Assembly (NCBI GenBank): GCA_021780215.1
Contig: JAJXZD010000184.1
Location: 1-35,332 of the forward strand
Direction of reading: 5' to 3'
Length of the DNA stretch: 35,332 nucleotides
From: Acidobacteriota bacterium
Lineage (GTDB): Bacteria > Acidobacteriota > Terriglobia > Acidiferrales > UBA7541
Every line of letters begins with the position of its first letter. Position 1 is the stretch's first letter. This document shows, in pieces, positions 1 through 35,332 of the stretch. The notes under the pieces are model-generated. The model had not been told where the DNA came from and made no database searches. It worked only from the letters and a program-made list of their open reading frames with translations. A program made the position numbers and the translations under genes.

Positions 1-198
1 ATGCCCCAGGTCCAGTATCAGGAAAATCGTGGAAAAGGCTATCGCCGCGACGCCGAAGGCGACGGCAATGTTCGCGGGGAAACGGTATCCGAGAAAATCG
101 CCCAGCACGCCGATGACAATCGCACCACCCCCGGTTCCGGCAAAAAAGAGGTACGCAGCGATCTTCCATCGCCAGACGGATTGCGGAACAATTCCCAT
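1..198 (-). CDS. NrfD/PsrC-type membrane subunit (partial, N-terminal 66 residues)
   Basis: This is the membrane anchor and quinone-reactive subunit of a molybdopterin oxidoreductase complex. Translation from the ATG at 198 gives about 66 residues before the window ends, so the C-terminal part is missing. The visible part starts MGIVPQSVWRWK and then has the family's first transmembrane helix with the characteristic AAYLFFAGTGGG stretch, followed by a second hydrophobic helix. NrfD-family proteins normally have eight or more helices. The gene starts 5 bp after the ferredoxin subunit's stop, which supports an operon. The assignment rests on the N-terminal pattern plus context. It could be PsrC, TtrC or DmsC-like, because the substrate type cannot be read from this fragment. 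Confidence 0.8.
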   Translation of the reverse strand, partial: MGIVPQSVWRWKIAAYLFFAGTGGGAIVIGVLGDFLGYRFPANIAVAFGVAAIAFSTIFLILDLGH

Positions 199-203
199 GC
201 GCC

Positions 204-902
204 CTATTCCCTCCGCTGCACCACGGGCTGCTCCGGTTCAGCGGGCGTGACTGAGCGGCCGGCGGGAAGATAATGCGTATTGGGGTCTGTGCCGAACTCG
301 GGATTGAGCTGAAAGGCCTGCGCGCGAGCAACTAGCCGGGACACCTCGCTCTGAGGATCGTCGAGGTCACCGAAAAAGCGGGCCTTGGCCATGCAATTGG
401 TCACGCAGGCCGGAGTCGCCTCCCGGTCAATCCCGGGTGTAAGGCCCTTCGCCAGCCCATCGTCAATGCGGTGCCTGCAATAATCGCACTTCATCACCAC
501 TCCGGTCTTGTGCTTCGGATACCCGGCCTTCTCATACGGGGTGAAGCCCTGCTCGCCAAAGTACGCGGCCTGATCCTCGACGAAATAACGCGCACCGTAA
601 GGGCAGGCGATCATGCAGTATTTGCAGCCAATGCACATCTCCTCGTCCACAAAGACGATTCCGTCCGGGCGGATTTGCGTGGCTTTTGTTGGACAGACCG
701 CTTCGCAGGGCGGCTCGTTGCACTGCATGCACAGCAGCGGGAGGTTGACGCGCGTGACGTTCGGATAGGTTCCGACCTCGGAAACCTCGACGCGGGCCAG
801 AGTCACTCCGGGCGGCGTGGCGTTCTCGGCCTTGCAGCTCAGCTGACAACCATAGCAGCCGATGCACTTGAACAGGTCAATGACCATGCCCCATCTCGCC
901 AT
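204..902 (-). CDS. 4Fe-4S dicluster electron-transfer subunit (PsrB/DmsB/TtrB-like)
   Basis: This 232-residue subunit passes electrons between the molybdopterin subunit and the membrane anchor. Sixteen cysteines form four [4Fe-4S] binding sets: residues 13/16/19/23, 58/61/66/70, 90/93/96/100 and 139/142/166/170, the classic arrangement of DmsB/PsrB/NrfC proteins. There is no signal peptide, which is usual because this subunit travels with its partner. The ATG at 902 has a GAGGG ribosome site 6 bp upstream. The gene lies 30 bp after the catalytic subunit and 5 bp before the NrfD gene. The family call is secure. The physiological substrate of the complex is not indicated by this subunit. Confidence 0.93.
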   Translation of the reverse strand: MARWGMVIDLFKCIGCYGCQLSCKAENATPPGVTLARVEVSEVGTYPNVTRVNLPLLCMQCNEPPCEAVCPTKATQIRPDGIVFVDEEMCIGCKYCMIACPYGARYFVEDQAAYFGEQGFTPYEKAGYPKHKTGVVMKCDYCRHRIDDGLAKGLTPGIDREATPACVTNCMAKARFFGDLDDPQSEVSRLVARAQAFQLNPEFGTDPNTHYLPAGRSVTPAEPEQPVVQRRE

Positions 903-932
903 TGTTCGCCCTCGCCAGCGCCAGGCGCCGGC

Positions 933-3536
933 CTACGCCTTGTAAATTTTCACCTTGGCGCACAAGTCCATGTTCAGGTTCCCGGGGTCCAGATGGTTGT
1001 AATCCACTTCGATCAGTTCGTTGTAAAACACGCCCTTGCCCCGCGCGATGGGCAAATCCTTGGACCAGTGGCCGGCCAGAGCGGCCACGGCCACGCCTTC
1101 CGGATGCAGCCCTTGGGTAGTCTTCAGCCGGCCTTTGACTTTGCGCCCGTAGCTCGATTCCACCCAGATGACGTCGCCGTCCTTGAGGCCCTTGGCCTGG
1201 GCAGTGGCCGCGTTGACGGCGATGTTGTAGGAGTAATCGTTCATCTGCGCAGCTTCGTCCAGCCAAGGATTTTCCATGGTCAGGGAGTTGGTGTGGATCG
1301 TGTCCCGGTAATAAAAGCTGATGAGGTCATATTGCGGGTCCGTACACTCGTGCGAGGGACAGGGATTCCAGTCCGGCAGCGGCTGGTAGGCCTGAAAGTT
1401 GAGATCCTTCTCCACACCCAGCTCGCGGGCCACTTGGCGAACCTGCTCGCCGGTGGCCTGAAAAATCTCGAAGTACACAGGAACTCTCACCGGAACGCGG
1501 CTGCGCCAGTAGACCTCGTCGGCGCGCTTCGGCCAATTCAGCACCCCGTTTTGCTTAAACCATTCGAGCCCGCGCTCCTCGCCGAAATAGCTCTTCAACA
1601 CCCGGTCGCTGATCTCATCGAAGTCATACTTGACACCGGGACCGAGCCGGTGCGGATCCTTCAGCTCGAAATGAATGTTGTAGGCCTGATTCAACTTGTC
1701 GCGCAGCCCCAGGCGGCAGCCAATCTCGTACATCACCCGCAGAAAATCGCGTCGCTGCCCGTCGCGCTCGACCACCGGCTGGCGAATCGGCCAGCTCCAC
1801 GTTCCCATCCCGCCCGGATGGTTGAAAATGAACGGATAGTTGGGCGAGGGAAACAGCCGCTCGAGATAGGAAGTATCCGGCAGAACAATATCGGCGAAGT
1901 CCGTCATCTCATTCTTGAAGATGTCGAACGAGATGATGAAAGTGTCCTTGAGCGCATCCGCCACCACGTCTTTATTGCCCACGCTCATGATGGCGTTGGC
2001 GCCGAAGTTGATCATCACCTTCGGACGCCGCTGGATGTTGAATTTGTTCCACCAGACTTCCCGGTCCGACGCTCCGTAGAATGGCGAGGTCATCGCCCAG
2101 GGAAAAATCTCGCGCATGCCGATGCTCGTGGGAGCAGCCGCATCGTTCGCCGGAAAGGGCTTGTGCGGATGCATCCACGTTCCGGTGATCATCAATCCGT
2201 CCGGTGTCGCTTCCGGCGCATAGAACGGGCGGCCTGTGCTCGGGTGGCCGTAACACACCGGATTAAATCCGAGCGCCCCACCGACGTTATCCGCCGAGCC
2301 TACCAGTTGGTTGAGTAGATCGATCGAGACACAATTCCAGGTGGAATTCTTGTGCCCCTGCGAGCCCCGAAAGAAAATCGCCGCCGCCGGCCGGTAGGGA
2401 AACTCCTCGCCATCAATCACAATCGTGCTGCCGATGCGCGCAGCCTCTCCAAACTCCCGCGCCAGCCTTCGAATGTCCGCGGCGGAGATCGTGGTGATCC
2501 GCGAGGAATAGTCCGGCGTGTATTTCCTGAGATGCTCCTTCAAGCGCTGGAAGCCCGGCTGCACTTTCACGCCCTGCACCACGAATTCGCCCAGCAAGGC
2601 CAGCGTGTCGGACGGCCCCGCGTCAAAGGCCCTAGCCGCGCCGGCCGCTTCGTCCCATACCAAGGGCTTATGGCTTGCGGCGTCCCGGAGGTAGTGCCCG
2701 TCTTCCTTGACGAGATACGGCGCGTTCGTGCAGCGCTTCAGATACGGGCGGTCGTACAGCTCTAACTCGTTGACCAGCACATTGGCCATGGCCAGAGCCA
2801 GCGCGCCGTCCGTCCCCACGCGAATGGGCACCCACTCATTGCCCTTGCCTGCGGCAAAGTTGCACATCGGGTCCACTACCACCATCTTCATGCCGCGGGC
2901 GCGGGCGTCCGCCGCGAGTTGCGCATTCTGATTGGCCACGTGGCCGGCGGAGTGTCCCTTGCTGGCCCCAAAATAGATGGCAAAGTTGCACATCTTGAAA
3001 TCCGGCACGAGGGACCACGAAGCGTGCATCAGCCCGCCGGTTTGGTGAGCGCCGCTGCCGCAATGAATCCCGCCGCCGCCCACCCAGACGGCATCCGCGC
3101 CGAAAGCGCTCCCGAATGTGAACAGGCCGCAGTGCATCTCCGAAGCGCACGTCGTCGTGCCCTGGAGGAAAAGCTCCGCGGGATCGTGCTCGTACACCTC
3201 CTTGAGCCGGGCAACGGCGATGTCGAGAGCCTCGTCCCAGGAAATCTCGACCCATTGCGGGTCCACGCCGATGCCCTTGCGCGGATTGGTCCTTTTCAGC
3301 GGGATATTCACGCGGTTGGGATCATAGACGGTCATGATGCCGGCAATGCCTTTGGCGCACAGCCGGCCCTCCCCGCACGCGCTGGCCGGGTTACCTTCGA
3401 TCTTGGTCACCACCCCGTCCACGTTATGGGCGAGAATCGAGCACATGCCGTAGCAGAGGCTGCACGACGAGGGAATCCACCGGTCCTGCTTGCCGGGTGC
3501 AGAATGGTTCGTGCTGGCCTGTGCGACTGTCAGCAT
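933..3536 (-). CDS. Molybdopterin-dependent oxidoreductase catalytic subunit (CISM/DMSO-reductase superfamily)
   Basis: This 867-residue protein is the catalytic subunit of a complex-iron-sulfur-molybdoenzyme. An N-terminal [4Fe-4S] site is formed by Cys25, Cys28, Cys32 and Cys60 (C-x2-C-x3-C-x27-C), followed by the RLCAKG segment typical of the family. Cys159, in GIHCGSGAHQTGG, is the best candidate Mo/W ligand. The C-terminal approximately 120 residues form the dinucleotide-binding domain. The ATG at 3536 has a GGAGG site 6 bp upstream. No Tat signal is present. The frame upstream stays open only to a TGA at 3621-3623, with no ATG, GTG or TTG between. Most PsrA/PhsA/TtrA relatives carry a Tat signal, so either the active site faces the cytoplasm or the subunit is unusual. 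The likely substrate class is sulfur oxyanion or polysulfide, but arsenate or others are possible. Confidence 0.9.
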   Translation of the reverse strand: MLTVAQASTNHSAPGKQDRWIPSSCSLCYGMCSILAHNVDGVVTKIEGNPASACGEGRLCAKGIAGIMTVYDPNRVNIPLKRTNPRKGIGVDPQWVEISWDEALDIAVARLKEVYEHDPAELFLQGTTTCASEMHCGLFTFGSAFGADAVWVGGGGIHCGSGAHQTGGLMHASWSLVPDFKMCNFAIYFGASKGHSAGHVANQNAQLAADARARGMKMVVVDPMCNFAAGKGNEWVPIRVGTDGALALAMANVLVNELELYDRPYLKRCTNAPYLVKEDGHYLRDAASHKPLVWDEAAGAARAFDAGPSDTLALLGEFVVQGVKVQPGFQRLKEHLRKYTPDYSSRITTISAADIRRLAREFGEAARIGSTIVIDGEEFPYRPAAAIFFRGSQGHKNSTWNCVSIDLLNQLVGSADNVGGALGFNPVCYGHPSTGRPFYAPEATPDGLMITGTWMHPHKPFPANDAAAPTSIGMREIFPWAMTSPFYGASDREVWWNKFNIQRRPKVMINFGANAIMSVGNKDVVADALKDTFIISFDIFKNEMTDFADIVLPDTSYLERLFPSPNYPFIFNHPGGMGTWSWPIRQPVVERDGQRRDFLRVMYEIGCRLGLRDKLNQAYNIHFELKDPHRLGPGVKYDFDEISDRVLKSYFGEERGLEWFKQNGVLNWPKRADEVYWRSRVPVRVPVYFEIFQATGEQVRQVARELGVEKDLNFQAYQPLPDWNPCPSHECTDPQYDLISFYYRDTIHTNSLTMENPWLDEAAQMNDYSYNIAVNAATAQAKGLKDGDVIWVESSYGRKVKGRLKTTQGLHPEGVAVAALAGHWSKDLPIARGKGVFYNELIEVDYNHLDPGNLNMDLCAKVKIYKA

Positions 3537-3995
3537 GGAGAGCCTCCGTTCTGCGCCGAGCAGAGGCGGTCGTGCGGCGCCGCGAGCCGCGCGGCTTCGC
3601 GGACGTCTCGACGTACCACCTCACTGGAATGACACACCCGCTTCACCGCCGGTGTGAGCGAAAATCGCAGCAGGAAATGCGCCGGGGACATTGGCGCTGT
3701 TCTCTTGCGGGCCGCAGCCGGCCCTGCCTGGGTTGCGCTCCCGAGGCCACCCTGGTCGCCTTTGGGCATGAGCTCCTCAGGCCCGTCGGGCCATAGAATC
3801 CCCGCTTCCTTGCACTCTATCCAGCGAGCGCTTGAGTGTCAAGGCAGATATCCAGCGCTCGCTTGAATTCCGCACCGAGGGCCGCCAAAGGCATTCCGCG
3901 CGATGGGATTGGCGGTGTGACTTTTGTCATGGCCCGACAACGCCCGACGCGATATGGTGGGGGCGTTTGGCGGCAGCAGCGGGAGACACTTTCAC
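3537..3995. promoter_or_regulatory. Divergent promoter region between the CISM operon and the DUF59 gene
   Basis: This 459-bp stretch has no convincing gene. Short open frames on both strands lack ribosome sites and family features. It must hold the promoters of the molybdoenzyme operon (leftward) and of the DUF59-DUF2249-NnrS-like trio (rightward). The most organised element is a pair of 18-bp near-identical sites at 3818-3835 and 3849-3866, listed separately. Small GC palindromes occur at 3643-3655 and 3781-3791. I see no clear FNR/CRP-type TTGAT-N4-ATCAA box. Confidence 0.6.
3818..3866. promoter_or_regulatory. Tandem pair of 18-bp candidate operator sites
   Basis: TATCCAGCGAGCGCTTGA (3818-3835) and TATCCAGCGCTCGCTTGA (3849-3866) match at 16 of 18 bases. 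Start-to-start spacing is 31 bp, about three helical turns, so both sites face the same side of DNA. Each has an imperfect dyad, AGCG-NN-CGCT. Because the central dinucleotide is AG in one and CT in the other, the 10-bp cores (3823-3832 and 3854-3863) are also exact inverted complements and could form a hairpin with a 21-nt loop. The dyad with a short spacer resembles operators of TetR-like repressors; that is inference, and no regulator gene lies beside it. Confidence 0.6.
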
Positions 3996-4328
3996 GTGAG
4001 TCTTACTGATGGCATCCGCGTGCCCACTGAAGAACAGATCCGCGCCGCGCTCTCCGAGGTGAATGACCCGGAGATCGGAATCAACATCGTGGACCTGGGC
4101 TTGATCTATGTGATTGAGACTTCCTCAGCCGGCGTCTTCGTGAAGATGACGATGACCACGCCCGCTTGCCCCCTCCATACCTATTTGAGCAGGACTTCCG
4201 AGGAGACAATTCGCCGGCACTGCCCCGACGCTCCGCCTGTTCACATCGAGCTGGTGTGGGAGCCGGCGTGGAGTCCGGCCAGGATGTCGTCGGCGGCAAG
4301 GAAGCAATTGGGCTGGCCCGAACAGTGA
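3996..4328 (+). CDS. DUF59 / MIP18-family metal-sulfur cluster assembly factor
   Basis: This is a small (about 110-residue) protein of the SufT/PaaD/MIP18 family, which helps insert or mature Fe-S centres. The diagnostic stretch is EVNDPEIGINIVDLGLIY, followed by a KMTMTTPACPLH segment whose cysteine (in TPACP) is the conserved family cysteine. I chose the GTG at 3996 because GGGAGA lies 9 bp upstream and the conserved domain starts right after it. An in-frame ATG at 3954 and a TTG at 3924 are longer alternatives without ribosome sites. It is first in a same-strand trio with DUF2249 and an NnrS-like protein, and divergent from the molybdoenzyme operon. The family is solid; its role in that complex's maturation is inference. 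Confidence 0.85.
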   Translation: MSLTDGIRVPTEEQIRAALSEVNDPEIGINIVDLGLIYVIETSSAGVFVKMTMTTPACPLHTYLSRTSEETIRRHCPDAPPVHIELVWEPAWSPARMSSAARKQLGWPEQ

Positions 4329-4421
4329 GCGATCGAAACCGTACGGAACGTCACCGGAGCAAGCCCCGGACCTGATTTTCTTTTGAAGCGCAGGTATGAA
4401 TCCATCATGGAGGAAACCGCA

Positions 4422-4652
4422 ATGCCAGAAACATTAGACGTCCGCACGCTCGCCCCGAAGGACCGTCATGGGTTGATTTTCAGCACGTATGCAGACCTCC
4501 AGCCGGGGCAATCCTTCGTCCTGGTCAATGACCACGACCCGAAGCCTCTCTACTACCAGTTTGAATTCGAGCAGCGGGGAAAATTCAGCTGGGATTATCT
4601 GGAGCAGGGGCCGGAGGTGTGGCGGGTACGCATCGGCCGGAAGGCCGCATAG
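4422..4652 (+). CDS. DUF2249 domain protein
   Basis: This is a 76-residue protein that is a single DUF2249 domain: an N-terminal LDVRTLAPKDRHGLIF strand, a central LQPGQSFVLVNDHDPKPLYYQ segment, and a C-terminal WDYLEQGPEVWRVRIGR segment. The domain is related to the SirA/TusA fold and its biochemical role is not established. The ATG at 4422 has GGAGG 8 bp upstream. Longer in-frame starts (ATG 4407, TTG 4383) lack such a site. DUF2249 proteins often occur near hemerythrins, NnrS and nitric oxide reductase genes, which fits the neighbouring DUF59 and NnrS-like genes. The domain assignment is strong, while its function here is inferred from neighbours only. Confidence 0.85.
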   Translation: MPETLDVRTLAPKDRHGLIFSTYADLQPGQSFVLVNDHDPKPLYYQFEFEQRGKFSWDYLEQGPEVWRVRIGRKAA

Positions 4653-4747
4653 CACTCCTTCGGCCCGATCAATTCCGGGGGCATTGAAAGCCAGGCCGCG
4701 TTCGCGGGCGCTGGATGCCGCATGAACCGTGGAGAGTCAATAAGGCA

Positions 4748-5878
4748 ATGGCCAGAGCTAACCATCCGATTCGCTATCCCCTATTGGCCATCTCGCTCTT
4801 CCTGCTTGTACTGGCGCTGTGGGCGGGGCTGACGCGCCTGGGATTGGACGCATCATGGCTGCAATCGAGGCTCGTCCTCGGGCATGGCCCCTTCATGGTG
4901 TGCGGCTTCCTGGGAACATTAATCAGCCTCGAAAGGTCCGTCGCGCTGGGGCGATGGTGGGCTTATATCCCGCCGGTCTTTTCGGGCGCCGGCTCGCTGT
5001 GGCTGGCTGCAAGGCTCACTGGCGCCGCCCCGGTGTTTTTGATCGTTCTGGGGTCCGCAGGCCTCGTTGTTCTATTCGCGCACATCGTCATCCGACAGCC
5101 CGCGCTATTTACCGCAACCATGGGCCTTGGGGCCGGAGCCTGGCTGGCGGGCAATCTCTTCTGGCTCGGCGGAGTGGCCATTCCCCGGATGGTCCACTGG
5201 TGGATTGGCTTTCTAGTTCTCACGATTGTAGGCGAGCGCCTGGAGCTGAACCGTTTTCTTTCCCCATCGCGATATGTGCGGATTCTGTTCGCGGCAGCGC
5301 TGGCGCTTTTCCTGGTTGGACTGATTGGCTCATCCGTCGTTCCGCTCGATGGGAACCGCATGGCAGGACTGGGCATGGTGGGATTCGCCCTCTGGCTCGC
5401 GCGCTACGACATTGCCCGCACCACGATTCGCCGGGAGGGATTGCCGCGGTTCATTGCGGTGTCGCTGATAGCCGGGTACGTCTGGCTTGGAATCGGCGGG
5501 CTGATCTGGTTGTTTGCAACTCTTCTCGAAAAGGCGGGGAGCCCTGTCTATCTGGTGTATGACGCTTCGCTGCACAGCATCTTTCTCGGCTTTGTCTTCT
5601 CGATGATCTTCGCGCATGCGCCGATCGTGTTTCCCGCGGTGACGGGAAGGCCACTGACCTTCCGCCGCTCGTTTTACGCGCACGTCTTGCTGCTGCAATT
5701 GTCGCTGGCGGCGAGAGTGGCGGGCGATCTGGCGGGTTCTCTCCCCGTATATCGCTGGGCAGGTGCCGCGAACGTGGCGGCGGTGCTGCTGTTCTTCTGC
5801 AATACTCTCCACGGCGTCCTTGCCGGCCGGCGCGCCGAGAAAGCATCCTTGGCGCACATGGCGCAAGCGCCAAAGTAG
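4748..5878 (+). CDS. Polytopic membrane protein, NnrS-like
   Basis: This is a protein of about 376 residues with roughly ten to twelve hydrophobic helices. It resembles NnrS, a haem/copper membrane protein linked to nitric-oxide stress. An early VLGHGPFMVCGFLGTLI helix matches the NnrS pattern of a histidine followed by M-x2-GF. A late DASLHSIFLGFVFSMIFAH helix, then TGRPL and an AHVLLLQLSLAARV helix, follow the C-terminal NnrS order. Length also fits (NnrS is about 400 residues). The ATG at 4748 (GGAGAG 11 bp upstream) is preferred over ATG 4715. The similarity is distant, so another haem-copper-like membrane family is possible. The genes before it (DUF59, DUF2249) are common NnrS neighbours, which raises confidence. 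Confidence 0.6.
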   Translation: MARANHPIRYPLLAISLFLLVLALWAGLTRLGLDASWLQSRLVLGHGPFMVCGFLGTLISLERSVALGRWWAYIPPVFSGAGSLWLAARLTGAAPVFLIVLGSAGLVVLFAHIVIRQPALFTATMGLGAGAWLAGNLFWLGGVAIPRMVHWWIGFLVLTIVGERLELNRFLSPSRYVRILFAAALALFLVGLIGSSVVPLDGNRMAGLGMVGFALWLARYDIARTTIRREGLPRFIAVSLIAGYVWLGIGGLIWLFATLLEKAGSPVYLVYDASLHSIFLGFVFSMIFAHAPIVFPAVTGRPLTFRRSFYAHVLLLQLSLAARVAGDLAGSLPVYRWAGAANVAAVLLFFCNTLHGVLAGRRAEKASLAHMAQAPK

Positions 5879-5949
5879 ACTGCGCACGAACACGCCATGC
5901 GATGGATGCAGGCCGCCTCTCGTGCACAGGGGGAAACTTTCTCGCCAAC

Positions 5950-6199
5950 CGATTGGATTTTTGAAGCAATCGCCTCCTCATCTGATGTATCGTTGCCGTG
6001 GGCGCGTCCTCCGCGCCCGGCCCGCTGCGCCAGCGGAGCCCCCACGCCAGGGGGCCTGGGAGAAACTGCTCAGGCATGCCTGGAGACGTTTCTCCCCCAT
6101 TTCACCTCGCGTCCGGCTGAACTCTGTTCAATCGGCCGGGGTCCGCCTCCGGTGGAGGCATCCCGCTTCCCCGGAGCTTGGAAACTCAGGAGGAACCCC
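5950..6199 (+). other. Hairpin-dense leader, candidate structured RNA upstream of the 6200 gene
   Basis: The 321-bp gap before the next gene has successive stem-loops on the plus strand. Stems (arm/arm) are 5950-5955/5967-5972, 6000-6006/6012-6018, 6022-6027/6031-6036, 6038-6043/6050-6055 and 6058-6066/6088-6096. The last encloses a 12-bp palindrome (6071-6082). Further stems are 6113-6122 with 6126-6130 and 6135-6139, 6145-6150/6154-6159, and 6136-6141/6169-6174. The arms at 6135-6139 and 6136-6141 overlap, so two of these stems exclude each other. CCTCC at 6146-6150 could also pair with the ribosome site GGAGG (6189-6193). No known riboswitch class is recognised. GC-rich DNA makes chance hairpins common, so confidence is moderate. 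Confidence 0.45.
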
Positions 6200-6880
6200 A
6201 TGAAGTTTGCCGTGGCCCTTTGCGTAGCGGCAGCGTGCATCCTGCTGGCCACTCCCGCCGTTCACGCCCAGTCCAACCAACTTATCCCCGGAACCCAGGT
6301 ACGCCTCACCCTGCTGAACGGCCTGAGCAGCCAGGTCGCGCACGAAGGAGATCCCTTCACAGCCGTCGTGGCTGAGCCGGTGTTCAGCGGCAGCACCCAG
6401 ATTCTTCCCGCTGGCGCCCTCGTCCACGGACGGGTGACCGGAATTACCCGCCCCAAACTTTTCTCCATGTTTCGCGGGGGGGCTTCGATGAATCTGATCT
6501 TCGATTCCATTGAAGTGGAAAGCCGCCTCTTCCCGGCCAGGATGAGCATCGTCTCCATCTCCAGCGCCGACACGGATGGCAAGCAGCGGAAGGACCTGAA
6601 AACGGTCGAGGGCGAGATGGTGCAAGAGAATCAGGACGTGAAGAGCGACATCGTTGATGTCGGGGTCGGCACCGCTGCGGGCTCAACGGCCGGGTTGGTC
6701 TTCAGCCGTCTCCTCCGCGGCACGATGATCGGGCTGGTGGGCAGCGGCGCGTATATTGCGGCGAAAAAGGGCAAGGACGTTGAGCTGCCTGCCCGGACCG
6801 GCATGCTGGTGCGCATGGACTCGACCGTGTCGCTTCCGGCATCCCTGCTGCACAACGTCGCCTACGTACCGGCGCGGTAA
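6200..6880 (+). CDS. Secreted protein of unknown function, TrbI/VirB10-like beta segment
   Basis: This is a 226-residue exported protein. An N-terminal signal peptide (hydrophobic core VALCVAAACILLATPAVHA, cleavage near Ala-Gln-Ser) precedes a beta-rich segment, TQVRLTLLNGLSSQVAHEGD. This GT-x-V-x-V-L...GD-x-F pattern, followed by LPAGALVHGRVTG, is shared with many bacterial periplasmic proteins and resembles the outer strands of TrbI/VirB10, but no secretion system genes are nearby. The C-terminal half has a glycine-rich hydrophobic stretch (around residues 155-190), possibly a membrane segment. The ATG at 6200 has AGGAGG 6-7 bp upstream and is clearly the start; the open frame continues 5' to 5897 without support. 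Function unknown. Confidence 0.8.
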   Translation: MKFAVALCVAAACILLATPAVHAQSNQLIPGTQVRLTLLNGLSSQVAHEGDPFTAVVAEPVFSGSTQILPAGALVHGRVTGITRPKLFSMFRGGASMNLIFDSIEVESRLFPARMSIVSISSADTDGKQRKDLKTVEGEMVQENQDVKSDIVDVGVGTAAGSTAGLVFSRLLRGTMIGLVGSGAYIAAKKGKDVELPARTGMLVRMDSTVSLPASLLHNVAYVPAR

Positions 6881-6994
6881 GCAGCGGTCCTAGCCGAATC
6901 TTCAGGTCCGCGCCATTCCGGGCGGCCCGCAATCCGCTTGCCCAGGAAACGGAAGGAAGCGGAGAGGGCTCGCATGCCACAAGCGCCTCGCCCA

Positions 6995-8413
6995 TCAGAG
7001 GCGTTCGTTGACTGCGGGCTCGCGGCGGCCTTTTCGCTTGAGGAAGCGGTACAGACTGGTGCGGCCGATGCCGAGCATTTGCGCGGCGCGCACGCGATTG
7101 CCGTTGCACATCTCCAGAACGCGCTGGATGTGCATCTGGCGCACCTCGTCGAGCGGCACAGGCTGCCAGCTTTCTCCGGGCGCAAGAGCCCGCCGGCGGG
7201 GCCTTTGCAGGCTCTCGGGCAGGTCTCCGACGTCCAGGAAGTCAGCACTGGCGGTGATGGCCGCGCTGGAAATTGCGTTGGAGAGTTCGCGAACGTTGCC
7301 GGGCCAGTCGTGCTGTAGCAGCGCGATCTGCGCCCGGCGCGTCAGACCCTGAAATGGCTTTCCGTAAGCCGCCCCATACTTTTTCAGAAAATGCTGCACC
7401 AGGATGGGGATGTCCTCTGGCCGTTGTGAAAGGCTTGGGACCCGGATTTCGATGCTGCTCAGACGGTAGAACAGATCCTCCCGAAAACGCCCGGCCAGAA
7501 CCTCGGCACGAAGATCACGATTGGTCGCGGCAATCAGCCGCACGTCGACCTTCCGGACCTCCGGCGACCCAACCCGCTGAATCTCACGGTTTTCGATGAC
7601 ACGGAGCAGCTTGGCCTGCATTCCGAGGGACATTTCGGCGACTTCATCCAGAAAAACCGTGCCACCATTGGCGAATTCGAAGAGCCCGGGCCGTGTATCC
7701 GTCGCGCCCGTAAAAGATCCGCGGATGTGGCCGAACAATTGGCTCTCCAGCAGCGTATCCACAAGAGCCGAACAGTTGCAGATCGCAAAGCGCTCCTTTG
7801 AAACCGGGCTGAGCTGGTGCAGAGCGCGGGCCACAAGCTCCTTCCCCGCTCCTGTCGGCCCCGTAATCAGCACGTTGGCATAGTGCCGCGATACCTTCTT
7901 GACCAGGTCCAACACATCCAGCATCGCCGGACTTTTCCCCACTATTCCCTGGAACTGAAGGTTTGGGAGCAACCTCTCCTCCAGATCGCGCACCTCGAGC
8001 CGTTGCGAAAATAGCTCCGCCAGGTCGTCCATAGACTTTTCCAGGCGCTGAAAGTTCAGGGGCTTGCAAAGGTAGTCATAGGCGCCGCGCTTGATCGCAT
8101 CAATCGCAGAATCCACGGAGTAATATCCTGTCACCAGCAAGACATACGTCCCGGGGTCGCAACGCAGCGCGTTCTCAAGAAAGGCCAGGCCGTCCATGGC
8201 GGGCATCTTCACATCCGCCAGAACCACACGGCAGGTACCCAGTTGCACTTTCTTCAGGGCATCTTCAGGATTCGTCGTCCCAACGGCCGAATAGCCGTCT
8301 GCCTCCAGCCGGGCTGTGACAACCTCTACTTGATCGGGATCGTCATCGAGCACGCAGATCGAAAGATTTTTGCGAACTGCTCCGACGTCGGCCGGTTCCA
8401 CAAGCGCCCCCAT
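6995..8413 (-). CDS. NtrC-family sigma54-dependent response regulator
   Basis: This is a 472-residue transcription activator. The receiver domain (about residues 14-130) has the acidic pair in VLDDDPDQ and the phospho-acceptor Asp67 in LADVKMPAMDG. The central AAA+ domain has Walker A GPTGAGKE (185-192), the sigma54-contact loop GSFTGA (232-237, instead of GAFTGA) and Walker B GGTVFLDEVAEM (250-261). A Fis-type helix-turn-helix closes the protein (RAAQMLGIGRTSLYRFLKRK). The ATG at 8413 has AAGGG 5 bp upstream; the ATG at 8449 and TTG at 8533 are less likely starts. No sensor kinase gene is visible nearby, so the partner is unknown. The Ser in the loop is a tolerated variant in the family. Confidence 0.93.
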   Translation of the reverse strand: MGALVEPADVGAVRKNLSICVLDDDPDQVEVVTARLEADGYSAVGTTNPEDALKKVQLGTCRVVLADVKMPAMDGLAFLENALRCDPGTYVLLVTGYYSVDSAIDAIKRGAYDYLCKPLNFQRLEKSMDDLAELFSQRLEVRDLEERLLPNLQFQGIVGKSPAMLDVLDLVKKVSRHYANVLITGPTGAGKELVARALHQLSPVSKERFAICNCSALVDTLLESQLFGHIRGSFTGATDTRPGLFEFANGGTVFLDEVAEMSLGMQAKLLRVIENREIQRVGSPEVRKVDVRLIAATNRDLRAEVLAGRFREDLFYRLSSIEIRVPSLSQRPEDIPILVQHFLKKYGAAYGKPFQGLTRRAQIALLQHDWPGNVRELSNAISSAAITASADFLDVGDLPESLQRPRRRALAPGESWQPVPLDEVRQMHIQRVLEMCNGNRVRAAQMLGIGRTSLYRFLKRKGRREPAVNERL

Positions 8414-8694
8414 CGAAACCCTTGCAGGCACGACGCTTGCCAGAGACATTGCGAATTTCGTAACGCTAATAATCCAGCCACGAACTACGTCATTCGCCCT
8501 TAACACTTCTGATTTGTGTGTGTTGGCGTGCAAACCAGTGAGCAGTCGAACAGTTGCGGAGAATGTTCGCGCGATCGCTTGCCATCATGTGAAACGCAGC
8601 CCGTTCCAACCTGGAACCGCAGTCTTAAAGCGGAACAGTTCGTCCCGTTGCCTCGTCGAACTATTCCAGGCCGCCTGGGCCATCAGCATGAAGG
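8414..8694. other. Intergenic region upstream of the response regulator
   Basis: This 281-bp stretch holds no gene I can support. It contains a short perfect inverted repeat, GTTCCA-acc-TGGAAC (near 8608-8622). On the minus strand I looked for a sigma54 promoter (TGGCAC-N5-TTGC) for the regulator and found no convincing match. The promoter must lie here, but its elements are not obvious. Confidence 0.4.
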
Positions 8695-9213
8695 TTACAG
8701 GCCCGGCGGATCGGTTCGGGCCGGCGGCTTGTTCTTGCTCGACGCTCGATTCTTGAACAGGGCCTGTGGCCGAAATTGCGTCAGGCGAGCGATGGTGCGG
8801 CCCGCCGCAGTGGTTTTCATGACATTGACGGCCCGGCAAGCCACCGGATAGTTCTCTTCCCCTGAAAGCGGCCGTAGCAACCGCACAAACACCAGGCAGC
8901 CCTCTTTCAAACTGCGACCCACGGTGATTTCCTTCACTCCTTCCCCGTTCCACATCAGGACAGTCTTTTCGGTAAAAAATTCTCCCAGTGCGTCCCAGCC
9001 GGAAACTTCCACGTCGTAAACATTTTGGCTGCGGCGACCGGCGAAATCCACGAGAGTGCCTCCCGCCAGAGTTGTTGCAGATGGGTTGCCATTGTCGCAG
9101 GGCGCTTGCCTGCTCAGGGCCGCCAAACTAGAGCACTTGCGGTTCCCGTCGCCGATGGAGTGATCAAGCGGGTGTCCCTTCTGTCGCCAATGTGCGTCTT
9201 TGGAACAGAACAC
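8695..9213 (-). CDS. PilZ-like domain protein (hypothetical)
   Basis: The protein is about 173 residues from a GTG at 9213. The core from GRRSQNVYDVEVSGWDALGE through a FFTEKTVLMWNGEG segment matches the N-terminal PilZ-like domain of the 870-residue protein at 30539-33151 (RRSTRIVQAVPVTVTGVDAL, then PFKERTTTVMVNCHG). Both have a paired-arginine start, alternating beta strands, an aspartate-alanine-leucine-glycine turn and a later VFVRLLRP-like strand. The c-di-GMP-binding RxxxR and D/NxSxxG motifs are not intact here, so ligand binding is doubtful. The start is unsure: TTG 9288 would overlap the upstream protease gene by 53 bp, and TTG 9126 is a shorter option. It follows the protease gene on the same strand, so co-transcription is likely. 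Confidence 0.6.
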   Translation of the reverse strand: MFCSKDAHWRQKGHPLDHSIGDGNRKCSSLAALSRQAPCDNGNPSATTLAGGTLVDFAGRRSQNVYDVEVSGWDALGEFFTEKTVLMWNGEGVKEITVGRSLKEGCLVFVRLLRPLSGEENYPVACRAVNVMKTTAAGRTIARLTQFRPQALFKNRASSKNKPPARTDPPGL

Positions 9214-9235
9214 TCCCCCAGGAAGACGTCGATTG

Positions 9236-9937
9236 TCAGTAATAGCCGGGATAAAGAACGGCGAGGAAAAATCGGAAGATGAACCCAAAGATTTTCCCGT
9301 AAAGGACCCAGGCCAAAATCAGCCCTGCAAATCCGAGCCCGTGATTTCGAGTCCACGCCAAATACCGCAGCGCAGTCTGCTCGCTCATCAGCACCATGAT
9401 GCCGTTATGTCCATCCAGTGGAGGAACCGGCAGGAGATTGAACGTCCCAAGAAGCACGTTCAGGACAAAGAGAATACTCAGGAAGATGGCCGCGAATCCC
9501 CCGCCCCCCGGAGAGGAAGCCTCGGTGATGCGTGTGAAGCCGGCCTCCACGGGAATTCGAAAGACTCCCATCGCGATCCCCATTCGTATTGCCAAGCCAG
9601 AAATCGCCACCAGGACAAAATTCGCCGCCGGACCGGCCAGCGCCATCCACGCGGACCGCCGCGGATGGCGCTGCTGCCAAAGCGGGTCGTACGGAGCGCT
9701 GGCCCAGCCGATCATCCAATGGGGAGGAACAAGATAGGTGAGCAACGGAACCACTACGGTTCCAAAAGGCTCCCGGCGAATGTGCGGCAGCGGATTGAGG
9801 CTAGCCTGCCCGCTATGGAAGGCGGTGAAATCTCCGCCGACCTTGGCCACAAGGGCATGAGCACCCTCGTGGCAGACCGTCGAAAAAAGAAATGCGAGGT
9901 ACCAAATCGCGCCGAGGACAATGAATGGGTCATGCAT
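9236..9937 (-). CDS. Site-2 protease family (M50) membrane metalloprotease
   Basis: This is a 233-residue intramembrane zinc protease. HEGAH (His23, Glu24, His27) in the first helix is the HExxH zinc site, and NLLPVPPLDG (residues 167-176, Asp175 as third ligand) is the second diagnostic motif. Between them an AGPAANF helix matches the family. The total of about six helices and lack of a PDZ domain fit the small M50B/SpoIVFB-like group rather than RseP. The ATG at 9937 has GAGGG just upstream. It is divergent from SRP RNA and dnaX and co-directional with the PilZ-like gene after it. The substrate is unknown; these proteases usually cut membrane-bound regulators. Confidence 0.9.
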   Translation of the reverse strand: MHDPFIVLGAIWYLAFLFSTVCHEGAHALVAKVGGDFTAFHSGQASLNPLPHIRREPFGTVVVPLLTYLVPPHWMIGWASAPYDPLWQQRHPRRSAWMALAGPAANFVLVAISGLAIRMGIAMGVFRIPVEAGFTRITEASSPGGGGFAAIFLSILFVLNVLLGTFNLLPVPPLDGHNGIMVLMSEQTALRYLAWTRNHGLGFAGLILAWVLYGKIFGFIFRFFLAVLYPGYY

Positions 9938-10072
9938 GCCGCCCTCAGACTACGGTTCCCGTCGTCGCGGCGCAAGAGGCCAACCGTTCGTTTCGCGCCG
10001 CACAGTACGCTCTGCTGCTGTCCGCGCCGGCGTCTTATGGCCGCCTTACTTTCGCGACGCAATCCGCTGTGC

Positions 10073-10078
10073 TAGACT
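10073..10078 (+). promoter_or_regulatory. Extended -10 candidate upstream of SRP RNA
   Basis: TAGACT at 10073-10078 is preceded by TG-N (TGC, 10070-10072), an extended -10 arrangement. No good -35 is visible 16-18 bp upstream (TTCGCG at 10051 is the nearest). Transcription would start near 10085, leaving about 44 nt before the mature SRP RNA 5' end, which would need processing. A nearly identical TGCTAGTCT occurs before the gene at 33151. Confidence 0.3.
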
Positions 10079-10128
10079 CCGGCAATCGGCTGTGTCGCGC
10101 GATCACATGCAGCGCGGCAGCCGTTCGG

Positions 10129-10234
<106 letters not shown>

Positions 10235-10285
10235 CTCATCCTGGCATCGGATTGCCGGGCAGGTGGCGGGCGCACGGTTCACTCC

Positions 10286-12034
10286 ATGACCTACAAAGTC
10301 ATCGCGCGGAAATATCGCCCGCAGACCTTTGCGGAAATCGTCGGGCAGCAGCACGTCACCCGAACTCTTGCCAACGCCATCACCTCGAACCGTGTCGCCC
10401 ATGCCTACATCTTTTCGGGAGTCCGCGGCGTGGGCAAAACGACTGCCGCGCGCATCCTGGCCAAGGCCCTGAACTGCGCCAGCGGGCCCACCGCCACTCC
10501 TGACAACACCTGCGATTCCTGCAGGGAGATTTCGGCCGGCTCTTCGCTGGACGTTCTCGAAATTGACGCGGCCTCGAATCGCGGCATTGACCAGATCCGC
10601 GAATTGCGCGAGATGGTCCGCTACGCGCCCGCCTCCAGCCGCTACAAAGTGGTCATCCTCGACGAAGCGCACCAGTTGACCGATGAGGCGTCGAACGCCC
10701 TGCTGAAAACACTCGAGGAGCCTCCGGAGCGGGTCGTCTTCATTCTGGCCACCACCCGCGCCGAGGACCTGGTAGAGACCATCAAGTCTCGCGCACAGCT
10801 CTTTCAATTTCGCGCCCTCACGTTCCAGGAAATCGCCGGGGAAATCGAACGCATCGCCAATGCCGAGCAACTCACGATTGAGCCCGGCGCCGTAGCAGTG
10901 CTCGCGCGGGCCGCCGAAGGCAGCCTGCGCGACGGCCTCTCCCTGCTCGAACAAGCCATCGCCTATGGCGGAGAGACCATCACGGACGCGCAGGTGCGCG
11001 AACTGCTGGGCGTCGTCGCCGAAAGCGTGCTGGACGAACTGGTGGCCGCCGTGGAGGAGCAGTCTGCTGAACGCGCCCTGGCGCTGGTTCACAAGCTCAT
11101 CGGCGATGGACAGAATCTCCAGCATTTCTGCCGGGAGGCCATTCGCCATTTTCGGAACCTGCTCGTGGTCCGGGTATGCAATGCGGATTCCGAACTGGTG
11201 GCCGCTCCCGCAGAGGAGCGCCCGCGCCTGGCCGGGCAGGCTGCGCGGTTCAGCGAAGAGGATCTGACGCGCTTTTTTCACATCCTCCTCGCGACGGACG
11301 ATGACCTCCGGCGCAAACCGGATCCGCGCCTTCATCTCGAACTTGGCCTGCTGAAGCTCATCAACGCGCGGCGGCTTGCGCCGCTGGAGGAGGCGCTCGC
11401 GCAACTGCGCGGTGAGACTCGGCGGCCTGCCGCCGCGGGAAATCAGGCTGCGCCGCCATCCGTGCCGGTCCGCACCGCCTCTCCGCCGCCTTTCAGCACA
11501 TCCTCGACGGGAGCCGCCGTGCGCATGGCGCCGGCCAGCGAACCGGCACCATCTGCCTCCGCGACGTCTGCGCCTCCTGCGCCTTCTTCGCTCCCGTCAA
11601 CGGATCGCTCGCTCCCCGCATCGGCGCCGCACACCCTCGCACGCGCCGCCGAGGCCCATTCGACGGGCGCGGCCTCGGCGCAAGTGGATGCAATCAAGTC
11701 CGCCATCCGCGGGCAGAAGTTTTTGTGGTCCATGGTCGAGCGCGCGACGCGCTGGGAGATGGATGCGAACGAATTGCGGCTCTTTTTCCCGAGCGACAGC
11801 CGTACGCTTGCCGAAATGCTGCAAGCGCGCGACCCAATGGAACGTTTGCGCACAGTCCTGCAACAAGTGACCGGCATGCCTCTCCGCGTCTGTGTTAAAC
11901 TGGAGTCGGCTCGCGGGGGAAATGCGCGCGGGCCGGAGTTGCGGGCCAGGTTCGAGGAAGATCCGATCGTTCGGGCGATGCTCGAAAAGTTCGGCGGCCA
12001 GATTTCCGAGATCAAGCGCCCCGGCGAGGAATAG
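10286..12034 (+). CDS. dnaX: DNA polymerase III subunit gamma/tau
   Basis: This 582-residue protein is the clamp-loader ATPase. It has Walker A GVRGVGKT (residues 45-52), DEAH (126-129) and the arginine-finger KSRA region (about 167-170). A Pro/Ala/Ser-rich linker of about 90 residues (around 395-485) precedes a C-terminal tau-type domain. The zinc site is altered: where E. coli has Cys64, Cys73, Cys76 and Cys79, this protein has Cys64, Asp73 (GAC codon), Cys76 and Cys79 in TATPDNTCDSCREI. Asp may still ligate zinc, or the site may be weak. The ATG at 10286 starts the conserved TYKVIARKYRP segment; an upstream in-frame start at 10208 is inside SRP RNA. ybaB follows after 3 bp. Confidence 0.97.
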   Translation: MTYKVIARKYRPQTFAEIVGQQHVTRTLANAITSNRVAHAYIFSGVRGVGKTTAARILAKALNCASGPTATPDNTCDSCREISAGSSLDVLEIDAASNRGIDQIRELREMVRYAPASSRYKVVILDEAHQLTDEASNALLKTLEEPPERVVFILATTRAEDLVETIKSRAQLFQFRALTFQEIAGEIERIANAEQLTIEPGAVAVLARAAEGSLRDGLSLLEQAIAYGGETITDAQVRELLGVVAESVLDELVAAVEEQSAERALALVHKLIGDGQNLQHFCREAIRHFRNLLVVRVCNADSELVAAPAEERPRLAGQAARFSEEDLTRFFHILLATDDDLRRKPDPRLHLELGLLKLINARRLAPLEEALAQLRGETRRPAAAGNQAAPPSVPVRTASPPPFSTSSTGAAVRMAPASEPAPSASATSAPPAPSSLPSTDRSLPASAPHTLARAAEAHSTGAASAQVDAIKSAIRGQKFLWSMVERATRWEMDANELRLFFPSDSRTLAEMLQARDPMERLRTVLQQVTGMPLRVCVKLESARGGNARGPELRARFEEDPIVRAMLEKFGGQISEIKRPGEE

Positions 12035-12037
12035 AGC

Positions 12038-12364
12038 ATGGAAGTAAAAGCGCTGCAACAAATGCTCGCGCAATTCCGGCAGGTTCAGGAAAAGCTGGAA
12101 AAGCGCATTGGTGAAATCTCCGTCGAGGCCTCCGCAGGTGGCGGAATGGTGGCCGTGAAAATGAACGGCCAGAAACAACTCACCGAAGTGCGGATCGAGC
12201 CGGAAATTTTCAAAAGCAAGGACCAGGAGATGCTCCAGGAGCTCATCCTGGCTGCCGTGAACGAGGCCACGCGGCGCGTGGACGAGGAACTCTCCAAGCA
12301 GGTCACCGACCTCACCGGGGGGATGCCCGGCGTGATGGGCCTCAAGCTGCCCGGCCTGTTCTGA
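12038..12364 (+). CDS. YbaB/EbfC family nucleoid-associated protein
   Basis: This is a 108-residue small DNA-binding protein. The sequence has the family's coiled N-terminal helix (residues 1-30) and the core AGGGMVAVKMNGQKQLTEVRI with the short GG turn, then EPEIFKSKDQEMLQELILAA. The family binds DNA as a dimer; the chromosomal role is not fully settled. The start ATG at 12038 lies 3 bp after the dnaX stop, with GAGGAA as ribosome site, so it is co-transcribed with dnaX. In most bacteria recR follows directly; here recR lies at 33311-33910, about 21 kb away on the other strand. Confidence 0.93.
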   Translation: MEVKALQQMLAQFRQVQEKLEKRIGEISVEASAGGGMVAVKMNGQKQLTEVRIEPEIFKSKDQEMLQELILAAVNEATRRVDEELSKQVTDLTGGMPGVMGLKLPGLF

Positions 12365-12459
12365 ATTCCCTTTCCTTCCAAAAAGCGGATTCCCCTGCTT
12401 TGCATTCTTCCGGAAAATTCCCCAATGACCAGAGGTTGCCGAGTTGTGCCGGTCCTGTG

Positions 12460-12490
12460 TTGCCATCCCCTGCTGCCTTGAGGCTATAAT
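12460..12490 (+). promoter_or_regulatory. Sigma70-type promoter candidate for the E1 gene
   Basis: TATAAT at 12485-12490 is a perfect -10 hexamer. TTGCCA at 12460-12465 is a fair -35, but the 19-bp spacer is longer than ideal. A start near 12497 would give a leader of about 43 nt before the ATG at 12540, which has GGAGG 8 bp upstream. The position between ybaB and the E1 gene suggests independent transcription of the latter. Confidence 0.5.
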
Positions 12491-12539
12491 GGGACGCAAT
12501 CAACAATGCCTGCCCACCGCCCCGTCGGAGGCTAAGCGA

Positions 12540-14696
12540 ATGGCCACTCAGGCGCGAACCAAGACTGCGAATTTCGATGCCTCGAAGTATCTCGGCTTGG
12601 ACCGCGAGACGCTTGTACGCGTCTACCGGACGATGTTCTTGTCCCGGCGTTTGGACGATCGCGAGATTCAACTTAAGCGACAGAACAAGATTTTCTTCCA
12701 AATCAGCTGTGCGGGGCACGAAGCGGTGCAGGCGGCCGCCGGCCTCATTCTAAAACCCGGCTATGACTGGTTCTTTCCCTACTACCGGGACCGCACCCTG
12801 GCTCTAATGCTCGGAGTCACGGCCTACGACATGCTGTTGCAAGCCGTGGGCGCGGCGGAAGATCCCTCCTCGGGCGGACGGCAAATGCCGTCGCATTGGG
12901 GCAGCCGCCGCTTGAATATCGTCCCCAGCGCTTCCTCGACCGGGATGCAATGGCTGCACGCCGTGGGCGCGGCGGAGGCCTCGCTCTACTATCAGGATCA
13001 TCCGAACGCTCTCACCCAGGCGCGCAAAGCTCCGCTGGGCGACTCGGTGAACTGCCACCGCGACGAAATTGTGCTCGTTTCCGGCGGCGATGGTTCAACA
13101 AGTGAGGGTGAATTCTTCGAGGCACTGAATGCGGCGTCGCTGCGGCGTGCTCCAGTGCTGTTCCTGGTGGAGGACAACGGATACGCGATTTCCGTGCCCA
13201 TCGAAGCGCAAACCGCCGGCGGCAGCATCTCCAGGATTTTTGGAAGCGTGCCGCATCTTCTGGTCGAGGAGTGCGATGGCACCAGCTTGCTTGAAAGCTA
13301 CGCCGCCTTAGGCCGCGCCACAAACCACTGCCGGTCGCGCCGCGGGCCGGCCCTGATCCATGCGCACACCACGCGCCCCTATTCTCATTCCCTCTCCGAC
13401 GACGAAAAGCTCTACAAGCTGCCCGAAGAGCGGGAGGCGGAGGCGCGCCGCGACCCCCTCTCGAAATTCGGGCTGTTTCTCGTGCGCGAGGGAATTCTTG
13501 AGGAGAGCGAACTCGAGGCAATCGAGGCGGAGGTCGACCAGGAAATCCTCAGCGCCACCGACCGTGCCCTGGCCGCGGAGACGCCTTCGCCCGATTCTCT
13601 CCATGCCGCCATCTACTCTTCGGACATTGATCCGGCCGGAAAGCCCTTCGAAGCCGCCCCGGCCCCCTCCGGCCCCGTGATGACCATGGTCGAGATGGTT
13701 TCCGCAACCCTCGCGGACGAAATGGTCCGGGACGAACGCATTGTCGTCTTCGGAGAGGATGTCGCGGACTGCACCCGCGAGGAATCGCTCCCCAGCGTGA
13801 AGGGGAAAGGGGGCGTCTTCAAGGCGACCGCCGGATTGCAGCGACGCTTTGGCGGCAAGCGCGTCTTCAATGCCCCGATTGCCGAAGCGGCCATCGTGGG
13901 CCGGGCGATAGGCATGGCGTCCCGCGGGATGAAACCCGTCGTGGAAATTCAGTTCTTCGATTACATCTGGACCGCCATGATGCAGTTGCGCAACGAACTG
14001 GCCAACCTTCGCTGGCGCTCCGCGGGCCATTTCAAAGCGCCCGTCATTGTGCGCGCGGCGATTGGCGGCTACCTGCATGGCGGAGGCATTTATCACAGCC
14101 AATCAGGCGAAGTGGTGTTCACGCACGTCCCCGGGCTGCGGGTGGTGATGCCTTCGACTGCTCTCGATCTGGGCGGCCTCCTGCGAACGGCTCTGCGCGC
14201 GGATGACCCTGTGCTGTTCCTCGAACACAAGCATCTCTATCGCCAGCCCTATAACCGCTCGCAGTACCCCGGAGCGGATTTCACCATCCCCTTCGGCAAG
14301 GCGCGCGTCGTGCGCGAAGGGAAGGACCTGAGTATCATCACCTATGGCGCCGTCGTCCATCGCGCGGAAATCGCTGCCACGGAGCTGGAGCGCGAGGGGA
14401 TATCCGCCGAAATCATTGATCTGCGCTCGCTCAGCCCCTATGACTGGGAGGCCATCGCCGCCAGCGTCTCGAAAACCAACCGGGTTCTGGTCGCATACGA
14501 AGACTGGCGCTCATGGGGATACGGGGCGGAGATTGCCGCGCGCATCGCCGACGAACTCTTCGATCAACTCGACGCGCCCGTGCGGCGCGTGGCCGCCATC
14601 GATGCCTTCTGCGGCTACAGCCCCAGGCTCGAAGACGCCATTCTTCCCCAGTCACGGGACATCATTCGCGCCGCGCGCTCCCTCGCGGCGTTCTGA
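12540..14696 (+). CDS. Fused alpha/beta E1 component of a branched-chain-type 2-oxoacid dehydrogenase
   Basis: This 718-residue protein carries both E1 subunits in one chain. It decarboxylates a 2-oxoacid with thiamine diphosphate and transfers the acyl group to the lipoyl domain of an E2. The alpha half (about 1-370) has the thiamine diphosphate motif starting GDG at 183-185 and ending at Asn213 (EDNGYAIS). A short linker leads at about residue 380 into the beta half, with [20 protein letters not shown] and the C-terminal [13 protein letters not shown] and YEDW segments. The best match is 2-oxoisovalerate dehydrogenase, not pyruvate dehydrogenase, though acetoin dehydrogenase-like use cannot be excluded. 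The ATG at 12540 has GGAGG 8 bp upstream; longer in-frame ATG/GTG codons lack one. No E2 or E3 gene is nearby. Confidence 0.92.
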
Positions 14697-14715
14697 GTTC
14701 CGGCGCGGAACTTTT
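14697..14715 (+). terminator. Weak intrinsic terminator after the E1 gene
   Basis: GTTCCG (14697-14702) and CGGAAC (14706-14711) form a 6-bp stem with a 3-nt loop, starting directly after the stop codon. Only four T follow (14712-14715), so termination would be weak. Confidence 0.45.
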
Positions 14716-14778
14716 GCCGCGCAGGATGCGTAATCCATTCCGGGGGCGGGCACACTTCCTGCGAAGGAGGATGCAATC

Positions 14779-15126
14779 ATGACTTGCGGAAACTGCCAGC
14801 GGGAAATCGCCGATTATTCGAATTTTTGTTACTTCTGCGGAGCCAGACAGCACGCCGCGCCGGCCGGCCCGGCACGCGCCGCCCGGCGCTTGATGCGCTC
14901 CTCGGTGGATTCCAAAATCGCGGGAGTATGTGGCGGGATTGCCGAGTATTTCGAGATTGATTCGACTCTCGTGCGGCTCATCTGGGTCTTGCTGGTGTTT
15001 ATGCCCCTGCCGCTCGTACCCGCTTTTCTTGGCTACTTCGTGGCGTGGCTGGTGATGCCGCTGGCGCCTTTGCCGGCGCATGCCAGCGCCCCACCGGACG
15101 CCGCGCCACACACTCCTTCCGCTTGA
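14779..15126 (+). CDS. PspC-domain membrane protein with zinc ribbon
   Basis: This 115-residue protein has an N-terminal zinc ribbon (Cys3, Cys6, Cys17, Cys20) followed by a PspC domain (about residues 36-95). The latter includes DSKIAGVCGGIAEYFEIDST and a hydrophobic helix IWVLLVFMPLPLVPAFLGYF. PspC proteins are inner-membrane phage-shock/envelope-stress components; the zinc-ribbon fusion is common in small bacterial PspC homologues. The ATG at 14779 has AAGGAGG about 9 bp upstream. The short Ala/Pro tail has no known role. The next gene is convergent with an 11-bp gap. No pspA or pspB is visible nearby. Confidence 0.9.
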   Translation: MTCGNCQREIADYSNFCYFCGARQHAAPAGPARAARRLMRSSVDSKIAGVCGGIAEYFEIDSTLVRLIWVLLVFMPLPLVPAFLGYFVAWLVMPLAPLPAHASAPPDAAPHTPSA

Positions 15127-15137
15127 CGGGCGGCGGA

Positions 15138-15581
15138 TCAGGCCTTGTTCTTGGCCTTCACGGGAGACTTGCGCCCTTCGCCAAAGAGGATGTGGTCAAA
15201 GGAAATGGCCCCCGCCCCCAGCGAAGCAAGCGCGAAGGCGCTCACCGCCATCATCAGCGGAAACTGGTAATTCTGCACAGCCAGAGGATCCGCCAAGATG
15301 TGGTGGATCTTCCACAACGCCACACCCATCTCCCCCGCCAGCAGCAGGCCCGCGATCCGCGTGAACAACCCGGCGATCAGCAGCAGCCCGCCGAAGAGTT
15401 CGAACACCCCTGAAACAAAGGCGAAATAGCCGGGAAAGCCATGTTGAACGAACCACTGCACGCTATCTCGCGGGTGGGTCAGCAGCTTGGGATAGCCATA
15501 ATGAACGAAGATGAATCCGGCGGCCAAGCGCAAGAGCAACAGCGCCAGCGGCTTCAGCTTCTCCAAGCCTCGCATGGTCAT
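15138..15581 (-). CDS. DoxX family membrane protein
   Basis: This is a four-helix inner-membrane protein of about 147 residues. It begins LEKLKPLALLLLRLAAGFIF, then has a HYGYPKL segment, FPGYFAFVSGVFELFGGLLL and an IAGLLLAGEMGVALWKIHH helix, the classic DoxX/YphA pattern. DoxX relatives are membrane proteins of terminal oxidase or detoxification systems, but this branch has no defined activity. The ATG at 15581 (or 15575) follows GGAGAG in its leader; the long frame upstream lacks support. The genes are separate: PspC converges from the left and an SH3-like gene diverges to the right. Confidence 0.85.
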   Translation of the reverse strand: MTMRGLEKLKPLALLLLRLAAGFIFVHYGYPKLLTHPRDSVQWFVQHGFPGYFAFVSGVFELFGGLLLIAGLFTRIAGLLLAGEMGVALWKIHHILADPLAVQNYQFPLMMAVSAFALASLGAGAISFDHILFGEGRKSPVKAKNKA

Positions 15582-15791
15582 TACTCTCCAGACCCGCCGG
15601 GATAGCGCGGTCCCAGTGAACGTGTGGCATTGTAGCAGCATGCGGGCAGGACCGCTCCATTTCCGACACAGGAGACATTCTTTTCCGATTGCCGGCGAAG
15701 GGCGTTCGCGCGGGGTGGTGTAAACTTCTCTCTGGGCGCGAAGTGGTTTCTCGTGCGGGTCCGGAGAATCCAGCCGGCCGGATGGACCGAG

Positions 15792-16781
15792 ATGCGAAAA
15801 CTGCTGCTGGGCTTTGCGTTGGTTCTGGTGATTTTCGTAGTTGCCTACCTGCATTTTCGCCACCCCAGCCGTCCGCTCGGGGTGGCCTATGTGGCCAACC
15901 GCCAAGTGATCCTCTGGAGCACGCCCGCGGCAATCCGACAGCCGGTCGTCACGGTGGATTATGGCGATCGCGTCGAGATCCTCGCGCGCGTTCCAGACCA
16001 GGCCGAGGTGCGCACGGCCGCGGGAGCGACTGGCTGGACCTCGGAGACAAACCTGCTATCCGCGGATTACTGGCAGAAGACGAAAGATCTTGCATACATG
16101 ACTGCCGGCCTTCCGGTCGAAGCGCGGGGCTATACCCGTGTGCTCAGCAATCTGCATGTGGATCCACGTCGTGACGCGCCGCGCATTCGGCAGCTCTCCA
16201 AAGGCGTGCCCGTGGAGCTCTATGAGCGCCAGACAGCTGAAGTCCCGGCACCGGCCTCATCTCCATCAGGCTCGCCCGGAGCAGAGCCGTCCACGCCGCA
16301 GCGGGAGGATTGGTGGCTGGCCCGTGCTGAACTGCCCAATCATGTCACGCTCTCCGGCTGGGTCCTGGGGCGATTCATTGATCTCGATGTACCTTCACCG
16401 CTTCCGGATTACGCCAGCGCGGCCGGGATGCGCATTGTGGCGTGGTATGCATTGAACCGGGTCCCCGATCCGTCCAACGGCTCCATGCCACAGTATCTTG
16501 TGGTCGGCACGCATGGCCCGGAAGGACAGCCGTGCGACTTCACCGCCCTGCGCGTCTTCACCTGGAGCGCGAAGAAGCACCGCTACGAAACCGCGTATGT
16601 GGATAGCAATGTTTGCGGAAAGCTGCCCGTAAAAATCACGCCATCCGGACCGGCAGGAAACGAAGTCGCCTTCGAATTTTCGGATTTGAGCCAGGAAGCC
16701 GCCGAGCCGCGCCTCTACTTTATGCACGAAACAATCGTGAAACGAGAAAAGACAACCGAGGAGCAATCCCTCCGGAACTAA
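15792..16781 (+). CDS. Membrane-anchored protein with SH3-like domain
   Basis: This 329-residue protein has an N-terminal anchor (KLLLGFALVLVIFVVAYL, residues 3-20). An SH3-like beta barrel follows at about 30-90, with the sequence VILWSTPAAIRQPVVTVDYG and GATGWTSETNLL typical of bacterial SH3 repeats. After this the C-terminal half has beta segments without a known fold, including WWLARAELPNHVTLSGWVLG. It is probably periplasmic. The ATG at 15792 is preferred over a GTG at 15753, since the hydrophobic segment starts immediately. It is followed after 1 bp by the lipoprotein gene, so the two may be made together. Function unknown. Confidence 0.7.
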   Translation: MRKLLLGFALVLVIFVVAYLHFRHPSRPLGVAYVANRQVILWSTPAAIRQPVVTVDYGDRVEILARVPDQAEVRTAAGATGWTSETNLLSADYWQKTKDLAYMTAGLPVEARGYTRVLSNLHVDPRRDAPRIRQLSKGVPVELYERQTAEVPAPASSPSGSPGAEPSTPQREDWWLARAELPNHVTLSGWVLGRFIDLDVPSPLPDYASAAGMRIVAWYALNRVPDPSNGSMPQYLVVGTHGPEGQPCDFTALRVFTWSAKKHRYETAYVDSNVCGKLPVKITPSGPAGNEVAFEFSDLSQEAAEPRLYFMHETIVKREKTTEEQSLRN

Positions 16782-16782
16782 C

Positions 16783-17760
16783 ATGCGTGAGCGCGAATCC
16801 ATTCCCGCGCTCCGGGCGCGGGTACATTGCCTGAAATGGCTTGCCGCTGCACTGGCGGCCGTGGCGCTGGCCTCGGCGCTGGGAGGTTGCTCGCGAGCGG
16901 ACACGCATGCTCAGGCGCAGCCCCCGCCGCCGCCGTTACAATTCGCCGGCGCGTGGGGCATGAAGGGCGATGCGCCAGGTGAACTGGACCACCCCGTCTG
17001 CATCGCCGCCGACGGAGTGGGCAACATCTACATTGCGGACGGAGGCAGTCTGTTCATCCACAAATTCGATCCGCGCGGCACGCCGCTGCTCTCCTTTCAA
17101 GACCCGATTCTGAAGCAGCCGGATTCAATCGCCGTGGATAGCGGCGGAGCAATCTATGTGACCGATTCAAGCCGCGGGATGGCCTCTATTTATCTGCCGA
17201 ATGGCGACCGGCTGCGCACCCTGCGCCTGAGAACTCGCCCGCGCGCCGAGCAGAGTCTCGGCATCTCGGTTGACGACAGCGGACTCATCCATATCTTCGA
17301 CGCGGATGGTCGCAGAATCTTCACCTACACCCCGCGCTGGCGGCTGCTCCGGGCCTGGCAACCTGCCACCAGCGTCGCAGGTGCTGAGTTTCATGCCACA
17401 GCGATGGCGGGCAGCCCAATCGGCGACATCTACCTCGCCGATCAGTCAAGCAATCGCATCGTTCGATTCAACGGCGATGGGCAGTATCTTTCTGAAACGG
17501 ACGCCGGTGGGAATGGCGTAGATCGCCGCCTGAGCAGCGAGTTTGCGGTGTGGAATGCCTACATCTTCGCGATGGACGCCGACGGCCGCCAGTTGCATAT
17601 TTTCTCGCCGGACGGAAAGCCCAAAGTGGATCTGGACCTCGCTCCCGAACTCGGCCAGGGAAGCCGCCTGCCGCCGCCGCTGGCAGTGAGCCCGCGAAAG
17701 GAGCTTCTCGTGCTGGATACTCCGGAAACGCGCGTCCTTCGCTACCGTATCAATTTCTGA
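16783..17760 (+). CDS. NHL/SMP-30-type beta-propeller lipoprotein
   Basis: This is a 325-residue lipoprotein. The signal peptide with lipobox LGGC (Cys36) points to attachment at the envelope. Beyond it are repeated beta-propeller blades of NHL type: IAADGVGNIYIADGGS, IAVDSGGAIYVTDSS, ISVDDSGLIHIFDADG and GDIYLADQSSNRIVRF, about six units. Such propellers act as binding scaffolds; no catalytic residues are recognised. The ATG at 16783 is 1 bp after the preceding stop codon and lacks a strong ribosome site, so translational coupling to the SH3-like gene is likely. There is no evidence of a substrate. Confidence 0.82.
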   Translation: MRERESIPALRARVHCLKWLAAALAAVALASALGGCSRADTHAQAQPPPPPLQFAGAWGMKGDAPGELDHPVCIAADGVGNIYIADGGSLFIHKFDPRGTPLLSFQDPILKQPDSIAVDSGGAIYVTDSSRGMASIYLPNGDRLRTLRLRTRPRAEQSLGISVDDSGLIHIFDADGRRIFTYTPRWRLLRAWQPATSVAGAEFHATAMAGSPIGDIYLADQSSNRIVRFNGDGQYLSETDAGGNGVDRRLSSEFAVWNAYIFAMDADGRQLHIFSPDGKPKVDLDLAPELGQGSRLPPPLAVSPRKELLVLDTPETRVLRYRINF

Positions 17761-17799
17761 TCTCTTATCCTGCGCTTTGGCTTGCAAGGAGGTGTTCCC

Positions 17800-18795
17800 A
17801 TGGCTCTCTTGCTATCGGAAGCGGACGTGAAATCCGTCTTGACCATGCCGCTTGCCCTGGATTGGGTGGAGACTTCGTTTCGCCGTCTGGCGGAAGGCTC
17901 AGCAACCTGCCATTCGCGCCAGCGACTGTTCGTGCCGGGCAAGACGGTGCTGAACTACATGGCGGCGTCTGATCCCGCAGGCGGTTATCTGGGCCTGAAG
18001 ATTTACACGATTTCTGGCCATCAGGCGCGCTTCGTAGTTCCCCTGTTTGCCGCAGAATCCGGAGAGCTGGTCGCCCTGATCGAAGCGGACTACCTCGGAC
18101 AGGTGCGCACGGGGGCCGCAAGCGGGGTAGCGACGCGCGTTCTGGCCCGCCAGGATGCCAGAACCGCTGGCATTATCGGCACGGGCTCACAGGCGCGGAC
18201 CCAGCTCGAGGCCATTGCTCATGTGCGCAAGCTGGAGCGTGTGCGCGCCTACGGACGCGACCCGCAGCGGCGCGCGCAATTCGTTTCTGAGATGTCCGAG
18301 CGCATCGGCGTGCCGGTCACAGCGGTTTCCTCGGCGGAAGAAGCCGTGCGGGGCGCGGACATCCTGGCTGCCGCGACCACGGCGGCGGCCCCGGTGGTTG
18401 AGGGGCGGTGGCTTGCGCCAGGCGTGCACATCAATGCCATCGGCATCAACGTGCCTCAAAAGCGGGAGATTGATGCGGAGACGGTTCGGCGCGCGGGCCT
18501 TATTGCCGCGGATTCCCCCGAACAATCCCGCCGGGAATCCGGCGATCTGCTCCAGGTATTCGGAGACGACGCGACGCAGTGGGCACGGGTGCTCGATTTA
18601 GCCAGCATTGTTGCCGGCAAGACTCCCGGACGCGCCAGCCGGGACCAAATCACACTGTTCAAGTCAAACGGCATCGCCATCGAGGACATTGTCGTGGGAG
18701 GGCGCGTTTACGAACTGGCCCGCGAGCGAGGCTTGGGAAGGGAAATTCCGATGTGGCGCGAGGAGGGGACTTCCGCGGAGCGGCGCGGGGCCTAG
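17800..18795 (+). CDS. Ornithine cyclodeaminase / mu-crystallin family protein
   Basis: This 331-residue NAD(P)-dependent enzyme has the N-terminal fold with GLKIYT (substrate lysine) and QVRTGAASGVAT (substrate arginine). The Rossmann motif is GIIGTGSQARTQLEA and the C-terminal signature is DQITLFKSNGIAIEDIV. The family includes ornithine cyclodeaminase, archaeal alanine dehydrogenase and ketimine reductases, and the sequence does not settle the substrate. The ATG at 17800 has AAGGAGG 7 bp upstream. The final TAG overlaps the anti-sigma stop on the other strand by a shared CTAG (18792-18795), so the genes end tail-to-tail with no spacer or terminator. Confidence 0.88.
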   Translation: MALLLSEADVKSVLTMPLALDWVETSFRRLAEGSATCHSRQRLFVPGKTVLNYMAASDPAGGYLGLKIYTISGHQARFVVPLFAAESGELVALIEADYLGQVRTGAASGVATRVLARQDARTAGIIGTGSQARTQLEAIAHVRKLERVRAYGRDPQRRAQFVSEMSERIGVPVTAVSSAEEAVRGADILAAATTAAAPVVEGRWLAPGVHINAIGINVPQKREIDAETVRRAGLIAADSPEQSRRESGDLLQVFGDDATQWARVLDLASIVAGKTPGRASRDQITLFKSNGIAIEDIVVGGRVYELARERGLGREIPMWREEGTSAERRGA

Positions 18796-19031
18796 CTGTG
18801 AACGCGGCCAAGCTTCCTGGTCAGCGCGTCGTGCAGGCGCTGGCGGGTGCTCGGCGGAAGCGGCGCAGGCTCCGAATTACAGAAGATCTGGATAGTTTGC
18901 CGCGTGGTGTCCACCACCACCCGGCAGTCCACGCATTTTCCGAGATGGTGTTCAATGGAAGCGCGCAGGTCTGGGTCAAGCGCTTCGTCCAGGTAATCCG
19001 CCAGCTCCTTAAGGATGTCCTTGCATTTCAC
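18792..19031 (-). CDS. Zinc-finger anti-sigma factor
   Basis: This 79-residue protein starts at the GTG at 19031, whose last bases form the TGA stop of the sigma gene (GTGA overlap at 19028-19031). A zinc-binding core, HHLGKCVDC (H-x3-C-x2-C), together with a cysteine near the N-terminus (Cys3), matches ZAS-domain anti-sigma factors that hold an ECF sigma until zinc or disulfide chemistry changes. There is no transmembrane helix, so it acts in the cytoplasm. Ribosome site GAGGGG lies just upstream in the sigma coding region. A much longer frame upstream of 19031 overlaps the sigma gene and is rejected. Confidence 0.88.
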   Translation of the reverse strand: MKCKDILKELADYLDEALDPDLRASIEHHLGKCVDCRVVVDTTRQTIQIFCNSEPAPLPPSTRQRLHDALTRKLGRVHS

Positions 19032-19660
19032 GAATGCACCCCTCGCCGAAAGTAGCGGTTCAAATGCTGGCGCAGCTTGAGGCGCGCCCGCAGCAGCCGC
19101 GATTTCACCGCTGGAACGGAAAGTCCGAGAACATCGGCCGTCTCCTCGGTGGATAATTCTTCGATATCCCGAAGCTGGAAAACGATTCGAAAAGGCGGAT
19201 CGAGTTCGCCGATGGCTTTGGCCAGAATCTCGCCGAGTTCCGTCTGCGCGTAGCGCTGTTCGGGGGAGGGGCCCCAATCCTCCACTTCCCGCGGGATGGC
19301 CTCCTCATCGGTTCCCATCTCCTGGTCGAGCGAGACTACGCCGGGCCGCCGTTTGCGGAGCTTCATCAGCGCCTGATTGACGGCGATGCGGACCAGCCAG
19401 GTATAAAACCGCGAGTTTCCCTGAAAATCGCCTAGGTGCTCATACGCCTTGAGGAATGCCTCCTGCATGGCGTCCTCGGCATCCTCGCGGTTTTGGGTGA
19501 TGTTCTGGGTAAGGCGGAAAATCTTGCGCTCGTAGCGGTTGACCAGCGTCTCAAACGGGGCGACGTTTCCAGCCTTTGCAGCGGCTACCAGGGCAGGTTC
19601 GTCGTCCGCCAGAGTCTGAGGCGAGAAGGCCCGTCGGGGTTCCAGTTTGGGGGCGTTCAT
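19028..19660 (-). CDS. ECF-family RNA polymerase sigma factor
   Basis: This 210-residue sigma-70 family protein has region 2 at about residues 35-105 (ETLVNRYERKIFRLTQNITQ and AMQEAFLKAYEHLGDFQG). A short linker (SLDQEMGTDEEAIPREVEDW) leads to region 4 (ELSTEETADVLGLSVPAVKS). The lack of region 3 identifies an extracytoplasmic-function sigma. The ATG at 19660 with an AAGAAG-type purine stretch upstream is the likely start; an open frame to 19816 has no support. The overlapping anti-sigma gene follows. The genes it controls are not identifiable from this window. Confidence 0.93.
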   Translation of the reverse strand: MNAPKLEPRRAFSPQTLADDEPALVAAAKAGNVAPFETLVNRYERKIFRLTQNITQNREDAEDAMQEAFLKAYEHLGDFQGNSRFYTWLVRIAVNQALMKLRKRRPGVVSLDQEMGTDEEAIPREVEDWGPSPEQRYAQTELGEILAKAIGELDPPFRIVFQLRDIEELSTEETADVLGLSVPAVKSRLLRARLKLRQHLNRYFRRGVHS

Positions 19661-19851
19661 GGCTCTTCTTCCCAACACGATGGTAGCACAGCTTTGGAGA
19701 TGTCCCCGCCGATGTGTATTATCATAGCCTCGGATGGACGACCCGCTCGGGGGTTTGCCGGTCGGACCGCCGCCTGCGGTGCAGTAAAGAGCACGATCGA
19801 GCACAACGTCGCGCACGGGGCGCGATGCTCAAGGATTCTCAGAGGATATCC

Positions 19852-20364
19852 ATGCGAACCCTGCCCGATTATCTCCGCAAGGGCATGAAACTGGTCCTGA
19901 TTGGGGCAAACCCGGGGGAACGTTCGGCACGCGTCGGCCACTACTATGCCGGCAGCAACAATCCATTCTGGACCCTCCTCTATGAATCCGGCGTGATTCC
20001 CGAACCAATCAGGTACGAGGACGATCGCCGCATCATCGAGTTCGGCATCGGCATGACCGACCTAGTAAAGCGCCCAACGCGGGGAGTCGAGGAAATCGAA
20101 CGCCGGGAGTTTGCCGAAGGGCGCGTCCTGCTGGCCCAGAAACTCGAGGATATCCGCCCGCGCATCATTGCCTTCCACGGCAAGATGGTCTGCGAAAGGT
20201 TTACCGGGCGCCCCTGCAAACTGGGATTGCAGAAAGAGCGGCTTTACGGCGCGCTTGTGTTCGTGCTGCCCTCGACGAGCGGGCAGAACACGGGCGCCAG
20301 CCTTGGGGTGAAGAAGCGCTATTTCAAGAAGTTGGCGGCGCTGCTGAAAAGTCCCAAGGATTAG
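19852..20364 (+). CDS. Mug/TDG-family mismatch-specific uracil-DNA glycosylase
   Basis: This 170-residue enzyme removes uracil or damaged pyrimidine opposite guanine. Motif GANPGERSARVGHYYAG is the Mug-type first motif with Asn20 as catalytic residue (E. coli Mug has GINPG). A LPSTSGQN segment, the equivalent of the second motif, lies in the C-terminal half. Length is close to E. coli Mug (168 residues). The ATG at 19852 has AGAGGA 6 bp upstream; the upstream open frame from 19714 has no support. It is the first of four same-strand genes with a DNA-repair/ADP-ribose flavour, though the gap to the crotonase gene (40 bp) may mean separate regulation. Confidence 0.88.
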   Translation: MRTLPDYLRKGMKLVLIGANPGERSARVGHYYAGSNNPFWTLLYESGVIPEPIRYEDDRRIIEFGIGMTDLVKRPTRGVEEIERREFAEGRVLLAQKLEDIRPRIIAFHGKMVCERFTGRPCKLGLQKERLYGALVFVLPSTSGQNTGASLGVKKRYFKKLAALLKSPKD

Positions 20365-20404
20365 GCCGCGCGGAAAGCAGCCCCGGAGGAGGAGCGTTTC
20401 GCCC

Positions 20405-21214
20405 ATGGGAACCACGCAGGAAGCGGCAGCTCCATTGGTGTTGGAGGAACGGAACGGCGCAGTTGTCACCTTGCGATTGAACCGCCCCGAGAAACTGAAC
20501 GCGTTCAATCCGGACATGGCGCGCGCTCTGGTCCACGGCCTGTTGCGCGCCGGAGAGGAGAGGACGGTGCGGGCTGTGGTCATTACCGGAGCGGGGCGAG
20601 GCTTCTGTGCCGGAGGCGATCTCGATTACATCCGCAACGCGCGCTCGCGCAAGTCGGTTCAGGATCTGCAGGAACTGCTCAAACTGGGCAAGGAGATGTG
20701 CCTGGCGATCGCAGGCATGCCAAAGCCAGTGATTGCGGCGGTCAATGGGCCTGCCGCAGGCGGAGGAATGAGCCTGGCGCTGGCCTGCGATCTGCGAATT
20801 GCCTCGGAACAAGCCAGCTTTACCCAGTCTTTCGGGCAAGTCGGGCTGTATCCCGATTTCGGGGCCACTTTCTTCCTGCCGCGACTGGTCGGCCTGGCGC
20901 GAGCGTCGGAGATGTTCTACACCGCGGAGTGGCTGTCCGCGGCGGAGGCATGCCGGATCGGAATCGTATGCCGTGTGTGCCCGGCCGAGGAATTTGGTCT
21001 CGCCGCACAGGAGTTTGCGCAGCGAATGGCGGCAGGTCCGCCTCTCGCCTACCGCGATGTGAAGCGAACGATGATCGGCGAGGCCCACAACGAACTCGAG
21101 CAGGCCCTCGATGAAGAGAACCGTTTGCAGGTCCATTGCTTCCTTTCAGAGGACTGCGCCGAGGGCCTGGCGGCATTTTTCGAAGAGCGCCCGCCGAACT
21201 TTCGAGGACACTGA
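20405..21214 (+). CDS. Enoyl-CoA hydratase/isomerase family protein (PaaG-like)
   Basis: This 269-residue crotonase-fold enzyme acts on acyl-CoA thioesters. The oxyanion-hole segments are GRGFCAGGDLDYI and AAGGGMSLALACDLRIAS. At the catalytic position the sequence reads GLYPDFGATFFLPR: Asp replaces the second glutamate of true enoyl-CoA hydratases, the pattern seen in PaaG-type isomerases and other non-hydratase crotonases. So the fatty-acid hydratase reaction is not the safest prediction. The ATG at 20405 has GGAGGAGG about 12 bp upstream. The C-terminus is usual for the family. Confidence 0.88.
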   Translation: MGTTQEAAAPLVLEERNGAVVTLRLNRPEKLNAFNPDMARALVHGLLRAGEERTVRAVVITGAGRGFCAGGDLDYIRNARSRKSVQDLQELLKLGKEMCLAIAGMPKPVIAAVNGPAAGGGMSLALACDLRIASEQASFTQSFGQVGLYPDFGATFFLPRLVGLARASEMFYTAEWLSAAEACRIGIVCRVCPAEEFGLAAQEFAQRMAAGPPLAYRDVKRTMIGEAHNELEQALDEENRLQVHCFLSEDCAEGLAAFFEERPPNFRGH

Positions 21215-21309
21215 CGGCAACCTCAGTACCCCATGGGCCAGCTCGGGAACCGCCCGCGCACCGGAGCGGAAAATTCAGACAGGGCATATCGCATGACGGG
21301 AGAGCCACG

Positions 21310-21705
21310 ATGACCGCACCCTCCAGCAACTCCGCAGCGCAATCCAGCTCGCGAAAACGCCCGGGGAAAAGAGCGAAGTTCCTGCACAAGCCCGCCTGCA
21401 CCACTTGTCGTAAGGCGCGGAAGTTCATGGAAGAGCGTGGATTCGAACTGAATTTTCGCGATCTTGCGAAAGAGCGTCTGACGACCGCGGAACTCGAAAA
21501 ATTAATCGGCAAACGCGATTACCGGGAGTTTCTGAACCCGCGTAATGAGCTCTACCGGCGCAGGAAAATGAAGCAGAATCCCCCGCCGCGCGCCGAAGCC
21601 ATCCGCCTGATGGCTGCCGAGCCGAACCTGATTCGCCGGCCGGTGATTCTCGCCGGAGGACACGTGGTACTGGGATTCGACGAAAGCGGCATCGCGAAAC
21701 TCTGA
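21310..21705 (+). CDS. ArsC/Spx-like thioredoxin-fold protein
   Basis: This 131-residue protein has an N-terminal KPACTTCRKARKFMEERGFE segment with a Cys-x2-Cys redox pair. It is followed by NFRDLAKERLTTAELEKLI, then KRDYREFLNPR and, at the C-terminus, RRPVILAGGHVVLGF. These match the ArsC/Spx/YffB family of arsenate reductase-like and transcription-regulatory proteins. The CTTC pair resembles Spx and MgsR more than the single-cysteine ArsC. The ATG at 21310 has GGGAGAG 6 bp upstream; a longer in-frame start at 21136 overlaps the crotonase. Role uncertain: redox regulator or reductase. The macro-domain gene follows after 18 bp. Confidence 0.8.
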   Translation: MTAPSSNSAAQSSSRKRPGKRAKFLHKPACTTCRKARKFMEERGFELNFRDLAKERLTTAELEKLIGKRDYREFLNPRNELYRRRKMKQNPPPRAEAIRLMAAEPNLIRRPVILAGGHVVLGFDESGIAKL

Positions 21706-21723
21706 AGAGGAACCATCCCGGGC

Positions 21724-22260
21724 ATGAACACAGCTGATCGAATTGAAATCCGCCAGGGCGACCTGACCGAGATGGATACCGATGCGATCGTGAACGCTGC
21801 CAACAACGACCTGCAGCTCGGCGGAGGCGTGGCCGGCGCGATTCGCCGCAAGGGCGGCCCGCGCATTCAGGTCGAGTGCGATGAAATTGGCACGATCCCC
21901 GTCGGTGGCGCGGCCATCACCTCTGGAGGGGACCTGAAAACGCGCCACGTGATTCATGCGGCGAGCATGCAGCTCGGCGGAATGACTTCGGCGCACGCGC
22001 TGCGCAGCTCCACAGCCCTTGCGCTGCGCATTGCCGCCCAGAAAGGCCTGAAAACCATTGCCTTCCCCGCCGTGGGCACGGGCATCGCCGGTTTTCCCGT
22101 GCCTGAGTGCGCCGAAATCATGCTTCGCGAGGCGCTGCGGCATTTGCACGGCCCCACGTCGCTCGAAAAAATCTACTTCGTGCTGTTTGACGACAAGACC
22201 CGGGCAACTTTCGAAGAGGTTTTTCGGGAGATGCAGTCCGGCCGCATCCCGGCCGAATAG
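21724..22260 (+). CDS. Macro domain protein (ADP-ribose binding/hydrolysing)
   Basis: This 178-residue protein is a single macro domain. The N-terminal motif AIVNAANNDLQLGGGVAGAI and the C-terminal FPAVGTGIAGFP are the ADP-ribose-binding loops. The VAGAI form, with Ala where MacroD-type deacylases have Asp (VDGAI), points to an AF1521/macroH2A-like class, so it may bind or process ADP-ribose differently. It ends 23 bp before the convergent M1-like gene. It follows the Spx-like gene by 18 bp and probably shares its transcript. No ADP-ribosyltransferase toxin gene is visible nearby. Confidence 0.92.
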   Translation: MNTADRIEIRQGDLTEMDTDAIVNAANNDLQLGGGVAGAIRRKGGPRIQVECDEIGTIPVGGAAITSGGDLKTRHVIHAASMQLGGMTSAHALRSSTALALRIAAQKGLKTIAFPAVGTGIAGFPVPECAEIMLREALRHLHGPTSLEKIYFVLFDDKTRATFEEVFREMQSGRIPAE

Positions 22261-22283
22261 CGCCCAAAACCCGGCGGGAGCGT

Positions 22284-24443
22284 TCAGTTGTTGTCTGTGC
22301 GCCGCTTGAGGACCGGGTGATTATCCTGCGAGGCGCCACTATTCGCGGCGGGAGCGGCGGCCGGTGCGGCAGAGGCGGAAGAAGCGGCCTGCGGAGTCCC
22401 CGCCGGATTGTAGGGCACCTTCATGTACGCCGCGGCTTCTTCCTGCGCTCCGGCGGTATCGTCGTGGGTATGCTGTGCCAGGCTGTATTCGTTGATGGCA
22501 CGCTCGCGCTGCCCCAGCAAGTCGTAAATTTTCCCGATGTAAATATGGCTCCAGACCTCGACCCACTTGGGATCGAGATTTCCTCCCAGCGCGGCGCGGA
22601 AGGCGTTTGCGGCGGCCTGGTAGTTCTTCTGGTAGAACATGGCCTCGCCCATGCGGAAATGCGCCAGCGAGTTGGTGGGCCCGACCTCGAGCGCGTGCTG
22701 GTACTCCTGAATGGCTTCGTAGTATTTCCCGATGGCGGCCAGCGATTCGCCGCGGGCGATCGTGGCGCGCACGCGCAAGCGCGGGCTCGATTTCAGCAGA
22801 TTGTTGTTCGGGTCGATGATGATGCCATTCGGCTTCGGGCGGCCGAAAGTGTCAATTTCAAATTCCGACGCCGGCCCGCTCACTAGCACTTTCTTGTATT
22901 CCGGATTGCCCTCCGTATCCACTTCCATCTCGACGGGCATCCGGAAGGTGTCGAGCGGCTGGTGAATCTTGCCGATGGTCTTAAAGCCCTTAGGCGTGCG
23001 GTACACAATGTAATCCAGCGTGAATTCGGGAATGCCTGTCGAGTCGAGCCACTGCGAAAAAAAGGACACCAGGTTCACCGGCGGCTCTCCGGCCTTCGGT
23101 GGCGGAAGTTTCGCCTCCGCGAGCTTTTCCAGATCACCAATCGAGGCCGTCTTGCCGGCGAACTGCTTGTAGAAATCGCGAAGCAAGCTGGAGAAGGCGT
23201 CGTCGCCCAGCTCGGCTCGGAGCATGTGAAAGACCATCGCGCCCTTGTCGCCCACAACAGAGCGGTAGGAATCCGAATAGGCCCCCAAATGCTGGGCCTG
23301 GGAAATCGGGGCTGAATCCCCGTACATCAACGCGCCGACGCTGAAATCCTCAAGGACTCTGCGCACGCCAGCCACGCCATCCGCCTGCTCCGCGTACATC
23401 GCCTCGGAATAGTAGGCAAGGCTGTCGGCGACCCACTCATCGGAGACGGAGGCAGGCAGAACCTGGCCTCCCCACCATTGTCCCGCCGCCAGGCGCGAGA
23501 GCAAACGATTGTTGGCGCGTGTCGTCCACTGGCGGGCGCTGATCAGCAGCAATCCGGGGGCGGAGAAACCGTTCAACGATCCATCCGGCATCTGCGCCAC
23601 GGTGAAGCTCGGCGGCTGGCCCTTCTGCGAAGGGAGCGGGCCGAAGGCATCGGAAAAGTAGTCGAGAATCTGAGCCAGAGCGTTGCCGTAGGCGGACGCG
23701 GTGGAAGCCTGCGCCGGCGGTGTATAGACCGGGATCTTGTATCCCTGCGCAGACACGGGAGTGAGCTGCAAACTCCCGGCCACGAACGACCCGGAGGGCT
23801 CGGCCTGGTCGCAGTGGAAGACGTAGGATGCCTGGGCCGGCGCGTTGCCGATGCCTGGGCGGACGACCGGCGTATCCGCATTCCCCGTGCCGACTACGAC
23901 AAATGTGCTGGGAACGATGATGTTGAATGTTGCGGTGTATCGGTTCGCAGGATAGTCCGTCAGCGGGAACCACCGCGCCGGAACCAGGAGATATGCCGAG
24001 GTCTTGTCCACCGAGGCGAAGCGGACTCCGGGGGTCGGGCTATCCTCCTCGCTCGAGACGGGGCCGTTATAGTCGAAAGTCAACGAGATCTGTTGCCCGC
24101 GCGTGGCCGTCTCCGGAAGGGACACGCTCAGAAGCAGCGGAGTCTGCGGGTCGCGCCCGAAAGTCAGGGACTCTCCGCTGGCCGTCTTGACGGAGCTGAC
24201 CTGCAAATCCGGATGCAGTTCCACGAGCACTGTCCGGGCAATCTGCCGGGCCACAAAGTCCACCTTGGCTTCCGCCGTGATGGTCTGCTGGTCCGGATTC
24301 ACAATGGCTTCCACGCTATAATGCGACGCCCGGAACGGAAATGTGCGTGGGGCCTGGGCGGGCGCGGGACGTGAGGCGAACAGCAAGAACAACAGAGGGG
24401 CAGCCAGTCGGCAAATTTTGAACAAGAAGGCCTTCTCTCCCAC
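22284..24443 (-). CDS. M1 aminopeptidase-like protein, catalytically degenerate, with C-terminal TPR repeats
   Basis: This 719-residue exported protein has a signal peptide (APLLFLLFASRPAPAQA), an M1-type N-terminal beta domain, an M1-like helical domain and two to three tetratricopeptide repeats (about 575-665). The diagnostic M1 sites are lost. Where HExxHQWWG is expected, residues 317-325 read RLAAGQWWG, and the downstream NE-x-F-A zinc ligand becomes WVADSLAYY (Asp340). The substrate loop GAMEN is replaced by LNGFSAPG. QWWGG and the surrounding order remain, so this is a relative that lost zinc chemistry. It lies 24 bp after lpxB on the same strand. The GTG at 24443 is listed; a TTG at 24425 with AAGG upstream is an alternative. 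It may bind peptides or act as a scaffold. Confidence 0.82.
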   Translation of the reverse strand: MGEKAFLFKICRLAAPLLFLLFASRPAPAQAPRTFPFRASHYSVEAIVNPDQQTITAEAKVDFVARQIARTVLVELHPDLQVSSVKTASGESLTFGRDPQTPLLLSVSLPETATRGQQISLTFDYNGPVSSEEDSPTPGVRFASVDKTSAYLLVPARWFPLTDYPANRYTATFNIIVPSTFVVVGTGNADTPVVRPGIGNAPAQASYVFHCDQAEPSGSFVAGSLQLTPVSAQGYKIPVYTPPAQASTASAYGNALAQILDYFSDAFGPLPSQKGQPPSFTVAQMPDGSLNGFSAPGLLLISARQWTTRANNRLLSRLAAGQWWGGQVLPASVSDEWVADSLAYYSEAMYAEQADGVAGVRRVLEDFSVGALMYGDSAPISQAQHLGAYSDSYRSVVGDKGAMVFHMLRAELGDDAFSSLLRDFYKQFAGKTASIGDLEKLAEAKLPPPKAGEPPVNLVSFFSQWLDSTGIPEFTLDYIVYRTPKGFKTIGKIHQPLDTFRMPVEMEVDTEGNPEYKKVLVSGPASEFEIDTFGRPKPNGIIIDPNNNLLKSSPRLRVRATIARGESLAAIGKYYEAIQEYQHALEVGPTNSLAHFRMGEAMFYQKNYQAAANAFRAALGGNLDPKWVEVWSHIYIGKIYDLLGQRERAINEYSLAQHTHDDTAGAQEEAAAYMKVPYNPAGTPQAASSASAAPAAAPAANSGASQDNHPVLKRRTDNN

Positions 24444-24467
24444 GCCGCAAAATTCCCTGCTGATATC

Positions 24468-25649
24468 TTAGGATACCAGATTGGCCCCGGCAGTTGCCCA
24501 CTGCGCCGTTCCCAGCATCCCGGCAAAAACGTCCGCGGCGCGTTCGATGGCCCCGCCTGCGCCGAGCCGGGCGCGGACTTCGCCAAATGCCGCTTTCATT
24601 TCCGCCACGGCGGCGGGCGAGCCAAGAAGCCGGCGGACCTCCGCTGCAACCGCCGAGGGCACAAAATCGTCCTGAATGAGTTCAGGGACGATGCGGCGTC
24701 CCGCCACGAGATTCGCCATGGCAAAGAAAGGCGTTCGCACCATCCGGCGAAGGATCGAGGCCGTGAGCGGAGCCACACGATAGATCACCACCATGGGCGT
24801 GCCCAGCAGTGCCGCCTCAATCGTGGCCGTGCCGCTGGCGACGATCGCGCAGTCTGCCGCGGCCAGCAAGTCGTATGTGACTCCCTCCACCCGCTTGACC
24901 TCCACCCCTTCCTTGCCTCCGTGGGAGGCAAAGAGCCTCGCGTCCAATCCACGCGCCACGGCCTGGACAAACTGGCTGCCTCCGGATGGCCCGGCGTCGC
25001 GCGCCAGTTCCGCACAGGCTGCAATAATTCGCGGATAGTTTTGGGCCACTTCATTCGGCCGGCTGCCCGGCAGGATAGCCACAATCGGCCGCGCGGCGTC
25101 CAACCCATGAAGGGCGACAAATTCCGCGCGGGTCATAGAGGAGTGCACGACATCCACAAGTGGATGGCCAACGAAACTCACGGGGATGCCGGCGCGACGG
25201 TAGATCTCCTCCTCGAAGGGGAAAATCACCACCATCCGGTTCACCAGGCGCTTGATGACGCGAACGCGTCCCGGACGCCAAGCCCATACTTGCGGCCCGA
25301 TAAAATACCCCACCGGGATGCCCTCGCGCTTCAGACGCCTCGCGACTCCCAGGTGCGTTCCCGGCGAATCCACCAGGATAGCGAGTGCGGCGCGACGGCG
25401 CGACGCTTCCCGGGCGAGCTGCCGCTGCACGCGATAGACCACGGGAATCTTGTGGAGCACCTCCGCGATGCCAACCACCGAAATATCGCGGCAATCGGCG
25501 ATCAGCTCGACCCCGGCCTCCGCCATGTGCGGCCCGCCCATGCCGAAGATGCGCGCCCCGGTGCGGCGGCGCAGCGCCTCGGCCAGGCGCGCGGCATACA
25601 TATCGCTCGAAGCCTCGCCGGCGGAGAGCAAAATCGTGGGAGCGCTCAT
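24468..25649 (-). CDS. lpxB: Lipid-A-disaccharide synthase
   Basis: This 393-residue glycosyltransferase condenses UDP-2,3-diacylglucosamine with lipid X in lipid A synthesis at the inner membrane. Signature parts are LLSAGEASSDMYAARLAEAL, VDSPGTHLGVARRLK, GYFIGPQVWAWRPGRV, FVGHPLVD, ILPGSRPNEV and VASGTATIEAALLGTPMVV. The ATG at 25649 starts the conserved domain directly; a GTG at 25700 is a longer alternative. It follows the ABC transporter pair by 84 bp and precedes the degenerate M1 gene by 24 bp. Other Raetz-pathway genes (lpxA, lpxC, lpxD, lpxK) are not in the window. Confidence 0.95.
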   Translation of the reverse strand: MSAPTILLSAGEASSDMYAARLAEALRRRTGARIFGMGGPHMAEAGVELIADCRDISVVGIAEVLHKIPVVYRVQRQLAREASRRRAALAILVDSPGTHLGVARRLKREGIPVGYFIGPQVWAWRPGRVRVIKRLVNRMVVIFPFEEEIYRRAGIPVSFVGHPLVDVVHSSMTRAEFVALHGLDAARPIVAILPGSRPNEVAQNYPRIIAACAELARDAGPSGGSQFVQAVARGLDARLFASHGGKEGVEVKRVEGVTYDLLAAADCAIVASGTATIEAALLGTPMVVIYRVAPLTASILRRMVRTPFFAMANLVAGRRIVPELIQDDFVPSAVAAEVRRLLGSPAAVAEMKAAFGEVRARLGAGGAIERAADVFAGMLGTAQWATAGANLVS

Positions 25650-25733
25650 GGCTGTGGGCCGCCGACCGAGAGTACGCGAAGAAGTGCCGTCGCGGAACAC
25701 TGCCGGCGGCCGTTTTCAATGTCCTCCATCCGT

Positions 25734-27614
25734 TCAATCATCTGCGGGGAGAGGATGCGACAATCCGGCGGGGTTCGGAGGTGCCAAGGGCAGCGCCATC
25801 TCCTGCTCCTGATATTGGAGCTGATACAGCCGGTAGTAAATGCCCCGAAGCGCAAGCAACTCCTGATGCGAACCTTGTTCCCGCAAGCGCCCCTTGTGAA
25901 AGACGAGAATGCGGTTGGAATGCTGGATGGTGCTGAGACGGTGCGCGATGACCACGGAGGTGCGTCCGGTCAACAGGCGGTCGAGGGCTTCCCGGATCAT
26001 CAGTTCGGTCTTGGTATCCACGCTCGATGTGGCTTCATCCAGGATCAGGAATTTTGGATTGTGCGCCAGGGCGCGGGCGAAGCTCACCAGCTGGCGCTGC
26101 CCGACCGATAGCGTGCCTCCCCTTTCAGAGACGGGCGTTTCCACGCCAAGAGGCTGGGAATCCAAGAACGGCCCCAGGCCGACTTCCCGGAGCGCGCGCA
26201 CCGCGGCGGCGCGGTCAATACTCTCGGTTCCGAGAGCGACATTGGATTCGAGCGTTCCGGTAAAGAGAAACGGATCCTGGAGCACGATCCCGAAAAGACG
26301 CCGCAGGCCATACAAGTCCAGCGAACGGATGTCCACTCCATCCAGCAAAATCTGGCCGCGCTGGATTTCGTAGAACCGGAGCAGAAGCTGGATGACGGTG
26401 GTCTTCCCCGCGCCGGTGTGGCCGACGAGAGCCAGGGCCTGCCCCGGGAGGACACGGAAAGAAACGTCGCGCAGGACCCAGTCCTCGTCCTTGGGCTCGG
26501 CTCCCCCATGATAAGCAAACCAGACGTTGCGGAACTCAATCTCTCCGCGAGGAGCAAGAAGGGCCGGAGGCTGCGCGGATGGCGCAATCGTCACCGGCTC
26601 GTCCAACAGCCTGAAGATGCGTTCGGAAGCGGCCATGGCCGTCTGCAGGATGTTGAATTTTTCGCTCAGGTCCTGAATGGGGCGGAAGAAGCGCTGGGCG
26701 TACATCATGAACGCGATCAGAACACCGATTTCAATCGTGCCGCCGATCACTCGCACGCCGCCGATCCAGTAGAGCAAGGCGACGCCCGTGATGCTGAGGA
26801 ATTCGACGGCCGGCAGGAACACGGCAAAGGCGGCAATGGCGTCCTTGTAGGCCATCATGTGGATGCGGTTGAGCTCCTCAAACTGCTGGCGCGACTTGTC
26901 CTCGCGGTTGAAGAGCTGCACGATGGCCATTCCGCTGAAGTGCTCCTGCAGGAACGCGTTGATGCGGGCGATGGCAGTGCGAATGCGCCGGTTGGCGTCG
27001 CGGACGAGATTGCGAAATATGTAGGTGAGCACCACCATGAAGGGCAGCGGTGAAAGCGTGGCCAGCGCCAGGCCGGGATGCCATCGAAAGAGCACCGCGG
27101 CCATGCCGAAGAGCAGGACGAAGTCGTTTAACATCGCGGCCACGCCGCTGGCGAAGAGATCGTTCAGGGCGTCCACGTCCGTCGTCGCGCGGGTCACCAG
27201 GCGCCCGACCGGACTGCGGTCGAAAAAGCTCATGGGCAGGCGCTGGAGATGAGCGAAGATTTCCTTGCGCAGGTCGTACATTGTCTTCTGGCCCACAACC
27301 TGCATGATCCGCACCTGGGCGTATTGCAGGCCGAAGCTGGCCAGCAGAGCGGCCAAAAACAGCGCCACCATGCGCAGGAGCCCGGCCATGGCCGCGCGAT
27401 GGGAAATGGCATGCGCGAAGCCGGGATCAATGTAGCTATCAATGGCGATCTTCACCAGAAAGGGCCCGGCCATCTCCATCAGCGCCACGCCGAGCGTGAT
27501 GGAAACGGCCAGCGCGACGTGCCAGCGGTACGGGCGCAGATAGCGCAGCAGACGCCAGGTGATCTGCGTGTCGTAGAGCTTGCCGAGCTTCTCTTCTTCG
27601 CGAAAGTCGCTCAT
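25734..27614 (-). CDS. ABC exporter half-transporter, MsbA-like (catalytic-glutamate subunit)
   Basis: This 626-residue protein has about six transmembrane helices (residues 30-310) and a C-terminal ATPase domain. Walker A GHTGAGKT is at 398-405 and Walker B FLILDE at 522-527, with catalytic Glu527 and switch His558 present. The ABC signature is LSVGQ (502-506) instead of LSGGQ. The ATG at 27614 overlaps the stop of the first half-transporter (ATGA, 27611-27614). The neighbour gene has the opposite pattern (good signature, Asp for Glu), so the two very likely form one heterodimer with one normal and one degenerate ATP site. Lipid export is plausible because lpxB is next, but drug or lipid substrate is not decided. 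Confidence 0.92.
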   Translation of the reverse strand: MSDFREEEKLGKLYDTQITWRLLRYLRPYRWHVALAVSITLGVALMEMAGPFLVKIAIDSYIDPGFAHAISHRAAMAGLLRMVALFLAALLASFGLQYAQVRIMQVVGQKTMYDLRKEIFAHLQRLPMSFFDRSPVGRLVTRATTDVDALNDLFASGVAAMLNDFVLLFGMAAVLFRWHPGLALATLSPLPFMVVLTYIFRNLVRDANRRIRTAIARINAFLQEHFSGMAIVQLFNREDKSRQQFEELNRIHMMAYKDAIAAFAVFLPAVEFLSITGVALLYWIGGVRVIGGTIEIGVLIAFMMYAQRFFRPIQDLSEKFNILQTAMAASERIFRLLDEPVTIAPSAQPPALLAPRGEIEFRNVWFAYHGGAEPKDEDWVLRDVSFRVLPGQALALVGHTGAGKTTVIQLLLRFYEIQRGQILLDGVDIRSLDLYGLRRLFGIVLQDPFLFTGTLESNVALGTESIDRAAAVRALREVGLGPFLDSQPLGVETPVSERGGTLSVGQRQLVSFARALAHNPKFLILDEATSSVDTKTELMIREALDRLLTGRTSVVIAHRLSTIQHSNRILVFHKGRLREQGSHQELLALRGIYYRLYQLQYQEQEMALPLAPPNPAGLSHPLPADD

Positions 27615-29569
27615 TCGCGTTCGAGTTCTTCCTCGAGCAGTTGCTTGCGGTACAGATCGGCGTAGTAGCCGTCGAGCGCCAGCAATTCCGCGTGTGTGCC
27701 GCGCTCGATGATGCGCCCATCGCGCAGCACGGCAATTTGGTCCGCGTTGCGCACGGTGGAAACGCGATGCGAGATCAGAATCGTGGTTCGCCGGCGCATC
27801 ACCTCGCGCAAACGCCCGAGGATGCGCTCCTCGGTGCCGGTGTCTACGCTCGAAAACGCGTCGTCCAGGATCAGAATCTTCGGCTCCCGCAGGATGGCGC
27901 GTGCGAGCGACGTTCTCTGCTTTTGCCCGCCCGAAAGCGTGATCCCGCGCTCGCCGACCAGAGTTTCAAAGCCCTTCGAGAAACTCTGGATTTCCCCGGA
28001 AATGCTGGCTATTTCGGCGGCTTCGAAGACCCTCTCCTCAGCGGCGTCCGCCGCGCCGAAGGCGATATTTTCGCGGATCGTGTCGCTGAAAAGGAAGGTG
28101 TCCTGCGGGACATATCCAATCGAGCGGCGAAGCTCGGCAAGGGGATATTCGCTGACCGGCCGCCCGTCGAGGAACAGCGTGCCCGCGGGTGCTTCCCACA
28201 ATCGGGCGATCAGGGACGCCAAGGTAGACTTCCCGCTTCCCGTGGGACCGAGAATAGCGGCCGTTGAGCCCGCCGGAATGTGCAAAGTGATGTCGGAGAG
28301 CACCGGCGCGGCCGCGCCTCCGTTGCCCGCCGCGGGATATGCGAAAGTCAGATGCCGGAATTCGATCTCTCCGCGAAGCTTTGGCTCTGTCGCAAATTCT
28401 TCGGCTCGCCTTGCCTGGCTTCCATTTCCTTCAGGAGAAGCCGCAAAAGACGGAGAGGGCGGCGCGGCAGCGTCGCGAATCCTGGGCCGGGCGTCAAGAA
28501 TGTAGTTCAGCCGGCGCATGGAAGCGGCGCCGCGCTGGAAGATATTGGTCACATACCCGATGGCAATCATCGGAAACGTCAACTGGATGAGAAAGGCGTA
28601 GAAGGCGGTGAACGTGCCGAGCGAAACGCGGCCCCCGATCACTCTCTCGCCGCCGAGCGCCAGCAGAATCACCACCGTTAATCCGATCAGCACGGAAAGC
28701 GCCGGAAAGAACAGGCTCCAGCTGCTGATCAACTGGATATTCCGGCTTACATATTCGCGGTTGGCGCGGTCAAAGGAGGCCATTTCCGGCTCTTCCTGCA
28801 CATAGGCCCGGACCACGCGGATGCCGGTAAGGTTTTCCTGGGCGCGCGTCGAAAGGACCCCCAGCGCCGCCTGAATCTGTTCGGAGAGCCGGTGAATAAT
28901 CTGCCCAAAATAACGCACCGCAACGGCCACAAACGGCACGGGCAAAAGTACCCACAAAGTGAGCATGGGTGAGAGCTTGACCATGAAAAACACGGCCAAC
29001 ACCATGGTCGCAAACGTGACCGCGGTATACATGATGCCCGGGCCCAGGACCATTCGCACGGCGTTGAGATCGTTCGTGGCGCGGGACATCAGGTCGCCGG
29101 TCCGATTCTGGGCGTAGAACTCCGGATCGAGTTCCAGACAGCGCGCCAGCAGGTCGTTGCGCAGATCGTATTCGATCTCCCGCGAGATTCCGATCAGGAT
29201 CCACCGCGTCCAGAATGAAAAGAAGCCCTTGGCCAACATGGCGCAAACGAGGATCAGGCAATACACGCCGAGCGCATGCCGGCTGAGCGGGGCATAGTGG
29301 TCAAAAAGCGGGTGCAGCATGGTCCGGGCGAACCCTGCAAGCGTGGAAAGGGGCTTCGGCGCTCCCCGCAAGCAGTCGTTAATAATTCCGATAATCAGTT
29401 GGGGCAACGTGCCGACCAGGCCCATCAGTGTGAGGGTCAGAAGGCCGAGGGAAACCATCCCCTTGTAGCGCAGCACGTAGGGAATCAGGGTCTTCAGGTG
29501 CTGCCAGGCTGGCGGAGGCGACGCGGCGCGTTCCGCGGTTCCGGCGACGGGTTGGGCAACGCTGCTCAA
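27611..29569 (-). CDS. ABC exporter half-transporter, MsbA-like (degenerate-site subunit)
   Basis: This 652-residue half-transporter has helices in residues 36-345 and an ATPase domain with Walker A GPTGSGKS (441-448), canonical LSGGQ (545-549) and switch His601. Walker B is ILILDD (565-570): Asp570 replaces the catalytic glutamate, a hallmark of the degenerate subunit in heterodimeric exporters such as TM287/288. An Ala/Ser/Pro-rich insert (about 365-400) precedes the ATPase domain. The earliest start is TTG 29569, since an in-frame TAA lies 15 bp upstream; no ribosome site is obvious. It is the first gene of the ABC-ABC-lpxB run. Confidence 0.92.
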   Translation of the reverse strand: MSSVAQPVAGTAERAASPPPAWQHLKTLIPYVLRYKGMVSLGLLTLTLMGLVGTLPQLIIGIINDCLRGAPKPLSTLAGFARTMLHPLFDHYAPLSRHALGVYCLILVCAMLAKGFFSFWTRWILIGISREIEYDLRNDLLARCLELDPEFYAQNRTGDLMSRATNDLNAVRMVLGPGIMYTAVTFATMVLAVFFMVKLSPMLTLWVLLPVPFVAVAVRYFGQIIHRLSEQIQAALGVLSTRAQENLTGIRVVRAYVQEEPEMASFDRANREYVSRNIQLISSWSLFFPALSVLIGLTVVILLALGGERVIGGRVSLGTFTAFYAFLIQLTFPMIAIGYVTNIFQRGAASMRRLNYILDARPRIRDAAAPPSPSFAASPEGNGSQARRAEEFATEPKLRGEIEFRHLTFAYPAAGNGGAAAPVLSDITLHIPAGSTAAILGPTGSGKSTLASLIARLWEAPAGTLFLDGRPVSEYPLAELRRSIGYVPQDTFLFSDTIRENIAFGAADAAEERVFEAAEIASISGEIQSFSKGFETLVGERGITLSGGQKQRTSLARAILREPKILILDDAFSSVDTGTEERILGRLREVMRRRTTILISHRVSTVRNADQIAVLRDGRIIERGTHAELLALDGYYADLYRKQLLEEELERE

Positions 29570-29777
29570 AGGCGAATATTAGACGCGATGGGCGTGCGTT
29601 TGATTACATCTCAGCGCACGCCGCCAATCCCGCTGGGTCCTCTCCCCCTGCACCGGGAGCGCTCCTTCCCAGCGGCATAAAATTGTAACTCCGGGCAATC
29701 GGCTAGGGAAGAATTCGGGCGGCTCATGGTCCGCCGCAGTGCAATGGCGCATGGGCGGCCACCTGGCGCGAAGGCAA

Positions 29778-30464
29778 TCATCCGCGCTTCGCCAGAATGT
29801 CCTCCAGGCGCGCCTCCAGATTCTCCTCGCCCTCGGACCAGAGCCGCACCCGCTGGGCCGGCACAGCCTGCTCGATGCGTTCCACCCAGTCAAGAAGTTT
29901 GCGGATATTCTCCCGCGTCATTTGCTGATACTTCTCCAGATTCTCCGGCCAGGCCATCGCCTCAAAAAATCGGGCCTCTTCCGAGCCTTGCGGGAGGGCC
30001 CCGGCCCGCCGCTCAACGCCGAGCATTCCGGCATGCCCGGTGAAGAGATGCTCGAACCCAAAGCAAACCTCCATATGCCCGCTCTCCCGCCAGAGGCCCC
30101 CATCGTACTCCTCGCCATGGCAGAAGATCTCAAGCGCCTGAGGCCCGGATTGAGGAGAACCTGCCGCCGCGTCAAAAACCGAAAGGTCCCAGTGGCAGCT
30201 CACCTGGTAGGAGACGTCGGCGTGCAGGTGCTCCTTCATCAGGTCGAGGATCTCGCCCGCGTGAAGCGGCAGCGCGCGCAGGTCCTCTTCGAAGACCGGC
30301 GCCTCGAAGGAATCTACGGCGCGAACCGTCAGGTGAGTGAAGCCGGGCCTCTTTGCGGAAACCGGCACGGTTCCCAGGAAAGCGCCGAAACGCGCAAGCA
30401 TGGTCTCTTCCGAAAAATCCGCGCACCAGATGTTCAAATAGGAAAGGTTTGCCACGAAACCCAT
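29778..30464 (-). CDS. Conserved hypothetical protein
   Basis: I do not recognise this 228-residue protein. It is soluble and acidic, with an N-terminal alpha/beta segment (MGFVANLSYLNIWCADFSEE) and a central aromatic-rich part (QVSCHWDLSVFDAAAG). The C-terminal region is charged and helical (RENIRKLLDWVERIEQAVPA). It has no signal, membrane or cofactor motif. The ATG at 30464 is preceded by TATA directly, with no clear ribosome site. The gene lies between the ABC operon and the coiled-coil gene on the same strand. Codon pattern and length suggest a real gene. Confidence 0.6.
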   Translation of the reverse strand: MGFVANLSYLNIWCADFSEETMLARFGAFLGTVPVSAKRPGFTHLTVRAVDSFEAPVFEEDLRALPLHAGEILDLMKEHLHADVSYQVSCHWDLSVFDAAAGSPQSGPQALEIFCHGEEYDGGLWRESGHMEVCFGFEHLFTGHAGMLGVERRAGALPQGSEEARFFEAMAWPENLEKYQQMTRENIRKLLDWVERIEQAVPAQRVRLWSEGEENLEARLEDILAKRG

Positions 30465-30538
30465 TATACCGGGTTGTGCCGCGAATTAAGGGCCGCGCGG
30501 CGCGAATCAAATCCTGAAATTCCGCAGGAGGAAGTCCA

Positions 30539-33151
30539 TCACTTCTTCGGAGCGTCGTCCTCGTCCTCAGAGCTGATTTGCCCGGAGATGCCCTTCAGAC
30601 GCGCCTTGATGGAATCGCCCATTCCTGCGAGGACGTCGGCGCAGGCTTCCCGGATGCGTTTTTCGGCCGATTTTGCGAGCGTGTCGAGCACCACTTGAGA
30701 ATGCTGGCCGAGGGTTGTGGCGGAGGCGAGCAGCCAGGAATTCGAGGCGTTTTCGAGGCGCGCCTTGTACTGCTCGATCGACTCTTCCATGGATTTTTCC
30801 AGGCGCTGCATCCATTCCCGCTGCTGGGCCAGGCGGCGGGCATCCCATTCCTCCATCAGTGGCACGAACTGCGATTGCAGATAGGTCCGCGCTTGCTCGG
30901 CGCCCTGGACCATCTGATCATCCAGCTTCTTCTGGAACTCGGCGAGCGACGCTTCGCGGTTGTACTCCATGTCGGAGCGCGCCTTTTCCAGCGCCTGGCG
31001 AGAGGCCTCCTCGAATCGGCTTAGCGATTCGGAGCTGACCTGGCGCACATGGTCCGTGAAGCCAGCGCTGGCCATCTTCCCGGCTTCGCCGAGCTGGGCT
31101 TTTTCCCGGTTGGTGACTTCCTTGGCAGCCTCCTCGATTTGCGCGCGACTGTGCTCCACATAGGAACGGCCATAGTGGTCCAGTTCGGAAGCAACCAGGC
31201 TGGAAATTTCGGCGGCCCGGCTGCGCAGCACACTCGAGGATTGTTCGAGCGTCTTTTCCATCGTGGACTGCATGGTGGTCTGCGCCTTCTTCTGATACCA
31301 ATCGGCCGCCTTGGAAAGAGCTTCAAACGTGGAGTGCTGTGCCTCGGTGCTCTTTTGCTCAAGTTCCTCTTCGGCCTTCGAGATGGTCCCCCGAATGGCC
31401 TGCTCCGCTTCCGCAGGAAGCTTCGCCGCATCTTCCCGCATTCGGCTCAGGGAGTCCTGTAGCGCCTGGCGGGCCGCCTCCTGGAGCTGTTCGCGGGCTG
31501 ACGCCTCGAGTTGCGCAGCCTGTTCGCGGATGCGGCTTTGCGCTTCGGCTGCCTGCTCTCCGGCGCGGGCAAGTTCAGCGGCAGCGTTGCGGGCTTCGGC
31601 GAGCCGTGAGTCGAGGTGCCGGTCGAGCTCTTTGGAAAGGCGCTCCACCGAGCTCTGCGCCGAGCTTTGCATCATCGGCTCGATCGCCCGAAGCTGCTCG
31701 GCAGCCAACTGGCTGGTTCGCCGTGCGACTTCTTCCGCCTGGCGGCTGGCGAGTTCCTCAAGGCGTGAGCTCGCCTGGCCCAGCGTCTCATCGGCGGACT
31801 GGCGAATCTGTCTGGAAATCTGCTCCGCGCGAGCGCGTTCCTGGTCGAGCATCGCGCCCAGCGATTCAAGGCCGGCGCGCGCACTGGAGGCGGCATCTTG
31901 CGCGGCGGCATTCACCTCTTCAGCGACCTTGCGCGAAGCCCCCCCGAGCACCGCTTCGAACTCCTCCACCCAGCGCTTTCGGGCATCCGCTGCGTCCGCC
32001 TGGTTCTTTTCGATGGCCTGCTCGCGCAACGTCCGGGCGGCCTGCTCCAGGCTCTTCTTCCACTCGTCAAGGTGCTGCTGGGCCGCCTCGGGGGAGGCAA
32101 TAATTTCCAGCTCCGGCGAGGATCGGCGCTGCGCGATCGCCCGCTCGACTGCTGCATCCACAATCTGCTTCACGTTGTGCGCGGCGGCCTGTTGCGCCGC
32201 TTGCTGCGCGGCTTGCTCCGCCGCCTGTCCGGCGGCCTGCTGGACCGCCTGGCGAACCTTCGCATCGAGCTGTCCGGCGGAGACCTCGCCGGCATGGCGC
32301 GCCTCCTCGACGATGGCCGCGGTCCGCTCGGTCGCCTGCTGGACGACCTTCTTCACCGCCGATTCGGAAACACGCTCCATCGAAAGCTTGATGGCGCGCT
32401 CGACGGCTTCGTGCAACTGGCTGTCGAGCCGCTGCCGAACCACCGCCATCTCATCGTTGATCGCGCTTTGCGCGTCGCGGCGCAGCGATTTATCGAGCGC
32501 TTCCTTCGCCTCCGCAACGATGTGTGCCATCTGTTGCGGGGTGGCCAGATGCGTCTCCGGCGCATGCGGCGGCCCCGCCATGACGCGAATCTTGGAGTCA
32601 GCCGGCGGCGCAGGCGCATCCGCTTCCGGCGATGCGGGAGCGAATGCTTCTGTGGCATCAGACTGCGTTGGCGAGACCTCCTGAGTTGCCTGCGGCAAAT
32701 GCGGCGCCGCGGGGGCTTCTCCCTGCGGCTTGAGAGATTCTTCCGGCTGGGCTGGCGCTGGCGCAGCGGGATCATCCGCGCACGGGAACCAGTCCTCCGG
32801 GGGGAACGCGATGCCCCAGACGTTTCCCGCCACCTCGAATTCGAGCCCGATCTGGAAGAGCTCCCGGACAGTACGCGGCCGCTGAACCCAGACGACGCGC
32901 CCAAGCGCGGTGCGCGGAGGCAGTCCCGGCTCGACGCGCGGAATCTCGAGCGTGATCGTCGAATTCTTGGGAACGTAATGCTTGGACTGGTACTTGCAGC
33001 CGTGGCAGTTGACCATGACGGTCGTCGTGCGCTCTTTGAACGGCTGTCCGAGCGCATCCACACCCGTAACGGTAACGGGCACAGCCTGCACGATGCGCGT
33101 GCTGCGGCGCTTTTGTGTGCCGGCGTCGGCTGAAAAGAGCGGCTCGATCAC
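30539..33151 (-). CDS. Giant PilZ-like/coiled-coil protein of unknown function
   Basis: This 870-residue protein is unlike any named family. Residues about 15-115 form a PilZ-like beta domain (RRSTRIVQAVPVTVTGVDAL, with the Cys pair in NCHGCKYQSKHYV). An Ala/Pro-rich linker follows (about 125-195). The remaining approximately 650 residues are almost wholly alpha-helical, rich in Ala, Glu, Gln, Arg and Lys, with heptad-like spacing. A short 12-bp DNA tandem repeat (32184-32255) encodes a QAAx run. There is no membrane helix or signal peptide. The GTG at 33151 has GGAGGGG just upstream. The acidic end is SEDEDDAPKK. The protein may be a scaffold or cytoskeletal filament; it lies between the 228-residue unknown and recR. 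Confidence 0.75.
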   Translation of the reverse strand: MIEPLFSADAGTQKRRSTRIVQAVPVTVTGVDALGQPFKERTTTVMVNCHGCKYQSKHYVPKNSTITLEIPRVEPGLPPRTALGRVVWVQRPRTVRELFQIGLEFEVAGNVWGIAFPPEDWFPCADDPAAPAPAQPEESLKPQGEAPAAPHLPQATQEVSPTQSDATEAFAPASPEADAPAPPADSKIRVMAGPPHAPETHLATPQQMAHIVAEAKEALDKSLRRDAQSAINDEMAVVRQRLDSQLHEAVERAIKLSMERVSESAVKKVVQQATERTAAIVEEARHAGEVSAGQLDAKVRQAVQQAAGQAAEQAAQQAAQQAAAHNVKQIVDAAVERAIAQRRSSPELEIIASPEAAQQHLDEWKKSLEQAARTLREQAIEKNQADAADARKRWVEEFEAVLGGASRKVAEEVNAAAQDAASSARAGLESLGAMLDQERARAEQISRQIRQSADETLGQASSRLEELASRQAEEVARRTSQLAAEQLRAIEPMMQSSAQSSVERLSKELDRHLDSRLAEARNAAAELARAGEQAAEAQSRIREQAAQLEASAREQLQEAARQALQDSLSRMREDAAKLPAEAEQAIRGTISKAEEELEQKSTEAQHSTFEALSKAADWYQKKAQTTMQSTMEKTLEQSSSVLRSRAAEISSLVASELDHYGRSYVEHSRAQIEEAAKEVTNREKAQLGEAGKMASAGFTDHVRQVSSESLSRFEEASRQALEKARSDMEYNREASLAEFQKKLDDQMVQGAEQARTYLQSQFVPLMEEWDARRLAQQREWMQRLEKSMEESIEQYKARLENASNSWLLASATTLGQHSQVVLDTLAKSAEKRIREACADVLAGMGDSIKARLKGISGQISSEDEDDAPKK
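32184..32255. repeat. 12-bp tandem repeat inside the coiled-coil gene
   Basis: Six imperfect 12-bp units run from 32184 to 32255, for example GCGGCCTGTTGC, GCCGCTTGCTGC and GCGGCTTGCTCC. On the coding strand each unit encodes a QAA-plus-one residue block, giving repeated Gln-Ala-Ala. Repeat number could vary between strains by slippage. Confidence 0.7.
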
Positions 33152-33175
33152 GCACCCCTCCCGGAGCGATATCCA

Positions 33176-33205
33176 AGACTAGCACTCTGCCTCGACCTGG
33201 GTCGA
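33176..33205 (-). promoter_or_regulatory. Promoter and dyad upstream of the coiled-coil gene
   Basis: On the minus strand TGCTAGTCT (33184-33176) is an extended -10 close to that before SRP RNA. Transcription would start about 17 nt before the GTG. The perfect inverted repeat TCGACC-tg-GGTCGA (33192-33205) lies just upstream, between -10 and any -35, where an operator could act. Confidence 0.35.
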
Positions 33206-33310
33206 AGCGACTAGCCGGGCTGTGCGAAAAGGATAACTTTGCTTACGGCAGGGGAGTTGGCTCCGACGGGCCGTTGCCACCGGTTTTGCAGCTTCCGTTC
33301 GCGAGGAGGA

Positions 33311-33910
33311 CTACAGGTCGCGTCGGCCCTCCATGGCCTTGAGCATGGTAACCTCATCGGCGTACTCCAGGTCGGAACCAACCGGGATGCCCATGGCAAT
33401 TCGGGTCACGCGGACGCCGAGCGGCTTAATCAGCCGGGAGAGATAGACGGCCGTGGCCTCACCCTCGGCGGTGGGATTCGTGGCGATGATGATTTCCTCG
33501 ACTGTCCCTCCCTTAAGCCGCTCAATCAGGCTCTTGATCCGCAACTGGTCCGGCCCGACGCCGTGCAGCGGGGAGAGTGCCCCGCCAAGGACATGGTAGA
33601 GGCCGTTGAACTGCCTCGTCTTCTCGATGGCCTGAATGTTGGTCGCCTCTTCGACCACGCAGATGATGCTCTTATTGCGGCCGGGCGCGGCGCAGAACAG
33701 GCACGGGTCAGTATCGGTGATGTTGTTGCACACGGAGCATTCCCGAACCTTCTCCTTGGCTGTGCGGATGGCATCGGAGAGGGCCAGCGCTTGTTCGCGG
33801 TCCGCACGCAGCAGAAAAAAGGCGAGTCGTTGCGCCGTCTTCTGCCCGATGCCGGGCAGACGCTTGAGTTCGTCAATCAATCGCGCAATGGATGGAGAAA
33901 AATCGGCCAC
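33311..33910 (-). CDS. recR: Recombination mediator RecR
   Basis: This 199-residue protein stabilises RecA loading together with RecO and RecF. N-terminal helices with [16 protein letters not shown] form the helix-hairpin-helix. The zinc finger is [16 protein letters not shown], followed by a Toprim domain ([17 protein letters not shown] and [15 protein letters not shown]). Length is typical. The GTG at 33910 is the start; the ribosome site is weak. It lies 159 bp upstream of the coiled-coil gene, same strand, and is divergent from the PEBP gene. In many bacteria recR follows dnaX-ybaB directly, which is not the case here. Confidence 0.96.
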
Positions 33911-34008
33911 GGAATCACGTCTCGCAAGCCATTATTGCAGATTCCGGCGCGCTTATGCCAGGCGTGAAACGGAAGACTCCAGCGCGCCGTCCTATCCTCA
34001 CCGGTTCA

Positions 34009-34074
34009 TTGCGAGAGCAACCATGCCAGGGATACAATCCCGGCATCCCGCCGCCGCGGCGTCTGCGCGGCGGC
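34009..34074 (+). promoter_or_regulatory. Promoter with overlapping dyads upstream of the PEBP gene
   Basis: TTGCGA (34009-34014) and TACAAT (34033-34038), spaced 18 bp, form a fair sigma70 promoter. The inverted repeat ATGCCAGGGAT (34023-34033) and ATCCCGGCAT (34037-34046), with one bulged A, straddles the -10, so it could be an operator. A second 9-bp stem, GCCGCCGCG/CGCGGCGGC (34050-34058/34066-34074), lies just downstream in the leader. Confidence 0.4.
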
Positions 34075-34110
34075 TGGCCGGATACTCAGGAAAATCGAAA
34101 GGGGGATGGA

Positions 34111-34743
34111 ATGCAAAGCAGAGCTTCACGATGGCTAACAGTTCTAGCCTGCGTGGTGGCAGGCGGCTTAATTCCGGCGTGGGCACAGCAGGGGCCTCCG
34201 CCGGGAAGAGGACCCGGTGGACCGCCCCCCATGGGACCGCAACTTCGTCTGTCCTCGGCAGCGTTCGCCGACGGCGGCACGATTCCGGAAAAATATACCT
34301 GCGCGGCCGGAATGTCGAACATGCTGTCTCCCGCCGTCTCCTGGACCAACACCCCGAAAGGCACGCAGAGCTTCGTGCTTCTGTTGCATGACCCGGATGC
34401 CCATGCGCGAAAGCAAGTGGACGACATCACGCACTGGATCATCTTCAACATTCCCGGAGATTCCACTTCCCTCCCCGAAGGCGTAAAGCCGGACGCTCCC
34501 GCAACGGTTGGAGTGCAGGGCGCGAACATTATGGGAAGGGCTGCCTACATGGGGCCGTGCGCGCCTCCAGGCCCGCCGCATCACTACACCATCGAACTCT
34601 ACGCGCTGGACACGAAGCTCGATCTGCCCGCCGGAGCCAGCCGTGACGACATCATGAAGGCGATGGAGGGCCACGTCCTCGGCGGAACGGTTTATATCGG
34701 GCTCTTCCACCGCGAGCCCGGGGCCATGATGGGCCGGCCGTAG
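34111..34743 (+). CDS. Secreted PEBP (YbhB/YbcL, Raf-kinase-inhibitor-like) protein
   Basis: This 210-residue protein has a signal peptide (RWLTVLACVVAGGLIPAWAQ) and a short Pro/Gly-rich linker before a PEBP domain. Recognised parts are FADGGTIPEKYTC, HDPDAHA (ligand-binding loop), THWIIFNIPG, YMGPCAPPGPPHHYTI and IELYALDTKLDLPAG. The family binds phospholipid headgroups or small molecules; bacterial YbhB-like proteins have no settled role. The ATG at 34111 follows GGGGGA. The frame extends 5' to 33892 across the recR start, which is not plausible. The protein is probably periplasmic. Confidence 0.92.
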   Translation: MQSRASRWLTVLACVVAGGLIPAWAQQGPPPGRGPGGPPPMGPQLRLSSAAFADGGTIPEKYTCAAGMSNMLSPAVSWTNTPKGTQSFVLLLHDPDAHARKQVDDITHWIIFNIPGDSTSLPEGVKPDAPATVGVQGANIMGRAAYMGPCAPPGPPHHYTIELYALDTKLDLPAGASRDDIMKAMEGHVLGGTVYIGLFHREPGAMMGRP

Positions 34744-34937
34744 CTCCGCGCCGGAGAAGAAGCAGAAAACGGGACGAGTCGGATCATCCTGCGGTTGGCC
34801 GGGGCAGTGCACTGCGGTCGTCTGAATTCTGATTTCGAAACGCCGATTTGCGCTTCTGCCGCCGGCCGGCCCCGATGGGCCGACTCGCTCTGTTGCGAAA
34901 AACTGCGCGCATCGTCCCCGGTGGAGGGTGGGCGGCC
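34744..34937. other. Intergenic region between PEBP and the truncated gene
   Basis: No gene is visible. A perfect 12-bp palindrome GCAGTGCACTGC lies at 34804-34815, and a small CTCCG/CGGAG hairpin follows the PEBP stop (34744-34756) without a T tract. The two flanking genes converge here. Confidence 0.4.
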
Positions 34938-35332
34938 TTAATCGAGAGATTCGAAAAGCTCCGCGATCTGCGAAAACGCAGGATTCCCTTCCGGATAGGT
35001 CTCCTGCTTCGCGGATTTAAACGGCTCCTCGGAAGGGATTCGGTCCAGCCAGCGCTGCCGCGAGAACTTTTCGTGTGCCGAAAAATCCAGGCGCAGAAGT
35101 AAGCGAACGGACCCATCAGGCTTCGCCGATCCGCCCGCTTTGGCCGCAGTGCCCTTTTCGGCGACAGGTTCTTTTTTTGCAGGCCTCCGCCCGGAAGGCT
35201 TTTTTCCCGCAGTGCTGATGTCCTCTTGGCTCTTTTCAGAGGATTCGGGACGGTTGAACCTCACCATCATCTTGTTGCCAAGGCGAAATCCCTGCTTCCA
35301 GGCGTCCACTTTGTGGCGGGCCTGCTGAGCCG
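34938..35332 (-). CDS. Unknown protein, 5' end beyond the window
   Basis: The open frame runs off the right edge, so only the C-terminal approximately 131 residues are seen. The edge reads AQQARHKVDAWKQGFRLGNK, a basic helical segment. A Lys/Ala-rich, likely disordered middle (AGKKPSGRRPAKKEPVAEKG) is followed by a more ordered end, RLLLRLDFSAHEKFSRQRW, with an acidic tail. I do not recognise the family. The GTG at 35309 is an internal in-frame codon, not a convincing start. The stop is TAA at 34938-34940. Confidence 0.55.
   Translation of the reverse strand, partial: AQQARHKVDAWKQGFRLGNKMMVRFNRPESSEKSQEDISTAGKKPSGRRPAKKEPVAEKGTAAKAGGSAKPDGSVRLLLRLDFSAHEKFSRQRWLDRIPSEEPFKSAKQETYPEGNPAFSQIAELFESLD

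Follow-up and report, generated by a model that had tools for sequence, protein, structure and literature searches.

The window analysed here is a 35,332-nt contig of an Acidobacteriota genome assembly, in which a hairpin-dense leader precedes a gene for an exported protein (Table 1). The encoded protein matched no Pfam or NCBIfam family. Of the family's 89 genomes, 54 encode a close orthologue (39–76% identity), as does a single genome from a neighbouring family (G061); the named relatives are Candidatus Acidiferrales or Acidobacteria metagenome assemblies. An AlphaFold2 model built from 38 orthologues—a weak one, with a mean pLDDT of 67—resembles the VirB10, ComB10 and CagY subunits of type IV secretion systems, which make up its 20 best PDB matches (probability 1.00 each, E-values of ~1e-3 to 1e-2, low TM-scores). 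Given the weak model, the modest E-values and the low TM-scores, we treat the VirB10-like fold as a lead, not a proof.

The upstream gene (4715–5878, plus strand) encodes a weakly NnrS-like protein (E 0.004, below the Pfam cut-off); NnrS is a membrane protein associated with nitric oxide stress. A gene for a sigma-54-dependent response regulator of the NtrC type (6995–8533, minus strand) lies convergent to the 6200 gene. The bacterial small SRP RNA (RF00169; 10134–10232, plus strand) lies directly upstream of dnaX (10208–12034), and in many relatives the SRP RNA is found within ~1.5 kb of the VirB10-like gene.

Table 1. Features of the leader and of the gene that it precedes.
Feature	Position	Strand	Description
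-10 promoter-like box	5988–5993	+	TATCGT; start of transcription predicted at ~6000
P1 hairpin	6000–6018	+	GGGCGC (6000–6005)/GCGCCC (6013–6018); paired in 41–44 of 45 leaders per position
Anti-Shine-Dalgarno, P1 loop	6007–6012	+	UCCUCC; CCTCC in all leaders but two (CCTCG)
P2 hairpin	6022–6036	+	CCGC/GCGG; conserved loop (U/G/A/C)GCGCCA at 6026–6032
P3 hairpin	6038–6055	+	GCCCCC/GGGGGC; loop ACGCCA at 6044–6049, consensus ACGNNAC
P4 hairpin	6058–6096	+	9-bp hairpin of the sequence-only reading; only in one subgroup of the genus
P5 hairpin	6112–6140	+	TCCGGCTGA/TCGGCCGGG; subgroup only; includes stem 6113–6117/6135–6139
P6 hairpin	6154–6170	+	GGAGGC/GCTTCC; subgroup only; excludes stem 6136–6141/6169–6174
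Shine-Dalgarno	6188–6194	+	AGGAGGA; putative partner of 6007–6012
Putatively regulated gene	6200–6880	+	226-aa exported protein with signal peptide; possible VirB10/ComB10-like fold

An earlier annotation made from the letters of the window—the sequence-only reading—had described the leader as a candidate riboregulator that opens and closes the ribosome site by means of mutually exclusive stems. Its observations were borne out and its interpretation in part. All the complementarities that it named are present: the arms GGGAGAAAC (6058–6066) and GTTTCTCCC (6088–6096) of a 9-bp stem, the palindrome CAGGCATGCCTG (6071–6082), CCGGC/GCCGG (6113–6117/6135–6139), CCGGGG/CCCCGG (6136–6141/6169–6174), and CCTCC (6146–6150) with GGAGG (6189–6193). 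A second CCTCC, which it had not listed, lies at 6008–6012. The 216 nt from 6000 to 6215 fold at −112.4 kcal/mol, whereas 200 dinucleotide shuffles of them gave −93.2 ± 5.2 kcal/mol (z −3.71, 0/200). The window leader thus stands out from its shuffled controls, but not every orthologue does: z ranged from −0.2 to −4.6 among orthologous leaders (L012, −0.18; L019, −0.66). Because of this wide variation, folding energy alone is not decisive, and the case for a real RNA rests on conservation and covariation across genomes.

Alignment of orthologous leaders placed the conserved part in the first 56 nt (6000–6055), which form the three predicted hairpins P1, P2 and P3. The folded shape is kept in more than 50 related genomes, and the three hairpins are retained in the leaders of orthologues down to 39–55% protein identity. 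The P1 arms read GGGUGC…GCACCC in most of the genus, GGAUGG…CCAUCC in genus g5 and GGGCGC…GCGCCC in the window, and the P1 loop terminates in UCCUCC; those of P3 read GCCCC…GGGGC, GCCUC…GAGGC, CCCUC…GAGGG and others, around the loop ACGNNAC. Genus g12 has a degenerate P1 and G061 has none, and the P2 loop motif GCGCCA survives even in minimal leaders (L093–L098). Genera insert extra hairpins between these elements, with spacers of 0–38 nt between P1 and P2, 1–29 nt between P2 and P3, and 1–130 nt before the ribosome site; an invariable core with variable inserts is a pattern typical of structured RNA. Judged from these alignments, the leader is a real, conserved RNA that accompanies orthologues of the 6200 gene throughout one family of Acidobacteria (Ca. 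Acidiferrales). Its core is compact (~56 nt), and short natural versions exist: L012 measures 99 nt and L028 78 nt, with minimal forms down to ~46 nt including the gene start. The smallest of these, L098 from G061, comprises 46 nt around the start codon, with CCACCUCCGCAGCGCCAACCAGGAGGC ahead of a GTG start.

We next asked how the pairs vary over 48 distinct leaders. One P1 position is G-C in 21 leaders, A-U in 20 and U-A in three, and a second is G-C in 19, C-G in 15 and A-U in three. In P3, one position alternates between C-G (31) and U-A (15), another between G-C (26), C-G (5) and U-A (5). P2 is the least variable stem (C-G 39, A-U 3 and G-C 2 at its base). For significance, we used a tree-based null modelled on R-scape, relocating substitutions along a FastTree tree in 150 simulations and scoring all column pairs by the G statistic with average-product correction. 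Proposed base pairs made up six of the eight strongest among all column pairs. The best P1 pair was reached in none of the 150 simulations (E < 1/150 over all column pairs); the next, one in P3 (E 0.09) and one in P1 (E 0.23), reach significance only on the assumption that the proposed structure holds. In the genus alignment, 97.6% of pair cells were paired, compared to 36–49% with partners slid. All these figures are to be read knowing that the P1 and P3 registers were chosen partly by complementarity, though constant within a genus. The search for compensatory changes that the sequence-only reading had called for was therefore positive: by this comparison, the P1 and P3 stems carry them. A long-range pair (12–15/179–182) that RNAalifold returned for the whole genus leader was distrusted, as MAFFT aligned the variable part poorly.

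These changes bear on the alternative that the hairpins are functionless products of GC-rich DNA. High GC does make hairpins common, and some leaders (L012, L019) are no more stable than shuffles, but more than 50 leaders show conservation and compensatory changes, which make this account of the leader very improbable. For P1–P3 the covariation refutes it; for the stem 6136–6141/6169–6174 it still holds.

That stem is half of the switch originally proposed, and the downstream part of the leader fared unevenly. The 9-bp hairpin (P4) is real but lineage-specific: at the same place, subgroup relatives carry stems of unrelated sequence, such as CGAAGTG/CGCTTCG and TCCGGAG/TTCCGGA. The stem 6113–6117/6135–6139 falls within P5, which is kept in subgroup relatives with changed sequences (CTGAGACC/GGTCTCAG, or CUGAGACC/GGUCUCAG as RNA; GCGAAAG/CTTTTGC; TGCAAAGG/CCTTTGCG). 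P6 likewise recurs as GGAAAC/GTTTCC, GCGGACGC/GCGTCCGC and GCAGAG/CTCTGC. By contrast, the stem 6136–6141/6169–6174 and the CCTCC at 6146–6150 are confined to the window and have no counterpart in the aligned relatives, which keep P5 and fold a separate P6 there. The mutually exclusive pair is for this reason probably a coincidence of GC-rich sequence, and this particular switch is not conserved. What stands is the core of the riboregulator idea, an unrecognised RNA leader that opens or closes the ribosome site; it is supported by the conserved structure with its compensatory changes, the lack of an Rfam match and a conserved anti-Shine-Dalgarno, which lies at 6007–6012 and not at 6146–6150.

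The 5' end of the RNA can be predicted from a promoter-like box. In 44 of 45 leaders, a TAnnnT hexamer starts 12–14 nt ahead of P1 (~5% expected by chance, as estimated from base frequencies), and from this fixed distance transcription probably starts at ~6000, the first base of P1. A start downstream of 6174, a scenario that the sequence-only reading had raised against its own switch, is disfavoured, as the predicted start lies upstream. A recurring element, (T)GGAAC or GGAAAC, is found at a nearly unchanging distance of −54 to −59 from P1 (in L012–L021, L025, L026 and others), ~40–45 nt upstream of the −10 box, and is possibly a regulator binding site.

A hairpin at the predicted 5' end is also what one would expect of a protective structure or a constitutive brake—a stability element or an RNA thermometer—in which the stem-loops shield the 5' end of the mRNA, and pairing of UCCUCC lowers translation or gates it by heat, with no specific signal. 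The leaders are GC-rich and very stable, in keeping with this idea. However, neither protection nor melting needs the strict loops GCGCCA and ACGNNAC, and stems of well over 70% GC would presumably not melt in the physiological range, so that we regard it as distinctly improbable.

The P1 loop can be linked to the ribosome site. Its UCCUCC (6007–6012) is complementary to GGAGGA (6189–6194) of the ribosome site, and in 54 of 56 leaders at least five contiguous pairs can form from the last C (at least six in 48 of 56). In the two leaders with CCUCG, UUCCUC could still pair with GAGGAA. CCUCC lies 0–1 nt from the 3' arm of P1 and 2–4 nt (rarely 5) from its 5' arm. Such spacing is what coaxial H-type pseudoknots need, and the placement fits one in which P1 would stack on the helix between anti-Shine-Dalgarno and Shine-Dalgarno. 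The structure could thus reach the ribosome site, as it is predicted to do in minimal leaders: CCUCC and GGAGG are paired in the nested minimum-energy fold of three of them (L027, L028 and L098, the last from the other family), and L098 retains little besides CCUCC, GCAGCGCCA and the ribosome site. The helix itself is nearly invariant, as expected for any Shine-Dalgarno, and no covariation above chance was detected in it (permutation p 0.125); in one leader (L014), both sides have changed together (AACCUCC with GGAGGUU). Since the helix lacks covariation above chance, sequestration of the Shine-Dalgarno by the P1 loop is our best inference rather than a demonstrated fact.

To assess specificity, we searched genomes with a covariance model of P1–P3. 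It returned one confident copy per genome, always at the VirB10-like gene, with a single exception: G031 has extra copies on contigs C205, C24 and C223 at degraded copies of the same gene. At least two of these extra leaders adjoin truncated or frameshifted gene copies, that is, degraded duplicates retaining the RNA. Across 399 genomes of the class, the motif occurred only in this family, with no confident match outside the gene family, and it was absent from distant order-level relatives (f3, L117–L119). Of the weaker matches of the R1 model (G011, G016, G037, G064, G092, G000:C1, G000:C207 and others), those inspected lacked the CCTCC/GCGCCA arrangement or lay inside coding sequence and were dismissed as chance. 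A REP-like repeat or mobile palindrome was ruled out, as the leader occurs once in the window's genome. A leader peptide or uORF attenuator was likewise rejected: the P1–P2 spacer of 0, 2 or 3 nt within the genus breaks the frame, and the GTG within P1 is lost in the window. Rfam 15, searched at gathering and permissive thresholds with the window and 26 related loci, gave no credible match for the leader—only the SRP RNA and tRNAs reached cut-offs, and sub-threshold matches were at chance level. Judged by Rfam and by the papers searched, the leader is very probably undescribed. As the motif is found beside a single gene, its genomic context does not point to any ligand.

The genomes compared thus show a conserved leader with covarying stems that is complementary to the ribosome site, follows a promoter-like box and is found at this gene alone, and our best reading is a new orphan, riboswitch-like translational control leader. 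We put a probability of about 0.6 on a cis-acting RNA that would control translation of the exported, VirB10-like protein through a pseudoknot on the ribosome site and in response to a signal. Transcription would start at P1, making it the 5' end of the mRNA, and the loop-borne UCCUCC, abutting the 3' arm of P1, would form the second helix of an H-type pseudoknot by pairing with the ribosome site. P2 and P3 would sit in the connecting segment; having strictly kept loops, they are the natural candidates for a sensor. Formation of the pseudoknot would shut the ribosome site, and the pseudoknot would be stabilised or disrupted by a signal (small molecule, protein or small RNA) that the P2/P3 loops read. 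Pseudoknot formation, the translational off-state, and the existence and nature of the signal are what we infer here. A bolder version, in which the leader represents a new Acidobacteria riboswitch class that forms an H-type pseudoknot at the ribosome site, uses P2 and P3 in the connecting loop as its sensor hairpins and controls an envelope protein of VirB10-like fold, is tentative and falls somewhat short of even odds.

The same conserved, single-stranded loops could instead be where a trans-acting small RNA or an RNA-binding protein docks, with the RNA sensing no ligand and the anti-Shine-Dalgarno loop merely setting a low basal level of translation. Consistent with this, the minimal leaders L093–L098 keep GCGCCA when P1 and the loop of P3 have gone, and service to a single gene is more usual for a target site than for a riboswitch class. 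Three hairpins with conserved stems nevertheless exceed the needs of a simple antisense target, and we hold a docking site to be unlikely, if worth keeping in mind.

Among known systems, the proposed pseudoknot-controlled leader comes closest in mechanism to the expression platform of the preQ1-III riboswitch and also resembles preQ1-II, by analogy and as a member of neither. In preQ1-III (RF02680), the loop of stem-loop P4 carries an anti-Shine-Dalgarno that docks on the downstream ribosome site (helix P5) in a nested H-type pseudoknot (PMC11625349). Here, too, complementarity indicates that a loop-borne anti-Shine-Dalgarno can pair with the downstream ribosome site. The leader differs in that its anti-Shine-Dalgarno hairpin comes first, at the 5' end, and is separated from the Shine-Dalgarno by two conserved hairpins; it also has no preQ1 aptamer, queuosine gene or Rfam match. 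In preQ1-II (RF01054), a translational riboswitch confined to Bacillota, the entire Shine-Dalgarno is engaged by an upstream anti-Shine-Dalgarno in the pseudoknot helix, and a hairpin occupies the connecting loop (PMC11625349). The putative pseudoknot of the leader shares the upstream anti-Shine-Dalgarno and the hairpins in the connecting segment, but sequence, conserved-loop topology and gene differ, and Rfam gave no match. Neither RF01054 nor RF02680 matched the window even at E up to 5, nor the other leaders, and we found no association with queuosine biosynthesis or transport genes, the leader always lying upstream of the VirB10-like gene.

With riboswitches in general, the leader shares a conserved, structured 5' leader with covariation. 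Two structured RNAs of Acidobacteria, Acido-1 (RF01686) and Acido-Lenti-1 (RF01687), also came from comparative genomics and are listed as not cis-regulatory (PMC2864571). The present leader is, like them, a structured Acidobacteria RNA found by comparing genomes. The NAD+-I riboswitch occurs in Acidobacteria as well. Its tandem aptamer lies upstream of nadA. A hairpin region of that riboswitch takes in the ribosome site (PMC7708056). In Rfam 15, none of these three families matched the window or the other leaders, and the leader has no link to NAD genes.

In uncultured Acidobacteria, a group abundant in soil, the repertoire of structured regulatory RNAs is poorly mapped. The mechanism proposed for this leader is clear and testable, and its trigger, once found, would provide an initial hint at the function of a conserved envelope protein that belongs to no Pfam or NCBIfam family.
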